Shown here piece by piece: positions 1 through 64,000 of a DNA stretch of 64,000 nucleotides. Below the pieces are notes generated by a model that was given only the letters and a program-made list of their open reading frames with translations, searched no databases and was not told the DNA's origin. How positions within the stretch are numbered: position 1 is the first letter of the stretch; every line of letters begins with the position of its first letter. Position numbers and translations under genes: made by a program. This DNA is from Ensifer adhaerens (GTDB lineage: Bacteria; Pseudomonadota; Alphaproteobacteria; Rhizobiales; Rhizobiaceae), in the NCBI RefSeq assembly GCF_002007205.1, contig NZ_LAZS01000001.1:248001-312000 (forward strand), written 5' to 3'.

Positions 1-2
1 TC

Positions 3-242
3 GACGAACTGCGAAATGCAGTGCAATCCCTGGAGAATGCGATCGACGGTCGGTTTGACAGGGAGCGGGACTTCAGCGAGTTCGAGGGCGAGGTGCGACG
101 CGTCAACACCGACCGGTCGCGGCTGGCGCAGGAGCTCGACCAGTCGCAGTTCCGGGCAAACCGGCTCGAGGAGGTCAACCGCGAGGTTTCCCGTCGCCTC
201 GTGACGGCGATGGAAACCATTCGGGCGGTGCTCGACCGCTAG
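3..242 (+). CDS. DUF4164-like small coiled-coil protein, 5' end outside the window
   Basis: The reading frame is open from the first bases of the window and ends at a TAG 11 bases before zapA, so the start lies upstream; the GTG at 21 is only an internal candidate. The visible 80 residues are rich in Glu, Arg, Gln and Asp with heptad-like spacing, as in a short helical coiled coil. Proteins of this type (DUF4164) sit directly before zapA in rhizobia, and the close spacing suggests cotranscription with it. No enzymatic motif is seen. A role linked to division is suggested only by the neighbour. Confidence 0.75.
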   Translation, partial: DELRNAVQSLENAIDGRFDRERDFSEFEGEVRRVNTDRSRLAQELDQSQFRANRLEEVNREVSRRLVTAMETIRAVLDR

Positions 243-253
243 GAACAAGCGAC

Positions 254-631
254 ATGGCGCAGGTGACAGTTTCGATCGACGGCAAGGCCTATCGCATGGC
301 CTGCGAGGAAGGGCAGGAAGATCATCTGATCGAGCTTGCCACCAATTTCGATCAGTATGTCGGACACCTCAAGAGCCAGTTTGGCGAGATCGGCGATCTG
401 CGCCTGACCGTCATGGCCGGCATCATGGTCATGGACGAGCTCAGCGAGGTCAACCGCCGGCTGAAGAACCTCGAAGCCGAGGTCGGAAACCTGACGGACG
501 GTCGCGATGCCGCACTTTCGGATCAGCTGAAGAACGAAGAAGCGCTGGCCTCGGCGCTGAGCGAAGTGACGCAGCAGATCCACGGCATCGCCGCCAAGCT
601 GAACGGCCGCCCGACAACGCCGTCGAGCTGA
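254..631 (+). CDS. zapA: Cell division protein ZapA
   Basis: Product of 125 residues. The N-terminal part (about 1-60) has the ZapA pattern: a short beta segment (AQVTVSIDGKAYRMAC), then a helix with LIELATNFD and the conserved turn before RLTVMAGIMVMDEL. The rest is a long helix that forms the ZapA coiled coil. ZapA binds FtsZ in the cytoplasm and bundles or cross-links its filaments at mid-cell. The gene follows the DUF4164 gene by 11 bases and precedes 6S RNA, the usual order in this lineage. Length and start are normal for the family. Confidence 0.93.
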   Translation: MAQVTVSIDGKAYRMACEEGQEDHLIELATNFDQYVGHLKSQFGEIGDLRLTVMAGIMVMDELSEVNRRLKNLEAEVGNLTDGRDAALSDQLKNEEALASALSEVTQQIHGIAAKLNGRPTTPSS

Positions 632-676
632 CAAGGTTTCGTCGGCGAGCCACTGGCGCGAAGCACCGAGACACTT

Positions 677-682
677 TATATA
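677..682 (+). promoter_or_regulatory. Probable -10 element of the 6S RNA promoter
   Basis: TATATA lies 7-8 bases before the position where the 6S RNA most likely begins (about 689). It stands out in an otherwise GC-rich stretch. A convincing -35 box is not seen; the best candidate around 653-658 is weak. The assignment is inferred from position and composition. Confidence 0.4.
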
Positions 683-688
683 TCGGTT

Positions 689-842
689 GCGGTCTGCGCT
701 TCCCGACAGGAACCACAATCCCCGGGGCCATACTCGATCCTAAGGGAGCTGTCCCTGTTCGGACCCGTGGGTTCGGACACATGGCGCCCACCTACTTTGT
801 AGGCACCCGGGATCGTAAACTATCCATCGGTCGTCGTGGATC
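689..842 (+). ncRNA. ssrS: 6S RNA (SsrS), approximate ends
   Basis: 6S RNA binds the housekeeping sigma-factor form of RNA polymerase by mimicking an open promoter. The central block from about 728 to 775 (ATACTCGATCC, AAGGGAGCTGTCCCTG, TTCGGACCCGTGGGTTCGGA) matches the conserved core of alphaproteobacterial 6S RNA as I know it. A closing stem pairs ATCCC..GGG at 719-726 with CCCGGGAT at 807-814. It lies directly downstream of zapA, the classical ssrS location. The ends are estimated from the -10 element and from the extent of pairing; no strong U-tract terminator is visible. Confidence 0.85.
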
Positions 843-870
843 GCACTTCTTCCTCTTTCCCGCTGGTCGA

Positions 871-1752
871 TCAATCCCCGGCGAAGGCCCGGCGGATGGC
901 GTCGGCCATGGCCTCGACGATCCGGTCCTTGCCGCTTCCAGCCTTTGAAATCCGCAGCACGACATTCGAATGGTCGATCACGGTGTAGCCGTCATCGGCG
1001 GTCAGTTCGCGGCAGCCGGCCGGAATGCTGCTGCGGGCAAGAGGCGCGATGGCAAGGCCGGAAACCACCGCCGCCATCAGGCCGCCGCTGGTGCGGCTGA
1101 CATAGGCGACGCGGTTATCGATGCGGCATTTCCTCAAATTGCGCTGGGCGAGGTCGTCGCACCAGCCGCCTTCGAGATAGGTATAGGTCGCGATCGGCAC
1201 CGGGCGGCGCTCGTCGGTACGATGCTGCTCCGATGTCACCCAGACGGTCGGATCCATCATCAGCACTTCGTTCCTCGTCTTTCCGCCGGGCTCGAAGACG
1301 ACGGCAAGGTCGATCTCGCCCGCTTCCAGTGCCGCGACATTGGTCATCGACGCGCCCTGCTGCACGGTTACTTCGACGCCGGGGTGGATGGCGGCGAAAC
1401 TGCCGAGCGCTTTCGGCAAGGTGGAATTGATGTATTCCTCGGGAATGCCGATGCGCACTGCGCCGTCGAGCGCGGGCTGGCGCAGGGCGGCGGCGGTGTC
1501 GTCGAGCAGGGTCACGATGCGCCTTGCATTGTCGACGAGCCGCAGCCCCTGCGGCGTCAGGACGACGCCGCGCGAATGGCGCTCGAACAGGGCATCTCCG
1601 AGCACATCCTCAAGCTTCCGGATCTGCATGCTGACGGCTGATTGGGTCCGCCCGACGATGTCTGCGGCGCGCGTGACGCTGTTGGTATCGACAACCGCGA
1701 GAAAGGTTCTGAGCAGATCGCTGTCGAGGGGAAGAACCATGGCATTACCCAT
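871..1752 (-). CDS. LysR-family transcriptional regulator
   Basis: Product of 293 residues, the usual LysR length. Residues about 10-70 form the winged helix-turn-helix (SVTRAADIVGRTQSAVSMQI, then LEDVLGDALFERHSRG). The remainder is the periplasmic-binding-like effector domain. The inducer and targets cannot be read from the sequence. An alternative ATG lies 12 bases further in (1740); neither start has a strong ribosome-binding site. The gene is divergent from a small plus-strand gene, and an inverted repeat spans its start region. LysR proteins often repress themselves and control a divergent neighbour, but here that is inference. Confidence 0.85.
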   Translation of the reverse strand: MGNAMVLPLDSDLLRTFLAVVDTNSVTRAADIVGRTQSAVSMQIRKLEDVLGDALFERHSRGVVLTPQGLRLVDNARRIVTLLDDTAAALRQPALDGAVRIGIPEEYINSTLPKALGSFAAIHPGVEVTVQQGASMTNVAALEAGEIDLAVVFEPGGKTRNEVLMMDPTVWVTSEQHRTDERRPVPIATYTYLEGGWCDDLAQRNLRKCRIDNRVAYVSRTSGGLMAAVVSGLAIAPLARSSIPAGCRELTADDGYTVIDHSNVVLRISKAGSGKDRIVEAMADAIRRAFAGD

Positions 1753-1766
1753 CAGATTTTCTGATG
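1750..1766. promoter_or_regulatory. Perfect 7-bp inverted repeat at the LysR gene start
   Basis: CATCAGA and TCTGATG are separated by TTT. The left arm contains the complement of the 1752 start codon, and the right arm contains an ATG at 1764 on the other strand. This could be a LysR operator, in which case the true starts of both genes lie further in. It could also be chance symmetry. Confidence 0.35.
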
Positions 1767-1850
1767 ACAGTCATGCTTGCAATTCGTTTGCCAGATGTCA
1801 ATGCGAGGGCGAAAATCGCCCGGTCGATCATCTTGCGCCGAGTTGTTCCC

Positions 1851-2075
1851 ATGAGCGTGCTTGCCGTTCTCGCCTTTTCCGACACATTCGCAGCCGCCAG
1901 GCGCAGGGCAAGGCAATGGGCGGCCAAGTTGCTGTTTGCCGAGGCGCCCGACGAGGTGCCGACGGCCAAGCCGCGGCTGCTTCGCGATGCCGGGATCCCA
2001 CCGGAGGCCTTCGACTTCCGGCAGCGGGAACGAATGTTGCGGGAGGCCGTCTATCGGTCGCACTGGATGCTGTAA
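1851..2075 (+). CDS. Small basic protein of unknown function
   Basis: From ATG 1851 the product has 74 residues; in-frame ATGs at 1764 and 1773 would give up to 103, but they fall within or beside the inverted repeat next to the divergent LysR gene and lack a ribosome-binding site. The protein has a hydrophobic start, an Arg-rich stretch (AAARRRARQWAAK) and a C-terminal part with LLRDAGIPPEAF. That part loosely recalls the end of DUF1127 proteins, but the match is too weak for a family call. It is convergent with the small LuxR-type gene, only 21 bases away. Function unknown. Confidence 0.45.
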   Translation: MSVLAVLAFSDTFAAARRRARQWAAKLLFAEAPDEVPTAKPRLLRDAGIPPEAFDFRQRERMLREAVYRSHWML

Positions 2076-2096
2076 GCAGCCCGGCCGACCTGTTCC

Positions 2097-2348
2097 TCAA
2101 GAGATGAGATCGAGCCTTGCGGCCCGAAAGACGGCTTCGGCCAGATTGCCGGCCTGCAGCTTGCGCATGGCGTCCTCCAGCGCCCGGTCGATCCGGTCGA
2201 GCGGAATATCGGTCTCGCGCATCATGTCCTGGCGCGTGCGCCCGCGGGCGGCGAGCGTCAGGCAACGCAGTTCCAACGGGTCGAGTTCTTTCATCTGGTC
2301 CTTCATGGACGTCGGCTTTTCCACTGCTGCCTGCAGGAGCGCGTCCAT
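2097..2348 (-). CDS. Small protein with a LuxR-type helix-turn-helix
   Basis: Product of 83 residues. Residues about 20-65 resemble a stand-alone LuxR/GerE DNA-binding domain: LDPLELRCLTLAARGRTRQD followed by a helix with IPLDRIDRALEDAMRKL, including the usual glycine turn. No receiver or ligand domain precedes it. Short GerE-only proteins of this sort occur in rhizobia and presumably bind DNA as dimers, but no target is evident. It stands alone, with an untranscribed-looking gap upstream. Confidence 0.65.
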   Translation of the reverse strand: MDALLQAAVEKPTSMKDQMKELDPLELRCLTLAARGRTRQDMMRETDIPLDRIDRALEDAMRKLQAGNLAEAVFRAARLDLIS

Positions 2349-2655
2349 ACATCGAACACGGGAATTAGTTCCTGCTAATTATTTGAAATCGCGTCCTTAT
2401 TTGCATGCGGTCGCCAATCCGCGAAAGCGGAACCATCGCCCATGATGAACGGAACGCTAATCCTGTGCCGAACCGGGAAGGCGCCGGCACTGCTGTCGCA
2501 AACCGCGGCAAAAGCGGCGATGCGGGTGAACGCATGACAGTGCTATCGGGTATATAGGCTGGCGATCGAGCGAGGAATCGGCGAGAAAGTGACAGGCTGT
2601 GCCATTTCGGGAAGAAATTTTGTCCGCGACGATGGCATGAGGCAGGGGAGGCACG
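2349..2655. other. Intergenic gap, no gene seen
   Basis: About 300 bases with AT-rich patches (for example 2370-2400) between the divergent HTH gene and the cyclo-ligase gene. It presumably holds both promoters. I see no convincing reading frame, repeat or RNA structure. Confidence 0.4.
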
Positions 2656-3228
2656 ATGTCACCGAAGGATTTGAAGGCGGCGCTGCGCAAGGAGCGGCTG
2701 GCATTGCGCGATGCGATGCCCGCTGAGTTCAGAATCGAGGCGAGCCTGACCATGGCCGATCACGCGGGCGACGTCATCGCGCTCGATCCGGGGCACATTG
2801 TTTCCGGATTCTGGCCGATCCGCTCCGAGGTCGACATCCGGCCGCTGATGGCGCGGCTGAAGCAGCGGGGCGCCCGGCTCTGCCTGCCCGTCATCATGGA
2901 CAAGCAGACGATCGTCTTTCGCGAGTTGCTCGATGGCATCGACATTATCGCCACCGGCTTCGGCACGACCGGACCTAGCCCCGAGGCGCCGGTGCTCGAC
3001 CCGGATATCATGCTCGTGCCGCTTTCGGCCTTCGACGCGACCGGCCACCGGATCGGTTACGGTGCCGGCTACTACGACCGGGCCATCGATCGGCTGCGCA
3101 ACAAGGGGCACCTGCCGAAGCTGATCGGCATCGCCTTCGACTGCCAGGAAGTTGACGCCGTGCCGGCCGAACCGCACGACGTGGCGCTGGACGCGGTGCT
3201 GACCGAAAGCGGTTTCCGGCACTTCTAG
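2656..3228 (+). CDS. 5-formyltetrahydrofolate cyclo-ligase
   Basis: Product of 190 residues, typical length. The enzyme converts 5-formyl-THF with ATP to 5,10-methenyl-THF in the cytoplasm and so recycles a folate storage or by-product form. Diagnostic pieces are the N-terminal Lys/Arg-rich ATP-site helix (LKAALRKERLALRDAM), the folate-site segment FWPIRSEVDIRPL, and the C-terminal signature GHRIGYGAGYYDRAI. In many bacteria this gene (ygfA/fau) directly follows 6S RNA; here a regulator block of about 1.8 kb lies between them. The ATG at 2656 is preceded by a GGGGAGG-like ribosome-binding site. Confidence 0.93.
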   Translation: MSPKDLKAALRKERLALRDAMPAEFRIEASLTMADHAGDVIALDPGHIVSGFWPIRSEVDIRPLMARLKQRGARLCLPVIMDKQTIVFRELLDGIDIIATGFGTTGPSPEAPVLDPDIMLVPLSAFDATGHRIGYGAGYYDRAIDRLRNKGHLPKLIGIAFDCQEVDAVPAEPHDVALDAVLTESGFRHF

Positions 3229-3445
3229 ATCATTGCGGACACCGGTAAGCGGGACTGCCATTCTATGGTTGAGGCAGTCCGACCCCAAAGTCCGCCGTCC
3301 TCTCGATTTCCTTGAAGCCGATCTAAGACGTTTCCAGCAGCGCTGCGATCGTGTAGACGCTCTACCTCTTTGTTTTACGCAGGTCCGGCCGCAACGATCG
3401 CTGACGCGCTTCCGCCGGAACTGCCCTGGTGGGATCTGAGCGAGC

Positions 3446-4270
3446 ATGAGGCTTCTGTTTCTGGGAGATATGGTGGGCAAGACGGGCCGCACGGCGGTCT
3501 GGGAGCGGCTTCCGGGACTGATCGGCGACCTCAAGCTCGATTTCGTCATCGTCAACGGCGAGAACGCTGCCGGCGGCTTCGGCATTACCGAAGACATCTT
3601 CCTCGAGACGATCAACGCCGGCGCCGACGTGGTGACGACCGGCAATCACGTCTGGGACCAGAAGGAGGCCGTCGTCTTCTGCGAGCGGCACGACCAGTTC
3701 CTGCGCCCGGCCAACTATCCGGCCGGCACGCCCGGTCGTGGCTCCAACCTCTACTTCGCCCGCAATGGTGCCCGCGTGCTGGTCGCCAATGTCATGGGCC
3801 GGGTCTTCATGCATCCGGAGCTCGATGATCCCTTCAAGACCGCCGAGGCGATCCTCGATGCCTGCCCGCTCGGCGAGCAGGCGGACGCGATCGTTTTCGA
3901 CTTCCATGCGGAGGCGACCAGCGAGAAGCAGTGCTTCGGCCATTTCGTCGACGGTCGCGCCAGCCTCGTCGTCGGAACGCACACCCATGTGCCGACCGCC
4001 GACCACCAGATCCTCAACGGCGGCACCGCCTATATGAGCGATGCCGGCATGTGCGGAGACTACGATTCCTCGCTCGGCATGGACAAGGAAGAGCCGCTCA
4101 ACCGCTTCATCTCGAAGATGCCGAAGGGGCGCTTCGAGGCAGCCTCGGGTCCTGCCACCATCTGCGGCCTCGGTGTCGAGATTTCCGACCGGACCGGGCT
4201 TGCCGAAAAGATCGCGCCGCTGCGCCTCGGTCCGAGACTGGCGGAAACGATCCCCGATTTCTGGTCCTGA
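3446..4270 (+). CDS. YmdB-family metallophosphoesterase (TIGR00282 type)
   Basis: Product of 274 residues. Metal-binding motifs occur in the family order: GD near residue 7, the NGEN block near 38, TGNH near 66, DFHAEATSEK near 150 and GTHTHVPTAD near 178, consistent with a di-iron calcineurin-like phosphodiesterase. Family members such as Bacillus YmdB hydrolyse 2',3'-cyclic nucleotides and influence RNA turnover; the physiological substrate here is unknown. There is no signal peptide, so it is cytoplasmic. It lies about 220 bases after the cyclo-ligase gene and could share its transcript. Confidence 0.88.
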   Translation: MRLLFLGDMVGKTGRTAVWERLPGLIGDLKLDFVIVNGENAAGGFGITEDIFLETINAGADVVTTGNHVWDQKEAVVFCERHDQFLRPANYPAGTPGRGSNLYFARNGARVLVANVMGRVFMHPELDDPFKTAEAILDACPLGEQADAIVFDFHAEATSEKQCFGHFVDGRASLVVGTHTHVPTADHQILNGGTAYMSDAGMCGDYDSSLGMDKEEPLNRFISKMPKGRFEAASGPATICGLGVEISDRTGLAEKIAPLRLGPRLAETIPDFWS

Positions 4271-4714
4271 GGTCAGGGCGAGCACCTTTGGCGCTCCCGT
4301 ATCGCCTTATCGGAATTGATTTTTTTCAAGGTGACAACCCCATCAAATGATGGCAGGTTATCGCGAAATCACGCCGGGCCGGGGCGTGATTATTCGTGGG
4401 TTTTAGCAGAATGAATGGTGTCCGCAGTCCTGGATTGCGGGCATGTACTGTTGTCGCCGCCTCACGGGCCATTGCCTGCAGCCGGCGATTTTGACCTGAC
4501 AGCGTTCGCGGGCCGAAGGGCGAAAGGCGCTGTATCATTGATTGCTTGTGTAACTTTGCCCCTTGGATCGCTGCCGGTCCGAGGATTTGTGCGGAGCGGG
4601 ACGGGTAATGCGGCTGTTTTGCGCACAGGCCCCGCTCTGAAATAATCAAGGTGATTGCGGAGGTGTGGGCGATTGGCCGGCTCCCGTGATCCAAAGTGCA
4701 TTCGGAGGGCATGC
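4271..4714. other. Intergenic region upstream of the RND efflux operon, no gene seen
   Basis: About 440 bases. It must hold the efflux operon promoter. Reading frames crossing it lack codon bias and ribosome-binding sites. No regulator gene lies next to the operon, and I could not identify an operator by eye. Confidence 0.4.
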
Positions 4715-5884
4715 ATGTTGTCTCAGTGGCATTTGCCGATGATCGTCGGCGCTTCACTTTCCCTTCTTTCCGCAATCGGTGCCCATGCGCAGGACGCGCA
4801 GTTGCCGGTTGTGACCGTCGCCAAACCGGTCGTGCGGGATGTCATCGACAGCGACGAGTTCATCGGTCGCTTCGAGCCCGTCGACGAGGTGCAGGTTCGC
4901 GCCCGCATCGGTGGCTATCTCGACGAGATCAATTTCACCGACGGCGCTTTGGTGAAGAAGGGCGACAAGCTCTTCGTCATCGACCAACGTCCGTATCGGA
5001 CCGCTCTCTCCCAGGCCGAGTCGACGCTGGAATCGGCGCGCTCGACGCTGGAATTCGCCGAGTCCCAGTTCAAGCGGACGCAGTCGCTGACGGGTACCGG
5101 CACGCTTTCGGTCTCCACGCTCGACGACCATCGCCGGGAACTGCTTTCGGCGCAGGCGCTGGTGCGCGGTTCGGAAGCGGCGGTCGAGCGGGCCAAGCTC
5201 GACCTCGACTACACGACGATCACGGCGCCGCTCAGCGGCCGCGTCGACCGGCGTTTGCTTTCGACCGGTAACCTCGTGCAGGCCGACCAGACCGTGCTGA
5301 CGACGATCGTGTCGCTCGACCCGATCGATTTTTACTTCGACGTCGACGAACGGCGGTTGCTCTCCTATGCCCGGGTTGCGCGCGAGCGCGGCAGCGCGTT
5401 GCAGGAAGGCGGCGGCTCGCTGGAGGTGCTGGTCACCATTGCCGACTCCAATGAAGAACCGTTCAAGGGCAAGCTCGACTTTGCCGAAAACCGCGTGGAC
5501 CCGCAGAGCGGCACCATGCGCGTGCGCGCCCGTCTCGAAAACCCGAACCTCGTATTGCAGCCCGGCCTCTTCGGCCGCGTTCAGATCGAAGGCTCGAACA
5601 CCTACAAGGCCGTTCTCATTCCGGACGAAGCGATCGGCGCCGACCAGAACGAGCGTATTGTCTACGAAGTGACCGGCGATGGAACCGTGGTGACGAAGCC
5701 TGTTCGCCTCGGCCCGAGGCTGCACGGCTACCGGGTCATCCGCTCGGGCATGACCGGCGAGGAAACCATTGTCGTCAACGGCCTGATGCGGGCGCGTCCG
5801 GGCACCAAGGTCAAGCCTGAGGCGATCCAGTTGCCGCCCGAAGGACCAACCGCGGCGGCACCAGCCACGGGGGCTGCGCAATGA
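4715..5884 (+). CDS. RND efflux periplasmic adaptor (membrane fusion protein)
   Basis: From ATG 4715, with a GGAGGG site seven bases upstream, the product has 389 residues. It begins with a signal peptide ending near AHA-Q. No lipobox cysteine is present, so it should be a soluble or anchored periplasmic adaptor rather than a lipoprotein. The order is then beta-barrel/lipoyl half (RIGGYLDEINFTDGALVKKG), alpha-hairpin, second lipoyl half (LDYTTITAPLSGRVDRRLL) and beta-barrel. The adaptor links the inner-membrane pump to a TolC-like channel. Its stop overlaps the pump start by four bases, implying coupled translation. Substrate unknown; MexE/AcrA-like. Confidence 0.93.
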   Translation: MLSQWHLPMIVGASLSLLSAIGAHAQDAQLPVVTVAKPVVRDVIDSDEFIGRFEPVDEVQVRARIGGYLDEINFTDGALVKKGDKLFVIDQRPYRTALSQAESTLESARSTLEFAESQFKRTQSLTGTGTLSVSTLDDHRRELLSAQALVRGSEAAVERAKLDLDYTTITAPLSGRVDRRLLSTGNLVQADQTVLTTIVSLDPIDFYFDVDERRLLSYARVARERGSALQEGGGSLEVLVTIADSNEEPFKGKLDFAENRVDPQSGTMRVRARLENPNLVLQPGLFGRVQIEGSNTYKAVLIPDEAIGADQNERIVYEVTGDGTVVTKPVRLGPRLHGYRVIRSGMTGEETIVVNGLMRARPGTKVKPEAIQLPPEGPTAAAPATGAAQ

Positions 5885-8800
5885 GGTTTGCTCACTTCTT
5901 CGTCGACCGGCCGATCTTCGCGTCGGTGCTTTCGATCGTGCTGTTGATTGTCGGCAGCATTGCCTATTTCCAGCTTCCGGTGGCCCAGTATCCGGAAATC
6001 GCACCACCTACGATCGTCGTCCGCGCCGCCTATCCCGGCGCCGACGCCGATACCGTCGCCAACACCGTTGCGACCCCGCTCGAGCAGGAGATCAACGGCG
6101 TCGAGAACATGCTCTACATGTCCTCCTATTCGACCGCCGACGGCTCGATGGCGCTGACGATCACGTTCAAGCTCGGTACCGATCTCGACCAGGCGCAGGT
6201 GCTGGTGCAGAATCGCGTGTCGATTGCCGAGCCGCGGCTGCCGGAGGAAGTCCGGCGCATCGGCATCACCACGGCCAAGAGTTCGCCCGACCTGATGATG
6301 GTCGTGCATCTGCTCTCGCCGACCGAACGCTATGACCAGCTCTATGTCTCGAATTATGCGCGCACGCGTATCCGCGACCTTCTCGTCCGGCTCGACGGCG
6401 TCGGTGACGTCATCCTCTTCGGCGAGCGCGAATATGCGCTGCGCGTCTGGCTCGATCCGGAGAAACTGTCAGCCTACGGCATGACGGCCGGCGACGTCGT
6501 GCAGGCGCTGCGCGAGCAGAACGTGCAGGTCTCCGGCGGCTCGATCGGCGGTCCGCCGGCCCCCGGCGACAGTGCTTTCCAGTATACCGTCACCACCGAC
6601 GGTCGCTTCAGCGATGCGCGGCAGTTCCGTTACGTCATCGTCAAGGCGACGGAGAGCGGCCGCCTCGTGCAGTTGCAGGATGTCGCGCGCGTCGAGCTCG
6701 GTGCCCGCGAATACGTCAACAACAGCTATCTCGATGGCAGCCCGGCGGTGGCGCTCGGCATCTTCTCGCGGCCCGGCACCAATGCGCTCGACGCCGCCGA
6801 GCAGATCCAGAAGGTGATGACCGACGTTTCGCGGGATTTCCCCGAAGGGCTCGAATACCGCATCGTCTATAATCCGACCGAGTTCATCTCGGAATCGATC
6901 AACGAGGTTTACAAGACGATCGCCGAGGCGGCGATCCTCGTCGCCATTGTCGTTCTCGTCTTCCTGCAATCCTGGCGCACGGCGATCATCCCGATCGTCG
7001 CCATCCCGGTGTCGCTCGTCGGTACCTTTGCCTTCCTCTATGCCTTCGGCTTCTCGCTGAACATGCTGACGCTGTTCGGCCTGGTGCTGGCGATCGGTAT
7101 CGTCGTCGACGATGCGATCGTCGTTGTCGAGAACGTCGAGCGAAATCTCGCGCGCGGCATGACCCCGCGCGAAGCCTCGCACGTCACCATGGACGAGGTG
7201 GGGGCGGCCGTCATCGCCATCTCGCTGGTGTTGACCGCGGTCTTCGTGCCGACGGCCTTCATCCCCGGCATCGCCGGGCAGTTCTACCTGCAGTTCGCCG
7301 TGACGATCTCGGTCGCGACTGTCATTTCCGCCTTCAACTCGCTGACGCTGTCTCCGGCGCTGGCGGCGATCCTGTTGAAGCCGCACGAGAACGGTCATCA
7401 CGAGAGCCGCAATCCGCTGACGCGTTTCGGCAAGGCGCTGGCGAACGGCTTCAACAACGGCTTCGACCGCATGGCCGAAGGCTATGCATGGATCGTGCGC
7501 AAGCTGGTTTCGACCAAGACCGCGCTTGCCGCAGCCCTCATCGTCTTCGTCGGTCTGCTCGGCGCCACCTGGTACATGGCCCAGATCGTGCCGCGCGGCT
7601 TCGTACCGACCATGGACCAGGGCTATGCGATCGTCGTCATCCAGCTTCCCGACGGGGCGTCGCTCGACCGGACCGATGCCGTCGTCAAGCGGGCCTCGAA
7701 GATCATCGAGGATGTGCCGGGCGTAAAGAGTGCCGTTGCCTTTGCCGGCTTCAACGGTGCGACCTTTACCAACGCCTCCAACTCGGGCGTGGTCTTCGCC
7801 TCCTTCGAGAGCTTCGAGGAGCGGCTGAAGCACGGGCAGGGTGCCGACCAGATCATCGGCCAGCTCTATGGCAGCCTGCAGAGCATCCAGGAGGCCTTCA
7901 TCATCGCCGTTCCGCCGCCGTCGGTGCGCGGTATCGGCAACTCCGGCGGTTTCAAGATGCAGATCATGGACCGGCAGAGCGCGGACATGCGACGTGCGCT
8001 GGGGCTTACCTATCAGATGATGGGTGCGGCCAACCAGACGGAGGGGTTGACGGGCGTCTTCACCACCTTCTCGGCGTCGAGCCCGCAATACTTCCTGGCG
8101 ATCGACCGCGACAAGGCGCGCACGCTCAACGTGCCGATCCCCAACATCTTCGAGGCGTTGTCGATCAACCTCGGCACCTCCTACGTCAACGACTTCAACG
8201 CCTTCGGCCGCGTCTACCAGGTGCGGGCGCAGGCGGACCAGCAATACCGCGTCGAGCGTGACAACATTCTTGCGCTGAAGGTCCGTTCGGCAACCGGGGC
8301 GCTGGTCCCGATGGGTACGCTCGTCGAGATCCGCGACACGGCTGGCCCGACGCTGGTGCAGCGGTACAACATGTATGTGTCGGTGCCGATCCAGGGCAAT
8401 CCTGCCGTCGGCGTTTCGACCGGTACGGCGCTCGACAAGATGGAGGCGCTGGCCGCCCAGATCCTGCCGCAGGGCACGACCTTCGAATGGACGGAACTCG
8501 CCTTCCAGGAACGCCAGACCGGCAATACCGCAGTGTTCATCTTCGCACTGTCGGTCATCTTCGTGTTCCTGGCGCTGTCGGCCCAATATGAAAGCTGGGT
8601 GCTGCCGCTGGCGATCATCCTGATCGTGCCGCTCGGGGTGCTCTCCGCTCTGGTCGGTGTGTCCCTCCGCGGCCTCGACAACAACGTGCTGACCCAGATC
8701 GGGCTCATCGTTCTCATCGGCCTTGCGGCCAAGAACGCGATCCTCATCGTCGAGTTCGCACGGCAGGGCGAGGACGAGGGAAAAACGCCGATCGAAGCGG

Positions 8801-9057
8801 CGGTGGAAGCGAGCCAGCTGCGCCTGCGACCGATCCTGATGACTGCCTTCGCCTTCATCCTCGGCGTCGTGCCGCTGATGATCGCGACCGGCCCGGGTGC
8901 GGAAATGCGCCAATCGCTCGGCACCGCGGTGTTTTCGGGCATGCTCGGGGTGACCTTCCTCGGCCTGTTCCTGACGCCGGTCTTCTACGTCGCGCTCCGG
9001 TCGTTCCGGCGACGCAAGGCGGCCGTGAGCGAACCGGCGCCGCATCCCGCCGAATAG
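5881..9057 (+). CDS. RND multidrug efflux pump, HAE1 (AcrB/MexF-like) family
   Basis: Product of 1058 residues, the usual HAE1 length, with two repeats of six membrane helices and two large periplasmic loops. The proton-relay segment GIVVDDAIVVVENVERN in helix 4 carries the paired Asp, and KNAILIVEFARQ holds the helix-10 lysine. The N-terminus FFVDRPIFASVLSIVL is typical. It is a proton antiporter that moves amphiphilic compounds out through the adaptor encoded just upstream (overlap ATGA). No outer-membrane channel gene is adjacent, so a TolC encoded elsewhere is presumably used. Confidence 0.95.
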   Translation: MRFAHFFVDRPIFASVLSIVLLIVGSIAYFQLPVAQYPEIAPPTIVVRAAYPGADADTVANTVATPLEQEINGVENMLYMSSYSTADGSMALTITFKLGTDLDQAQVLVQNRVSIAEPRLPEEVRRIGITTAKSSPDLMMVVHLLSPTERYDQLYVSNYARTRIRDLLVRLDGVGDVILFGEREYALRVWLDPEKLSAYGMTAGDVVQALREQNVQVSGGSIGGPPAPGDSAFQYTVTTDGRFSDARQFRYVIVKATESGRLVQLQDVARVELGAREYVNNSYLDGSPAVALGIFSRPGTNALDAAEQIQKVMTDVSRDFPEGLEYRIVYNPTEFISESINEVYKTIAEAAILVAIVVLVFLQSWRTAIIPIVAIPVSLVGTFAFLYAFGFSLNMLTLFGLVLAIGIVVDDAIVVVENVERNLARGMTPREASHVTMDEVGAAVIAISLVLTAVFVPTAFIPGIAGQFYLQFAVTISVATVISAFNSLTLSPALAAILLKPHENGHHESRNPLTRFGKALANGFNNGFDRMAEGYAWIVRKLVSTKTALAAALIVFVGLLGATWYMAQIVPRGFVPTMDQGYAIVVIQLPDGASLDRTDAVVKRASKIIEDVPGVKSAVAFAGFNGATFTNASNSGVVFASFESFEERLKHGQGADQIIGQLYGSLQSIQEAFIIAVPPPSVRGIGNSGGFKMQIMDRQSADMRRALGLTYQMMGAANQTEGLTGVFTTFSASSPQYFLAIDRDKARTLNVPIPNIFEALSINLGTSYVNDFNAFGRVYQVRAQADQQYRVERDNILALKVRSATGALVPMGTLVEIRDTAGPTLVQRYNMYVSVPIQGNPAVGVSTGTALDKMEALAAQILPQGTTFEWTELAFQERQTGNTAVFIFALSVIFVFLALSAQYESWVLPLAIILIVPLGVLSALVGVSLRGLDNNVLTQIGLIVLIGLAAKNAILIVEFARQGEDEGKTPIEAAVEASQLRLRPILMTAFAFILGVVPLMIATGPGAEMRQSLGTAVFSGMLGVTFLGLFLTPVFYVALRSFRRRKAAVSEPAPHPAE

Positions 9058-9080
9058 GGCAAGCAGGACGGCAAAGTGAC

Positions 9081-9114
9081 AATGCCCCGGTAGCGATGCC
9101 GGGGCATTTGTCTT
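9081..9114 (+). terminator. Terminator of the efflux operon
   Basis: A 10-bp perfect stem AATGCCCCGG/CCGGGGCATT with an 8-base loop is followed by TGTCTTT. It starts 24 bases after the pump stop codon. Confidence 0.8.
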
Positions 9115-9342
9115 TGAAGGGCGGCCGCTTTCTCTGCCCTCCTTTTTGCCGGTGACGCAAACGTGAGCACGGTCAGGCGTTTGTAACTGGACGTGGCGGG
9201 GGCCTTGAACAATTCTCTCCCAGCCCCGTGACGCCACCGTTCGGTCGAGCGAAGGCAAAGGCTTCCATTCGCTGTTCAACACCTGCCTGCCCCGCGCCCT
9301 CCAGGTCCGAGGTCAGGCGGCAAGTGAGAGAGGTGAAGGCTG

Positions 9343-10176
9343 ATGCTCCGGTACTTCGTCTACACATTCGCCGCCATATGGCTCATCCACGTCTTCTGGC
9401 CGTCGGTCGCACATGCGCAGCAACAGCCGGCCGCCGCCAGTCAATGCCAGGCAATCGCCAGGGCCCTGCCGCAGGCGACCTTCGCCCGCTTCACGCCGGC
9501 CGCCGCCACGAAACGGCAGACTGCTGTCGGCGAGGTGACGATCAGCTATCTCGGCCACTCCACCTTCCTGATCGAAACGCCCGGCGGCATCTCGATCGCG
9601 ACGGACTACAATGGCTGGTTCGCGCCGTCTTCGCCGCCAACGGTCGCGACGATGAACAAGGCGCATGCGAGCCATTACACGCTGACGCCCGACCCGGCGA
9701 TCGAGAATGTGCTGCATGGCTGGGGCGATAACGGCAGACCCGCCCGCCACGACCTCGTGGTGGGGGACGCTTACATTCGCAACGTCACCACCGATATCCG
9801 CGCCGGCGGCGCGGCGATGGAGCACGACGGCAACTCGATCTTCATCTTCGAGGTGGCGGACCTTTGTGTTGGACATCTCGGGCATCTTCATCACGAGCTC
9901 GACGACAGCCACTATCGCCAGATCGGCAGGCTCGACGTCTTGATGGTGCCGGTCGATGGCGGCCTGACCATGGGGGCGGAAAGCATGAGCCGTGTCGTCA
10001 GCCGGCTGCGCTCATCGCTGATCCTGCCGATGCACCGGCGCGGCCCGCCGATCGACGCCTTCCTCGACATGTTCGGTGACGACTACGACAAGCGCTTCGC
10101 AGACAGCGCCAGCATCACCGTATCGTTGCGTTCCTTGCCAAGCAAACCACTGATTTATATTCTGAAGGGCGTCTGA
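9343..10176 (+). CDS. Exported MBL-fold hydrolase, UlaG-like
   Basis: Product of 277 residues. The N-terminus is a signal peptide ending near AHAQQQ, so the protein is probably periplasmic. The body matches UlaG-type metallo-beta-lactamase folds: ISYLGHSTFLIETPGG, the strand with IATDYNGW, then the segment LGHLHHELDD, VLMVPVDGGLTM and a late ILPMHRRG histidine. The canonical HxHxDH motif is not intact: where it is expected the sequence reads NKAHASHYT. Metal binding and catalysis may therefore differ from L-ascorbate-6-phosphate lactonase. Function unknown. Confidence 0.75.
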   Translation: MLRYFVYTFAAIWLIHVFWPSVAHAQQQPAAASQCQAIARALPQATFARFTPAAATKRQTAVGEVTISYLGHSTFLIETPGGISIATDYNGWFAPSSPPTVATMNKAHASHYTLTPDPAIENVLHGWGDNGRPARHDLVVGDAYIRNVTTDIRAGGAAMEHDGNSIFIFEVADLCVGHLGHLHHELDDSHYRQIGRLDVLMVPVDGGLTMGAESMSRVVSRLRSSLILPMHRRGPPIDAFLDMFGDDYDKRFADSASITVSLRSLPSKPLIYILKGV

Positions 10177-10295
10177 ACACTAAAACGCGGCGCGATCTTT
10201 CAGATACGCGCTTCACGCTTTCAGTCTTTGATTTGTTGCATGTCGTTATCGCAGAGCCGCGTCGGATTTTGCGCGACATGCTTTAGGATCGCCCG

Positions 10296-10778
10296 ATGAA
10301 GTTGCTTGCGGTTGGCGTTTCGTTTTTCCTCTGCCTTTCGACCCTTGCGGGAGCCGGCGGCGCGCCGCCACCGCGCATGCCGTCTCCCGAGGGGCAACAG
10401 CCGCAAGCAATGCCCGAAACCGCGGCCCAGCGCGCCGGCGAGCAGCAGACGTTCATGATGCCGTCGGGCAATATCGGCTGCGTCTATACGCCAGCCGGCG
10501 GCACGACGATCTACCAGCCTCAGGACGGCGGGCCTGAGCTTTCCTGCGATATCGTCGCGCCACGCTACGTCCGCGCCACCCTCGGCCGTGCCGGGAGTGC
10601 CATGCTCAATCACGCCGTTGGCGACCCGAGCTGCTGCTCGGCCGATGAGGTGCTCGACTATGGGCAAAGCTGGTCGCGCGGACCGTTCTCCTGTGCTTCC
10701 GAGCGCACTGGCCTCTCCTGCCGTCGCGATGACGGGCACGGCTTCCTCCTGAGCCGGGCGCAGGTGTCGGCCAACTGA
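10296..10778 (+). CDS. Secreted DUF6636-type protein of unknown function
   Basis: Product of 160 residues with a signal peptide (hydrophobic residues 4-18, cleavage near AGA-GG) and a Pro-rich linker to about residue 45. The remainder looks like DUF6636: [14 protein letters not shown], a DxG region and several cysteines (about residues 64, 86, 110, 111, 130, 138) that could form disulfides in the periplasm. No enzymatic motif is recognisable. It stands alone between the MBL-fold gene and yebC, about 120 bases from the former. Confidence 0.65.
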
Positions 10779-10863
10779 AAAGCCGCGCCCCGGCTGGACG
10801 GAAAGCGGCAATAAAACTATAAGGCGCCCCATTCCATTCAAATTCATGCATGCAGAGGGTGCC

Positions 10864-11610
10864 ATGGCTGGCCATTCACAGTTCAAGAACATCATGCACC
10901 GCAAGGGCCGTCAGGATGCGGTGCGCTCGAAAATGTTTTCCAAGCTCGCGCGCGAAATCACGGTTGCCGCCAAGTCCGGTATGCCCGACCCGGCAATGAA
11001 CGCGCGCTTGCGCCTGGCGATCCAGAACGCCAAGGCGCAGTCGATGCCGAAGGACAACATCGAACGGGCGATCAAGAAGGCCTCCGGCGGTGACGCGGAG
11101 AACTACGAAGAAGTGCGCTACGAGGGCTACGGCCCGGGCGGCGTTGCCGTCATCGTCGAAGCTCTGACCGACAACCGTAACCGCACGGCCTCCAACGTGC
11201 GCTCGACCTTCACCAAGGCCGGCGGCGCACTCGGCGAAACCGGTTCGGTTTCCTTCTCCTTCGACCGCGTCGGCGAAATCACCTACAAGCTCTCGGTCGG
11301 CGACGCCGACAAGGTGATGGAAGCGGCGATTGAGGCCGGCGCCGACGACGTGACCACCGACGAGGACGGTCATACGATCATTTGCGGTTTCGAAGCGATC
11401 GGCGATGTTTCCAAGGCGCTCGAGGACACACTCGGCGAAGCCGAAACCGTCAAGGCAATCTGGAAGGCCCAGAACACCGTGCCGGTCGACGAGGAAAAGG
11501 CGCAGTCGCTGATGAAGCTCATCGACATTCTCGAAGACGATGACGACGTTCAGAACGTCTATTCGAACTTCGAAGTATCGGACGAGATCCTGGCGAAGCT
11601 GTCGGCCTGA
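10864..11610 (+). CDS. yebC: YebC/PmpR-family protein
   Basis: Product of 248 residues from ATG 10864, which follows an AGAGGG site; an in-frame ATG at 10846 lacks one. The start [18 protein letters not shown] is the family hallmark, followed by [20 protein letters not shown] and the acidic C-terminal domain. Members have been described as DNA-binding regulators (PmpR) and more recently as factors that relieve ribosome stalling; the sequence alone does not separate these roles. In many bacteria yebC lies just before ruvC, as it nearly does here, with two other genes between. Confidence 0.93.
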
Positions 11611-11640
11611 TCGGGCGAGCTATCGCTTCGGGGAAATGCA

Positions 11641-11670
11641 CCCGTGTCCGAAAGGGCACGGGTTTTTCTT
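11641..11670 (+). terminator. Strong intrinsic terminator after yebC
   Basis: A 9-bp stem CCCGTGTCC/GGGCACGGG closes a GAAA tetraloop and is followed by TTTTTCTT. The U-run ends only about 10 bases before the start codon of the next gene on the same strand. Confidence 0.88.
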
Positions 11671-11680
11671 TGGATGGCCC

Positions 11681-12310
11681 ATGACCTACGACTTCGCGAT
11701 CTTTGATTTCGACGGCACGCTTGCCGATACGGCGGCGAGCTTCATGGCGGCGTGCAACGCGGCCGCTCGGCGCTATGGCTTCCGCGAACTGTCGGTTGAC
11801 GAGTTCCAGTCGCTGAGAACCATGGGCAGCCGCGAAATCATTGCACACCTCGGCGTGCCCATGTGGAAGTTGCCGCAGATCGCCACCTTCATGCGTCGCG
11901 CCATGGCGGCTGAGGCTGCATCCGTCCGGCTGTTTCCTGGAGCGGCCGAACTGCTCGGGCGGCTGAAGGCTGCCGGTGTCGGGATTGCGATCGTCAGCTC
12001 GAATGCGGAAGAGAGCATTCGAGCCGCACTCGGCGAGGCGGCGGCGATCATCGACCTTTACGAGTGCGGTGCCGCGCTCTTCGGCAAGGCGCAGCATTTC
12101 AGGAAGGCCATCCGTCACTCCGGTTTCGATCCGTCGCGCATCCTGGCGATCGGCGACGAAGCGCGTGATATCGAGGCCGCGCGCAAGGCGGGCGTCGCGG
12201 CCGGCGCTGTCGGATGGGGTTACGCCGACCCGGTCTTCCTGCAAGGGCTCGGGCCGGACCGGTTCTTTTCGCGAATGGATGAGATCGCGCCGGCTTTCGG
12301 CGCAAGCTGA
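11681..12310 (+). CDS. HAD-superfamily phosphatase (phosphoglycolate phosphatase-like)
   Basis: Product of 209 residues starting at MTYDFAIFDFDGTLADT, which places the HAD nucleophile motif (DFDGT) at residues 9-13. Motif II is in GIAIVSSNAEES and motif III/IV in FGKAQHFRKAI and ILAIGDEARDIEAAR. The helical cap between motifs I and II suits subfamily IA enzymes acting on small phosphorylated metabolites. The substrate is not evident. The start sits immediately after the yebC terminator, and the ribosome-binding site is weak (TTTGGA). The convergent oxidoreductase gene ends eight bases downstream. Confidence 0.85.
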   Translation: MTYDFAIFDFDGTLADTAASFMAACNAAARRYGFRELSVDEFQSLRTMGSREIIAHLGVPMWKLPQIATFMRRAMAAEAASVRLFPGAAELLGRLKAAGVGIAIVSSNAEESIRAALGEAAAIIDLYECGAALFGKAQHFRKAIRHSGFDPSRILAIGDEARDIEAARKAGVAAGAVGWGYADPVFLQGLGPDRFFSRMDEIAPAFGAS

Positions 12311-12318
12311 TCTCTTCG

Positions 12319-13320
12319 TCAGGCCGCCTTCGCGAGTTCCTTCCGCGCGTCGGCGAAAAGGCGAAGCGAATGCAGGCGCGCCTCCATGTCGAAGATCGGC
12401 ATGGAGATGATCAGCTCGTCGGCCTTCGTCTCATCCAGGAAGGCCGCGATCTTGCGGCGGATCGTGTCCGGCCCGCCGACGACCGCATACATCATCGAAT
12501 GATCGACGAAGATCTTTTCGTCATAGCTCCAGAGCCCATCCATGGACTTAACCGGCGGCGGGAACCGTCCGCGCGCATTGCGGCGCAGCGCCACGAAGGA
12601 CTGCTGCATCGAGCTGAAGAGGTAGTTCGCTTCCTCGTCCGTGTCGGCGGCGACACCCATCACCCCGACCATGACCTGCGGCTTGGCGAGCGTTTCGGAG
12701 GGGGTGAAGCGCTCGCGATAGATCTCGAGCGCCGAGAGCAGCATGTCTGGCGCGAAGTGCGACGCGAACGCGAAGGGCAGGCCGAGCATGCCGGCGAGAT
12801 GGGCGCTGAAATGGCTGGAGCCGAGCAGCCAGATCGGCACGTTGGTATCGGCGCCGGGAACGGCAATGATCTTCTGGTCCTCGGCCACCGGTCCGAGCAG
12901 CGCCTGGAGTTCGACGACGTCATTCGGGAAGTTGTTGCCGCTCGCCTCCATGTTGCGGCGAAGCGCCTGGGCGGTGCGCATGTCGGTTCCGGGTGCGCGG
13001 CCGAGGCCAAGGTCGATGCGGCCGGGATAAAGGGCGGCGAGCGTGCCGAACTGCTCGGCGATGACGAGCGGCGAGTGGTTCGGCAGCATGATGCCACCGG
13101 AGCCGACGCGGATCGTCTTGGTGGCGGCCGCCACGTGCGAGATCACCAGCGAGGTCGCGGCACTGGCGATGCCCTTCATGCCGTGATGTTCGGCCAGCCA
13201 GAACCTGTTGTAGCCGTTCTCTTCGGCCGCCTGGGCCAGCCGGCGCGAATTCTCCAGCGATTGGGCGACGCTGCCGCCTTCGGTGATCGGGGAAAGATCG
13301 AGGACGGAGAAAGTCGCCAT
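12319..13320 (-). CDS. Luciferase-like (LLM class) flavin-dependent oxidoreductase
   Basis: Product of 333 residues from the ATG at 13320, which has a GAAGG site about nine bases upstream; an ATG at 13335 would add five residues and has no such site. The TIM-barrel pattern of bacterial luciferase-like monooxygenases is clear: [39 protein letters not shown] and [11 protein letters not shown]. Members use reduced FMN (or F420) and O2; the substrate cannot be inferred. It is YhbW-like. Transcribed alone, divergent from ruvC. Confidence 0.87.
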
Positions 13321-13430
13321 GGCAAGGGCCTTCATTGAGAGAAATTGATTGAAGGCTATGTAAGCTCAATTTTCCTCAATCCAAGGGTGATGGCGAAGAA
13401 ATCCTGGCGCCCCGTTTCACCTGTGCGTAT

Positions 13431-13445
13431 GTTTTTGTTTTGTTC
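13431..13445 (+). promoter_or_regulatory. Probable SOS (LexA) box upstream of ruvC
   Basis: GTTT, seven bases, then GTTC matches the alphaproteobacterial LexA site GTTC-N7-GTTC at seven of eight fixed positions. It lies 46 bases before the ruvC start codon. ruv genes are SOS-controlled in many bacteria, so LexA repression is a reasonable inference. Confidence 0.5.
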
Positions 13446-13490
13446 ACTTTTTGCTGGCAGCGTCCGGGCTCTAGTCATAGGGTGAATTTC

Positions 13491-14003
13491 ATGCAGACCA
13501 CGATTCGCATCATCGGCATCGATCCGGGGCTTCGGCGCACCGGCTGGGGCATCATCGAGACGCTTGGCAATTCGCTGCGGTTCGTCGCCTCCGGAACCGT
13601 GACCTCCGATGGCGACATGGACCTCGCCTCCCGGCTCTGTCAGTTGCACGACGGCCTTGCCGAAGTGGTGCACAGCTACCAGCCGCACGAGGCGGCGGTG
13701 GAGCAGACCTTCGTCAACAAGGACGCGACGGCAACGCTGAAGCTCGGACAGGCGCGCGGCATCGCCATGCTGGTGCCGGCACTCGCGGGCCTGAGGGTTG
13801 CCGAATATGCGCCGAACGCGGTCAAGAAGGCTGTGATCGGCGTTGGCCATGGCGAGAAGCAGCAGATCCACATGATGATCAAGGTTCTGATGCCGAAGGT
13901 GGAGTTCAAGGGCAATGACGCGGCGGACGCGCTGGCGATCGCCATCTGCCATGCCCACAACCGCCAATCGGTGACGAGCCGGCTTGCCGCATTGATGGCG
14001 TAG
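13491..14003 (+). CDS. ruvC: Holliday junction resolvase RuvC
   Basis: Product of 170 residues starting [20 protein letters not shown]. The first catalytic Asp is in GIDPG (residue 10), Glu in [10 protein letters not shown] (about residue 70), and the late acidic pair in [15 protein letters not shown]. RuvC is an endonuclease that cuts four-way junctions symmetrically after RuvAB branch migration. The start at 13491 is preceded by GGTGA and fits the family N-terminus; an upstream in-frame extension to 13440 overlaps the promoter region. It leads the ruvC-ruvA-ruvB cluster. Confidence 0.96.
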
Positions 14004-14071
14004 TTGCGCCGGACACGATATTTTCCGATGGTCCGGTGACCATCCTGAACTCCCACCGCGAGAGACGCCAC

Positions 14072-14689
14072 ATGATCGGCAAATTGAAGGGTACCATCGA
14101 CGAGATCGGCGAAGATCACGTCGTGCTCGATGTGCACGGCGTCGGCTACGTTGCCTTTTGTTCGGCGCGCACCTTGTCCAGGCTCGGTTCGGCGGGCGAG
14201 GCGGCGATACTCTTCATAGAGACCTATGTGCGCGAGGACCAATTGAAGCTGTTCGGCTTCCTGACGGCGCTGGAACGCGAATGGTTCCGCCTGCTGCAGA
14301 GCGTGCAGGGGGTCGGCTCGAAGGTGGCGCTGGCCGTTCTCTCCACCCTAACGCCGGGCGAGCTTGCCAATGCCATCGCGCTGCAGGACAAGACCTCGGT
14401 GTCGCGCGCCCCGGGCGTTGGCCCCAAGGTGGCGGTGCGTATCGTCACGGAACTGAAGAACAAGGCACCGGCCTTTGCCGGCGAAATGTCGGCGTCGATC
14501 GGGCTCAAACAGGAACTCGGCGAAGGCGTTGCGTCCGCACCGGTTTCGGATGCGGTCTCTGCTCTCACCAATCTCGGCTACTCGCGCGACCAGGCGGCCA
14601 ATGCAGTTGCAGCGGCGCTGAAAAATGGCGGCGAGGGTGGTGACAGCGCCAAGCTCATTCGCCTGGGTCTGAAGGAACTGGCGCGATGA
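14072..14689 (+). CDS. ruvA: Holliday junction DNA helicase subunit RuvA
   Basis: Product of 205 residues starting [20 protein letters not shown], the standard RuvA N-terminal OB fold. Two helix-hairpin-helix segments follow ([14 protein letters not shown] and [17 protein letters not shown]), then the C-terminal domain III ([20 protein letters not shown]) that contacts RuvB. RuvA tetramers hold the Holliday junction and load RuvB rings. It lies 68 bases after ruvC and is probably cotranscribed. Confidence 0.96.
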
Positions 14690-14783
14690 GCGCTTGCCTT
14701 GCGGGAACGCGCAAGGCAGAACGGAACAGGCCGGGCGCGGTGCATGAGCCTGCGCCACGATCGCCACCGATTGGAACGAATGC

Positions 14784-15824
14784 ATGACTGATGCGGCACG
14801 CCTGATAACTCCGGAAAAGCGCGGCGAGGACCTCGACGCGACGATGCGCCCGCAGTCGCTGGACGAGTTTACCGGCCAGGCGGAAGCACGCGCCAACCTG
14901 AAGATCTTCATCGAGGCCGCCAAGAACCGCGGTGAGGCACTCGACCACGTGCTCTTTGTCGGCCCGCCCGGTCTCGGCAAGACGACGCTTGCGCAGATCA
15001 TGGCCAAGGAGCTCGGCGTCAATTTCCGCTCGACCTCCGGTCCTGTTATCGCCAAGGCCGGCGACCTTGCGGCCTTGCTCACCAATCTCGAAGAGCGCGA
15101 CGTGCTCTTCATCGACGAAATCCACCGCCTCAATCCGGCGGTCGAAGAAATCCTCTATCCGGCGATGGAGGATTTCCAGCTCGACCTGATTATCGGCGAA
15201 GGCCCGGCGGCGCGCTCAGTCAAGATCGATCTGTCGAAGTTCACGCTGGTGGCGGCAACCACCCGTCTCGGTCTCTTGACGACGCCGCTTCGCGACCGTT
15301 TCGGCATTCCGGTGCGGCTCAATTTCTACACGGTCGAGGAACTGGAATCGATCGTTCGCCGCGGCGCCCGGCTGATGGGCCTTGGCATGACCGACGACGG
15401 CGCGCGCGAGATCGCGCGCCGCGCCCGCGGCACGCCGCGCATTGCCGGCCGGCTGTTGCGCCGGGTGCGCGATTTCGCCGAAGTGGCGCGCGCCGAAGCG
15501 GTGACGAAGCAAATCGCCGACGAGGCGCTGACCCGGCTTCTCGTCGACAATATGGGGCTCGACCAGCTCGACCGCCGCTATCTCTTCATGATCGCGCAGA
15601 ATTTCGCCGGCGGGCCTGTCGGCATCGAGACGATCGCTGCGGGGCTTTCGGAGCCGCGCGACGCGATCGAAGACATTATCGAGCCCTATCTGATCCAGCA
15701 GGGTTTTATCCAGCGCACGCCGCGCGGCCGCATTTTGACCGCCAATGCCTGGAAACATATCGGCCTCAATCCACCCAAGGAAGTCGAGGCGGCTCAGTTT
15801 CGCCTGACATTAGAGGACGAATAG
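14784..15824 (+). CDS. ruvB: Holliday junction DNA helicase motor RuvB
   Basis: Product of 346 residues. The Walker A segment is [18 protein letters not shown], Walker B is [10 protein letters not shown], sensor I lies in [20 protein letters not shown], and the C-terminal winged-helix domain contains [12 protein letters not shown]. RuvB is the hexameric AAA+ ATPase that drives branch migration with RuvA. About 94 bases separate it from ruvA; the stretch has an imperfect GC-rich stem (CTTGCCTTGCGG/CGCGCAAGGCAG) without a U-run. Its TAG stop directly abuts the GTG start of the next gene. Confidence 0.96.
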
Positions 15825-16727
15825 GTGATCACCCGCCGCGGATTGCTCAAGTTGATCGGCGGCGGGATCGCCAGCATGGCGGCACTCGGCGGCTACGCCT
15901 TTGCCGTAGAGCCGCTGGCCCGCTTGAACGTCACCCGCTACCGCCTGACGCCGCCCGGCTGGACGCCCGGGCTGAAGCTGCGCGTGGTGGCGCTTGCCGA
16001 TATCCATGCCTGCGAGCCCTGGATGCCGGCGAGCCGTATCGCTTCGATCTGCCGCCAGGCCAACGCTCTCGGCGGCGACGTGACGGTGCTGCTCGGCGAC
16101 TATGCCGCCGGCATGAATCTCGTCACCAGCTACGTGCATTCCAGCGAATGGTCGAAGGCGCTTGCGACGCTGAGCGCCCCGCTCGGCGTCCATGCCGTCA
16201 TGGGCAACCACGACTGGTGGGAGGATAAGACCGCGCAGCGAAACGGCGGCGGTCCAACCTTCGGACACAAGGCGCTCCAGGATGTCGGCATCAACGTCTA
16301 CAGCAACCGTGCCGCCCGGTTCGAGAAGGAAGGTCAGGGCTTCTGGATTGCCGGCCTTGAAGATCAGCTTGCGCTGTTGCCGGGCAAAAAATGGAAGCGC
16401 CGGCACATGGGGGGCCTGGACGATCTCGACGGCACGCTGGCGCAGGTCAGCGATGGCGATCCCGTCATCCTCCTGGCGCATGAACCGGATGTCTTTCCGC
16501 GCGTTCCCTCGCGCGTGGCCCTGACGCTATCGGGCCATACCCATGGCGGTCAGGTGCGGCTTCTCGGCTATGCGCCGGTCGTGCCGTCGCGCTTCGGCGA
16601 CCGCTACGCCTATGGTCATATGGTCGAGAACGACTGCAATCTGATCGTGTCCGGCGGTCTCGGCTGCTCATTGGCGCCGGTTCGCTTCGGCGTGCCGCCG
16701 GAAATCGTCGTGATCGATCTCGGCTAG
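15825..16727 (+). CDS. Tat-type exported metallophosphoesterase, YaeI-like
   Basis: Product of 300 residues from a GTG adjoining the ruvB stop. The N-terminus has a twin-arginine signal (TRRGLLKLIGG) and a hydrophobic core. The calcineurin-like metal motifs follow in order: LADIHACEPW (D-x-H), LLGDYAAG (GD), VMGNHDWWED (GNHD), LLAHEPDVFP and SGHTHGGQVRL (GHTHGGQ). YaeI-type enzymes act on phosphodiester or pyrophosphate bonds at the membrane, and relatives hydrolyse UDP-diacylglucosamine; the substrate here is not known. The abutting start suggests translation coupled to ruvB despite an unrelated role. Confidence 0.87.
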   Translation: MITRRGLLKLIGGGIASMAALGGYAFAVEPLARLNVTRYRLTPPGWTPGLKLRVVALADIHACEPWMPASRIASICRQANALGGDVTVLLGDYAAGMNLVTSYVHSSEWSKALATLSAPLGVHAVMGNHDWWEDKTAQRNGGGPTFGHKALQDVGINVYSNRAARFEKEGQGFWIAGLEDQLALLPGKKWKRRHMGGLDDLDGTLAQVSDGDPVILLAHEPDVFPRVPSRVALTLSGHTHGGQVRLLGYAPVVPSRFGDRYAYGHMVENDCNLIVSGGLGCSLAPVRFGVPPEIVVIDLG

Positions 16728-16753
16728 CGGCAGGCGTGAACATGCCGCCTGCC

Positions 16754-17656
16754 TCACGCGCGGCTGTGACCGCCGATCAACGCCTGGATGGTTGTCTCCA
16801 GCCGATCCGTACCGCCCGGTTGCCAGCCAAGTGCGCGCAGCTTGCCAGTCGACATGACGAGATAGCCCTCCGTCGCGGCGGCCTCCGGCAGTAGATGGGG
16901 GCATTCCGTCAGCGCCTGTACGATCGCCAAAATCTGCCTGGTGTCGAGCAGCAGATCGGAGACGTTGAAGACCTCGCCGCTGACCGTATCCGCATCGGCT
17001 TCGAGCATCAGGCGTACGGCCGCGCCGACGTCGTCGCCGTGAACCTCCGTTCCGATCCGAGGCTCGATTGGCCGCCCTTCAAGGTAGGCTGAAAAAAGCT
17101 CGGCCCATTTGTGTCTCTTGCCGGAACCGGCCGCGCCATAGACCCCGGTCACGCGCAGGCTCGTGGCGCAAAAATCGTCGGTGGCAAGCGCGCGGAGATG
17201 GTTTTCGGCCGCGCGCTTCACTTCGCCATAGAGCGTGTCCGGTTCCGCAAGAGTGGTCTCGTCGATCGTGCCGGCCAACCGGCTGCCGTAGACGGCCCGG
17301 CTCGACAGGAACACGCAGCGTTTGACGCCGGCGGTGCGCGCCGCTTCGAACAGTCGGCAAGAGCCATCGATGTTGGCACGCCGGAAACCGTCGGGATCAT
17401 CGCCTTCGCCGCCGCGATACTTGCCTTCCACATGTTCGAAGGCGGCATGGACAAAACCCTGCATTCCGGCGAAGGCGGCGGTCTGGTCGAGGTTCGGATC
17501 GAGCGCAAGCGGAACGAAGCCGACCGGCTTTGAGAAAAGGCCGGGGGCGGGTGATGTGCGGCCGCCGACTGTAACCTCACAGCCGTTCCGCAGCAGGTGT
17601 TCGACGATGAAGCGGCCAACGAAGCCGGTGCCGCCGGAAACCAGAACCCGGCTCAT
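16754..17656 (-). CDS. sqdC: SqdC-like NAD-dependent epimerase/reductase of the sulfolipid operon
   Basis: Product of 300 residues, an extended short-chain dehydrogenase. It has the Rossmann motif SGGTGFVGRFIVEHLL, a catalytic Tyr-x3-Lys in LYGEVKRAAE, and the sugar-nucleotide epimerase layout. It is the last gene of a three-gene minus-strand operon whose first product is UDP-sulfoquinovose synthase, matching the sqdB-sqdD-sqdC order known in Sinorhizobium. SqdC is required or helpful for sulfoquinovosyl diacylglycerol synthesis, but its exact reaction is not settled. Its ATG overlaps the sqdD stop by four bases. The name rests mainly on context. Confidence 0.8.
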   Translation of the reverse strand: MSRVLVSGGTGFVGRFIVEHLLRNGCEVTVGGRTSPAPGLFSKPVGFVPLALDPNLDQTAAFAGMQGFVHAAFEHVEGKYRGGEGDDPDGFRRANIDGSCRLFEAARTAGVKRCVFLSSRAVYGSRLAGTIDETTLAEPDTLYGEVKRAAENHLRALATDDFCATSLRVTGVYGAAGSGKRHKWAELFSAYLEGRPIEPRIGTEVHGDDVGAAVRLMLEADADTVSGEVFNVSDLLLDTRQILAIVQALTECPHLLPEAAATEGYLVMSTGKLRALGWQPGGTDRLETTIQALIGGHSRA

Positions 17657-18513
17657 GGGCGCGCCGGATTGCCGAGCGACGCGATGTCTGGAATGCTTTG
17701 TCCGGTCAGATAGGCGTGCCAGAGATCGATCAGCGGCCGCAAGGCCTCGGCGCGCGGGTGATCCTTCTCCCAGGGCTTTTCGTACTGGTAGTGCAGCACG
17801 CCGATCGAGCGCCAGTCCCAGAGTTCGGGCAGGTTGAACCAGACATATTGCAGCATGTTCATCGTCACCGGCAGGCCGTGCCAGTCCGGGAAGAACTCTT
17901 GAAGAAAGGTCTGGTCGGTGCGCGGCCAGAAGGCGTCCGGCGCATCGAGACGGGTGAGCATCGTGTCGAATGTCGCCAATGACGGTTCGGCGACGAAGAC
18001 GCCGGAATTCAGCCGATGAAAGTCCGCAAGGCTTTCGTAGACATTGGGCGCCGCTGAGAATTCCGGATAGGCAAACAGCCGGTCGATGTTCTTGAGCACG
18101 ATCGCGTCGGCGTCGATGAAGGCGCAGCGCCGATATTCGGTGAGCTGCCAGAGCCGGAGCTTGCAGAAGTTGTCGAGCGGCGAGTGGAAGCCCGGCTTGC
18201 GGCCCTTGGTGAAGGGCGCCTTGCCGTGCACGTTGCGCCGGGCGTGGCGCGCGTTGAAGGCCTCGGAAAGCGGAAGGAGATCTGTCTCGGCGAGGCGGCA
18301 GCCGAATTCCGCAAGCGGCGACAGCGCTTCGAGCGATACGCCGCCGGTATGAAGCACGACGATATCCGCCCTGGTATCCGTGAGGCGTATGGAGCGCGCC
18401 AGCGCACGGGCGCCGAGCGCATAGTCGGCGTTGGTGACGAGCGTCACGAAGGCATGGTCGGCAGACGGAGGAGAGGAGGGGACAAGCCCCTCCGAAGGAT
18501 CGTTCGATGTCAT
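17653..18513 (-). CDS. sqdD: SqdD-like glycosyltransferase (GT8, glycogenin-like)
   Basis: Product of 286 residues. After a Ser/Pro-rich start, the fold pattern is that of glycogenin-type GT8 enzymes: FVTLVTNADYALGARALARS, then the DxD motif in CAFIDADAIVLKNID, and FHRLNSGVFVAEPS. The conserved HYQYEKPWEKD near the C-terminus is the glycogenin-like KPW block. In sulfolipid synthesis SqdD is thought to transfer sulfoquinovose from UDP-sulfoquinovose to diacylglycerol. It overlaps both neighbours by four bases, so the three genes are a translationally coupled unit. Confidence 0.85.
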   Translation of the reverse strand: MTSNDPSEGLVPSSPPSADHAFVTLVTNADYALGARALARSIRLTDTRADIVVLHTGGVSLEALSPLAEFGCRLAETDLLPLSEAFNARHARRNVHGKAPFTKGRKPGFHSPLDNFCKLRLWQLTEYRRCAFIDADAIVLKNIDRLFAYPEFSAAPNVYESLADFHRLNSGVFVAEPSLATFDTMLTRLDAPDAFWPRTDQTFLQEFFPDWHGLPVTMNMLQYVWFNLPELWDWRSIGVLHYQYEKPWEKDHPRAEALRPLIDLWHAYLTGQSIPDIASLGNPARP

Positions 18514-19730
18514 GAAACGGATTTCAGCCGCTTGCCCTCTGGGTCGTGGTTGATGAGCGGCGCGATGTCCTTGGTCCAGGCGGAGACGGCGGGCACGCGC
18601 GTTCTATCGACACGATAGGCGAATTTCTTGGCGACATCGACGATTTCCGAAAGCAATCCGTCCTGCAGCCGTGTCGGGTGAAGTCCGAGGCCCAGGAACT
18701 TCTCATTGTGCACGACGAGCTCGTTCTCGGCGGCTTCCTTGCGCGGATTGGGCAGCCAGGCGATCTCAGCGCCTGATATCGATGCAATCATCTCGGCGAG
18801 GTCGCGCACCCGGTGGGTTTCGGTCATCTGGTTGAAGATCTCGACACGGCTGCCGCGTGCCGGCGGGTTCTTCAGCGCCAACTCGATGCAGCGCACCGAA
18901 TCCTGGATGTGGATGAAGGCGCGCGTCTGGCCGCCGGTGCCGTGCACCGTCAGCGGATAGCCGATCGCCGCCTGGATGAGGAAGCGATTGAGCACGGTGC
19001 CATAGTCGCCGTCATAGTCGAAGCGGTTGATCAACTGGGCGTGACGGCGGGTCTGCTCGGTATGCGTGCCCCAGACGATGCCCTGGTGCAGGTCGGTGAT
19101 CCGGAGGCCATCGTTCTTCGCATAGAACTGGAAGAGCAACTGATCCAGGCACTTGGTCATGTGGTAGATCGAGCCGGGATTGGACGGATAGAGGATTTCC
19201 TGGCTGACGGTTTCGCCGCCCATGGTCTCGATGCCGACGGGCAGATACCCTTCGGGGATCGCCGCACCGATGGTGGAGTAACCGTAGACGCCCATGGTGC
19301 CGAGATGCACGAGATGGGCGTCGAGCCCGAGTTCGACCAGCGCGTTCAGAAGATTATGCGTGGCGTTGACGTTGTTGTTGACCGTGTAGTTCTTGTGGCG
19401 GTCGCTCTTCATCGAATAGGGCGCGGCGCGCTGCTCGGCGAAGTGCACGATGGCGTCCGGGCGGTGCTCGGCGAGCCAGTTCTTCAAGAGCTCGTAGTCG
19501 CGGGCAAGATCGATCAGGTTGAAATGGATGCGGCGGCCGGTTTCGGCATGCCAGATGCGGGTGCGTTCCTGGATCGAATCCATCGGCGTTAAGGATTGCA
19601 CGCCAAGTTCCGTATCGATCCATCGGCGGGAGAGATTGTCGAGGATGTGAACGTCGTGACCGGCATCGGACAAATGAAGGGCCGTGGGCCAGCCGACGAA
19701 ACCGTCGCCGCCGAGAATTGCAATCTTCAT
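18510..19730 (-). CDS. sqdB: UDP-sulfoquinovose synthase SqdB
   Basis: Product of 406 residues, right length for SqdB. It begins MKIAILGGDGFVGWPTALHL (Rossmann dinucleotide motif) followed by the SqdB-specific DNLSRRWIDTELGVQSLTPM. Other family marks are HFAEQRAAPYSMKS, the catalytic YHMTKCLDQLLFQ (Tyr-x3-Lys) and GTGGQTRAFIHIQD. It converts UDP-glucose and sulfite to UDP-sulfoquinovose, the committed step to the membrane sulfolipid SQDG. It is the first gene of the sqdBDC operon and is divergent from ybgC. Confidence 0.95.
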   Translation of the reverse strand: MKIAILGGDGFVGWPTALHLSDAGHDVHILDNLSRRWIDTELGVQSLTPMDSIQERTRIWHAETGRRIHFNLIDLARDYELLKNWLAEHRPDAIVHFAEQRAAPYSMKSDRHKNYTVNNNVNATHNLLNALVELGLDAHLVHLGTMGVYGYSTIGAAIPEGYLPVGIETMGGETVSQEILYPSNPGSIYHMTKCLDQLLFQFYAKNDGLRITDLHQGIVWGTHTEQTRRHAQLINRFDYDGDYGTVLNRFLIQAAIGYPLTVHGTGGQTRAFIHIQDSVRCIELALKNPPARGSRVEIFNQMTETHRVRDLAEMIASISGAEIAWLPNPRKEAAENELVVHNEKFLGLGLHPTRLQDGLLSEIVDVAKKFAYRVDRTRVPAVSAWTKDIAPLINHDPEGKRLKSVS

Positions 19731-19854
19731 GCACGTTCTCCTGATCGCAAGGGAAGTCCGTCACGTGATAGGATAGGATTGTGACAAGGCTGCAATGCTT
19801 GCAAACGGCTTTTTGTTCCTGCACAGGAAACGGGAAATTCTTTCGGAGAAAAGT

Positions 19855-20310
19855 ATGTCCCTGATTTCGCTCGCAGGCGAACTGACCGAAAACGGCCATC
19901 GGCTGATCCAGCGCGTCTATTACGAAGACACCGATTTTTCCGGCGTCGTCTATCACGCCCGCTACCTGCATTTCATGGAACGTGCCCGCACCGATTTCCT
20001 CAGGCTGCTCGGCGTCGAACAGGCGACGCTGGCCATCGAGGGCGACAGCGAGGGGCTCGTCTTCGTCGTGCACCGCATGGAGATCGACTTCAAGCTGCCG
20101 GCGCGCATGGACGACATCCTGACGATCACGACTGTGACCGAGAAGGCCGGCGGCGCCAAGATGGTGCTGCAGCAGGAGATCCGCCGCGGCGAGACGTTGC
20201 TGATCGCCGCCAAGGTGATCATCGCCGTGATCAACGGACAGGGCCGCCCGCGGCGGCTGCCGGAGGCGCTGGCCTACAAGTTCCATCATGCGAAGGAGAG
20301 CGCCGGCTAG
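19855..20310 (+). CDS. ybgC: Acyl-CoA thioesterase YbgC (Tol-Pal associated)
   Basis: Product of 151 residues from ATG 19855, preceded by GGAGAAAA; in-frame codons back to 19795 lie in the promoter region of sqdB. The hot-dog thioesterase signature is VYYEDTDFSGVVYHARYLHFMERARTD, with the catalytic Asp in DTDFSG. YbgC hydrolyses short acyl-CoA and is linked to phospholipid and Tol-Pal functions. In most proteobacteria it is the first gene of the tol-pal operon; here a minus-strand gene pair of about 1.9 kb separates it from tolQ. Confidence 0.92.
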   Translation: MSLISLAGELTENGHRLIQRVYYEDTDFSGVVYHARYLHFMERARTDFLRLLGVEQATLAIEGDSEGLVFVVHRMEIDFKLPARMDDILTITTVTEKAGGAKMVLQQEIRRGETLLIAAKVIIAVINGQGRPRRLPEALAYKFHHAKESAG

Positions 20311-20336
20311 GTCGCTGATGCTCCAACGGAGGCAGT

Positions 20337-21968
20337 CTAGTCCGCCTCGTTCGCACCGAACTTGTCGAGGATCGTCTTGGTCAGCGACTGCCTGACCTTG
20401 GCCATATCCTGCCAGGGATGTGTGCCATTTTCGATCCGCTCGAGAATATCCGGGATGTGGAAGCTGTTGGCGGACTTGAGATCGGCAAGTTCGTCCCAGC
20501 TGATGGGTGTTGCGACCGGTCCGTCGGCGCGCGCTCGGGTCGAGTAGGGGGCAATCGCCGTCGCGCCGCGCTCGTTCCTCAGCCAGTCGATGAAGATGCG
20601 TCCCTTGCGCTTTTCCTTCGACATGGTGGCGATGAACCGGTCGGGTTCGCGATCGGCGAAACCTTGCGCAAAGGTCTTGGCAAAGGCCTTGGCTTGCGGC
20701 CAGGCGGCGCGGGTCGTCAGCGGAACGATGACATGGACCCCCTTTCCGCCCGTGACCATCGGGGCCGATTTCAGCCCGGCCTCGTCGAGAGCATCGCGCA
20801 AGGCCATGGCCGCGCCCTTGACCAGTTCGAAGTCGAGACCCTCGTCAGGATCGAGATCGAAGACCAGTCGATCGGGCACCTCAAGCTTGTCGGCACGCGA
20901 TCCCCAAATATGGAACTCCAGCGTACCCATCTGGACCGCGGCGACCAAGCCCTTGGCGTCGCTGACATACATGTAGTTTTCCGTCTCGCCGGAGCTTTCC
21001 TCGACGGGGATTTCCTTGATCTCGTCGGGAAAACCGTCGCCGGCATGCTTCTGGTAGAAACGCGGACCCTTGACGCCCTGGGGGGCGCGGACGAGCGACA
21101 GAAGATGCTCTGCCGCATAAGGCAGGATGCGATCGGCGACGACGGCGTAGTAGCGGGCGAGATCGAGTTTGCTGATGCCCTGGCCCGCAAACAGGATGCG
21201 GTCCGGATGGGTGATCCGCACGCCGAGGACGGTGTCCTCCGACGAGGACGGGTGACCCTTCGCGTTCGCGGGCTTGGCGGCGGTGGTTTGTTTCTTCGCG
21301 GTTTTCGGCGTTTCGACTGTCACGGCCTTCGTCTCCTTGCCCTCCGTTCCGGAGGTCCAGACATGCTTCTTGCGTTCGCCCTTCCCATCGGCAATCTCGC
21401 TCATGGTGCGGCCGGTGGCGACGCTCGTCAGATGGTCCTCCAGCAGAGCGTCGCCGTCCTTGGAGGCACTCTCGTCACCCTCCTTGATCAGCAGCCAGTT
21501 CCCGCGCTTTTCACCGGGGCGTGGCCGCATCCGCACCAATGCCCACCCGCCTTGCATGCGCTGACCGTGAAGATGGAACGCCAGCTTGCCCTCGCGCAAG
21601 CCCTCGTCCGGATCGTTTTCGGGCTCCCACCAGCCGGTGTCCCACAACATCACGGTGCCGCCGCCATACTGCTTCTTTGGGATCGTCCCTTCGAAGTCGC
21701 CATAGGCCAGCGGATGGTCTTCGGTTCGAACGGCGAGACGTTTGTCCTTCGGATTGAGGCTCGGCCCGCGGGTCACGGCCCAGCTTTTCAGCACGCCGTC
21801 CCATTCCAGTCGGAAATCATAGTGGAGGCGCGTCGCGTCGTGTTTCTGCACGAGGAAGCGCATGCGCCCGGACTGGCCCCGCCCAAGCTTGCCCTTCGGT
21901 TCGCGCGTCTCGCTGAAGTTGCGGCGTTTGTTGTATTCGGCAAGCGGGTTGCGAGGAGACGCCATCAC
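20337..21968 (-). CDS. LigD-family protein with phosphoesterase and polymerase domains but no ligase domain
   Basis: Product of 543 residues. Residues about 15-180 are the LigD 3'-phosphoesterase domain (FLVQKHDATRLHYDFRLEWD, KQYGGGTVMLWD). A Lys/Thr/Ala-rich linker follows to about 250. Residues about 255-535 are the archaeo-eukaryotic primase-like polymerase domain (ITHPDRILF, LSLVRAPQGVKG, RLVFDLDPDEGLDF with the metal aspartates, KGRIFIDWLRNERGATAIAP). The central ATP-dependent ligase domain with KxDG is absent, so this protein could extend and clean ends but not seal them. It would need a partner ligase and Ku encoded elsewhere. It overlaps the upstream minus-strand gene by four bases. 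Confidence 0.88.
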   Translation of the reverse strand: MMASPRNPLAEYNKRRNFSETREPKGKLGRGQSGRMRFLVQKHDATRLHYDFRLEWDGVLKSWAVTRGPSLNPKDKRLAVRTEDHPLAYGDFEGTIPKKQYGGGTVMLWDTGWWEPENDPDEGLREGKLAFHLHGQRMQGGWALVRMRPRPGEKRGNWLLIKEGDESASKDGDALLEDHLTSVATGRTMSEIADGKGERKKHVWTSGTEGKETKAVTVETPKTAKKQTTAAKPANAKGHPSSSEDTVLGVRITHPDRILFAGQGISKLDLARYYAVVADRILPYAAEHLLSLVRAPQGVKGPRFYQKHAGDGFPDEIKEIPVEESSGETENYMYVSDAKGLVAAVQMGTLEFHIWGSRADKLEVPDRLVFDLDPDEGLDFELVKGAAMALRDALDEAGLKSAPMVTGGKGVHVIVPLTTRAAWPQAKAFAKTFAQGFADREPDRFIATMSKEKRKGRIFIDWLRNERGATAIAPYSTRARADGPVATPISWDELADLKSANSFHIPDILERIENGTHPWQDMAKVRQSLTKTILDKFGANEAD

Positions 21969-22276
21969 CCGCCTCCACGGAGGCGCCGGACGGTCGGCGC
22001 TTCGTCAAGCTCGATAGCCGACCGGGCTGTGTCGAGGGCGAGGACCCGTTCGATGCGGACAATGTCTTCTTGCGTCACCACGGGAACCGGATCGGAGATG
22101 ATGGCCCGGAGGATTTCCGGCGACACGACGCCCTGCGCGATTGCGTCCTCCAGGGCGGCGCGGGTCTCCCGCTCGGCCTTGAGCTCGGCGTAAAGGGCGA
22201 GAATCAATCGGTCCCGAGGATCAAAATCCGGTGAGGGCTTTCGTTCGCCGCGCTGTCGTGTCGTCCGCTGAGCCAT
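21965..22276 (-). CDS. Small charged protein encoded with the LigD-like gene
   Basis: Product of 103 residues from the ATG at 22276; a longer frame to 22336 starts with Cys- and Arg-rich codons unlike the rest. The body is strongly charged and helical (DRLILALYAELKAERETRAA, IVRIERVLALDTARS) and ends in Arg/Gly. I do not recognise a family. Its stop overlaps the start of the LigD-like gene by four bases, so the two are translated as a pair, and a DNA-end-processing partner is one guess. It is divergent from tolQ. Confidence 0.6.
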   Translation of the reverse strand: MAQRTTRQRGERKPSPDFDPRDRLILALYAELKAERETRAALEDAIAQGVVSPEILRAIISDPVPVVTQEDIVRIERVLALDTARSAIELDEAPTVRRLRGGG

Positions 22277-22569
22277 GCTTAGGAACGTACTCGGCCAACC
22301 TAAGTTCCCGCGCCGGGCGATGCTGCAAAGACACACTGCAGTAACGGTCTCTTAACCATAATGGTGTCTTAATCATCGCATCAGGATTTGTGCGGTGCAC
22401 GTCATCCTTTGACCAAAATTGACGGCAAGAAGGCAACCTAAAGCTAATTAAGGTCGCGATGGTGCGATCTGCGGCGGTGCCGGGCACTCTTGCAAACAGG
22501 ACGTTTGGGCTACCCGGTCACGAGCATGAACCGCTCTTGCCGGGTGTTTGGATTCGGGGACTGAAGACG

Positions 22570-23292
22570 ATGGAACAGGTTGGATTGGCCGCGGCGACGC
22601 ACGATGTGAGCCTTTGGTCGCTATTCATGCAAGCGGGCTTCGTCGTGAAGCTGGTCATGCTGGGGCTGGTCGCAGCCTCCGTCTGGACCTGGGCGATCGT
22701 CGTCGACAAGACGCTGAACTACGGTCGCGTTCGTCGCCAGCTCGACAGCTTCGAGCAGGTGTTCTGGTCCGGCCAATCGCTGGAAGAACTCTACCGGACG
22801 CTTGCCGACCGGCAGACCGCCGGCATGGGGGCGATTTTCGTGTCGGCCATGCGCGAATGGAAGAAGAGCTTCGAGCGCGGCGCCCGTTCGCCGATCGGCC
22901 TGCAGATGCGTATCGACCGCGCCATGGACGTAACGCTCGCCCGTGAATCGGAATCGCTAGAAGCCCGCCTCGGCTCGCTCGCGACCATCGGTTCGGCTGC
23001 TCCGTTCATCGGTCTTTTCGGTACGGTCGTCGGTATCATGACCTCGTTCCAGGCGATCGCCGGCTCGAAATCGACCAACCTTGCGGTCGTGGCGCCCGGT
23101 ATTGCCGAGGCGCTGCTTGCCACCGCGATCGGTCTGCTTGCCGCTATCCCGGCCGTTATCGCCTACAACAAGTTCTCGGCCGATGCCGGCAAGCTCTCGG
23201 CCCGCATGGAAGCGTTTGCCGACGAGTTCTCCGCCATCCTGTCGCGCCAGATCGACGAGAAGCTGCAGAGCCCGCGTCAGGCCGCGCAGTAA
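22570..23292 (+). CDS. tolQ: Tol-Pal system inner-membrane protein TolQ
   Basis: Product of 240 residues from ATG 22570; an in-frame extension upstream has no family similarity. TolQ has three membrane helices: one near residues 17-40 and two after residue 130 ([40 protein letters not shown]), the MotA/ExbB channel signature. With TolR it forms the proton-driven stator that energises TolA and constricts the outer membrane during division. It is the first gene of the tolQRAB-pal cluster, 27 bases before tolR. Confidence 0.96.
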
Positions 23293-23319
23293 TCGCCAGA
23301 AAGTACGGAGACCACGCTG

Positions 23320-23772
23320 ATGGGTATGTCGGTTGGCGGAGCCAAGGGTTCGGGCGGCGGACGTCGTCGCCGCGGCGGCAAGAAAGCCATGATGAGCGAG
23401 ATCAACGTCACGCCGTTCGTCGACGTCATGCTCGTGCTCCTGATCATCTTCATGGTGGCAGCACCGATGATGACGGTCGGCGTGCCGATCGACCTGCCGG
23501 AGACGCAGGCAAAGGCGCTCAATTCCGATACGCAGCCGATCACCGTTTCGGTCAACCCGGCTGGCGAGATCTACCTGCAGGAGACGCCGATCGCGATCGA
23601 TGAGGTCGTGCCGAAGCTCGAGGCGATCGCCACCACCGGCTACAACGAACGCATCTATGTGCGCGGCGACACCAATGCCGACTACGGCACGGTCATGAAG
23701 GTCATGGCCCGCATCTCGGCCGCCGGTTTCAAGAACCTCGGCCTCGTCACGCTGCAAGAACAGGAAAAGTGA
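23320..23772 (+). CDS. tolR: Tol-Pal system inner-membrane protein TolR
   Basis: Product of 150 residues. A Gly/Arg-rich cytoplasmic start is followed by the single membrane helix with the essential aspartate ([20 protein letters not shown]; Asp near residue 35). A periplasmic ExbD/TolR domain follows ([20 protein letters not shown]). It works as the TolQ partner in the proton channel. It is ten bases upstream of tolA and clearly in the same transcript. Confidence 0.96.
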
Positions 23773-23781
23773 TCGTCCACG

Positions 23782-24861
23782 ATGAAGGGCAGTCTCGCTA
23801 CATCTGCTGTCCTCCACGCCATGGTCTTGACCTGGGCGCTGGTGTCGCTTGGCAGCCCGGCTGACTTCCAGGTCGCCGACGTCGAGGCTTTGCCTGTCGA
23901 CATCGTTCCCTATTCGGAAATGACCCAGGTTCAGCAGGGCGACAAGAAAGCCCCGAAGAAGGAGACGTCGTCGCCGGTTCCGACCAAGCGGCCGGAGACG
24001 AACCAGCCGGCCGAAAATGTCGGCGACAACGACACCGACCTGAAGACGCCGCCGACGCCGAACGCCAAGCCGTCGAAGAGCGAAGCCACGGCGTCGCCTG
24101 AAAAGAACGAAAAGCCCGAACCGACGCCCGATCCGGTCGAGCAGGAAATCAAGAAGGTCGAAGAGACGAAGCCCGCTTCCGAGCCTGCGACCGAAGTCGC
24201 TGCCCTGCCGGAACCGAAGCAGGAAGTGAAGCCGGAGACGAAGCCGGAGCCGGCGCCCGCCGAAGAAAAGCCGGCGGAGAACCCGGAAGCCGAAGCGCTG
24301 CCTGAGAAGGTGCCGACGCCGGCTGCAAAGCCGAAGGTCGAAAAGCCGGCCCAGAGCGCAAAGACGCCTGAGCGCAAGAACGAGGCAACGCCGAAGGAAC
24401 AGAAGAAGGCGGCCTCCACCGAGGAAAGCAAGTTCAACGCCGACGAGATTGCCGCGCTGCTCAACCGGCAGGATCCGTCCGCCGGTGGTGCCAAGCGCTC
24501 GACGCAAGAAGCGGCTCTCGGCGGCAAGAAGACCATTGGCGTGGGCCTCAGCGCCAACGAGATCGACGGCGTGAAGGGCCAGATTCAGGGCAACTGGTCG
24601 CTGACACCGGGCCTGACCGGCGTCGAGGAAGTCCGTGTCACGGTCCGCGTGCAGCTCGATCCGTCGGGCAACATCGTCGGCACGCCCGAAGTGACCGCAA
24701 CCGGTGGCCCCGAAGGTACGCGTCGCGCCGTTGAAAGCAGCACCTTGCGTGCGATCCGTCGCTCGGCCCCGCTACAGAACCTGCCGCCTGAAAAATATGA
24801 GGGCGATAAAGGATGGAATACCCTCGTGCTGAACTTCGATCCCTCGGAATTCGCACTCTAG
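23782..24861 (+). CDS. tolA: Tol-Pal system protein TolA
   Basis: Product of 359 residues. An N-terminal membrane anchor (residues about 5-24) is followed by a long Pro/Lys/Glu-rich periplasmic arm (about 50-220), replacing the Ala-rich helix of enterobacterial TolA. The C-terminal TonB-like domain (about 250-359) contains VRVTVRVQLDPSGNIVGTPE and RAVESSTLRAIRRSAPL. TolA transmits force from TolQR to TolB and Pal at the outer membrane. The low sequence conservation of the middle is normal for this family. Confidence 0.93.
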   Translation: MKGSLATSAVLHAMVLTWALVSLGSPADFQVADVEALPVDIVPYSEMTQVQQGDKKAPKKETSSPVPTKRPETNQPAENVGDNDTDLKTPPTPNAKPSKSEATASPEKNEKPEPTPDPVEQEIKKVEETKPASEPATEVAALPEPKQEVKPETKPEPAPAEEKPAENPEAEALPEKVPTPAAKPKVEKPAQSAKTPERKNEATPKEQKKAASTEESKFNADEIAALLNRQDPSAGGAKRSTQEAALGGKKTIGVGLSANEIDGVKGQIQGNWSLTPGLTGVEEVRVTVRVQLDPSGNIVGTPEVTATGGPEGTRRAVESSTLRAIRRSAPLQNLPPEKYEGDKGWNTLVLNFDPSEFAL

Positions 24862-24940
24862 AGCTGCCGGGATTGGAACCCATGCCGGATAGCAAACCAA
24901 CCCTGCAAACCCTTCGTAAGAAGCTGAAAGGCTTGTCTCT

Positions 24941-26254
24941 ATGATCAAGGTCTCTCTTATCCGCGCCATGATGGTGGCCGCGGGCATGTTAGTCGCCGTC
25001 GTGGCGGCGGTGACGCCGGCGAATGCTGAAGTTGAAATCAACATCAACAAGGGCAACGTCGAACCGCTGCCGATTGCTGTCACCGATTTCCTTCAGGGCG
25101 AACTCGGCCAGAAAATCTCCGACGTGGTCGCAGCCGACCTCAAGCGTTCGGGTCTGTTCGCGCCGATCAACAAGGGTGCCTTCATCGAGAAGATCAGCAA
25201 CCCGGACGCGACGCCGCGCTTTGAGGACTGGAAGGTCATCAACGCACAGGCGATCGTCACCGGCCGCGTGACGCAGGAAGGTGACGGCAGGCTGAAGGCG
25301 GAGTTCCGCCTGTGGGATACGTTCGGCGGCTCGCAGATGACCGGCCAGCAGTTCTTCACCCAGCCGGAAAACTGGCGCCGCGTCGCCCATATCATCGCCG
25401 ATGCCATTTATGAGCGCATCACCGGCGAGAAGGGCTACTTCGACACCCGCATCGTCTATGTCGCCGAAAGCGGCCCGAAGACGGCGCGCAAGCGTCAGCT
25501 CGCCATCATGGACCAGGACGGCTTCAATGCCCGGGCGCTCACCAACTCCAACGACATCGTTCTGACGCCGCGCTTCTCGCCGAACCGTCAGGAAGTCACC
25601 TACATGTCGTTCGAGAACCAGCAGCCGCGCGTCTACCTGCTGCAGCTGGAAACCGGACAGCGCGAAGTCGTCGGCAACTTCCCCGGCATGACCTTCTCGC
25701 CGCGCTTCTCGCCGGATGGCCAGCGCGTGATCATGAGCCTGCAGCAGGACGGCAACGCCAACATCTACACCATGGATCTGCGCTCGCGCACGACAACGCG
25801 TCTCACCAACACCGCTGCGATCGATACCGCGCCGTCCTATTCGCCCGACGGCAGCCAGATCGCCTTTGAAAGCGACCGCGGCGGTCGCCAGCAGATCTAC
25901 GTCATGGGTGCGGATGGCTCCGGCCAGCGCCGCATCTCCTTCGGCGACGGCTCCTATTCGACCCCGGTCTGGTCTCCGCGCGGCGATCTGATCGCCTTCA
26001 CCAAGCAGTCGGGCGGCAAGTTCTCGATCGGCGTGATGAAGACCGATGGTTCGAGCGAGCGCATCCTGACGACGGGCTTCCACAACGAAGGCCCGACCTG
26101 GGCACCGAACGGCCGCGTCCTGATGTTCTTCCGCCAGGGCGCCGGCTCCGGCGGACCGCAGCTCTATTCGATCGATCTCTCCGGCTACAACGAGCAGCTG
26201 ATCCAGACGAAGGGCTTCGCATCCGACCCGGCCTGGTCGCCGCTGCTCGAATAG
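24941..26254 (+). CDS. tolB: Tol-Pal system periplasmic protein TolB
   Basis: Product of 437 residues. A signal peptide ends near ANA-EVEI. An N-terminal domain to about residue 165 (with the TolA-binding end) follows. A six-bladed beta-propeller then carries the repeated FSPDGQ-like and WSPRGD motifs ([35 protein letters not shown]). TolB shuttles between Pal and TolA in the periplasm. The gap of 79 bases from tolA contains no obvious terminator, so the operon probably continues. Confidence 0.96.
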
Positions 26255-26436
26255 CGTGACCCGATTTGCGGCGGGGATTGTGGCAGCTGCGCCGCTTTCT
26301 CGCCGCAAAGTGCTGGTCTAGCAGGGCCCGGGCCGAAATTATTGATTTGTTAACCATAACTGTTGAAAAGCGATTAACCGCTTCCGGTTACAGTCTGGCA
26401 ACCGTGAATTCAGACACTTCTCAAGGAGACCGGCGT

Positions 26437-26970
26437 ATGAGCCGAATTGACACCCCGGCCGCAGGCCGCATGCAGACCATCGCTCGCAACCCGGTCATGA
26501 TCGCCCTGGTCATGACGCTTGCTCTGGCTGGCTGTGCATCGAAGAAGAACCTGCCGGGCAGTGCTGGCGAACTTGGTCTCGGCGGCGCCGGTTCCGCAAC
26601 GCCGGGCTCGCAGCAGGACTTCACCGTCAATGTCGGCGACCGTATCTTCTTCGATACCGACTCCACGTCGATCCGCGCCGACGCGCAGCAGACGCTCGCC
26701 CGTCAGGCCCAGTGGCTCGCCAAGTATCCGAATTACGCGATCACCATCGAAGGCCATGCCGACGAACGCGGTACGCGCGAATACAACCTGGCGCTCGGTG
26801 CTCGCCGTGCGGCCTCCACCCGCGACTACCTGATCAGCCAGGGCGTTCCGTCGAACCGCATGAAGACGATCTCCTACGGCAAGGAAAAGCCGGTCGCCGT
26901 CTGCGACGACATCTCGTGCTGGTCGCAGAACCGCCGCGCCGTTACCGTCCTCGGTGGCGCCGGCATGTAA
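26437..26970 (+). CDS. pal: Peptidoglycan-associated lipoprotein Pal
   Basis: Product of 177 residues from ATG 26437, which has an AAGGAG site. The lipobox is LALAGC with the lipidated Cys at residue 33, after an unusually long n-region. The OmpA-like domain carries the peptidoglycan-binding signature YAITIEGHADERGTREYNLA and ARRAASTRDYL. Pal anchors the outer membrane to peptidoglycan and is the target of TolB. It lies about 180 bases from tolB and may also have its own promoter in the AT-rich stretch at 26335-26400. Confidence 0.96.
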   Translation: MSRIDTPAAGRMQTIARNPVMIALVMTLALAGCASKKNLPGSAGELGLGGAGSATPGSQQDFTVNVGDRIFFDTDSTSIRADAQQTLARQAQWLAKYPNYAITIEGHADERGTREYNLALGARRAASTRDYLISQGVPSNRMKTISYGKEKPVAVCDDISCWSQNRRAVTVLGGAGM

Positions 26971-27063
26971 TGATGCCGCGGCCGCGCGTCTCGCCTGGCC
27001 GGTCATCAAGGCGTGATCCCGCAAGACACTTCGTGTTCCGGAGATCACAGATCGCTAAAATTA

Positions 27064-27096
27064 AAAGGGCGGCCCTCGGCCGCCCTTTGCTTTTTT
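27064..27096 (+). terminator. Terminator after pal
   Basis: An 11-bp perfect stem (AAAGGGCGGCC/GGCCGCCCTTT) with a CTC loop is followed by GCTTTTTT. It separates the tolQRAB-pal transcript from cpoB. Confidence 0.9.
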
Positions 27097-27234
27097 ACCA
27101 CACTTTGGCCGAACTCCGTTGCTTTTTCAGGGTAATTGGAAAACTGTGCGGCAATCACCCAGTTGACTCGGCGAGATGTATTGCGGGCCCCGGCTCAAGG
27201 GTGGGACAACCGGTATTCGAACAGGACAAATGAA

Positions 27235-28266
27235 ATGAAGAAATTTGTCGTGGCGGGCCTGATCGGTCTTGCGACCCTTGCGGGTCTCGGCCAGACGGCG
27301 AACGCCATGCCTCTTTCAGGGCTGCTGGCCCGAACGACTGAAGCCAACACGACAGCGCAGCAGCAGAAGCTGCCTGTGGTGAAGGTGCAGTCGGCCGAAA
27401 CCGCACGGATTGGCCAGCTTGAAGAACAGATCCGCTCGCTCAACGGGCGTATCGAGGAAATGAGCTTCCAGCTTCTGCAGATGCAGGAGCAGATCCGGAA
27501 GTTCCAGGAGGACAACGAGTTCCGCTTCCAGGATCTGGAAAGCGGCAAGGCCTCCCCGAAGAAGAGCGGCGCTCTGCAGACGCCGAAAACCAGCGATCAG
27601 GCGTCCGTCACCCCGGGGGTGACGGATAGCCAGACCATGGCGCCGGCAGGCGGCGGCAACGACATGGCATCGTCGGGCGTTTCGCCCGGAGCAGGCCAGG
27701 CCGGCAATGGCGCGGCTCCGCCATCGACACTCGGACAGATCGTATTCGACGAGAACGGCAATCCGGTCGCAGCGACGACGGACGGGCGCCCGGGCGCAAA
27801 CGCCACGCTTCCCGGCGTCGATTCCGGCGCACCTGCTGATGGCGGCTTGAACAGCAATCCCGGCAGCCAGACGGCATCGCTCGACAACCCCGGCGATCTC
27901 TACCAGTCGGCCTACGGTCATGTTCTCTCCGGCGACTACAGCACCGCCGAACAGGAATTCGGTGACTACCTGGCGGCGTTTCCCAATGGCGACAAGGCAG
28001 CCGATGCCAGCTTCTGGCTGGGCGAAGCGCAATATTCGCAAGGCAAGTTCAGCGACGCTGCCAAGACCTTCCTGAACGCGCATCAGGCCCACGGCAAGTC
28101 GCCGAAGGCACCGGAAATGCTGTTGAAGCTCGGCATGTCGCTGGGCGCGCTCGACAATAAGGAAACTGCCTGCGCAACGCTGCGCGAGGTCAACAAGCGC
28201 TATCCCAAGGCCTCGCCTGCGGTGAAGGCGAAGGTGACGAGCGAGCAGAGCCGCTTTGGCTGCTGA
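27235..28266 (+). CDS. cpoB: Cell division coordinator CpoB (YbgF)
   Basis: Product of 343 residues from ATG 27235. A signal peptide ends near ANA-MPL. A trimeric coiled coil follows (about 55-105, QLEEQIRSLNGRIEEMSFQL) and a Gly/Pro/Ala-rich linker. The C-terminal part from about 220 has TPR repeats (YQSAYGHVLSGDYSTAEQEF, ASFWLGEAQYSQGKFSDAAK). CpoB acts in the periplasm to coordinate Tol-Pal constriction with peptidoglycan synthesis. It is beyond a strong terminator, so it likely has its own promoter, and it overlaps tilS by 11 bases. Confidence 0.94.
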   Translation: MKKFVVAGLIGLATLAGLGQTANAMPLSGLLARTTEANTTAQQQKLPVVKVQSAETARIGQLEEQIRSLNGRIEEMSFQLLQMQEQIRKFQEDNEFRFQDLESGKASPKKSGALQTPKTSDQASVTPGVTDSQTMAPAGGGNDMASSGVSPGAGQAGNGAAPPSTLGQIVFDENGNPVAATTDGRPGANATLPGVDSGAPADGGLNSNPGSQTASLDNPGDLYQSAYGHVLSGDYSTAEQEFGDYLAAFPNGDKAADASFWLGEAQYSQGKFSDAAKTFLNAHQAHGKSPKAPEMLLKLGMSLGALDNKETACATLREVNKRYPKASPAVKAKVTSEQSRFGC

Positions 28267-29596
28267 GGCTCAAACGCCGACGGCCGTTGTCGAAACGGCA
28301 AACCGATTTCTCGCCTCCTTTCTTCGTCCGATGCGCATCCTCGTCGCCATCTCCGGCGGGAGCGATTCCAAGGGTCTTCTTCTCGCCCTTCATGAGGCGA
28401 TCGAGGCAAGCGAACCCCACAGATTTTCCCTGGCCGCGTGCACGGTCGATCACGCTCTGAGACCGGAATCGGCTGAGGAAGCGCACGGTGTTGCCGCGTT
28501 CTGCGCAAGCATGGGCGTTCCGCACCTCATCATGCGATGGGATGGCCCCAAACCCCTGACAGGCATCCAGGCGGCGGCGCGCGAGGCGCGCTATCGGTTG
28601 CTGGCCGATGCCGCCGGGAGGCTCGAAGCCGGCTGCATCGTCACCGGGCACACCGGCGACGATCAGCGCGAAACGATCCTGATGCGGATGCAAAGGGCGC
28701 AAGGGCCGGGCGCCTCCGGCATGGCGAGCGCCACCCTTTACGATCGCCGGTTCTGGGTGCTGCGGCCGTTCCTCGACCTCGATCGGGCGTCGATCCGCGC
28801 CTTTCTTGCGACGCGCAGCGTGACCTGGTTCGATGATCCGAGCAACGCGAACCCGACCTTCGAGCGGGTGCGCGCCCGGGCTCGACTGGAGCAATCGCCG
28901 CAGGCGCAAGAGGGCGCGTGGGATGCCGGCACCAGAGCCCGATCATCCGCAAGAGCCGCCGCGCTCATCGCCGGGCACGTCCGCGTGCATGCGGGCCTGG
29001 TGACGGAGATCCCGCTTGCTCTGGCCGAGCACCGCGACGATGTCGACTGGCAGCGGGCGCTGCTCGCGCTCGTGGCCGTCACCGGCGGCCGCGCGCATAT
29101 CCCCGCCGCCGACACGGTGAAGCGGGTAACGGCGTTTCTGCATGAGACAACACCCGGCCGGTTGACCGCCGGAAGATGTGTGTTCGATCGGCGCTCGAGC
29201 GGGCTCTACCTCTATCGCGAGGCGCGGGGCCTGGCGACCTTGAGGCTTGCGGGTGGCGAGACCGGTCTGTGGGACGGCCGCTTCCGCGTGCACAATGGCG
29301 GAAATGCTCCGGTTTCCGTGGTGGCGGAAGGTGGGCGCGGGTCACAACAGCAGAGACTTATTGCCGCAGGCCTGCCACCGGGCGTTGCCGGCCGTGCATC
29401 GCTTGCAGCGCCGCGGATCCTGCCGGAGGACGGCGAAAGTGTCGCATCCGTCATGATCGAGCCGCGGATCGGGCTCTACGACACCTTTTTGCCGGGATTC
29501 GACCGGATCATGGCCGATCGGATCGCCGGATTGTTCGGACGAGCGCATTATCCTCTGCCGCCGGTTCACGATCTATTGACAGAAATGGAACGGTAG
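28256..29596 (+). CDS. tilS: tRNA(Ile)-lysidine synthase TilS
   Basis: Product of 446 residues from a TTG that overlaps the end of cpoB by 11 bases; a later start is possible because the first 25 residues are variable in the family. The PP-loop is AISGGSDSKGLLLALHE (SGGSDS), followed by CTVDHALRPESAEEAH and VTGHTGDDQRETILMR. TilS ligates lysine to C34 of the CAU-anticodon tRNA-Ile so that it reads AUA. The product is essential in most bacteria. It is placed between cpoB and ftsH as in related rhizobia. Confidence 0.94.
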   Translation: MAAEAQTPTAVVETANRFLASFLRPMRILVAISGGSDSKGLLLALHEAIEASEPHRFSLAACTVDHALRPESAEEAHGVAAFCASMGVPHLIMRWDGPKPLTGIQAAAREARYRLLADAAGRLEAGCIVTGHTGDDQRETILMRMQRAQGPGASGMASATLYDRRFWVLRPFLDLDRASIRAFLATRSVTWFDDPSNANPTFERVRARARLEQSPQAQEGAWDAGTRARSSARAAALIAGHVRVHAGLVTEIPLALAEHRDDVDWQRALLALVAVTGGRAHIPAADTVKRVTAFLHETTPGRLTAGRCVFDRRSSGLYLYREARGLATLRLAGGETGLWDGRFRVHNGGNAPVSVVAEGGRGSQQQRLIAAGLPPGVAGRASLAAPRILPEDGESVASVMIEPRIGLYDTFLPGFDRIMADRIAGLFGRAHYPLPPVHDLLTEMER

Positions 29597-29696
29597 CCGG
29601 CGGTTTGCCTTGGCAATACGTCACCAGAACCCTATGTTAGGGAGCAAGACAGCGGCTCGCGAAATGCGCGGGTCGTGACAGGTTCCGGGGAGTTCG

Positions 29697-31640
<1,944 letters not shown>

Positions 31641-31665
31641 CCGACACCTGTCGGCTATGTATTGG

Positions 31666-31698
31666 AGCCGCCGTTCCTTGAGTGGAGCGGCGGCTTTT
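31666..31698 (+). terminator. Terminator after ftsH
   Basis: An 8-bp stem AGCCGCCG/CGGCGGCT, with a possible inner TTCC/GGAG-type pairing in the loop, is followed by TTTT, 26 bases after the ftsH stop. Confidence 0.8.
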
Positions 31699-31956
31699 CG
31701 TTGGCGGTTCGGCGTCTGGCATTTGGTAACGGGATGTAATGATTTCTGATGCTAGGCTCGCTGCCGTTTGCTGCGCTTTTGTGTCAAAGAAGATTCATGT
31801 GTTTGCGATCGCATGCCATGATCCGGCACGACGATCCGAGGCGTACGGCAACCGCCGATATGAAATGAGGTCCGGTCAATGAAACCCAGTCGCGCACCCC
31901 GCAGACAGGCGAAGCTGGCAAAGCCAGCGCTGACCCGGCAGAACGATGGAGCTCTT
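31699..31956. other. Intergenic region before glmM, promoter presumed
   Basis: About 260 bases. An in-frame upstream extension of glmM to 31879 exists but has no family similarity and contains many basic residues, so I treat it as untranslated leader. No repeat or RNA element recognised. Confidence 0.4.
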
Positions 31957-33309
<1,353 letters not shown>

Positions 33310-33335
33310 GCGTCAAACCTTTGACTTCCCTCCAG

Positions 33336-33366
33336 GGCCGGTGCGTTGCGCCGGCCTCTTTTTTGT
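33336..33366 (+). terminator. Terminator after glmM
   Basis: The stem GGCCGGTGC/GCGCCGGCC with a small GTT loop is followed by TCTTTTTT, 27 bases after the glmM stop. Confidence 0.85.
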
Positions 33367-33580
33367 CGGGATGGCGCGTCAGCCATGCGCCGTGTCGGAG
33401 ACTTTTTCCCGCGCGGGCGCGCCGCTTGCCGAGCATGTGCTTCCAGCCATGCGCAACCTAGCGCTTTGTCTTGCCAAACTATTTAGGTGTGTCTTACGGA
33501 TGCTCCGTTGCCGTCAGTAACGTCGCACGACAACTACAAGAATAGACCCGATGTTTAACAATCTCGGTAAACGATTGTAG

Positions 33581-33596
33581 TTAATCGGAACTTAAC
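33581..33596 (+). promoter_or_regulatory. CtrA box upstream of the first OMP gene
   Basis: TTAA-N7-TTAAC matches the full consensus for the response regulator CtrA with no mismatch. It lies 89 bases before the start codon at 33685. ctrA itself is encoded at 53337-54038, so CtrA control of this gene is a supported inference. Confidence 0.65.
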
Positions 33597-33684
33597 CTTT
33601 GCTCCTCATTATCCATAACCAATAACGGGATTTGGGCACCGGTTTCATGGTGAGCCAAGCAACGAGAATGTATTGGAGTGGGCC

Positions 33685-34509
33685 ATGAAGCGAATTTTGA
33701 GTGGCGTTGTTGCTATCTTGCTCAGCGGCACGGCAGCTTATGCTGCAGATGTCTATCAACCGCCAATGGAGCCGGTGCCGGAACAGCCGATCGAAGTCAT
33801 CCAGACCAGCGGCTGGTATCTGCGCGGCGATGTCGGCTATGCCTGGAACAACCTGCGCGGCGCGAACTACTACCAAGGGGGGCCTGGCGGCTCCATCACC
33901 AGTTTCGAAACGGCCGATATCGATGATTCCTGGGTCGCCGGCGTTGGTGTCGGTTACCAGTTCAACAACTATCTGCGCGCCGACATCACGGCCGACTACT
34001 GGGGCGGCGCCGACTTCACTGGCTCGACTTTGGGCAACTGCGGCAGCGTGGTCGGTCCTTGCCGGTCGCGTGACGTCACCTCCGTTTCCGCCTGGAGCCT
34101 GATGGCCAATGCCTATGTCGACATCGGCACCTACGGCGCCTTCACGCCTTACGTCGGTGCCGGTATCGGTGCCACCCACGTCAAGTGGGACAAGCTGCGC
34201 AACACCAGCTGCAGCATCGCCGATCCCAGCCAATGCGACCCGACGACCGGTCATGACGGTGAGAGCAAGTGGCGCTTCACCTACGCGCTGATGGCCGGTA
34301 CAGCCATCGACCTCACCTGCAATCTCAAGGCCGACGTCGGCTACCGCTTCCGCCAGGTCGACGATGGCGACATGTTCGGCTACGCCAACGGTGGCGGTCC
34401 GGGCTCCGATGAAGGCTTCTACATCCACGAGGCACGCGCCGGTTTGCGCTACTCGTTCGGCAGTGTCTGCGAAGTGCCCTACGAGCCGGAGCCGATCGTC
34501 TACAAGTGA
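33685..34509 (+). CDS. Outer-membrane beta-barrel protein, first of a tandem pair
   Basis: Product of 274 residues from ATG 33685, which has TTGGAG upstream. The signal peptide ends near AYA-ADVY. The mature part has repeated aromatic-Gly strands of small porin-like barrels (GWYLRGDVGYAWN, GVGYQFNNYLRADITADYW, LMANAYVDIGTYGAFTPYVG, LKADVGYRFRQVDDG) and ends RAGLRYSFGSVCEVPYEPE. Two internal Cys pairs could form disulfides. The family is Omp25/heat-resistant-agglutinin-like. The next gene is a paralogue. The function is probably structural or adhesive; no substrate is inferred. Confidence 0.88.
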   Translation: MKRILSGVVAILLSGTAAYAADVYQPPMEPVPEQPIEVIQTSGWYLRGDVGYAWNNLRGANYYQGGPGGSITSFETADIDDSWVAGVGVGYQFNNYLRADITADYWGGADFTGSTLGNCGSVVGPCRSRDVTSVSAWSLMANAYVDIGTYGAFTPYVGAGIGATHVKWDKLRNTSCSIADPSQCDPTTGHDGESKWRFTYALMAGTAIDLTCNLKADVGYRFRQVDDGDMFGYANGGGPGSDEGFYIHEARAGLRYSFGSVCEVPYEPEPIVYK

Positions 34510-34531
34510 TCGACCAGACCAGATGATACAA

Positions 34532-34556
34532 AAGGCCACCTTCGGGTGGCCTTTTT
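34532..34556 (+). terminator. Terminator between the two OMP genes
   Basis: A 9-bp stem AAGGCCACC/GGTGGCCTT with a UUCG tetraloop is followed by TTT. The tandem genes are thus separately transcribed. Confidence 0.88.
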
Positions 34557-34595
34557 CGTTGCCGCCATTCTTTGCTTGTTTCCTAACAGGCATGG

Positions 34596-34611
34596 TTAAC
34601 CGGGGGTTAAC
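34596..34611 (+). promoter_or_regulatory. CtrA box upstream of the second OMP gene
   Basis: TTAA-CCGGGGG-TTAAC is an exact match to the CtrA consensus, about 87 bases before the start codon. The distance is nearly the same as for the first OMP gene. Confidence 0.65.
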
Positions 34612-34697
34612 CAGTCGCTGCCAATAGTTAACGCTGAACGAAGCGGTGACGGCAGTGCGCCATCCCGCACCGATAGCAGTGGTGAAAGGGCATGGGC

Positions 34698-35531
34698 ATG
34701 GATTGGCGAAACGGGTTCTGCGGGGCCGCTTTTGGTGCCGGTCTGCTCCTTTCCGGCGCGGCATTCGCTGCCGATGAGGATCTCCTGAATGCGCCGGAGA
34801 TCACCATCGAAAAAGAATCGGCTGGCGCGAGTGCGATCTATCTGCGCGGCGATATCGGCTATGCGCCTTGGCGTAGCGAAGGCGATCCCTATTACCGGAC
34901 CTTCGACGCGGGCACGTCGACCTACGACAGCACCACCTTCGACAACTCCCGTTTCGACAAGCCGTTCTCGGGTTCGCTCGGCGTCGGCTACCAGTTTACC
35001 GACACCTTCCGCGCTGACCTGACGGCGGAGTATTTCGAGAGCCGGTTCAACGGCTCGTCCTCATCGGCAATCCCGTGCGCGGGGCAGGGGGCGGGCACCT
35101 CCTGCGCGTTTTTGACCGGGGCCGACTATTCCGCTCTCGGCCTGATGGCGAACGCCTATGTCGACTTCGGCACGCTCGCCGGCTTTACCCCCTATGTCGG
35201 CGCCGGTCTCGGCGCGACGCGTCTCAATTGGGATGCCGCGGTTGAAAGGGCGACCTGCGTTGCCGGTGGCGGCGCCTGCGCCGGAGCGGCCGGCTTCACC
35301 TCCTACGAGGGGCGCGACAGCTGGCGCTTCACCTATGCGCTGATGGCCGGCGTTTCCTACGATCTCAGCGATCAGCTGAAGCTCGATGTCGGCTACCGCT
35401 ACTCCCATATCGCCGATGGCGAGATGTTCGGCTTCGGCACTGAGGCGCTTGCGGGCGCACGTGGCGGCAAGGGCTTTGACGATGGTCTTTCCCGTCACGA
35501 AATCCGAGCGGGCCTGCGCTTCTCGTTCTAG
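34698..35531 (+). CDS. Outer-membrane beta-barrel protein, second of a tandem pair
   Basis: Product of 277 residues from ATG 34698; ATG 34692 is two codons upstream but only one base from the GAAAGGG site, so 34698 fits better. The signal peptide ends near AFA-ADED. Strand motifs parallel the preceding gene: IYLRGDIGYAPW, GVGYQFTDTFRADLTAEYFE, LMANAYVDFGTLAGFTPYVG, WRFTYALMAGVSYDLS, and the terminal Phe in RAGLRFSF needed for barrel insertion. It is a paralogue, with an extra Gly/Ala-rich loop. Role unknown; the separate CtrA box suggests cell-cycle timing. Confidence 0.88.
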   Translation: MDWRNGFCGAAFGAGLLLSGAAFAADEDLLNAPEITIEKESAGASAIYLRGDIGYAPWRSEGDPYYRTFDAGTSTYDSTTFDNSRFDKPFSGSLGVGYQFTDTFRADLTAEYFESRFNGSSSSAIPCAGQGAGTSCAFLTGADYSALGLMANAYVDFGTLAGFTPYVGAGLGATRLNWDAAVERATCVAGGGACAGAAGFTSYEGRDSWRFTYALMAGVSYDLSDQLKLDVGYRYSHIADGEMFGFGTEALAGARGGKGFDDGLSRHEIRAGLRFSF

Positions 35532-35711
35532 CGCCATCGGCCGCGGGAAAGTCGAGCAGGTTCGCTGCGTTCTTTCCCCAAGTGATTCAACCTGTTGCCC
35601 ACATGAAGGCGTTGTCTGGCAACAATCGTTCGGCGGTGGCCGCCTGTCTTTTCATATGTTGCCCGCTACGCCATTAATTTTGTCGATTGCGACAAAGCGC
35701 TTGACTTCCGA

Positions 35712-35781
35712 TCCCGCCGCCAATATCGACAACGGCGGGACACCCTTCCCCAACGAAGGGCTATCTATCTGGAAGGATAGC
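35712..35781 (+). promoter_or_regulatory. Structured leader upstream of serC (serC RNA motif-like)
   Basis: Three consecutive hairpins end two bases before the serC ATG: TCCCGCCG/CGGCGGGA (35712-35740), CCCTTC/GAAGGG (35743-35760) and GCTATC/GATAGC (35760-35781). The third contains the GGAAGGA ribosome-binding site in its loop and right arm. Alphaproteobacteria carry a conserved RNA motif at this position (Rfam serC). Assignment rests on position and pairing, not on a covariance search. Confidence 0.5.
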
Positions 35782-35783
35782 AC

Positions 35784-36962
35784 ATGGCAAAGCCTGCACA
35801 GCCGGACCTCCGTCCGAGCAATACCCATTTCTCTTCTGGCCCTTGCTCGAAGCGCCCCGGTTGGACGCTCGACGCTCTCTCCGATGCTCCGCTCGGTCGT
35901 TCGCACCGCGCCAAGATCGGCAAGACGAAGCTGAAGCAGGCCATCGATCTTACCCGTGACATTCTTGAAGTGCCGGCCGACTACCGTATCGGTATCGTGC
36001 CCGCTTCCGACACCGGCGCCGTCGAAATGGCGCTCTGGTCGCTGCTCGGTCCGCGCGGCGTCGACATGGTCGCCTGGGAAAGCTTTGGCGCCGGCTGGGT
36101 GACCGACGTGGTCAAGCAGCTGAAGCTCGCCGACGTACGCAAGTTCGAAGCCGGTTACGGCGAACTTCCCGACCTTTCGAAGGTCGATTTCGACCGCGAC
36201 GTGGTCTTCACCTGGAACGGCACGACCTCGGGCGTGCGTGTGCCCAACGGCGACTTCATCCCGGCTGACCGCAAGGGCCTGACGATCTGCGATGCGACCT
36301 CTGCCGCGTTTGCGCAGAACCTCGATTTCGCCAAGCTCGACGTCGTCACTTTCTCCTGGCAGAAGGTTCTTGGCGGCGAGGGCGCCCATGGCGTCATCAT
36401 CCTGTCGCCGCGCGCCGTCGAACGGCTGCTGACCTACGTGCCGGCCTGGCCGCTGCCGAAGATCTTCCGCATGACCTCGGGCGGAAAGCTGATTGAAGGC
36501 ATCTTTACCGGCGAAACCATCAACACGCCGTCGATGCTTTGCGTCGAAGATTACATCGATGCGCTGCTTTGGGCACAGCAGGTCGGCGGGCTCAAGGGCC
36601 TGATGGCCCGGGCTGATGCCAATGCGCAGGCAATCTTCGATTTCGTCGCCGCCAACGATTGGATCGCAAACCTGGCGGTCAAGGACGAGACCCGCTCCAA
36701 CACCTCGGTCTGCTTGAAGATCGTCGACAAGGACGTGCTGACGCTGGACGCTGACGGACAGGCGGCCTTTGCCAAGGGCGTGGTTGCGCTCCTCGAAAAG
36801 GAAGGCGTCGCCTTCGACATCGGCCATTACCGCGATGCCCCGTCCGGTCTTCGCATCTGGGCCGGCGCCACGATCGAGGCCGCCGACATGAAGGCGCTGA
36901 TGCCATGGCTGACCTGGGCTTTCGAGACCCAGAAGGCAACGCTGGCACAGGCCGCGGCCTGA
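35784..36962 (+). CDS. serC: Phosphoserine aminotransferase SerC
   Basis: Product of 392 residues, the longer alphaproteobacterial form of SerC. It begins with the family-typical [16 protein letters not shown]. The pyridoxal-phosphate lysine is in [14 protein letters not shown] (Lys near residue 193). It converts 3-phosphohydroxypyruvate and glutamate to phosphoserine and 2-oxoglutarate, the second step of serine synthesis. serA follows by 132 bases on the same strand, and a structured leader overlaps the ribosome-binding site. Confidence 0.95.
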
Positions 36963-37094
36963 TCGGACAATGGGTGAGGACAATGAACTTCGCCCGCATC
37001 TCACACTGATTTGAGTGATCCGCTTCGCTCCCGATGGGAGCGAGGCCTGGCTACCCGCATTCCCATTCAGACCTGATCTTTAAGGAGGCCTCCC

Positions 37095-38690
37095 ATGGCA
37101 CCTCGTGTTCTCGTATCCGACGAACTGTCGGAAACCGCCGTCCAGATCTTCCGCGACCGCGGCGTCGAAGTCGATTTCCAGCCGAAGCTCGGCAAGGACA
37201 AGGACAAGCTCGCCGAAATCATCGGTAACTATGACGGTCTTGCCATCCGTTCCGCCACCAAGGCGACGGAAAAGCTGATTGCCGCTGCGACCAACCTCAA
37301 GGTCATCGGCCGCGCCGGCATCGGCGTCGACAATGTCGACATCCCGGCCGCTTCGCGCCGCGGTATCATCGTGATGAACACGCCCTTCGGCAACTCGATC
37401 ACGACCGCCGAACACGCGATTGCGCTGCTCTTTGCCGTTGCCCGCCAGCTTCCGGCCGCCGACACCTCGACGCAGGCCGGCAAGTGGGAGAAGTCCCGCT
37501 TCATGGGTGTCGAAATCACCGGCAAGACGCTCGGCGTCATCGGCGCCGGCAACATCGGCTCTATCGTCTGCTCGCGCGCCATCGGCCTGAAGATGCATGT
37601 GCTTGCCTACGACCCGTTCCTCTCCAAGGAGCGCGCCGAGGAAATGGGCGTCACCAAGGTCGAACTCGACGAACTGCTCGCCCAGGCTGACTTCATCACC
37701 CTGCACGTGCCGCTGACCGACAAGACCCGCAACATCCTGAGCGCCGAAGCGCTTGCCAAGGCCAAGCCGGGCGTGCGCATCGTCAACTGCGCCCGTGGTG
37801 GTCTCGTCGACGAGAAGGCGCTTGCCGAAGCGATCAAGTCGGGCCATGTCGCCGGCGCCGGTTTCGACGTTTTCGAGGTCGAACCCGCAACCGAAAGCCC
37901 GCTTTTCGGCCTGCCGAACGTCGTCTGCACGCCGCATCTCGGCGCTTCGACCACGGAAGCCCAGGAGAACGTCGCGCTGCAGGTGGCCGAACAGATGTCG
38001 GACTATCTGGTCAAGGGTGCGGTCTCCAACGCCATCAACATGCCGTCGATCACCGCTGAGGAAGCGCCGATCCTCAAGCCGTTCATCCGGCTTGCCGACG
38101 TTCTCGGCGCCTTCGTCGGTCAGGTGACCGAAAGCGCGATCAAGGAAATCGAGATCCTCTATGACGGCTCGACCGCCGGCATGAACACCAAGGCGCTGAC
38201 GAGTGCCGTGCTTGCCGGTCTGATCCGGCCGCAGGTCGCCGACGTCAACATGGTTTCGGCGCCGGTCATGATCAAGGAAAAGGGCATCATCCTGTCCGAG
38301 GTCAAGCGTGACAAGACCGGCGTCTTCGACGGCTACATCAAGCTGACGGTGAAAACGGCGAACCAGACGCGGTCGGTTGCCGGCACGGTGTTCTCGGACG
38401 GCAAGCCGCGTTTCATCCAGATCAAGGGCATCAACCTCGATGCGGATGTCGGCAACCACATGGTCTACATCACCAACACCGACGTTCCCGGCATGATCGG
38501 CTTCATCGGCATGACGCTCGGCGATGCGGGCGTCAACATCGCGAACTTCCAGCTCGGCCGCGAGAAGGAAGCCGGCGACGCGATCGCGCTGCTCTACGTC
38601 GATGGCGCTGTTTCCGAGGCCGTGCTTGACAAGCTGCGTGCCAATCCGGCAATTCGCCAGGCAAAGCCGCTGGTCTTCAACATCGATTGA
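37095..38690 (+). CDS. serA: D-3-phosphoglycerate dehydrogenase SerA
   Basis: Product of 531 residues, the long SerA type. The substrate domain is split around the NAD-binding domain, which has GVIGAGNIGSIVCSRAIGL. The catalytic Arg, Glu and His are in NCARGGLVDEKAL and TPHLGASTTEAQENVA. An intervening ASB domain (about 315-450) is followed by an ACT domain (HMVYITNTDVPGMIGFIGMT) that may sense serine. It oxidises 3-phosphoglycerate, the first step of serine synthesis. The start has a strong AAGGAGG site. It lies downstream of serC. Confidence 0.97.
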   Translation: MAPRVLVSDELSETAVQIFRDRGVEVDFQPKLGKDKDKLAEIIGNYDGLAIRSATKATEKLIAAATNLKVIGRAGIGVDNVDIPAASRRGIIVMNTPFGNSITTAEHAIALLFAVARQLPAADTSTQAGKWEKSRFMGVEITGKTLGVIGAGNIGSIVCSRAIGLKMHVLAYDPFLSKERAEEMGVTKVELDELLAQADFITLHVPLTDKTRNILSAEALAKAKPGVRIVNCARGGLVDEKALAEAIKSGHVAGAGFDVFEVEPATESPLFGLPNVVCTPHLGASTTEAQENVALQVAEQMSDYLVKGAVSNAINMPSITAEEAPILKPFIRLADVLGAFVGQVTESAIKEIEILYDGSTAGMNTKALTSAVLAGLIRPQVADVNMVSAPVMIKEKGIILSEVKRDKTGVFDGYIKLTVKTANQTRSVAGTVFSDGKPRFIQIKGINLDADVGNHMVYITNTDVPGMIGFIGMTLGDAGVNIANFQLGREKEAGDAIALLYVDGAVSEAVLDKLRANPAIRQAKPLVFNID

Positions 38691-38750
38691 TGCCAGCCAC
38701 AGCAAGGGGCAGCACGGTCTGCCACTTTGCCGACCCACTCACATCGAGGA

Positions 38751-38778
38751 CGCACCGGCCGACCGCCGGTGCGTTTTC
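38751..38778 (+). terminator. Terminator after serA
   Basis: A 9-bp stem CGCACCGGC/GCCGGTGCG with a CGACC loop is followed by TTTTCCC, 60 bases after the serA stop. Confidence 0.85.
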
Positions 38779-38803
38779 CCGTTTCGAACGCATATGACGA
38801 GAA

Positions 38804-39310
38804 ATGAACGAAATGACATTCCGCTGGCGTGAGGCAAGCCTGCCCGACCTCGCATCCGTATCGGAGATCCAGCTCGCGGTTCACCAGGCCTTTCCCGAGG
38901 ATGACGCCGTGCTCGCCGACCGCATCGCGCTCAGCCCTGCCGGTTGTTTCATGCTGGACTCAAAGGGCCTGTCGCGCGGCTATGTGTTGAGCCACCCCTG
39001 GCTTCGCGGTGCGCCGCCGTCGCTGAACAGCCTGCTTGGCGAAATTCCTGAGGCTGCCGATACCTGGTACATCCATGACCTCGCCCTTCTGCCCGAAATG
39101 CGTGGCTCCGGGGCAGGGGGCGGCGTGTTGCCGATGCTTGCCGATGTTGCACGGACGGAAGGGTTCCGGTCGATGTCGCTCGTTTCCGTCAACGGATCCC
39201 GCCGCTTCTGGGAGCGACAGGGCTTCGAGGTTCGCATGGACGAACGGCTGGTGCAGAAGCTTTCAAGTTATGGCGATGATGCGCTCTATATGGAGCGGCA
39301 TCTCGTCTGA
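38804..39310 (+). CDS. GNAT-family N-acetyltransferase
   Basis: Product of 168 residues (or 165 if the ATG at 38813 is used). The GNAT fold is visible: an N-terminal FRWREASLPDLASVSEIQLA, the strand before the acetyl-CoA loop in WYIHDLALLPEMRGSGAGG, and the late SVNGSRRFWERQGFEV. The acetyl-CoA pyrophosphate loop is altered (RGSGAGGGV rather than the usual RxxGxG/A spacing with Arg-Gly), but the positions are consistent. The substrate is unknown. It is separated from serA by a terminator. Confidence 0.8.
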   Translation: MNEMTFRWREASLPDLASVSEIQLAVHQAFPEDDAVLADRIALSPAGCFMLDSKGLSRGYVLSHPWLRGAPPSLNSLLGEIPEAADTWYIHDLALLPEMRGSGAGGGVLPMLADVARTEGFRSMSLVSVNGSRRFWERQGFEVRMDERLVQKLSSYGDDALYMERHLV

Positions 39311-39312
39311 AT

Positions 39313-39340
39313 GAAAATGGCGCCGATTAGCGCCATTTTC
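39313..39340. terminator. Bidirectional terminator between the GNAT and chemoreceptor genes
   Basis: The arms GAAAATGGCGC and GCGCCATTTTC pair perfectly (11 bp) around CGATTA. A-rich and T-rich ends serve both strands; it sits between convergent stop codons. Confidence 0.85.
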
Positions 39341-39353
39341 GTCTCGGGATGGA

Positions 39354-41168
39354 TCAAGCTGCGCGCTGCGCAGCGGACCGCCACACCTTCTCCTCGACGG
39401 TAAACTGGGCGAGCCGACCGGATAGCACGTTGCTTTCGCCGGCGAGCGCCTGGCTTGCGGCGGAGGTCTGCTCGACCATGGCGGCGTTCTGCTGGGTCAT
39501 CTGGTCCATCTGGTTGACGGCGGTGTTGATCTCCCGCAGCCCGACCGACTGTTCGCGGGCGGCTGTCGCAATGGCGACGATGCGGTCGTTGATCTCGTTG
39601 ACCCGCCGCTCTATGTCGCCGAGCGCCGAGCCGGTCGCCTCGACCAGACGCACGCCGGCCGAAACCTCGACACCCGACGCGGTAATGAGCCCCTTGATCT
39701 CCTTGGCCGCCGTTGCCGAACGCTGCGCCAGTTCCCGCACCTCCTGCGCGACGACGGCAAAGCCCTTGCCGGCATCACCGGCGCGTGCCGCCTCGACGCC
39801 GGCGTTCAGCGCCAGGAGGTTCGTCTGGAAGGCGATGTCGTCGATGACGCCGATGATCTCGCCAATCTTCGAAGACGAGTTTTCGATGCGGCCCATGGCG
39901 GTGATTGCGTCGCGAACGACCTCGCTCGAGGTGGCCGCACCCTTGCGGGCCTCGGCGACCATGCGGGTCGCCTCCTCGGCGCGGTTGGTGGAGTTCTGAA
40001 CCGCTGAGGTGATCTCGTCGAGGGCGGCTGCGGTTTCTTCGAGCGACGCTGCCTGCTGCTCGGTGCGCTGCGACAGGTCGTTGGCTGCCCTGCTGATCTC
40101 ATTGGCATTGCCGGTGACAACTGAGGTGGAATCGGCGATCGCGCTCACCGTCGAGCGAAGTGCGGCGACGGCGGTGTTGAAGTCCTGGCGCAGCTTTTCG
40201 TAGTCGGCGCCGAGATCGGGGACATGGGTCGTCAGGTCGCCGCTCGCGAGCCTTTCCAGGGCGCCGCCGATGGTGCTGACGACATGGGCTTGCACGCGGG
40301 CGGTCGCCTGCTGCATTTCCTCGTTGGCGCTGCGCTCGTCGTCGAGCGCCACCTGCTGTTCGCGCTGGCGAACTTCAAGCGCGTTGCGCTCGATCACCGA
40401 GGCGCGCAGCACGACGAGGGCATCGGCCATGTGGCCGATCTCGTCGCGGCGGTCGGTATCCGGAACTTCCGAACGGGTGTCGTTGTTCGATACTTCGAGC
40501 ATCACGTCTTTCAGCCGGTTGATCGGCCGGCTGATCGAGCGGCCGATCGCCATGGCGGCAGCAAGCGTCGCGATCGCGGCGATCGCCGTGATGATGATCG
40601 TCATCAGCAGAGACGCATTGTACTTGGCGGCGAGATCGTCGGCATAGACACCGGTGCCGACGCCCCAACCCCAGGGCTTGAAGCCCTGAATGTAGGAGTA
40701 CTTCTCGACCGGCTCCTCATGGCCGGGCTTGTCCCAATAGTAGTTGACGATGCCGCTGCCCGGGTTCTGCGCCAACGCGATGAGCTCGACGTTAAAGGCT
40801 TTGCCGTTGGTATCCTTGAGGCCGCGGACGTCGGTGCCAACAAGCTTCTTGGCGAGCGGGTGGGCGATCATCATGCCGTCGAAGCCGTTGATGAAGAAGT
40901 AGCCGTCCTGGCCGAAGCGCATCGCCATAACGGCGGAAACGGCGCGGCTCTGGGCTTCCTCGCGCGAGAGCGTGCCGTTGCGCTCCTGCTCCTCGAAGCT
41001 TGCGATCGTGGAGATCGCCGCCTCGGTGACGTTGCGCAGCATCTGCCGGCGCTCGTCATTGACTTCCGTGTTGGCAACCTGCGTCTTGTAGGCCATGGCC
41101 GCTGCCATGAAGACTAGCGCCATTGCCGTCAGCAAATAGATACGTGTCGAAATTCTAATATTTTTCAC
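39354..41168 (-). CDS. Methyl-accepting chemotaxis protein with a single Cache sensor
   Basis: Product of 604 residues. A membrane helix at about 10-28 is followed by an extracytoplasmic sCache_2-type domain to about 185 (GYFFINGFDGMMIAHPLAKK, NYYWDKPGHEEPVEKYSYIQ). A second helix lies near 188-212, then HAMP segments (SISRPINRLKDVMLEVSNND and a second near 315-365). The methyl-accepting domain has the hairpin tip IDDIAFQTNLLALNAGVEAA. No C-terminal CheR/CheB-binding pentapeptide is seen. Single-Cache receptors of this type sense small organic acids in relatives; the ligand here is not known. Confidence 0.92.
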   Translation of the reverse strand: MKNIRISTRIYLLTAMALVFMAAAMAYKTQVANTEVNDERRQMLRNVTEAAISTIASFEEQERNGTLSREEAQSRAVSAVMAMRFGQDGYFFINGFDGMMIAHPLAKKLVGTDVRGLKDTNGKAFNVELIALAQNPGSGIVNYYWDKPGHEEPVEKYSYIQGFKPWGWGVGTGVYADDLAAKYNASLLMTIIITAIAAIATLAAAMAIGRSISRPINRLKDVMLEVSNNDTRSEVPDTDRRDEIGHMADALVVLRASVIERNALEVRQREQQVALDDERSANEEMQQATARVQAHVVSTIGGALERLASGDLTTHVPDLGADYEKLRQDFNTAVAALRSTVSAIADSTSVVTGNANEISRAANDLSQRTEQQAASLEETAAALDEITSAVQNSTNRAEEATRMVAEARKGAATSSEVVRDAITAMGRIENSSSKIGEIIGVIDDIAFQTNLLALNAGVEAARAGDAGKGFAVVAQEVRELAQRSATAAKEIKGLITASGVEVSAGVRLVEATGSALGDIERRVNEINDRIVAIATAAREQSVGLREINTAVNQMDQMTQQNAAMVEQTSAASQALAGESNVLSGRLAQFTVEEKVWRSAAQRAA

Positions 41169-41294
41169 TGCCTTAGCCCCAAGGAAAAATCCTGAAGGCG
41201 ACAGAAACAGTCATCTGCTAATCAAGCCTTAAGTCGCCTCCCGAGTTCTAGCGATTGCATCGCCTGAAACCTACCCGGTAGGCGCGAGATCCGC

Positions 41295-42176
41295 TCAGCG
41301 AGGGCGCCCCTTTTCCGCGATCGCGATGCCGCCGAGCACGAGAAGCAGGGCGACGAGATGGAAGAGGTGGAAGGTCTCACCAATCAGCATCACTGAAAGA
41401 AGCGTGCCAAAAACCGGGATGGCGTTGATGAACAGGCCGGCGCGGTTGGCGCCGATCATCTCGACGCCGCGCACATAGAGCACCTGCGACATCAGCGACG
41501 GGAAGATCGCGGCATAAAGCACGATGATCCAGCCGGTAGTATCGGGCACGATCGCCGTGCCGGTGCCGATCTCCCAGAGCAATAGGGGAATGGCGCTCAG
41601 CAGCGCGCCGAAGGCGGGCGCGGCGATGAAGCTCTGCCAGTGCATGGTCGGTTTGTAGCGCAGCGCCACGGTATAGCCCGCATAGACGATGCAGGCCCCG
41701 ATCATCAGCGCGTCGCCGAAGTTGAATTCAAGCGAGAGCAGGCTCGTCACGTCGCCATGGGCGGCGGTCACCAGTACGCCAATCAGGGTGACCGTGAAGC
41801 CGATCACCTGGGCGACCGAGGCTTTCGTCCGGAACAGCGCGAAATTGAACAGGAAGATGAGCATCGGGATGCCGGCCTGGAGAATGACGGCATTGATGGC
41901 GCTGGTGTATTTCAGTGCCGAATAGAGCAGCGCGTTGAAGGTAGTAAAGCCGATCGCGCCATAGGCGAGAAGCTGCAGCCAGTGCTGGCGGATCTTGTCC
42001 CAGTCGCGCCGGATCTGCGGCGTCATCAGCGCCAGGATCACCATCAACGCGAAGACCCAGCGCAAGGTCGTCAGCATCATGGGGCTGACATGGCCGACCG
42101 CCATCTTGCCGGCGACGGAGTTGCCGCCCCAGAAGAGGGCGGTGACGCACAGATAGAAGTAGGCCCTGGAATTCAC
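41295..42176 (-). CDS. DMT-superfamily (EamA) transporter
   Basis: Product of 293 residues with ten predicted membrane helices arranged as two EamA repeats. The first repeat starts FYLCVTALFWGGNSVAGKMA and the second FGDALMIGACIVYAGYTVAL. Family members export amino acids, metabolites or drugs as drug/metabolite transporters; nothing here identifies the substrate. It stands alone on the minus strand between the chemoreceptor gene and purA. Confidence 0.87.
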   Translation of the reverse strand: MNSRAYFYLCVTALFWGGNSVAGKMAVGHVSPMMLTTLRWVFALMVILALMTPQIRRDWDKIRQHWLQLLAYGAIGFTTFNALLYSALKYTSAINAVILQAGIPMLIFLFNFALFRTKASVAQVIGFTVTLIGVLVTAAHGDVTSLLSLEFNFGDALMIGACIVYAGYTVALRYKPTMHWQSFIAAPAFGALLSAIPLLLWEIGTGTAIVPDTTGWIIVLYAAIFPSLMSQVLYVRGVEMIGANRAGLFINAIPVFGTLLSVMLIGETFHLFHLVALLLVLGGIAIAEKGRPR

Positions 42177-42381
42177 GATGCTGAGACCTGCATGGGGATG
42201 GGCGACCGGTCGTCGCCATGGCGGGAAAGCACAAGATATAGGCGCTAAATCCCGTCCTTGTCATGCAAAAAGGGCGGAACGCCGGGCAGAACGGGGTCGC
42301 TTTCCAGATGACAACACAGTATAGATGCGCGGGTTTGAGAACAGCGCAGCCTCGTTTGCGCGCCTGCACAGGAAGAGAATT

Positions 42382-43680
42382 ATGACGAATGTCGTAGTGG
42401 TCGGCTCCCAATGGGGTGACGAAGGCAAAGGCAAGATTGTGGATTGGCTCTCCGAGCGCGCGGATATCGTCGTGCGCTTTCAGGGCGGTCACAATGCCGG
42501 CCATACCCTGGTGATCGACGGCGTCAGCTACAAGCTGTCGCTCCTGCCTTCGGGCGTTGTGCGTCCCGGCAAGCTCGCCGTCATCGGCAACGGCGTCGTC
42601 ATCGATCCGCACGCGCTGATCGCCGAAATCGACAAGCTCGGCAAGCAGGGCATTGCGATTACGCCCGACAACCTGCGCATCGCCGACAATGCCACGCTCA
42701 TCCTGTCGCTGCACCGCGAACTCGACGGCATCCGCGAAGACGCCGCCTCCAACAGCGGCACGAAGATCGGCACCACCCGCCGCGGCATCGGCCCGGCCTA
42801 TGAAGACAAGGTCGGCCGTCGCGCCATCCGCGTCATGGATCTTGCCGACCTTGATACCCTGCCGGCCAAGGTCGATCGCCTGCTGACCCATCACAACGCA
42901 CTGCGCCGTGGACTGGGTGAAGCCGAGATCAGCCACGAGGCGATCATGCAGGAGCTTTCGTCGGTCGCCGCCAAGGTGCTCCCGTTCATGGAAACCGTCT
43001 GGGTGCTGCTCGACAAGGCGCGCCGCAAGGGCGCCCGCATCCTGTTCGAAGGCGCTCAAGGCACGCTGCTCGATATCGACCACGGCACCTACCCGTTCGT
43101 CACCTCGTCGAACACGGTTGCCGGCCAGGCTGCCGCCGGCTCGGGCATGGGCCCGGGTTCGCTCGGCTATATCCTCGGCATCACCAAGGCCTATACGACG
43201 CGTGTCGGCGAAGGTCCGTTCCCGACCGAGCTTACCGATGAAATCGGCCAGTTCCTCGGTGAAAAGGGCCATGAGTTCGGCACGGTCACGGGTCGCAAGC
43301 GTCGCTGCGGCTGGTTCGATGCGGCTCTGGTGCGCCAGTCGGTCGCCGCCAACGGCATCACCGGCATCGCGCTTACCAAGCTCGACGTTCTCGATGGTCT
43401 CGACGAACTGAAGATCTGCATCGGCTATACTCTGGATGGGCAGCAGATCGACCATCTGCCGGCAAGCCAGGCGCAGCAAGCTTCGGCAAAGCCAGTGTAT
43501 GTTACGCTTGAAGGATGGAAAGAATCGACGGTTGGCGCGCGCAGCTGGGCAGATCTTCCGGCGCAAGCGATCAAGTATGTCCGCCAGGTGGAAGAACTGA
43601 TCGGTGCACCGGTTGCTCTTCTTTCGACCAGCCCGGAGCGGGACGACACAATACTTGTGACGGACCCCTTTGAGGACTAG
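42382..43680 (+). CDS. purA: Adenylosuccinate synthetase PurA
   Basis: Product of 432 residues starting [20 protein letters not shown] after an AGGAAGAG site. The GTP-binding loop is GDEGKGK and the IMP-site segment is [12 protein letters not shown]. Further signatures are [14 protein letters not shown] and [21 protein letters not shown]. It joins IMP and aspartate using GTP to form adenylosuccinate, the committed step to AMP. An in-frame start at 42325 would add 19 residues not seen in the family. It is followed 63 bases later by the large acidic membrane protein gene. Confidence 0.97.
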
Positions 43681-43743
43681 TGTCGGCGAACTGACATTGC
43701 GTCGTGATCGCAAAGACATACCTGGGCGTATGAGAAAGTACTA

Positions 43744-46047
43744 ATGGCGGACTTTGTTGCAGTTATTCGCAGGACCGTTGGCGGCCTGTCGGAAAACACA
43801 CCTGAAATGCGGGACAGGGTATACGAGAAGGCGCGCGCGGCCGTGCGCCGCCAACTCGAAAACATGAACCCGCGTCCGTCGGACGACATGATCAATCGCC
43901 AGCTGGCGAAGCTCGAAAATGCGATCGCCGAGGTCGACAGCGAACATGCCGAGGCCCTGCCGGCGCTCGACGAGCCGGAGGTAGCCGAGGCGGAGACCGT
44001 CGAACCGGTTGCCTCGGACGCTGCAGTAGACGAGCCCGTTCCGGAAACGGAAACGGAAACGGAAACGGAAGCGGAACCGGAACCGGAAGCCGAGCGCGCG
44101 CCGGTTGTCGAAAGTGAGCCGGTGGCCGAAAGCGAACCGGTGCACGCCGTCGAGCAGCCGGCACCGGAAGACGAAGGCGTTGCCGAGACCTACCACCATG
44201 CCGAGGCCTATGAGGAGCCGGCGCATGCCGTCGAGCCTCATGGCGAACCGGCCGAGGAAGCCCCGGCGGAACCGGTAGAATACGAACCGGCTGTCGAGCC
44301 TGCCGAAACCGTAGCTCAGCCGCTGGACGAAACTCCCGTCGTTGCTCAGCCGCACGAAGACGCGCCAGCCTACGAAGCGCCCGAGTATTCGGAGCCGGTG
44401 GCAGAAACGCAGGATACATCGGAGCCGACCTGGGAGGAAGCGCCGGCGGCAAGCGCCGAGCAGAAGCCGGAACTCTCGGAGTGGGACCTGCCCGAATGGG
44501 AGACCGTTGGTCCGACCTCGACCGTCGCCCCGGTTACCGAACACCTCAGCGACGAGCGCGCCGCCGAGGCCCACGAACCGGATAACGCGCCCGAGCTTTT
44601 GGGGCTGCATCCGGTCGATGAACCGGAACAGCAGGCGCCTCAGGCAACGCCCAATGCGGAACCTGCGCGCGGCTGGTCGTTCGACGACAATGATCCCTTC
44701 GCACCGATCGAGGAGCGGCGGGCCGAAAAGACCTCCGAACCGGAAATCAGCGATTGGTCATGGCCGGTCGAAAAGCCTGTTCAGGCGAACGCGACGCCGG
44801 CAACGCAGGACCAACAGGAACGCACCGGCACCGCTTGGGATCATATCGACGACCTGCTCGGATTCGAGGACGCGGCCAATGCTGCCGCGGCGGGAGCCGG
44901 AGCAGCAGCCGCGGCGCGCGAGCCGGAACGGAGCGTCGAGGCTGTCGCGGCGACTGTCCCAAGACCGGCATCCTATCGGGCGACGCCGAAGCCGTCGCGC
45001 TTCAGCGTCAAGCGTCTTTCAATCGCGGCCGTCGCCCTTCTGGTGCTCGGCGGTGGCGGGTTTGCCTATTGGCAGAACCGCGAGGCCGGCAATGCCTGGA
45101 TTTCCAGCGTTGTCGCATCGATAACCTCGGCCGTGTCCAGCATCGGCGGCGCGCCGGCGGAGCAAGCGACGCCGCCGCAGCCCGCTGGCGAAACCGCCAC
45201 GCAGGAACCGGCCGCGCATGACGATACGGCCGTTCCGGACAATGCGTCGACCAAGTTCACGCAGCGCCTGATGGCGGACGGATCGGAGACCGACGACGGG
45301 CCGGCCAATGCAACCGGCGAGAGCGCGGCCCAGGAGGGCAAGTCCGTGGCGCCTCAGACGGAAGCGGGCAAGCCTGTCGAAACGGCGGCCGGGCAGGGCG
45401 GAACCGCCGGTCAGGCCGGGACACCGGCTGAGGGACAGCCGGCGGGCCAGCCGAACCAGACTGAAGTCGCGCTTGCCAGCGGCGAGAAGATGTTCCTCTA
45501 CGAGGAACGCCTTGGTCAGTCTTCGCCCACGGCCGTCCCGGGGACCGTCGCATGGTCGGTGAAGCAGGAATCGCCCGGCGGCGACGCCAAGCCCGAGCCG
45601 GCAATTCAGGCACAGATCACCATTCCCGACCGCGGGCTCACGGCGCTGATGACGATCAAGCGCAATGCGGATCCGTCACTGCCGGCAAGTCACGTCATCG
45701 AGTTCGTTTTCTCGCTGCCGCAGAACTTCGAGGGCGGGGCCATCGACAGCGTCCAGCGTGTATCGATGAAGCGGACCGAGCAGGACCGGGGAGATGCCTT
45801 GATCGCCGTTCCAGCCAAGATCACCGACGATTTCCACATGATCGCGCTGAACGATGCGACGGATGCCATCAGCAACAACACCGAACTGCTGCGCAGCCGC
45901 AGCTGGATCGACATCCCTCTCACCTACCGCAACGGTCGCCGCGCGCTGCTGACACTTGAGAAGGGGCCGAGCGGCACGGATGCATTCAACCAGGCGATGC
46001 GCGCCTGGACAGCGACGGGAACTGCTGCCCAGAGCAACAGCCAGTAG
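43744..46047 (+). CDS. Large acidic single-pass membrane protein of unknown function
   Basis: Product of 767 residues. Residues 1-75 look folded (MADFVAVIRRTVGGLSENTP, helix with YEKARAAVRRQLENMN). Residues about 75-415 are a low-complexity Glu/Pro/Ala arm. One membrane helix lies at about 424-443 (LSIAAVALLVLGGGGFAYW) after a basic stretch, giving N-in topology. A second disordered linker follows to about 575. The last 190 residues are an extracytoplasmic domain (SWIDIPLTYRNGRRALLTLE) I cannot assign. The gene lies between purA and rpoH with a strong terminator after it. A scaffold linking cytoplasm and periplasm is one guess. Confidence 0.75.
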   Translation: MADFVAVIRRTVGGLSENTPEMRDRVYEKARAAVRRQLENMNPRPSDDMINRQLAKLENAIAEVDSEHAEALPALDEPEVAEAETVEPVASDAAVDEPVPETETETETEAEPEPEAERAPVVESEPVAESEPVHAVEQPAPEDEGVAETYHHAEAYEEPAHAVEPHGEPAEEAPAEPVEYEPAVEPAETVAQPLDETPVVAQPHEDAPAYEAPEYSEPVAETQDTSEPTWEEAPAASAEQKPELSEWDLPEWETVGPTSTVAPVTEHLSDERAAEAHEPDNAPELLGLHPVDEPEQQAPQATPNAEPARGWSFDDNDPFAPIEERRAEKTSEPEISDWSWPVEKPVQANATPATQDQQERTGTAWDHIDDLLGFEDAANAAAAGAGAAAAAREPERSVEAVAATVPRPASYRATPKPSRFSVKRLSIAAVALLVLGGGGFAYWQNREAGNAWISSVVASITSAVSSIGGAPAEQATPPQPAGETATQEPAAHDDTAVPDNASTKFTQRLMADGSETDDGPANATGESAAQEGKSVAPQTEAGKPVETAAGQGGTAGQAGTPAEGQPAGQPNQTEVALASGEKMFLYEERLGQSSPTAVPGTVAWSVKQESPGGDAKPEPAIQAQITIPDRGLTALMTIKRNADPSLPASHVIEFVFSLPQNFEGGAIDSVQRVSMKRTEQDRGDALIAVPAKITDDFHMIALNDATDAISNNTELLRSRSWIDIPLTYRNGRRALLTLEKGPSGTDAFNQAMRAWTATGTAAQSNSQ
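44043..44090 (+). repeat. In-frame hexanucleotide tandem repeat (GGAAAC/GGAANC)
   Basis: Eight consecutive hexamers: GGAAAC four times, then GGAAGC, GGAACC twice and GGAAGC, encoding alternating Glu-Thr, Glu-Ala and Glu-Pro. The unit is a multiple of three, so copy-number change would lengthen or shorten the acidic arm without a frameshift. Confidence 0.85.
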
Positions 46048-46073
46048 GCTCTCATCGAGAACCGTTGATACAG

Positions 46074-46107
46074 AAAACCCGGCGGAAGCAACCGCCGGGT
46101 TTTTTTG
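46074..46107. terminator. Bidirectional terminator between the acidic membrane protein gene and rpoH
   Basis: A 12-bp perfect stem AAAACCCGGCGG/CCGCCGGGTTTT with an AAGCAA loop has a T-run continuing to 46106. It lies between convergent genes. Confidence 0.92.
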
Positions 46108-46155
46108 ACTACGCATTCCCTGAGGCAGAACCGTCGCTGATTTACTTCGATGGCC

Positions 46156-47061
46156 TCAGGCGCCTTCGACGACTCGCAAGGCATTGGCGCGCTCCAGCGC
46201 TGCCTTGCGCACGGCATCCTGGACCTTTTCGAAGGCGCGCACTTCGATCTGGCGAACGCGCTCGCGGCTGATGTCGAACTCGGACGACAGATCCTCGAGC
46301 GTCAACGGCTCTTCCGTCAGGCGTCGAGCCTCGAAAATGCGGCGTTCGCGATCATTGAGCACCTTCATCGCATTGGCGAGCAATGCCCTGCGGTTCTCAA
46401 GTTCGTCCTGCTCGATCAGGATTTCTTCCTGATTGTCGTGATCGTCGACCAGCCAGTCCTGCCATTGGCCGGAATCGCCTTCGCTTGCCTTGATCGGCGC
46501 GTTCAGCGAAGCGTCACCGGACAGGCGGCGGTTCATCGAGATGACCTCGTCCTCGCTCACCTTGAGCGTGGTGGCGATTTCCTTGACCTGATCGGGCTTC
46601 AGGTCGCCCTCGTCGAGCGCCTGGATCTTGCCTTTCAGGCGACGCAGGTTGAAGAACAGCCGCTTTTGGTTGGCGGTCGTGCCCATCTTGACCAGCGACC
46701 ACGAGCGCAGGATGTATTCCTGGATTGCAGCCTTGATCCACCACATCGCGTATGTGGCGAGGCGGAAGCCGCGATCGGGCTCGAACTTCTTCACGGCCTG
46801 CATCAGGCCGACATTGCCTTCGGACACGACTTCGCCGATCGGCAGGCCGTAGCCGCGATAGCCCATCGCGATCTTGGCGACGAGGCGAAGGTGACTGGTG
46901 ACGAGCTTATGCGCCGCTTTGCGGTCGTCATGTTCCTGGTACCGCTTGGCGAGCATGTACTCTTCCTGCGGCTCCAGCATCGGGAACTTGCGAATTTCGT
47001 CGAGGTAACGATTGAGGCCGCCTTCTCCAGCGGCAATGGTCGGCAAATTGTTTCGGGCCAT
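46156..47061 (-). CDS. rpoH: RNA polymerase heat-shock sigma factor RpoH
   Basis: Product of 301 residues from the ATG at 47061, which has an AGGGGGGT site; an in-frame frame to 47172 lacks similarity. Region 2 contains YRGYGLPIGEVVSEGNVGLM and the RpoH-box motif QKRLFFNLRRLK, diagnostic of sigma-32. Region 4 has LTLEDLSSEFDISRERVRQI. RpoH directs RNA polymerase to heat-shock promoters and is itself degraded by FtsH (encoded at 29697). The position next to purA matches rpoH1 of Sinorhizobium. A second rpoH is likely elsewhere in such genomes. Confidence 0.96.
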   Translation of the reverse strand: MARNNLPTIAAGEGGLNRYLDEIRKFPMLEPQEEYMLAKRYQEHDDRKAAHKLVTSHLRLVAKIAMGYRGYGLPIGEVVSEGNVGLMQAVKKFEPDRGFRLATYAMWWIKAAIQEYILRSWSLVKMGTTANQKRLFFNLRRLKGKIQALDEGDLKPDQVKEIATTLKVSEDEVISMNRRLSGDASLNAPIKASEGDSGQWQDWLVDDHDNQEEILIEQDELENRRALLANAMKVLNDRERRIFEARRLTEEPLTLEDLSSEFDISRERVRQIEVRAFEKVQDAVRKAALERANALRVVEGA

Positions 47062-47271
47062 ATGAAGCACCCCCCTTTTTAGTCTCCGGCCTCCGATCGG
47101 CAAGCCGGGCATGTGGGTCTTCGTCAAGACCCCACGAGCGTAGAAAATAAGTACGGCGAAAGCATGATTCAAGGAGTCCGGTTCACGAGCAAGTGACGCC
47201 GGAGCGACGGAAATGTCACGAATAGAGGCCCGCCTTAGATCGGAATTCTAACGCCGGATTTCAAGGGGCGG

Positions 47272-48300
47272 TCACTCTCCGCTGCGCAGCGCATCGATCA
47301 GCGCTGCCATGTCGGCCGGCATTGGCGCCTCGAAATGCATGGTCTCGCCGGTCGACGGATGTTCGAACTGCAGCATGAAGGCATGCAGCGCCTGGCGGTG
47401 GAACTGGTTGACAACGGCTTTGGCGGCATCCGGCAGAAGGTTCGCCTTGGTTCTGAAGGCAGCGCCGTATTCGGGGTCGCCGATCAGCGGATGGCCGATA
47501 TGGGCCATGTGCACCCGGATCTGGTGGGTCCGGCCCGTTTCCAGGTGGCATTCGATCGTCGCGGCGAGCGAGGTGCCGTCCGGCTTTTCGAGGTAGCGCT
47601 CGACCACCTCGTAATGGGTGATCGCCTCACGGGCGTCGTCGCTGTCCTCGCGCTTGACCGCGCGCTTCGTCCGGTCGCCGGCGCGGCCGAGCGGCGCGTC
47701 GATCGTGCCCTTCAATTGCCGCGGTCGCCCCCAGACGACGGCACGATAGGCGCGTTCGAGCGGACCGGTGCGGCCGTGGTCGGCAAACTGGTCCGAGAGA
47801 TGGCGATGTGCCGCATCGTTCTTGGCGACGACCATGACGCCGCTCGTCTCTTTGTCGAGGCGATGGACGATGCCCGGGCGCTTGACGCCACCGATACCTG
47901 ACAGGCTGCTGCCGCAATGATGGATCAGCGCATTGACCAGCGTGCCGGTCCAGTTGCCGGCGCCTGGATGCACGACGAGGCCGGCCGGCTTGCACAGCAC
48001 GATCAGGTCACTGTCTTCGTAGAGCACGTCGAGGGGGATGTTCTCGCCCTTCGGCTCGGGGTCTTCCGGCTCGGGCAGGTCGATCTCGAAGACGTCGCCC
48101 GGCTGCACCTTCTTCTTCGGTTCGCTCACCGGCTTCCCGTTGATCGACACCGCACCCTGCTCGATGAGGGCCTTGATGCGGTTGCGGGAGAATTCACCCG
48201 AAAGTGCGTCCGTCAGGAAGGAATCAAGCCGTCCTGCGGCATCCTCGCCCGCCGTCAGGACTTTCCTATTGGCCGTTGCTTGTTTAAAGGGGTCGTTCAT
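47272..48300 (-). CDS. RluA/RluD-family 23S rRNA pseudouridine synthase
   Basis: Product of 342 residues from the ATG at 48300 (13 codons inside a longer frame). An S4-like RNA-binding domain occupies about 20-85 (LDSFLTDALSGEFSRNRIKA). The catalytic domain has the RluA-family signature GIVHRLDKETSGVMVVAKND with the nucleophilic Asp, and RTHQIRVHMAHIGHPLIGD near the end. The layout is that of RluD, which makes pseudouridines in helix 69 of 23S rRNA, but specificity was not proved. It is divergent from the small membrane protein gene at 48330. Confidence 0.9.
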   Translation of the reverse strand: MNDPFKQATANRKVLTAGEDAAGRLDSFLTDALSGEFSRNRIKALIEQGAVSINGKPVSEPKKKVQPGDVFEIDLPEPEDPEPKGENIPLDVLYEDSDLIVLCKPAGLVVHPGAGNWTGTLVNALIHHCGSSLSGIGGVKRPGIVHRLDKETSGVMVVAKNDAAHRHLSDQFADHGRTGPLERAYRAVVWGRPRQLKGTIDAPLGRAGDRTKRAVKREDSDDAREAITHYEVVERYLEKPDGTSLAATIECHLETGRTHQIRVHMAHIGHPLIGDPEYGAAFRTKANLLPDAAKAVVNQFHRQALHAFMLQFEHPSTGETMHFEAPMPADMAALIDALRSGE

Positions 48301-48329
48301 TCCGTTAAAAATCCGAAAAAAGGCCAGCC

Positions 48330-48713
48330 ATGACCGCAATCGAGCCCGATGACCAGGAAGACAAGCCGCTAGATCCGGCGATGGAAAATGTCCGCCGCAA
48401 GATGGTGAAGCTGCAGCTGGTCTCGGCCGGCGTCATGTTGGTCATGCTTATGGCTGTCCTTGGAACGATTGTCTACAAGCTGACGCGCACGGATGAGAAA
48501 GCGCCGGCCCAGGCGTCGGCCGCTGTTGTTCCGAGCGAAGCGCCGCTCAATGCGGTTGCGGCGCTGCCTGCAGGCTTCACCGTGACGAATGTCGCGCTTT
48601 CGGGCTCGCAGGTGCTGTTCTACGGCAACCTGCCCGGTGCCGAGCCGCGCGCCATCGTCTTCGACATCGGTACCGGCCGTATCGTCGCTGATATTACCGT
48701 TCGGACGAACTGA
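48330..48713 (+). CDS. Small single-pass membrane protein (DUF6476-like)
   Basis: Product of 127 residues. A charged start (about 1-26) is followed by one membrane helix at about 30-50 (LVSAGVMLVMLMAVLGTIVY) and a periplasmic tail that ends in a small beta-rich segment (GSQVLFYGNLPG, RAIVFDIGTGRIVADI). It resembles DUF6476 proteins found across Rhizobiales, of unknown role. The following methyltransferase gene starts four bases after its stop, so the two are cotranscribed. Confidence 0.72.
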   Translation: MTAIEPDDQEDKPLDPAMENVRRKMVKLQLVSAGVMLVMLMAVLGTIVYKLTRTDEKAPAQASAAVVPSEAPLNAVAALPAGFTVTNVALSGSQVLFYGNLPGAEPRAIVFDIGTGRIVADITVRTN

Positions 48714-48717
48714 CGGC

Positions 48718-49554
48718 ATGCCAGGCGCCCTCCCGCCCGTCTTGCGCATCGACGATCCAGCCGATCCCCGGATTGCCGGCTTCGTCTCGATCAAGGAGCG
48801 CGATCTGACCGGGCGGCAGGGCCGCTTCATCGCCGAAGGCACCGTGGTGCTGCGCATGCTTGCCGCGGCACACGAGGCCGGGCGCGGTCTTGCGGCGGAG
48901 GCCATCCTGCTGCTGGAGAACCGTCTGGAGGGCGTCGGCGACATTCTTCGCCGCTTCCCGCCTGATGTGCCGGTCTACGTGGCGAATGCGCAGGTGTTCG
49001 ACGCGATCGCCGGCTTCAACATGCATCGCGGCGTTCTGGCGCTCGGACGCCGCGACGGGGAGCCGGATCGCGACGCCCTGATCTCGTCGCTGCCCACGTC
49101 GAGCCTGGTGCTGGCCGCCTGCGGCATCTCCAACCACGACAATATGGGTGCGCTTTTCCGCAATGCCGCGGCCTTCGGGGTCGACGCGGTGCTGATGGAC
49201 GAGACGAGCTGCGACCCGATGTATCGCAAGGCGATCCGCGTTTCCGTCGGCTCCGTGCTGACGGTGCCTTTCGCCCGCGAGGGTTCCATTGCCGCCATGC
49301 TGGAGCGATTGCAGGACGCTGGCTTTGCGATCTGGGGGCTTTCTCCGGCAGGAACGACGGATATCGGCGCGATCCCTCCGGCGCCGCGCACGGCGCTCCT
49401 GATGGGCACCGAAGGCGAGGGGCTGCCGCAATCGGTGCTGACCTCGATCCGGACGGCGCGCATCCGCCAGCGGCCCGGGCTCGACAGCCTCAATGTGTCG
49501 ACCGCGGCCGGCATCGCCTTGCATCAGGTGGCGTTGATCAACGGCCGGATCTGA
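48718..49554 (+). CDS. SpoU/TrmH-family RNA 2'-O-methyltransferase
   Basis: Product of 278 residues from ATG 48718; the frame is open further upstream but overlaps the preceding gene out of frame. The SPOUT motifs are clear: motif 1 ISNHDNMGALFRNAAAFG with the catalytic Asn/Arg, motif 2 LLMGTEGEGLP and motif 3 LDSLNVSTAAGIALHQ. The N-terminal part (about 15-110) is the RNA-binding substrate domain. Members methylate a ribose 2'-OH in tRNA or rRNA; the target is not determined. Confidence 0.9.
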   Translation: MPGALPPVLRIDDPADPRIAGFVSIKERDLTGRQGRFIAEGTVVLRMLAAAHEAGRGLAAEAILLLENRLEGVGDILRRFPPDVPVYVANAQVFDAIAGFNMHRGVLALGRRDGEPDRDALISSLPTSSLVLAACGISNHDNMGALFRNAAAFGVDAVLMDETSCDPMYRKAIRVSVGSVLTVPFAREGSIAAMLERLQDAGFAIWGLSPAGTTDIGAIPPAPRTALLMGTEGEGLPQSVLTSIRTARIRQRPGLDSLNVSTAAGIALHQVALINGRI

Positions 49555-49602
49555 CGCTTCGCGCTGATGTATGGGCGGACGAAAACCGATTGCCGCGGGC
49601 GC

Positions 49603-50766
49603 CTATTCGCGCGGCAGGATGTCTTTGACGCGCTTTGCCAGGCTTTTCCTGTTGACAGTGCCTTCCTCCTCGCCTGAAAGCAGGCCGAGGATGGGCGAGG
49701 TAGCACCTTCGTTCGTTGCGGTCAGCGCGACCATGCCCGCGGCAATCGCGGCGACTTCGTCGCGCAGCGCCTCGTCGTGGGCGGCGGACTTGGAGTTGGT
49801 CAGGCGTTCCGAAAGGGCGGTGGCGCGATTGCGCAGGTCGTCGGCGGCCATGGCAGAGTCGGGCTCGCCGTTCGCCGCTTGAGCCGGATCCACGGCGCCA
49901 TTGATCGTCTGTTCGGCTGCGGCCCGGCGATCCCTGCGTAAGGGGAAGGCGACGCCCGCGGCGCGCAGAGCCTTGGCGGCATCGCGCATTTCCTGATTGG
50001 TGTCCTTGACCTTGGCCTTCAATCTCTCGATTTCGCCGGCGCGCCTTTCGAGTGCACTCTCGCGGTCGGCGCTGGTCGCCACTTCTCGGGCAAGCTTGTC
50101 TTCCAGCCGGTGCAGGCGGGTCTCGTCGCGCGACAGGCGGAGCTCCATTTCCTTGGCATGGGCCGTCTCGGTCTTCAAGTCGCTGCGAAGGGCTTCGCGC
50201 TCGTCGCGCAGCGTGGAAATCCGGCTCTTCAGATGCTCGACCTCGGTCTCGCGCGCAGCCAGGTCGATCCGCAGATTGTCGGTCTCCGCGGCATTTTGAG
50301 CGAGCTGAACGTCGCGTTTCTGAAGCTCGTCGGACTTTCCGGCATTGTCCCGCTCGACACTGTCGAGTGTCGCCTTCATCCGCTCCAGGCGCTGCTCAAA
50401 CTGGCGGATGGCCGAGCGCCTGTCCGCCGCTTCGACGTTCATCTCGGCGAGCTGGGCGTGCAGGTCGGCGTTTTCGCCGCTGAGGCGACGGGCCTCCTGC
50501 AGGCTCTTCTCGTTGGTGAGCATCAGCGATACGCCCTTGTCCCGCTCGCGCTTCAGGGCCTGAAGCGTGCGGGCGTTCTCGGCGGCAAAGGCGGCACGGG
50601 CAGCATCCTTCTGCGCGCGCACCTCCTGGGGGCTGAGCGGCATCGTCGCCTTCAGCCGGTCCTCGGCGAAACGCACGATGCGGCGGTGGATCGCCGGTGC
50701 GACCAGGAGGCCGATGATGATCGCCGTCAGAAAGCCCAGGGCAAAGAGAAGCGAGAATTGGATCAC
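49603..50766 (-). CDS. Membrane-anchored coiled-coil protein of unknown function
   Basis: Product of 387 residues. An N-terminal membrane helix (about 4-24, LLFALGFLTAIIIGLLVAPA) is followed by a basic segment and a coiled coil from about 45 to 260, rich in Leu/Glu/Arg heptads (RDEREALRSDLKTETAHAKE). The C-terminal 120 residues are less ordered, with an Ala-rich stretch and a final basic LAKRVKDILPRE. There is no catalytic motif. Such proteins are conserved in Rhizobiales without assigned roles. It may be an envelope or nucleoid-associated scaffold. Confidence 0.7.
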   Translation of the reverse strand: MIQFSLLFALGFLTAIIIGLLVAPAIHRRIVRFAEDRLKATMPLSPQEVRAQKDAARAAFAAENARTLQALKRERDKGVSLMLTNEKSLQEARRLSGENADLHAQLAEMNVEAADRRSAIRQFEQRLERMKATLDSVERDNAGKSDELQKRDVQLAQNAAETDNLRIDLAARETEVEHLKSRISTLRDEREALRSDLKTETAHAKEMELRLSRDETRLHRLEDKLAREVATSADRESALERRAGEIERLKAKVKDTNQEMRDAAKALRAAGVAFPLRRDRRAAAEQTINGAVDPAQAANGEPDSAMAADDLRNRATALSERLTNSKSAAHDEALRDEVAAIAAGMVALTATNEGATSPILGLLSGEEEGTVNRKSLAKRVKDILPRE

Positions 50767-50926
50767 GAGCTGGCCGTTTCAAAACTGGACCGGAAACCGA
50801 ACCGCCTGCCGGGCCGCAAGGGGCAGGCAGGCGCTCCATTTTCCGCTTCCTTGCACTAAACATGACGTTTCGTGCGCTGCAAGTCTATGGTGCCGGATTT
50901 TGCGATGGGCAGGTCCGGCAACAGTC

Positions 50927-51520
50927 TCAGAAGGGATTCCAGGTCGGGGTCTGGGTCATCTTCAGGTAGCCGACATTGACGCCGAGGCGTGCGCCGATGC
51001 CGGTGCGGATCGGCACCACGACGATGTTTTCGTCGGTCAGCACCGTCATGCCGACGCCGGCAACCACATAGGCCGAGCCGGAGACGCCGCCGAAGCGCTT
51101 GTAGAGCGCCGGCACGCTCGGCAGATTGTAGACGAGCATCATGGCGCGGCTGCCCTGGCCGCCCCAGTCGATGCCGAGCGACGGGCCCTGCCAGAACACG
51201 TTATGCTGGCCGGCATTCTTGGTGTTGAGTTCGCCTTCGCCGTAGGTAAGCCCGGCAATGAAGGCACCGGAGCCTTCCTGCCCGAGGATGTAGCCGTTCG
51301 GCAGGCCATAGCGCTCGAAGGCGCGTTCGACGACCTTGGCAAGGCCGCCCGAGGTTTCGCCGAAGAAGCCGTGACCGGCATCGACGATTTCCTGCATGCT
51401 GTATTGGCTGTTGTTGTTCGCCGACTGGGCGTGCGCAGCGGACAGGGCGCCGGCGACCAGAAACATCGTGGCCAGGATAACACGGCCAGCCGATGTGGCT
51501 GCCTTCATGATCTGATGCAT
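50927..51520 (-). CDS. eipA: Envelope integrity protein EipA (DUF1134)
   Basis: Product of 197 residues from the ATG at 51520, five bases after GGAGG; the ATG at 51523 is a close alternative. A signal peptide ends near AHAQ. The DUF1134 domain has the characteristic IVDAGHGFFGETSGGLAKVV, YGLPNGYILGQEGSGAF and GPSLGIDWGGQGSR. EipA is a small periplasmic beta-barrel-like protein needed for envelope integrity and stress resistance in Brucella and Caulobacter, where links to CtrA control have been reported. A near-consensus CtrA box lies upstream, and chpT is divergent. Confidence 0.85.
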   Translation of the reverse strand: MHQIMKAATSAGRVILATMFLVAGALSAAHAQSANNNSQYSMQEIVDAGHGFFGETSGGLAKVVERAFERYGLPNGYILGQEGSGAFIAGLTYGEGELNTKNAGQHNVFWQGPSLGIDWGGQGSRAMMLVYNLPSVPALYKRFGGVSGSAYVVAGVGMTVLTDENIVVVPIRTGIGARLGVNVGYLKMTQTPTWNPF

Positions 51521-51637
51521 CATATCCTCCGTCAGGCGCGAAAATTGCTCGCTTGCGGGTTTGCAGTGGCCGCCAGTCAGATCACCGCGCGGCCAGTTGG
51601 GGTCTGGACCAATTCCATGCAATTTGAACCGATGGTC

Positions 51638-51652
51638 TTAACAATCGGTTTA
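51638..51652. promoter_or_regulatory. Near-consensus CtrA box between eipA and chpT
   Basis: TTAA-CAATCGG-TTTA differs from TTAA-N7-TTAA at one position and is followed by CC. It lies about 118 bases before the eipA start and 143 before chpT, so it could serve either gene. Confidence 0.45.
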
Positions 51653-51794
51653 CCAAATGTGGTGTCATTATGTTCCACTGATGAACGGCTGCGCCGGGCA
51701 GCGCATGACTTGCGTCTTCACGCGTGAGGCTTTACCGGCGTGACCACGGCGCGTGCTCCACGCGACGGCCGATGGCACCAAACAAGGAACTACG

Positions 51795-52445
51795 ATGGCA
51801 ACGAATCCGAACCTGACATTGACGGGACCCGATCTGGCCGCGCTTCTGTGCAGCCGGGTTTGCCACGACATCATTTCCCCGGTCGGCGCCATCAACAACG
51901 GCCTGGAACTGCTCGACGAGGGCGGCGCCGATGCCGATGCGATGGACCTCATCCGCACGAGCGCGCTCAACGCCTCTGTCCGGCTGAAGTTTGCGCGCCT
52001 TGCCTTCGGTGCCTCGGGCTCGGTCGGCGCCTCGATCGACACCGGCGAAGCGGAAAAGGCTGCCAAGGATTTTGCCGCTGCCGAGAAGAAGACCGAGGTC
52101 AATTGGCACGGCCCGCGGGCGATCATCGCCAAGAACCGCGTCAAGCTGCTCTTGAACCTCTTCCTCATCGCCTACGGCGCCATTCCGCGCGGCGGCTCGA
52201 TCGACGTCACGCTAGAGAATCCGGAGTTCGACGCCGTGTTCACCCTGGTGGCGAAGGGCCGGATGATGCGCGTACCGCCCAGGCTGGTGGAACTCCTGTC
52301 CGGCACGCCGGAAGAGGCGGTCGACGCCCATTCGATCCAGCCCTATTACACCGTGCTTCTCGGCGAGGAGGCGCGCATGGAAATCGCCGTTACCTCGACC
52401 GGTGAGGAAATCATCTTCACGGCCAAAATGCAGCCTGAGGTTTAA
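51795..52445 (+). CDS. chpT: Histidine phosphotransferase ChpT
   Basis: Product of 216 residues from ATG 51795, after AAGGAAC; an in-frame start at 51753 is less likely. The phospho-accepting His is residue 24 in CSRVCHDIISPVGAINNG, in a DHp-like helical hairpin that reaches about residue 90. The rest is a degenerate Bergerat-fold domain without ATP-binding boxes. ChpT relays phosphate from the hybrid kinase CckA to CtrA and CpdR. Its position 0.9 kb from ctrA matches Sinorhizobium. It is transcribed alone or with the receiver gene downstream. Confidence 0.92.
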   Translation: MATNPNLTLTGPDLAALLCSRVCHDIISPVGAINNGLELLDEGGADADAMDLIRTSALNASVRLKFARLAFGASGSVGASIDTGEAEKAAKDFAAAEKKTEVNWHGPRAIIAKNRVKLLLNLFLIAYGAIPRGGSIDVTLENPEFDAVFTLVAKGRMMRVPPRLVELLSGTPEEAVDAHSIQPYYTVLLGEEARMEIAVTSTGEEIIFTAKMQPEV

Positions 52446-52512
52446 TTCGGCGGCGCCAGGCGTTCCGATTTCTTGACTTCTCGACAGCCGCCGGGTGCCA
52501 TCGCATCCGGCG

Positions 52513-52537
52513 GAAACGTATCTGCCATATACGTTTC
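52513..52537. repeat. Perfect 9-bp inverted repeat downstream of chpT
   Basis: GAAACGTAT and ATACGTTTC are separated by CTGCCAT, 68 bases after the chpT stop and 160 before the receiver gene. AT-rich arms and no U-run make it a possible operator rather than a terminator. Confidence 0.5.
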
Positions 52538-52698
52538 AATCTCGCTCGTATTCTGGAAAGTTTAATGTTTTCAGAGTGTTGATCGTGCGCGAAAAAGCTT
52601 CGTTAAGCAAACTCCGTAACGAAATCTTTCCCAAATTTGTATAGAGTTGTTTCAAGAATGCCGATACGCGTATAGGTAAGTGGCGAAGGGAGTTGGAC

Positions 52699-53061
52699 AT
52701 GCGACGTTTGATGATTGCCGACGGCTCGGATGTCGTCAGGAAAGTTGGAAAACGTATCCTCTCCGGCATGGGCTTCATGGTTTACGAGGCATCGAACAGC
52801 CTCGAGGCGCTTGTGCGCTGCGAAGCGGAACTCCCGAACATTCTGATTATCGATGCCGGCCTTGAAGGCGCGCTCGAACTCATCGGCAACGTTCGCCGGC
52901 TGCCGAACGGCCCTTCGGTGCGGATCTATTACTGCGTCGTCGAGGCGGATCTGAAAAAGATGATGGCCGGAAAGCGAGCCGGAGCAGACGATTTCCTGCT
53001 GAAGCCTTTCGACCGCAAGATCCTGACCAGCGTTTTCGCGAGCCAGTCGATGGCGGCCTGA
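52699..53061 (+). CDS. Stand-alone receiver-domain protein (CpdR-like)
   Basis: Product of 120 residues from ATG 52699, after GAAGGGAG. It is a lone response-regulator receiver: acidic Asp8 after the first strand (only one acidic residue, MIADG), phospho-site Asp52 in ILIIDAGLEG, and the conserved lysine in GADDFLLKPFD. The usual Ser/Thr at the end of strand 4 appears to be replaced (YYCVVEADL). The C-terminus is MAA; a final Ala-Ala can be a ClpXP degron, as in CtrA. Placed between chpT and ctrA, it may take phosphate from ChpT. It is not identical in features to CpdR. Confidence 0.8.
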   Translation: MRRLMIADGSDVVRKVGKRILSGMGFMVYEASNSLEALVRCEAELPNILIIDAGLEGALELIGNVRRLPNGPSVRIYYCVVEADLKKMMAGKRAGADDFLLKPFDRKILTSVFASQSMAA

Positions 53062-53095
53062 ACCGCCTTATCCTGATCTCTTTGCAGCGAACTCA

Positions 53096-53121
53096 AGCCG
53101 TGGCGTTTGCCGCGGCTTTTT
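53096..53121 (+). terminator. Terminator after the receiver gene
   Basis: A 9-bp stem AGCCGTGGC/GCCGCGGCT (one G-U pair) with a GTTT loop is followed by TTTT. Confidence 0.82.
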
Positions 53122-53250
53122 GTTGTGCCGACCCGGCGAGCCGAAGAGGCTTTCGATCATCGGGGAAGGGGAGGGTGTAGGCGCGCAACCCTGACATCCG
53201 CCGGGGCATCCTATTGCAGGCCCGGCGAGCGTGGTCGTTCCGCGCAAAAC

Positions 53251-53275
53251 AAAACCCGCCTCATCGGCGGGTTTT
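53251..53275 (-). terminator. Terminator downstream of ctrA
   Basis: A 10-bp stem AAAACCCGCC/GGCGGGTTTT with a TCATC loop. On the minus strand it ends in a T-run (GTTTTGTTTTG), 60 bases after the ctrA stop. Confidence 0.82.
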
Positions 53276-53336
53276 GCGAAACTCTTGAATGTCGGGCCCG
53301 CATCATGCGGGGATCGGTGCAAGCCCTGGCGGGGAA

Positions 53337-54038
53337 TCAGGCAGTTTCGGCGTATTCGGCACCATCCGGCTCGCGCAGCACATAGCCGCGGCCCCAGACG
53401 GTTTCGATGTAGTTGGCGCCGCCGGCGGCGTTTGCGAGCTTCTTGCGCAGCTTGCAGATGAAGACGTCGATGATCTTCAGTTCCGGCTCGTCCATGCCGC
53501 CGTAGAGGTGGTTCAGGAACATTTCCTTGGTGAGCGTCGTGCCCTTGCGCAGCGAGAGCAGCTCGAGCATCTGGTATTCCTTGCCGGTCAGGTGGACGCG
53601 CTGTCCGCCGACTTCAACCGTCTTGGCATCCAGGTTGACGATCAGCTCGCCGGTGGAGATGACCGACTGGGCGTGGCCCTTGGAGCGGCGGACGATCGCA
53701 TGAATGCGCGCGACCAGTTCGTCCTTGTGGAACGGCTTGGTCATGTAGTCGTCTGCGCCGAAGCCCAGGCCGCGGACCTTGTCTTCGATGCCGGCCATGC
53801 CCGAAAGAATGAGGATTGGCGTCTTCACCTTGGAAAGACGCAGCGTTCTCAAGACTTCGTAGCCGGACATATCTGGCAGATTGAGGTCGAGAAGGATGAT
53901 GTCATAGTCATAAAGTTTGCCGAGATCGACGCCTTCTTCACCGAGATCGGTGGTGTAGACGTTGAAACTCTCGGACTTGAGCATCAGCTCAATGCTCTGA
54001 GCCGTTGCACTGTCGTCTTCAATTAATAGAACCCGCAT
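53337..54038 (-). CDS. ctrA: Cell-cycle master response regulator CtrA
   Basis: Product of 233 residues from the ATG at 54038. The receiver domain has the acidic pocket EDD (7-9), phospho-site Asp51 in [12 protein letters not shown], and the [10 protein letters not shown] lysine. The OmpR-type winged helix has [17 protein letters not shown] and [11 protein letters not shown]. CtrA binds TTAA-N7-TTAA sites, represses replication initiation and activates division, motility and envelope genes. The C-terminus ends AETA, lacking the exact Ala-Ala of Caulobacter CtrA. Several CtrA-like boxes lie in this window, and a cluster of GANTC sites precedes the gene. Confidence 0.97.
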
Positions 54039-54143
54039 ATTCTTCCCCTTTTCCGCCGCCCAAGGTTGTCGTGGCACCCTTACGCGATACGGATCCAGTC
54101 GTTGCCTGATTTGGAGGCTGCCACCAAATGGTTAACAAATTCT

Positions 54144-54272
54144 GATTCCCTCTGGCAAGGTGTATCGAGTTTGTTAAATATTTTTAGCAGTCTCCTGATT
54201 TCAAACGTGAATCCAGAACGGCTAATCTCATGTGAAACATGAGGAAATGCCGTTATCTGACTCTTCTGACTC
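54144..54272. promoter_or_regulatory. Cluster of four GANTC (CcrM) sites upstream of ctrA
   Basis: GANTC occurs at 54144, 54209, 54259 and 54268, four sites in 129 bases where about half a site is expected by chance. CcrM methylates this sequence, and ctrA promoters are methylation-controlled in Caulobacter and Sinorhizobium. Single GTTAA half-sites for CtrA also occur here (for example 54131), but no full box. Confidence 0.55.
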
Positions 54273-54479
54273 GTTAATGCCGGGGCGGTCATATTTCGTG
54301 CCTCAGCATTTACGGAGCCTTAAATCATCACGCCTATGATTAACGATGCCCGTAAACGAAAGGTTACCAGCGGTAGGCTTTTGTTAATATCGCTGAAGAT
54401 TTTTCGTTTCCGGCCCTGTTCGGGCCGGCTCGCGGGCAAATCAGTAACCGGGGTCTCGTTATCCACGGGAGTATTGCGT

Positions 54480-54830
54480 ATGAAAGCACGTGAGAGCCTT
54501 GTCCGCCTGAAGGAATTTCAGGTCCGGGAGAAGCAGCGTCAGCTGAACCAGCTTCAGATGATGATGGCTGAGTTCGAACGGATGACCAAGGATCTGGAAA
54601 ATCAGATTATTTTCGAGGAGAAGAAGTCGGGTATCTCCGATCCCCAGCACTTCGCCTATCCCACCTTCGCCAAGGCCGCACGTCAAAGAGCCGACAATCT
54701 TCAGGTTTCCATTCGCGAACTGAAGACGCAGCAGGATGCTGCCGAACTCGCGCTCGAAGAAGTGCAGGCCGAGTACGCGAAGGCGGCGGCCCTTGAAGAG
54801 CGGGACACGTCGACCCGCCTGCGGGCATAG
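54480..54830 (+). CDS. FliJ-like helical protein
   Basis: Product of 116 residues from ATG 54480, with GGGAG upstream. The whole chain is predicted helical coiled coil with high Gln/Glu/Arg content (LKEFQVREKQRQLNQLQMMM, RIRELK-like stretches), the pattern of FliJ flagellar export chaperones. In rhizobia a protein of this kind is annotated next to ctrA. No other flagellar gene is nearby, so a flagellar role is only plausible. Divergent from ctrA across 441 bases. Confidence 0.65.
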   Translation: MKARESLVRLKEFQVREKQRQLNQLQMMMAEFERMTKDLENQIIFEEKKSGISDPQHFAYPTFAKAARQRADNLQVSIRELKTQQDAAELALEEVQAEYAKAAALEERDTSTRLRA

Positions 54831-55028
54831 CTGCGGCTCCTGCGCCAAAATCCGGCGCAGCGGGCCGTAACGCCTTGTTCCAAAGGGTGATTTGAACCCC
54901 GAGCCGGATCCGGCAAGGGGGATTTGTCCGTTGGACGGGCCGATAGCCCGTTTCGGAGCAGATGGTTCCATCCTTGACGGATCATGCGGTTGGCATGATC
55001 CGATCCGGCACGATCGTGACAAGACGAA

Positions 55029-55065
55029 AAGACCCGCCCGATGCCTCGGCATCCGGGCGGGTCTT
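55029..55065. terminator. Bidirectional terminator between the FliJ-like and acetyltransferase genes
   Basis: A 12-bp stem AAGACCCGCCCG/CGGGCGGGTCTT, extended by an inner ATGCC/GGCAT, has a T-rich end on the minus strand (TCTTTTCGTCTT). It serves the minus-strand gene best. Confidence 0.85.
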
Positions 55066-55100
55066 CTCATTTCGGGACCGGGCTTCGAGCGTGGGGTGTC

Positions 55101-55382
55101 TCACCCCTGGATGACATCCTGCCATTCTGGGTGCCGCATGACCTGGGCCTTCATGAAAGGGCAGAGCGGAATGATCTTCCAGCCGCCCTTGCGGGCTTCC
55201 TCGATCGCATGCTTGGCCAGCGCCTGGCCGACGCCCTTGCCGCGCAGCGCATCCGGAACGAGCGTGTGATCGACGATGATCAGTTGAGGCGAGGTGCGCG
55301 AATAGGTCATTTCACCCGTATGGCCTTCGACTGATGTCGAGTAGCGGCCGTGCGATCCGGTTTCCTCGTGCATGATTTCCAT
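55101..55382 (-). CDS. Small GNAT-type acetyltransferase (YjdJ-like)
   Basis: Product of 93 residues from the ATG at 55382, eight bases after AAGGAAGG. It has the minimal Gcn5-related core of YjdJ/GNAT proteins: GEMTYSRTSPQLIIVDHTLV, then the acetyl-CoA loop LRGKGVGQALAKHAIEEAR, and the strand IIPLCPFMKAQVMRHPEW. Members may acetylate small molecules or proteins; none is indicated here. It is transcribed alone on the minus strand. Confidence 0.85.
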   Translation of the reverse strand: MEIMHEETGSHGRYSTSVEGHTGEMTYSRTSPQLIIVDHTLVPDALRGKGVGQALAKHAIEEARKGGWKIIPLCPFMKAQVMRHPEWQDVIQG

Positions 55383-55624
55383 GGCATCCTTCCTTGGTGA
55401 ACGGGTTTGTCTGCCTGGAAGCTAGCGCAGATTTCCGCAAATCGGAATCGTCCGTTCGGCCGTCGCCGGTGCACAGAGCGTTCGCGAAACGGAACCAATG
55501 CCGGTCCGCACGCAGAGCATGTCGCGCAAAGATGCGCAGCGGCTTTGCGATTACGACAGGCGACAAATCAATCACTTAAAGCGCACTGAGCACATCTGAA
55601 CGATCGCGACGCCCGTTAAAACGA

Positions 55625-55657
55625 CGGCGGCGGCCCCGGGAAACCCGGAGCCGCCGC
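55625..55657 (-). terminator. Possible terminator downstream of sciP
   Basis: GC-rich arms around CCGGG-AAA-CCCGG extend to GCGGC/GCCGC with a mismatch. On the minus strand a TTTT run comes about six bases later. Weaker than the other terminators. Confidence 0.5.
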
Positions 55658-55684
55658 ACGACCTATGGCCCTGCTATGGGCGAA

Positions 55685-55960
55685 TTAGTGGCGATACTGC
55701 TGGATGCGAGTGGTGCGCAGGCCGGCGAGACCGTGATCGTTGATCGAGGACTGCCAGGACAGGAATTCCTCGACGGTAAGGGTATAGCGTTCGCACGCCT
55801 CTTCCAGGCTCAACAGGCCACCGCGCACGGCGGCAACAACCTCAGCCTTCCTGCGGATCACCCAGCGCCGGGTATTGGCCGGCGGCAGATCCGCAATCGT
55901 CAGAGGGCTGCCATCGGGGCCGATGACATATTTCACGCGTGGTCGCATCATTTCGGTCAT
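55685..55960 (-). CDS. sciP: CtrA inhibitor SciP (DUF1153)
   Basis: Product of 91 residues, all DUF1153: the start MTEMMRPRVKYVIGPDGSPL, the helix RRWVIRRKAEVVAAVRGG and the helix-turn-helix-like LSLEEACERYTLTVEEFLSW. In Caulobacter SciP is a small protein that contacts CtrA and DNA and blocks CtrA-activated transcription in G1. The sequence is close to full family consensus. It lies about 1.6 kb from ctrA, and a near-consensus CtrA site precedes it, compatible with feedback. A GANTC site lies three bases before the start. Confidence 0.93.
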   Translation of the reverse strand: MTEMMRPRVKYVIGPDGSPLTIADLPPANTRRWVIRRKAEVVAAVRGGLLSLEEACERYTLTVEEFLSWQSSINDHGLAGLRTTRIQQYRH

Positions 55961-56438
55961 GGGACTCTCTACACAAACTCAAGACCATATGACCGTGACC
56001 TTAGCCTGCCACATTTAACATTTGCCTAAGCGTCAAGTAACAATTTGCTCATAATTTGAGACACTTCCGCGAGCCCTCGACGCGTTGCCGCGCCCCGCAA
56101 ATCTTACGGCAATATCTTTCGGACTTGTGGAAACACTTGAGAACAATCGGGATTCTCGCGGAATTGACATGGGAGCCATGCAAATACCACATTTCACTTT
56201 AACTAAAATTTTTGGTAACGAAGCGCCGAAATAAGGATGAGCGTCGTGTGTACGCTCCCGCATTTGTTCTTGGTGCATCGTCAAATTTTTCACAACCGGA
56301 CGCGTTTCTTGCGCGGGCAGGCCGGTAGCGGCAGTTTTATTTTGTCTGCCGGGTGAAATTCATGCTCCTGAAAATGTGGGGCGTTTTTGTATTTCTCTCG
56401 ACCGGGCGCGGTGGCGCCGGGAGATGTGGTGATCGCAG
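55961..56438. other. Intergenic region between sciP and the LuxR-type gene
   Basis: About 480 bases, AT-rich in its middle. It holds the sciP promoter side with the CtrA-like site listed separately. I see no supported gene; reading frames here have poor codon use and no ribosome-binding sites. Confidence 0.45.
56015..56029. promoter_or_regulatory. Near-consensus CtrA box upstream of sciP
   Basis: TTAA-CATTTGC-CTAA on the plus strand (TTAG-N7-TTAA toward sciP) has one mismatch to TTAA-N7-TTAA. It lies 55-69 bases before the sciP start codon. Confidence 0.5.
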
Positions 56439-57188
56439 ATGAAGGAATCGCATGAACCGGCCTTGCTGCGCGAGGCTGAAACGGTGGAGATGTTTTCGGA
56501 CATCGATACGGCCACCGTCCGCACCGAATACGAACTTCTGCATCTGATGCGGCGGTTGATTGCGCGTTATGGCTTCGCCCATTTCATGATCGCGCGCATG
56601 CCGCTAGCCGAACAGCAGCGCTTTTCCGAGCGGCTGGTCCTTAGCAACTGGCCGTCCGAACTGGTGCGCCAGTACGATGCCTGCGAGACCTTCCAGTCGA
56701 GCGTGCTGGTCGAAAAGTTGCGCTACACCAAGCTGCCGGTGACGGGCGGGCCCGAATTGCTCGATGTCGTAGCCAAGCCCGGGGAAGAGGCCACGGTTCA
56801 CCGTCTGCTTGCCCACCCGGAGATGGCCCGCCATTTCGCGGTGCTCTTGCACACGAGCGGCGGAGACCCCTTCGTCGCCGTGCTTTCGGGTCGTCGCGAG
56901 GCGCCCTCGGGCGTCGAGCGGGCGACGCTGTATCTGACGCTGATCCAGCTTTTCGAATGCCTGGAGCGCACCTTCGACACCGGCAATACGGCACGCGAGA
57001 AGCTGTCGAGCCGCGAGCTGGAATGTCTGCGCTGGGCAGCGGCCGGCAAGAGCAGCGACGAGATCGGCATCATCCTCGGCATCTCGACCTACACGGTCAG
57101 CAGCTACTTCAAGAGCGCGACCCGCAAGCTCGATGCGGTTAACCGCATGCAGGCGATCGCTCGCGCCATGCGGCTGAAGCTGATCTGA
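56439..57188 (+). CDS. LuxR-family transcriptional regulator with a sensor-like N-terminus
   Basis: Product of 249 residues. The C-terminal GerE/LuxR helix-turn-helix occupies about 180-245 (LSSRELECLRWAAAGKSSDE, GIILGISTYTVSSYFKSATR, KLDAVNRMQAIARAM). The N-terminal 170 residues have the size of an autoinducer-binding domain, but I see no clear set of acyl-homoserine-lactone contacts, so it may be a LuxR solo that binds another ligand or none. No luxI is adjacent. It is transcribed alone. The nearest GGAG site is about 17 bases before the ATG, which is far. Confidence 0.8.
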   Translation: MKESHEPALLREAETVEMFSDIDTATVRTEYELLHLMRRLIARYGFAHFMIARMPLAEQQRFSERLVLSNWPSELVRQYDACETFQSSVLVEKLRYTKLPVTGGPELLDVVAKPGEEATVHRLLAHPEMARHFAVLLHTSGGDPFVAVLSGRREAPSGVERATLYLTLIQLFECLERTFDTGNTAREKLSSRELECLRWAAAGKSSDEIGIILGISTYTVSSYFKSATRKLDAVNRMQAIARAMRLKLI

Positions 57189-57424
57189 AGTCTTCGAGGT
57201 CCGATTGCCGCGGGCGGGCCTCGGCGGCCGGCCTTGCCGCCGGACGGACAAGTTTCTATATGTCGCGGAACTGAAAGTCCTGCGGCGAGCTTTGCGCATC
57301 CGAGTGGATGCTGGGCGCCGTGGAGGCAAAGATGCCTTGCGCCGAGGGTTCCTCGGCAAAGCATCGCATGAAGCGTGAAACAGGGCAGGCTGAGGAATGC
57401 CGCCCTAAGGCCGGATTGGATCCT

Positions 57425-58621
57425 GTGAACAGTCTCGATTTTGACCGCAAGCCCGAAGATACGCGTGTCGTCGTTGCCATGTCCGGCGGCGTCGACAGTT
57501 CGGTGGTCGCCGGCCTGCTCAAACGCGAGGGCTATGACGTTCTCGGCATCACGCTGCAGCTTTACGATCACGGCGCTGCGGTGCACCGGGCCGGCTCCTG
57601 CTGCGCCGGCCAGGACATCGACGATGCGCGCCGCGTCTGCGAAACGCTCGGCATCCCGCACTATGTGCTCGATTACGAAGCGCGCTTCCGGGAAACGGTG
57701 ATCAATCCATTCGCCGAAAGCTATATCGCCGGCGAAACGCCGATCCCGTGCGTTGCCTGCAACCAGACGGTCAAGTTCGCCGATCTGCTTGCGACCGCCA
57801 AGGAGCTCGGCGCCGATGCGCTGGCGACCGGCCACTACATCCGCTCGCGCCCGAGCCCGAACCCACGCTACGCCGGCCAGCGGGCGCTTTACCGTCCGAC
57901 CGATGCCGAGCGCGACCAGAGCTACTTCCTGTTTGCGACGACCCAGGAGCAGATCGACTATCTGCGCTTTCCGCTTGGCGGTTATTCCAAGGCCGAGACG
58001 CGCAAGTTTGCCGAGGACATGGGCCTCGTCGTCGCCCAGAAGGCCGACAGCCAGGACATCTGTTTCGTGCCGCAGGGCAAGTACAGCGACATCGTCTCGA
58101 AGCTGAAGCCGAATGCGGCGCTGTCGGGCGAGATCGTGCATCTCGACGGCCGCGTGCTCGGCACCCACGAGGGCATCCTGCACTTCACCATCGGCCAGCG
58201 CCGCGGCATCGGCATCGCCACCGGCGAGCCGCTCTATGTCGTCTATCTCGACGCCCGCTCGCGTCGCGTCATCGTCGGCCCCAAGGAAGCGCTGGAGACG
58301 CGCCGCGTCTATCTGCGCGACGTCAACTGGCTCGGGGACGAAGACGTCGAGACGGCGGCCGCGCGCGGCTTCGACTGTTTCGCCAAGGTACGCTCCACCC
58401 GCCAGCCGGCGCCAGCCGTGCTCGCGATGGATGACGAGGGCATCTATGTGGAACTCGCCGAAGGCGAAGCCGGCATCGCGCCCGGCCAGGCCTGCGCGCT
58501 CTATTCCGGCGTCGGCGAGGACGCACGCGTTTATGGCGGCGGATTCATTCGCAAATCGGAACGCGAAGCGAGTGCAGAAGCGGCCCTGAAGGCGCTGCTT
58601 TCGGCGCCGGCGGCCGCTTGA
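57425..58621 (+). CDS. mnmA: tRNA-specific 2-thiouridylase MnmA
   Basis: Product of 398 residues from the GTG at 57425, preceded by GGATTGGA; earlier in-frame codons to 57308 encode sequence not typical of the family. The PP-loop is [20 protein letters not shown]. The catalytic cysteines lie in [12 protein letters not shown] and [13 protein letters not shown]. MnmA uses ATP and sulfur from a relay to make 2-thiouridine at position 34 of tRNAs for Lys, Glu and Gln. It is followed by tRNA-Met. Confidence 0.95.
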
Positions 58622-58756
58622 AGCCCTTGATTTCCGGGCTGTTGTGAAAACTTCACATTTTCCCGGAGACTTGGGTTGACAGTGGGCGGAAGCGGGCCGT
58701 ATAAGCCGCCCGTCCAGTCAAGACGGCTTCCCCTTCGAAGCCCTGACGCGGTACCC

Positions 58757-58833
58757 GGCGGAGTAGCTCAGTAGGTTAGAGCAGAGGAATCATAATCCTT
58801 GTGTCGGGGGTTCGAATCCCTCCTCCGCTACCA
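58757..58833 (+). tRNA. tRNA-Met (CAT), probably the elongator
   Basis: The 77 bases fold as a cloverleaf: acceptor GGCGGAG with CTCCGCT, D arm GCTC/GAGC, anticodon stem GAGGA/TCCTT around loop ATCATAA (anticodon CAT), T stem GGGGG/CCCTC with TTCGAAT, and an encoded CCA end. It has no initiator-specific run of three G-C pairs in the anticodon stem, and its body differs from the lysidine-modified tRNA-Ile, so elongator Met is favoured. Its last bases are the left repeat of the island. Confidence 0.95.
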
Positions 58834-58834
58834 T
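58821..58834 (+). repeat. Left attachment-type direct repeat (in tRNA-Met)
   Basis: Fourteen bases, TCCTCCGCTACCAT, cover the acceptor-stem 3' strand and CCA of the tRNA. The copy at 61184 is identical. Confidence 0.85.
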
Positions 58835-58958
58835 ACGTCCCCCCAATAGTTCAGCCTTGGCGCCAATGAGCGCTGACAGGTGGCCAATCACTTCAACTGC
58901 AACGCCGCCGCGGTCTTCGCAGCCCGCCCTCGGCCGTCGGCCGGGCGTGTACGGTCCT

Positions 58959-59220
58959 GGCGAAATCCTCCTCTTTGCATTTGATATCCTTTGTCTCGAC
59001 GGTCGCGACCTGCGCCAGCTGCCATATGTCCAGCGCCGGCAATGCTCGATCAGCTTCTTGCCAGTCGCGACGGGACGATCCGACTTTCGCAGGAAGTCGA
59101 AGCGGATGGCGCTGACTTCTTCCGCGTCGCCTGCGAGTGGGATTAGAGCGGATCGTCGCCGAAGCGAAACGCGACACCGTCCACCTGTCCCACGAGCCGG
59201 CAAGCAGTTGGCAGTTTGCT
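58959..59220 (+). pseudogene. Frameshifted remnant of a LigD-type ATP-dependent DNA ligase domain
   Basis: Three short frames in succession read as one ligase-domain fragment: GEILLFAFDILCLDGRDLRQ then LPYVQRR (58959-59039), AMLDQLLASRDGTIRL then SQEVEADGADFFRVACEW (59039-59140), and GLERIVAEAKRDTV (59140 on). This order matches the LigD/ligase sequence AFDLLxLDGxDLR, xxLL, I(R)xSE..., ACxxGLEGIVxK. Two frameshifts and a TAG (59144) break it, and the adenylation Lys region and the end are missing. It is a decayed gene piece carried in the island. Confidence 0.7.
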
Positions 59221-59345
59221 CTTACCTCACTCCGGCGTGGGCATCATGAGATACAATCTATGGCAGCGCTGGAACATTATTCAACGCTAGACAAACGTCG
59301 GCACGTTCTCTACCGGGGGGCGGGAATGGACTGTGGGGGGCGCAG

Positions 59346-61076
59346 GTGAACCTGAAAGACGTCGCTGGATATATTAAAGCCGCGGATCAAATTAGCATCA
59401 TAATGGGGGCAGGGGCATCTCGCACCGCTGGGATACCTACGGCGCCTTTGTTGGTAAAACGCGTCAACGAGGCTTTTGGCCACTGTCTAGGTGGTCTGTC
59501 AGACGTGGAGCGTTCTGATTATGGTCGAGTGATGGGTGCGTTAGCGCCTGGAGACCGTAAGTCGCTGATCCAGCCCTTGCTCGATGAATCACGGGTAAAT
59601 TGGGGCCATATCGCACTTGCGTGCATCACGAGGCACGCGAAAGTGAAAAGAATGCTCACGTTCAACTTCGATCTGATCTTGGAGAGGGCCGCGTCACTCG
59701 TCGGCATTCACCTTCCGGTTTACGATTTTGGAGTCGCCCCAACTCGGGATATTGGGGGATTGGCTGCACCTGCGATTTTCCACCTTCACGGACAGAGTTA
59801 TGGGCTCCGCTTGATGAATTCCGAGGCGGAGACTGCTGCGCATAAGGAGACGCTGCGGCCCCTACTAGCCGATAGCCTCCGAAACCACCTAACGATAGTG
59901 ATCGGCTATAGCGGTGAAGCTGACGCGGCGTTTAAGGTAATGGAAGAGGAGTTCAATTCACATCAAAACCTTATATGGCTTGGGTACGAAGCCGAGCCTA
60001 AGCCGCACCTTTCAGGTCTGCTTTCTAAAGACTACGCATTCTATATTGGCGGGTGCGATTTCGATCGAACGATGATCGATCTTGCCGAGACGCTGGGCTG
60101 TTGGCCGCCACTCGTCATAACCAATCCATCTCGGCATATCCTTACAGAACTCACTGAAGTTGCAACGTATCCGGTAGAGCCTGAAACAGGGCTCGATTTG
60201 CTGACATCCACGCGGCGTCGCTTAGAAGAAGCGGCCGATCAATGGGAGATAAGCAAGGACGGAGAAGCACGAGCTCAAGATGCGCTGATAAGCGGCGTAA
60301 CCCCGGACCCCACAGAGGCCGGTGGAGCGCTGTCTGAAAACGAACTTGAAGCGCGGGCTTGGTCGAAGATTACGGAGGGTCACGAAAGGATCCAGGAAAC
60401 AGTAGGCGGCCGCCCAAAGGAGGCAGTTTTGGAGGCGTGCCGGTTTGCCGCCTCCAGGTATGAGGAAGCTATCGCCTTGAAGCCCGACATCTACCAAGCG
60501 TGGCAAGCGTGGGGCGCAGCTCTGTTTATCGAAGCTTCCCGACACGATGATGTTCAGGAGCGCATGGCAACCCGCAGGCTTGCTCAAGAAAAATTTGCGA
60601 AGGCCGAGCAGTTGGCGCCGGGCAACCCTCGTACTCTGCTTAGCTGGGCTCGCGTTCTTGCCGATGGCGTTGGTGATATGAAGGGCAATGAGGCGCAGGA
60701 ACGATTTACGGCGGCTAAAGAGAAATTCTATGAAGTCCTACGTCTTCAACCCGACAACGGAATTGCTTACGATTCGCTCGGGGCACTCTTTCTTCGTCAA
60801 AGCAATGTTTTGACAGGCGGTGAGCGCGAGAAACTTCTGGCCGAAGCAGCTGAAGTGCTTGATAAGGCCAAAGCATTTATTGGGAAGGCCAACTATAATA
60901 GAGCCTGCGTGTACGCGATGCAGGGTGATTTGGACAATGCTATCGCTGAACTCAAGGCATGCCTTGCAGATGGGACGCTTCCATCTCGAAAGCATCTCAA
61001 TGAAGATACTGACATGGATCTCCTGCGCGATGAGCCAGAATTCCTCTCAGTGTTAAATCAAGCAAAGGCGGACTGA
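59346..61076 (+). CDS. SIR2-domain plus TPR protein, probable NAD-dependent defence effector
   Basis: Product of 576 residues from a GTG after a G-rich site (GGGGGGCG). Residues 1-250 are a SIR2-type domain: MGAGASRTAGIP (GAG-x-S-x3-GIP, 20-31), TFNFD (105-109), and HLHG with the catalytic His148, then GYSG (187-190). No zinc-finger cysteines of deacetylase sirtuins are seen. A linker rich in Glu/Ala precedes four or five TPR-like repeats from about 360 to 560 (RYEEAIALKPDIYQAWQAWG, KFYEVLRLQPDNGIAYDSLG). SIR2 domains joined to sensor repeats act as NADases that deplete NAD during phage infection. It is single, foreign-looking, and lies within the tRNA island. Confidence 0.85.
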   Translation: MNLKDVAGYIKAADQISIIMGAGASRTAGIPTAPLLVKRVNEAFGHCLGGLSDVERSDYGRVMGALAPGDRKSLIQPLLDESRVNWGHIALACITRHAKVKRMLTFNFDLILERAASLVGIHLPVYDFGVAPTRDIGGLAAPAIFHLHGQSYGLRLMNSEAETAAHKETLRPLLADSLRNHLTIVIGYSGEADAAFKVMEEEFNSHQNLIWLGYEAEPKPHLSGLLSKDYAFYIGGCDFDRTMIDLAETLGCWPPLVITNPSRHILTELTEVATYPVEPETGLDLLTSTRRRLEEAADQWEISKDGEARAQDALISGVTPDPTEAGGALSENELEARAWSKITEGHERIQETVGGRPKEAVLEACRFAASRYEEAIALKPDIYQAWQAWGAALFIEASRHDDVQERMATRRLAQEKFAKAEQLAPGNPRTLLSWARVLADGVGDMKGNEAQERFTAAKEKFYEVLRLQPDNGIAYDSLGALFLRQSNVLTGGEREKLLAEAAEVLDKAKAFIGKANYNRACVYAMQGDLDNAIAELKACLADGTLPSRKHLNEDTDMDLLRDEPEFLSVLNQAKAD

Positions 61077-61183
61077 ATTAGTTCTCCAGAGAAACTTTAA
61101 ATATTTATCTTTGCCTCTTAGTGGTCTTACCGAACTACGCAACCGAGCGGCGGATCAATAAGCGGGGGGATAGCGTGAGACGG

Positions 61184-61197
61184 TCCTCCGCTACCAT
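61184..61197 (+). repeat. Right attachment-type direct repeat
   Basis: Second exact copy of TCCTCCGCTACCAT, 2363 bases after the first. It is outside any gene and marks the distal island boundary. Confidence 0.8.
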
Positions 61198-61278
61198 TTT
61201 CCTCGCATCTAGACAAAATCGCGGACGGGCGCTGATCCGTCGATCGTCTGGCATTCTTGAATGCGGCTTACTCTCCCC

Positions 61279-61644
61279 TCAATGATGAGGCGGCTTCAGC
61301 GGCAAGGTCAGCGCCGGCCCGCTCTTGACCCCGAACTGCCGTCTGAACTGCCTCGATGCGCTGCCGTCAAACAGCGATTGCGGCAGCGGTGTGCTAATTG
61401 CCCATTTGTATTTGCCTTCCGGATCATTGCTCAGATCCTGATGTGTCACCGCGCTGAGCGGCAACACGTATTCCGGCTTGCGCAGGCCTCGCTCGGAATT
61501 GCCGAGCCACGTCAGCACGACCAGGATTTCGCCGCCGAGTTCCAATGCATCGAGTGCGAGCGGTTTGCCGCCGACGGATGCACGCACCGCCTGTTCGTGG
61601 AACTTGAATGCGCTGAGTTTCAGCTCGTTTTGCGAATCCGTCAT
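61279..61644 (-). CDS. Conserved-looking small protein of unknown function
   Basis: Product of 121 residues from the ATG at 61644, six bases after GGAAGG. The chain is a mix of predicted beta strands and helix (ALELGGEILVVLTWLGNSER, GKYKWAISTPLP) and ends with a Gly/Pro/Leu segment (PALTLPLKPPHH). I do not recognise a domain. A longer frame runs upstream to 62280, but its composition is unlike a real gene. It is the first gene right of the island boundary on this strand. Confidence 0.6.
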   Translation of the reverse strand: MTDSQNELKLSAFKFHEQAVRASVGGKPLALDALELGGEILVVLTWLGNSERGLRKPEYVLPLSAVTHQDLSNDPEGKYKWAISTPLPQSLFDGSASRQFRRQFGVKSGPALTLPLKPPHH

Positions 61645-61859
61645 TTCGGGCCTTCCTGCATGTCCTGCCAACGCTGATTGAGCGGGGATTCGCTCAATCA
61701 GCGTTCCCGTATCATAATCCGTCTGGCCATACATGGAGCCGGTGAACGATGCAAAAAAGGCGCCACCATCATCGATGGCAGCGCCTGCGGATGCTTCCGC
61801 TTGAGCACGGGAACCGGCCAGCGCGGCACGCTGCCTGCCGGCGCCGCGGGACAGAGGGC

Positions 61860-62018
61860 TCAGCGATGGATCGACGAAGTGATCGTCGTGTAGTCGGGCA
61901 GGTTGATGTCGGCGATTTCGGCTGCGCGGTATTGGGACAGGGCGAAGTGCATGATCGCGATCACGGTGATCGAGAAGGCCAGTACGGTGACGTTGACGCC
62001 GAAAGCGGTTTTGATCAT
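61860..62018 (-). CDS. Very small single-pass membrane protein
   Basis: Product of 52 residues from the ATG at 62018, seven bases after GGAGGACA. One membrane helix occupies about residues 8-26 (NVTVLAFSITVIAIMHFAL), followed by a polar tail DINLPDYTTITSSIHR. Codon use is host-like and the ribosome-binding site is strong. Function unknown. Confidence 0.6.
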   Translation of the reverse strand: MIKTAFGVNVTVLAFSITVIAIMHFALSQYRAAEIADINLPDYTTITSSIHR

Positions 62019-62182
62019 GTCCCTTGTCCTCCAAGCCCTGCGTTTGTTGACGTGTGTCGCTAAAAACCGTGACATGGAGACTATCGTGTGGCGTCAATTG
62101 TGCTGTTCCCCGGGGAACATGGAATATGGTTAGCCATTTCTGAACGACCAACTGCGTTCTCTTTGCCCCTGCCGATCGTCGA

Positions 62183-62491
62183 TCAGCGTTCCTGGACCAT
62201 CTCGACCCGGTACTCCCGCCTCCCGGTTGGATGTTTCGGAAACGGGGCCGCGCGCCTGACCGCGTCGATGGCAGCGGCATCGACCTTTCTGTTGCCAGAC
62301 GAACGGTGGACGGTCACCAGAGACAATCCGCCGTCTTTCTCGACCACGAACCGCACCAAAGTTCGCCATTGCCCGTGCTTGCTTGATCGGTCAGTCTGTT
62401 CGTGGCCCTTCTTTGATGAGGCGGCATGGGCGGGAGCTAGCGCGCCGGCCGTGAATATTGCGGCGCAGAGAAGAGGGAGCAGGATTTTCAT
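62183..62491 (-). CDS. Exported TonB C-terminal-like small protein
   Basis: Product of 102 residues from the ATG at 62491. A signal peptide ends near AHA-ASSK. The remainder resembles the TonB C-terminal fold used in small periplasmic proteins: VRFVVEKDGGLSLVTVHRSS, then AAAIDAVRRAAPFPKHP. It lacks the TonB proline-rich arm and membrane anchor, so it is not a true TonB energiser; such proteins may be scavengers or inhibitors. Role unknown. Confidence 0.72.
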   Translation of the reverse strand: MKILLPLLCAAIFTAGALAPAHAASSKKGHEQTDRSSKHGQWRTLVRFVVEKDGGLSLVTVHRSSGNRKVDAAAIDAVRRAAPFPKHPTGRREYRVEMVQER

Positions 62492-62709
62492 GGAGCGTCT
62501 CAGCCGCGTGTGGGATGGGTAGGTGTGAGACGTAATCATCTTTTGGTTGCGTGCGCGAGAGTATTTTCATGCTGTGCGGTTATTTGCCGAAAGCATCGAA
62601 GCGGCATCTTGAACGCAAGGCTCTCGTGCGTATTGTGCGGGCCACTGCGCCGCCCGTTGCCTTCGTACGGGTTCTGAAGGCTATGCGACCTTCCAATAGA
62701 AAATTTCAA

Positions 62710-63150
62710 ATGACCATTTCCATCCGCAGTTCTCGCGCTTCCGATTTTCCGCGCACGTTCGAGATCTGGCGCAGCGCCGTCATTGCCACGCACGACTTCC
62801 TCACGCCGGAGGACTTTGCCGCGATCGAGGCGCTGGTGCGCGACCAGTATCTGCCGGCCGCAGAGTTCTGGATCGCCGCTGACGAGAACGACCAGGCACT
62901 CGGTTTCATGGGCATGAGCGGGGCGCAGATCGACTCGCTTTTCGTGCATGCGGATGCGCGCGGCGCCGGCGTCGGCCGGAGGCTTGTCGAGCACGCCATG
63001 TCGCTGCATCCGGTGCTGACGGTTGATGTCAACGAGCAGAATGCGTCCGGTGCCGGGTTCTATCAGCGCCTGGGGTTTGTGACAGTCGGGCGCTCGCCGG
63101 TCGATGATGCCGGGCGGCTCTATCCGCTGCTGCATCTACGCCGGGGATGA
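62710..63150 (+). CDS. GNAT-family N-acetyltransferase
   Basis: Product of 146 residues from ATG 62710; the frame runs back to 62551 but that extension is basic and lies in the promoter region. The GNAT pattern is complete: ISIRSSRASDFPRTFEIWRS, the sequence before the acetyl-CoA loop in IDSLFVHADARGAGVGRRLV, and VNEQNASGAGFYQRLGF. It resembles YafP/ElaA-type small acetyltransferases. The substrate is unknown. It is convergent with hutD, 21 bases apart. Confidence 0.85.
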   Translation: MTISIRSSRASDFPRTFEIWRSAVIATHDFLTPEDFAAIEALVRDQYLPAAEFWIAADENDQALGFMGMSGAQIDSLFVHADARGAGVGRRLVEHAMSLHPVLTVDVNEQNASGAGFYQRLGFVTVGRSPVDDAGRLYPLLHLRRG

Positions 63151-63171
63151 TCAGCGCATGCCGGCGCCCGC

Positions 63172-63753
63172 TCAGGCGGCCGGCTTGTTGATGGTGATCA
63201 GGAAAAGAACGGCGGAGGCGGCCGGTTCGATCGTGATGGGGGCAGAGCCTTCTAGGATCACCGTGTCGCCCGCGGCGAGGTCTGCCGTGGCGTCTTTCGC
63301 GGTCAGGCGCACCGCTCCGCCATGGCAAAGCAGGAGCGTCGTCGCTGTGCCACCTTCCACGGTCTGCGGATGATCGAGCGCCAGTCGCCGAACCCTGTGG
63401 GCAAGCTTGCCACGCCTTGTCATCACATTGAGGTCGACGATCGGGCCATCGACCAGCGTCGCCGAGGTCGAAACGTCGGCCGGGAAGGGGAGCGGTGCCG
63501 TCCCTCCGGTCATCAGGACGGGCTCTCGGCCTTCGATCATAAGCCGCATGCCCTTTCCCTGCAGGATGGAGAGCGTGCGGTCGATGCCGGGGAAGCTGGA
63601 GAAGGGGCCGTCGGTGGCCACCGTCGCCATGCTCACGCGCCAATCGAAATCGGCGAGCGAGGCTTTTTCGGGGGAGACGGCGATCTCCACGGTCTCGCCG
63701 CCGCCGTTCTTCCAGGGCATGCGCTTGTAGGAACTGGCGCGCAGGATTTTCAT
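63172..63753 (-). CDS. hutD: HutD family protein of histidine utilisation
   Basis: Product of 193 residues. It starts MKILRASSYKRMPWKNGGGE, the HutD hallmark, and has cupin-like repeats (LQGKGMRLMIEGREPVLMTG, NVMTRRGKLAHRVRRLALDH). HutD is a cytoplasmic protein of uncertain exact role that supports growth on histidine, perhaps by limiting urocanate effects. Its ATG overlaps the TGA of the upstream minus-strand gene (hutH) by four bases, so the genes form a hut operon. Confidence 0.88.
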   Translation of the reverse strand: MKILRASSYKRMPWKNGGGETVEIAVSPEKASLADFDWRVSMATVATDGPFSSFPGIDRTLSILQGKGMRLMIEGREPVLMTGGTAPLPFPADVSTSATLVDGPIVDLNVMTRRGKLAHRVRRLALDHPQTVEGGTATTLLLCHGGAVRLTAKDATADLAAGDTVILEGSAPITIEPAASAVLFLITINKPAA

Positions 63754-64000
63754 GGCGTCGCCTCCTCGATGATCGCGCGCATGCGGGCAAAGTCGCCGTT
63801 CAGCGGCCGGTCGTCGGCATAAGCAGGGATGATCGAGCGGATGCGCCGGTAGAGCGCGTCGGTGCGTGCGGCGCGACCACGCGGCTGCAGATCATAGGCC
63901 TGCGATGCGGCGAGCAGCTCGATCGAAAGGATCGTTTCGAGGTTGTCGGCGATCGACAGCGCTTTCCAGGCAGCCGGCGTCGCATGGGTGAGGATGTCCT
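63750..64000 (-). CDS. hutH: Histidine ammonia-lyase, C-terminal part (truncated by window end)
   Basis: The last about 83 residues of a protein whose start lies beyond 64000. The segment DILTHATPAAWKALSIADNL followed by ETILSIELLAASQAYDLQPR matches the end of the histidine/phenylalanine ammonia-lyase family, and the neighbour hutD supports histidase. The catalytic MIO loop is outside the window. It ends TGA overlapping the hutD start. Confidence 0.82.
   Translation of the reverse strand, partial: DILTHATPAAWKALSIADNLETILSIELLAASQAYDLQPRGRAARTDALYRRIRSIIPAYADDRPLNGDFARMRAIIEEATP

Follow-up and report, generated by a model that had tools for sequence, protein, structure and literature searches.

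What is the DNA inserted at the 3' end of a tRNA-Met gene in the 64-kb stretch of Ensifer adhaerens analyzed here (hereafter the window), and why does it contain only a single whole gene? The tRNA-Met (anticodon CAT), identified by ARAGORN at 58757..58833 (+), is the integration target, and the 14 bp at its 3' end, TCCTCCGCTACCAT, recur exactly further downstream. The two copies in the window lie at 58821..58834 (+), the attL core, and 61184..61197 (+), the attR core; 100 dinucleotide shuffles yielded none. The approximately 2.35 kb between them encompass one intact gene of 576 codons, combining a SIR2 domain with TPRs. The GC content of 58835-61183 is 0.550 (0.537 for the SIR2 ORF), as against 0.595 in the 5 kb to the left, 0.618 in the 2.8 kb to the right and 0.624 in the whole window, and the GC of third codon positions is 0.538 in the SIR2 ORF versus 0.804 in the adjoining ORF at 57308-58621. 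A first-pass annotation had described the segment as a minimal tRNA-borne island of lowered GC, which was once integrated, had lost its recombinase and retained one cargo gene. The exact duplication and the lower GC are both borne out by these figures, and the cargo gene is indeed a single open frame (59346-61076).

The recombinase, in contrast to what had been supposed, has left a trace. On the minus strand at 58790..58909, tblastn detected the 3' stub of a large serine recombinase (LSR) gene, consisting of 39 codons and a stop, which ends within the tRNA gene, such that the tRNA itself encodes about 14 of the 39 residues. The stub is 95% identical over these 39 residues (E 1e-16, tblastn) to the LSR of a prophage in another genome of the genus (G007), and its DNA outside the core matches the same prophage at 85% over 75 bp (E 3e-18). 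Hence, the claim that there is no integrase holds for an intact one, but the last 39 amino acids of an LSR are still encoded (58793-58909, minus). Together with the att repeats, the stub upholds the idea of a once-integrated element bereft of its recombinase, while it rules out a minimal island that never had a recombinase.

The prophage in G007 provides the template for the remainder of the segment. It is a complete, contractile-tailed prophage of 44.7 kb at the same tRNA-Met, bounded at both ends by a 13-bp core common to the window, with an LSR containing Resolvase, Recombinase and zinc-ribbon domains, and with genes for terminase, head decoration, sheath, tape measure and baseplate proteins. 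Next to the stub in the window, at 58919..59136 (+), is a scrap of a broken phage-type ATP-dependent DNA ligase gene, which matches the ligase gene of this prophage at 82% over 220 columns (E 2e-58) and is disrupted by two gap places, a split over two frames and an in-frame stop; the Pfam model DNA_ligase_A_M recovers it weakly, below its cut-off. The roughly 210 bp that separate the scrap from the SIR2 gene have no match in the G007 prophage. The right end of the element (61139..61183, +) includes the arm GGGGGGAT (61164-61171), whose inverted counterpart is the left attachment arm CGTCCCCCC at 58836..58844 (+), as seen upon comparing the arms in the window, G007 and the Rhizobium phage RR1-A. 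The stretch 61139-61199 is 84% identical over 61 bp to the right end of the G007 prophage (E 6e-13), and the right end of the window element is 87% identical over 46 bp to a scar at the same site in a further genome of the genus (G010). Stub, ligase scrap and right end are colinear with the G007 prophage, and the segment is devoid of its head and tail genes. As the three matches retain their order, we interpret the segment as a prophage scar, and these matches establish the anatomy of the element: in place of a minimal island, it is what is left of a large LSR prophage, with integrase and ligase debris still recognizable.

The simplest reading of its history is that a temperate LSR phage integrated into the 3' end of the tRNA-Met gene and thereby duplicated the core. 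In this phage the LSR gene would have ended inside the tRNA gene, and the cargo gene would have been located between ligase and attR. Internal deletion, in one or a few steps, would then have taken away almost all of the DNA that ran from the LSR into the ligase, along with the 3' part of the latter, leaving as residue the LSR stub, the ligase scrap, the SIR2-TPR gene and attR. Because both attachment halves survive, it is also conceivable that the 2.35-kb segment is a working, satellite-like mini-element, which could be excised and moved in trans if a related prophage supplied its LSR. Both cores and arms are present and resemble those of the intact prophage, and the scar in G010, 0.9 kb in length, is different but of similar build, with both repeats in place. 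However, the ends of the segment are prophage debris in prophage order, as expected from deletion, and the cassette was not found elsewhere: with up to two mismatches, the right-end pattern occurred in one of 394 family genomes, namely its own (in a sample that did not contain G007 and G010), and the exact pattern had no match in viral contigs. We accordingly regard this alternative as quite improbable and favor decay of a prophage by deletion.

The place occupied by the SIR2-TPR gene differs in content among related prophages. Between ligase and attR, the G007 prophage encodes a TIR protein where the window has SIR2-TPR; in the provirus G779, the ligase is preceded by a CBASS system and followed by a methyltransferase and a KAP NTPase; and in G783 just a weak match to a regulator was obtained for the ORF that separates ligase from attR. 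In the regions downstream of the LSR in nine of ten further genomes with LSR relatives (G160 being left out), one (G426) showed a ligase followed by a protein whose Schlafen/AlbA match is below the cut-off, and then the contig end, and another (G242) a core-like right end with no ligase match. Of the other seven, four had contigs that ended first, and three (G118, G313, G344) were without a second core in 60 kb. The LSR of phage RR1-A (NC_021560) is 69% identical to that of G007, and in this free phage both inverted arms of the window are found around one related core; unlike the G007 prophage it has no ligase match, and a ligase was detected in just 2 of the 13 viral records searched. No SIR2 match emerged in the G007 prophage or in 31 LSR loci. 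Thus the parent prophage itself was not seen, as among known prophages none turned up whose ligase and attR have SIR2-TPR between them.

Comparable variability is apparent at the chromosomal site. In a sample of one genome per species, the same tRNA-Met lies downstream of the same gene in all 15 other genomes of the genus. The site is near-empty in two of these (G001, G008); it contains a C5 methylase, a NotI-like endonuclease and Vsr in G006, the candidate-defense pair PDC-M41A/B in G011, LSR elements in G007 and G012, and other DNA in further genomes. The SIR2 DNA is absent from this site in all 15, and the SIR2-TPR gene is missing from these genomes altogether. Hence, the view that the site is variable and harbors defense-like cargo fits its contents across the genus, and neither of the observations that the first-pass annotation had named as contrary to its reading, a segment shared by all relatives with vertical phylogeny or a second repeat lacking in their alignments of the intact site, was made.

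The surviving gene (59346..61076, +; GTG start) is delineated by its ORF, matches to Pfam, PADLOC and NCBIfam models, an alignment and a structure model, and specifies a protein of 576 aa. According to the alignment and the model, the SIR2 domain spans residues ~1-270 and TPR-like helices residues ~331-572. Pfam SIR2_2 is matched above its cut-off (E 1.5e-6), single-repeat TPR models fall below theirs, and NCBIfam TPR_END_plus is recovered at 5.9e-13. The motifs GAG.S, NFD, HLHGQ and GYSG of NADases are invariant in all 13 aligned proteins, the PADLOC SIR2-Argonaute and PDC-S65 models likewise match 13 of 13, and the SPARSA SIR2 profile is matched at 6e-15. In a fold search that gave 67 matches at E <= 0.001, 49 of the best 50 were anti-phage SIR2 proteins, with DSR2 and SPARSA first, and one was an archaeal Sir2 homologue; a search against BFVD had no match at that threshold. 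The top Foldseek match, DSR2, has an E of 2e-7 and a TM-score of just 0.35 by query length, and the arrangement of the domains is uncertain since the pTM is 0.63 and the whole-chain TM-scores, at 0.25-0.35 when normalized by query length, are low. Both sequence and predicted fold thus point to a relationship with the anti-phage NADases SPARSA and DSR2. That the protein might instead be a metabolic sirtuin, serving as a protein deacylase or regulator, is hinted at by the archaeal Sir2 and by weak NCBIfam deacylase matches. The latter, which cover a short stretch, score 12.5-18.5 bits where the curated cut-offs are 243-320, which leads us to reject a CobB-type deacylase; with fold matches nearly all to defense proteins and a patchy distribution, we find a metabolic role barely credible.

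Relatives of SIR2-TPR, which range from 576 to at least 1185 aa, were found within unrelated prophages, next to genes for baseplate, endolysin, terminase or integrase, while some (L089, L092, L094) are outside prophages, judging from neighboring genes. The scans were seeded by short peptide patterns and therefore undercount relatives; ORFs at several of the compared loci came from a simple script rather than from annotation, and gene names with no family call are our own reading. When plasmids were searched with the protein, the SIR2 part was matched in 2 of the best 40 of 48 records and the TPR part alone in the other 38. A search of phages returned four records, all at 20-26% identity.

A further issue is whether the gene serves its present host at all. 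It could be a neutral leftover of the same prophage, silent or useless and simply not yet broken. A consensus scan of 58800-61300 found no sigma-70-like promoter, though promoters of other kinds would escape it, and the absence of the gene from the 15 other genomes of the genus might reflect a recent arrival. Conversely, 576 codons have stayed open while the LSR and ligase genes were broken. That one frame is intact next to two broken genes hints at selection, with the caveat that the ligase scrap, having two gap places in 220 columns, gives too small a count for firm conclusions from rates. We consider a neutral leftover unlikely, albeit deserving some weight. We think it probable that the locus is a prophage scar whose surviving gene most likely encodes an NADase that acts alone, by abortive infection, with the TPRs as its sensor. 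The C-terminal TPR array would sense a component of the invader and switch on the N-terminal SIR2 NADase, and the resulting depletion of NAD+ would abort the infection, a defensive function that we infer from fold, motifs, context and relatives.

A bolder proposition, to which we give somewhat less than even credence, is that SIR2-TPR represents an undescribed one-gene immune receptor, uniting a SPARSA-type NADase with a TPR array of variable length and no Argonaute guide, within an LSR prophage lineage that bears exchangeable defense modules beside the ligase at its attR end, and that the host keeps the module after the prophage decays. If this is true, a dead phage leaves immunity in its scar. 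On our preferred reading, the locus is a snapshot of phage-borne defense becoming bacterial, with the vehicle readable from both ends and from two broken genes, and with a probable NADase as the sole whole gene left. SIR2-TPR is a testable one-gene system, no named model searched covering its full length; the vicinity of attR in this lineage is a place to look for more cargo; and a lone gene at the tRNA-Met site can be the end-point of prophage decay.

SPARSA systems are reported to act against plasmids or other mobile elements, and the SIR2 parts of SIR2-Argonaute systems are the nearest SIR2 relatives of our protein by sequence, which might suggest that its NADase is directed at such elements and not at phages. 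However, the Argonaute and APAZ components that form the nucleic-acid sensor of SPARSA are missing, the TPR is a protein-binding fold, and the relatives ride in prophages; we judge this target rather unlikely. SPARSA, which comprises a SIR2-APAZ protein and a short Argonaute (PDB: 8in8, 8jl0), has the closest SIR2 domain by both sequence and profile. Membership is rejected on account of the absent APAZ fusion, the SIR2-Argonaute models matching the SIR2 part alone (e.g. 89-281 of 558). A partner Argonaute gene (Piwi, PF02171) was found in none of 13 genomes or records, using a model that may miss divergent short Argonautes.

DSR2, in the sections of PMC11087589 consulted here, is a single gene with an N-terminal SIR2 NADase and a long helical C-terminal part, an architecture that SIR2-TPR may share, and by motif its N133 and H171 appear to correspond to N107 and H148 of SIR2-TPR (our own assignment). 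Its chains are of about 1000 aa as opposed to 576, and the TPR region would replace DSR2's own sensor. At E <= 0.001 the window protein is not recovered by any DSR model, and we exclude it from DSR1/DSR2; among the 13 aligned members, the Dsr1 model matches two. Thoeris ThsA is similarly rejected, there being no ThsA or SLOG (STALD) match in the window protein, with a single ThsA match (1e-4) in the 13. The PADLOC candidate PDC-S65 is matched in 13 of 13 members, but through the SIR2 part alone (127-290 of 592 and 11-145 of 503), which rejects full-length membership. The Haloferax virus Halfgib1, one of the phage-search matches, is 24% identical across 44% of the query, the matching gene being listed as one for a tetratricopeptide repeat protein, and a survey of viral sirtuins names a sirtuin in this virus (PMC9503650), suggesting that a viral protein of SIR2-TPR type is already on record; the portion of the survey consulted reports no function tests on it. 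Our literature search found no SIR2-TPR system, which does not prove that none is published.

As for the vehicle, LSR-type integration at tRNA-Met is already in print, since the active Paracoccus phage vB_PamS_Pami6 has a serine recombinase and tRNA-Met as its predicted site in the relevant part of its description (PMC6536676); the host differs, and the likeness is drawn from the published description. The integrases in the consulted part of a sinorhizobial survey are of the tyrosine type, with one doubtful case, and the LSR/tRNA-Met element type is hence not described there (PMC11476347). The hotspots of P2 and P4 phages and satellites constitute slots of exchangeable defense genes in which SIR2 and TPR occur; the TPR-like repeats described in the passages drawn upon are attached to a STAND NTPase, a component that the window protein lacks, and the phages and site are different (PMC9122126). 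Closest in process are grounded or cryptic prophages, for which the sections consulted describe how loss of the recombinase grounds the prophage and deletions follow, while useful genes may persist (PMC6379469); compared with these, decay here has advanced so far that a single whole gene remains, with the att cores on either side intact.

The tRNA-Met gene (58757-58833), an exact 14-bp repeat of its 3' end (58821-58834 and 61184-61197) and a 576-codon SIR2-TPR gene lie where the first-pass annotation had placed them. The repeat exceeds chance expectation, as it occurs twice in the window and in none of 100 shuffles. The lower GC claimed for the segment was likewise borne out (0.550, compared with 0.595 and 0.618 on either side), and the GC3 of the SIR2-TPR gene is 0.538 versus 0.804 in the upstream ORF; on both counts the base composition agrees with foreign DNA. 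Between the two cores, the first feature is the 3' end of a large serine recombinase (LSR) gene on the minus strand (58790-58909), encoding the last 39 residues and the stop, with its final codons inside the tRNA-Met gene itself. It is followed by a fragment of an ATP-dependent DNA ligase gene with an internal frame change and stop (58919-59136), a stretch of about 210 bp (59137-59345) for which no match to the G007 prophage described below was found, and the intact SIR2-TPR gene. Ahead of the second core lies the right arm, GGGGGGAT (61164-61171), of which the left arm, CGTCCCCCC, is the inverted counterpart. In the free Rhizobium phage RR1-A (NC_021560) both arms flank one related core, adjoining its LSR gene.

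The same site was compared in the other 15 members of the genus (16 genomes in the data set). One of these, G007, carries a 44.7-kb prophage at the tRNA-Met, bounded by cores at positions 1418 and 46162 in the oriented stretch. The LSR of this prophage combines Resolvase, Recombinase and zinc-ribbon domains. Nine tested proteins of the prophage gave terminase, head decoration, tail sheath, tape measure, baseplate and tail-fibre matches, and its structural genes are followed by ligase, cargo and attR. The LSR stub of the window is 95% identical to the G007 LSR over 39 aa, the ligase scrap 82% over 220 columns and the right end 84% over 61 bp, and all three stand in the prophage order. The simplest history is that the element is a G007-type prophage that lost most of its inside through one or a few deletions. 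Neither G007 nor any of the 31 further LSR loci examined gave a SIR2 match, and hence no prophage of this type bearing SIR2-TPR was seen among them.

The site is variable in the genus. The tRNA is separated from the right flank by 167 and 207 bp in G001 and G008, and by 447 bp in G005. G012 has a 16.7-kb LSR element with a 12-bp right core, and other DNA occupies the site in G002, G003, G004, G009, G013 and G014, with possible LSR stubs in the last two. As every such tRNA yields a trivial LSR match of 14-16 aa, only longer matches were counted; at E ≤ 1e-50, four of the 16 genomes have an LSR match, two of them at the tRNA-Met site. The nearest relative at the locus, G010 (95%), retains a 0.9-kb scar with both cores, which probably derives from another element, since its stub shares just 59% identity with the G007 LSR across 37 residues. 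The same slot in G006 holds a restriction-modification set, namely adjacent genes for a C5 cytosine methylase, a NotI-like endonuclease and Vsr (L035, 14899-17608), the right flank not being found within the stretch fetched. In G011 it holds the candidate-defence pair PDC-M41A/B, a DUF5131 protein and its partner (L041, 1639-3467); ORFs resembling this pair are also seen at the site in G015 (L045). SIR2-TPR DNA was found at none of the 15 other sites, and three of these genomes show a match at the protein level (E ≤ 1e-5), confined to the TPR part.

Between ligase and attR, G007 encodes a TIR-domain protein (TIR_2, 1.3e-7; PADLOC ThsB-like, 5.5e-5) and two family-less ORFs, the GC of this cargo being 0.51 versus 0.605 for the whole prophage. 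In provirus G779 (L152; LSR 85% and ligase 65% identical) a CBASS cyclase and its 4TM effector precede the ligase, and a D12 methyltransferase and a KAP NTPase matching PDC-S20, QatA and PifA models lie beyond it; these genes around the ligase span 1-1359, 1864-2796 and 5639-7273 of L152. The contig ends at the NTPase, so that attR is not visible. Past the ligase, G426 encodes a protein that matches Schlafen/AlbA below the cut-off, and its contig then ends; G783, with both ligase and attR, has a single ORF between them with a weak regulator match only. Among four other prophages with the ligase, the neighbours beyond it are clearly defence-like in two, doubtful in one and not so in one; no ligase was detected in 11 of the 13 viral records searched. 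The idea of a permanent cargo slot beside the ligase is based on few cases. G242 has an LSR element whose right core is overlapped by a further LSR gene (L170, 16226-17938); this may be a tandem of two elements at a single tRNA-Met.

In an alignment of the window protein with 12 relatives, the motifs GAG.S, N107-F-D, H146-L-H148-G-Q and GYSG are invariant. All 13 proteins matched both the PADLOC SIR2-Argonaute and the PDC-S65 models, with the matches confined to the SIR2 part; a search of 13 genomes or records for a Piwi gene was negative. The predicted structure (mean pLDDT 87.1, pTM 0.63) recovered anti-phage SIR2 proteins (DSR2, SPARSA, ThsA, KomBC, AVAST5) as 49 of the 50 PDB fold matches listed, the remaining one being an archaeal Sir2; as whole-chain TM-scores are low, the resemblance is most evident in the SIR2 domain.

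One scan of genome contigs yielded nine relatives, the last of them 21% identical, and one of viral contigs yielded 12, with duplicates among them. Across 394 genomes of the family the only strong match besides the own genome is in G206 (E 1e-58; next 1e-13), and the 36 that match at E ≤ 0.001 do so in many cases through the TPR part only; at E ≤ 1e-10, three of 397 genomes of the order match besides the own one, one of them interrupted. Half of the 12 aligned relatives come from viral records or from contigs also found there (L088, L095, L099, L102, L105, L106), L088 and L095 being so placed on identical match data or ORFs. Neighbours include baseplate genes and also catalase (L088), endolysin and terminase (L099), an integrase (L102) and a phage-type sigma factor (L103, L106). 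Judged by their neighbours, L089 (beside an aminotransferase), L092 and L094 appear to be chromosomal. The TPR part differs in length: it is short in some relatives and made up of many near-identical units in others, such as L081 of G752 (at least 1116 codons) and L099 (1185 aa), which points to a change of repeat number within a probable immune sensor. The TPR part is also similar to the TPR tails of other proteins, at G000:C1:237549-238100 and in plasmid records of Sinorhizobium; some of these are annotated as carrying an adenylate/guanylate cyclase domain.

The analysis establishes the layout of the segment, its derivation from a prophage, the domains of the protein, the conserved motifs and the link of its relatives to prophages. 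We infer from there that the TPR part would sense an invader, SIR2 would hydrolyse NAD+, and the cell would stop, with the invader lost, and that the host would benefit. An open frame next to disrupted genes is a hint of selection; a scan of 58800-61300 for sigma-70-like promoters found none. In DSR2, as PMC11087589 has it, a phage tail-tube protein switches on the NADase, and N133 and H171 are required. Neither the model libraries nor the literature searched contained SIR2-TPR without STAND or APAZ as a named system. Several components have precedents in earlier reports: LSR phages at tRNA-Met (PMC6536676), grounded prophages (PMC6379469), phage defence hotspots (PMC9122126) and the sirtuin of the virus Halfgib1 (PMC9503650), the gene for which is recorded in the database as a TPR protein.
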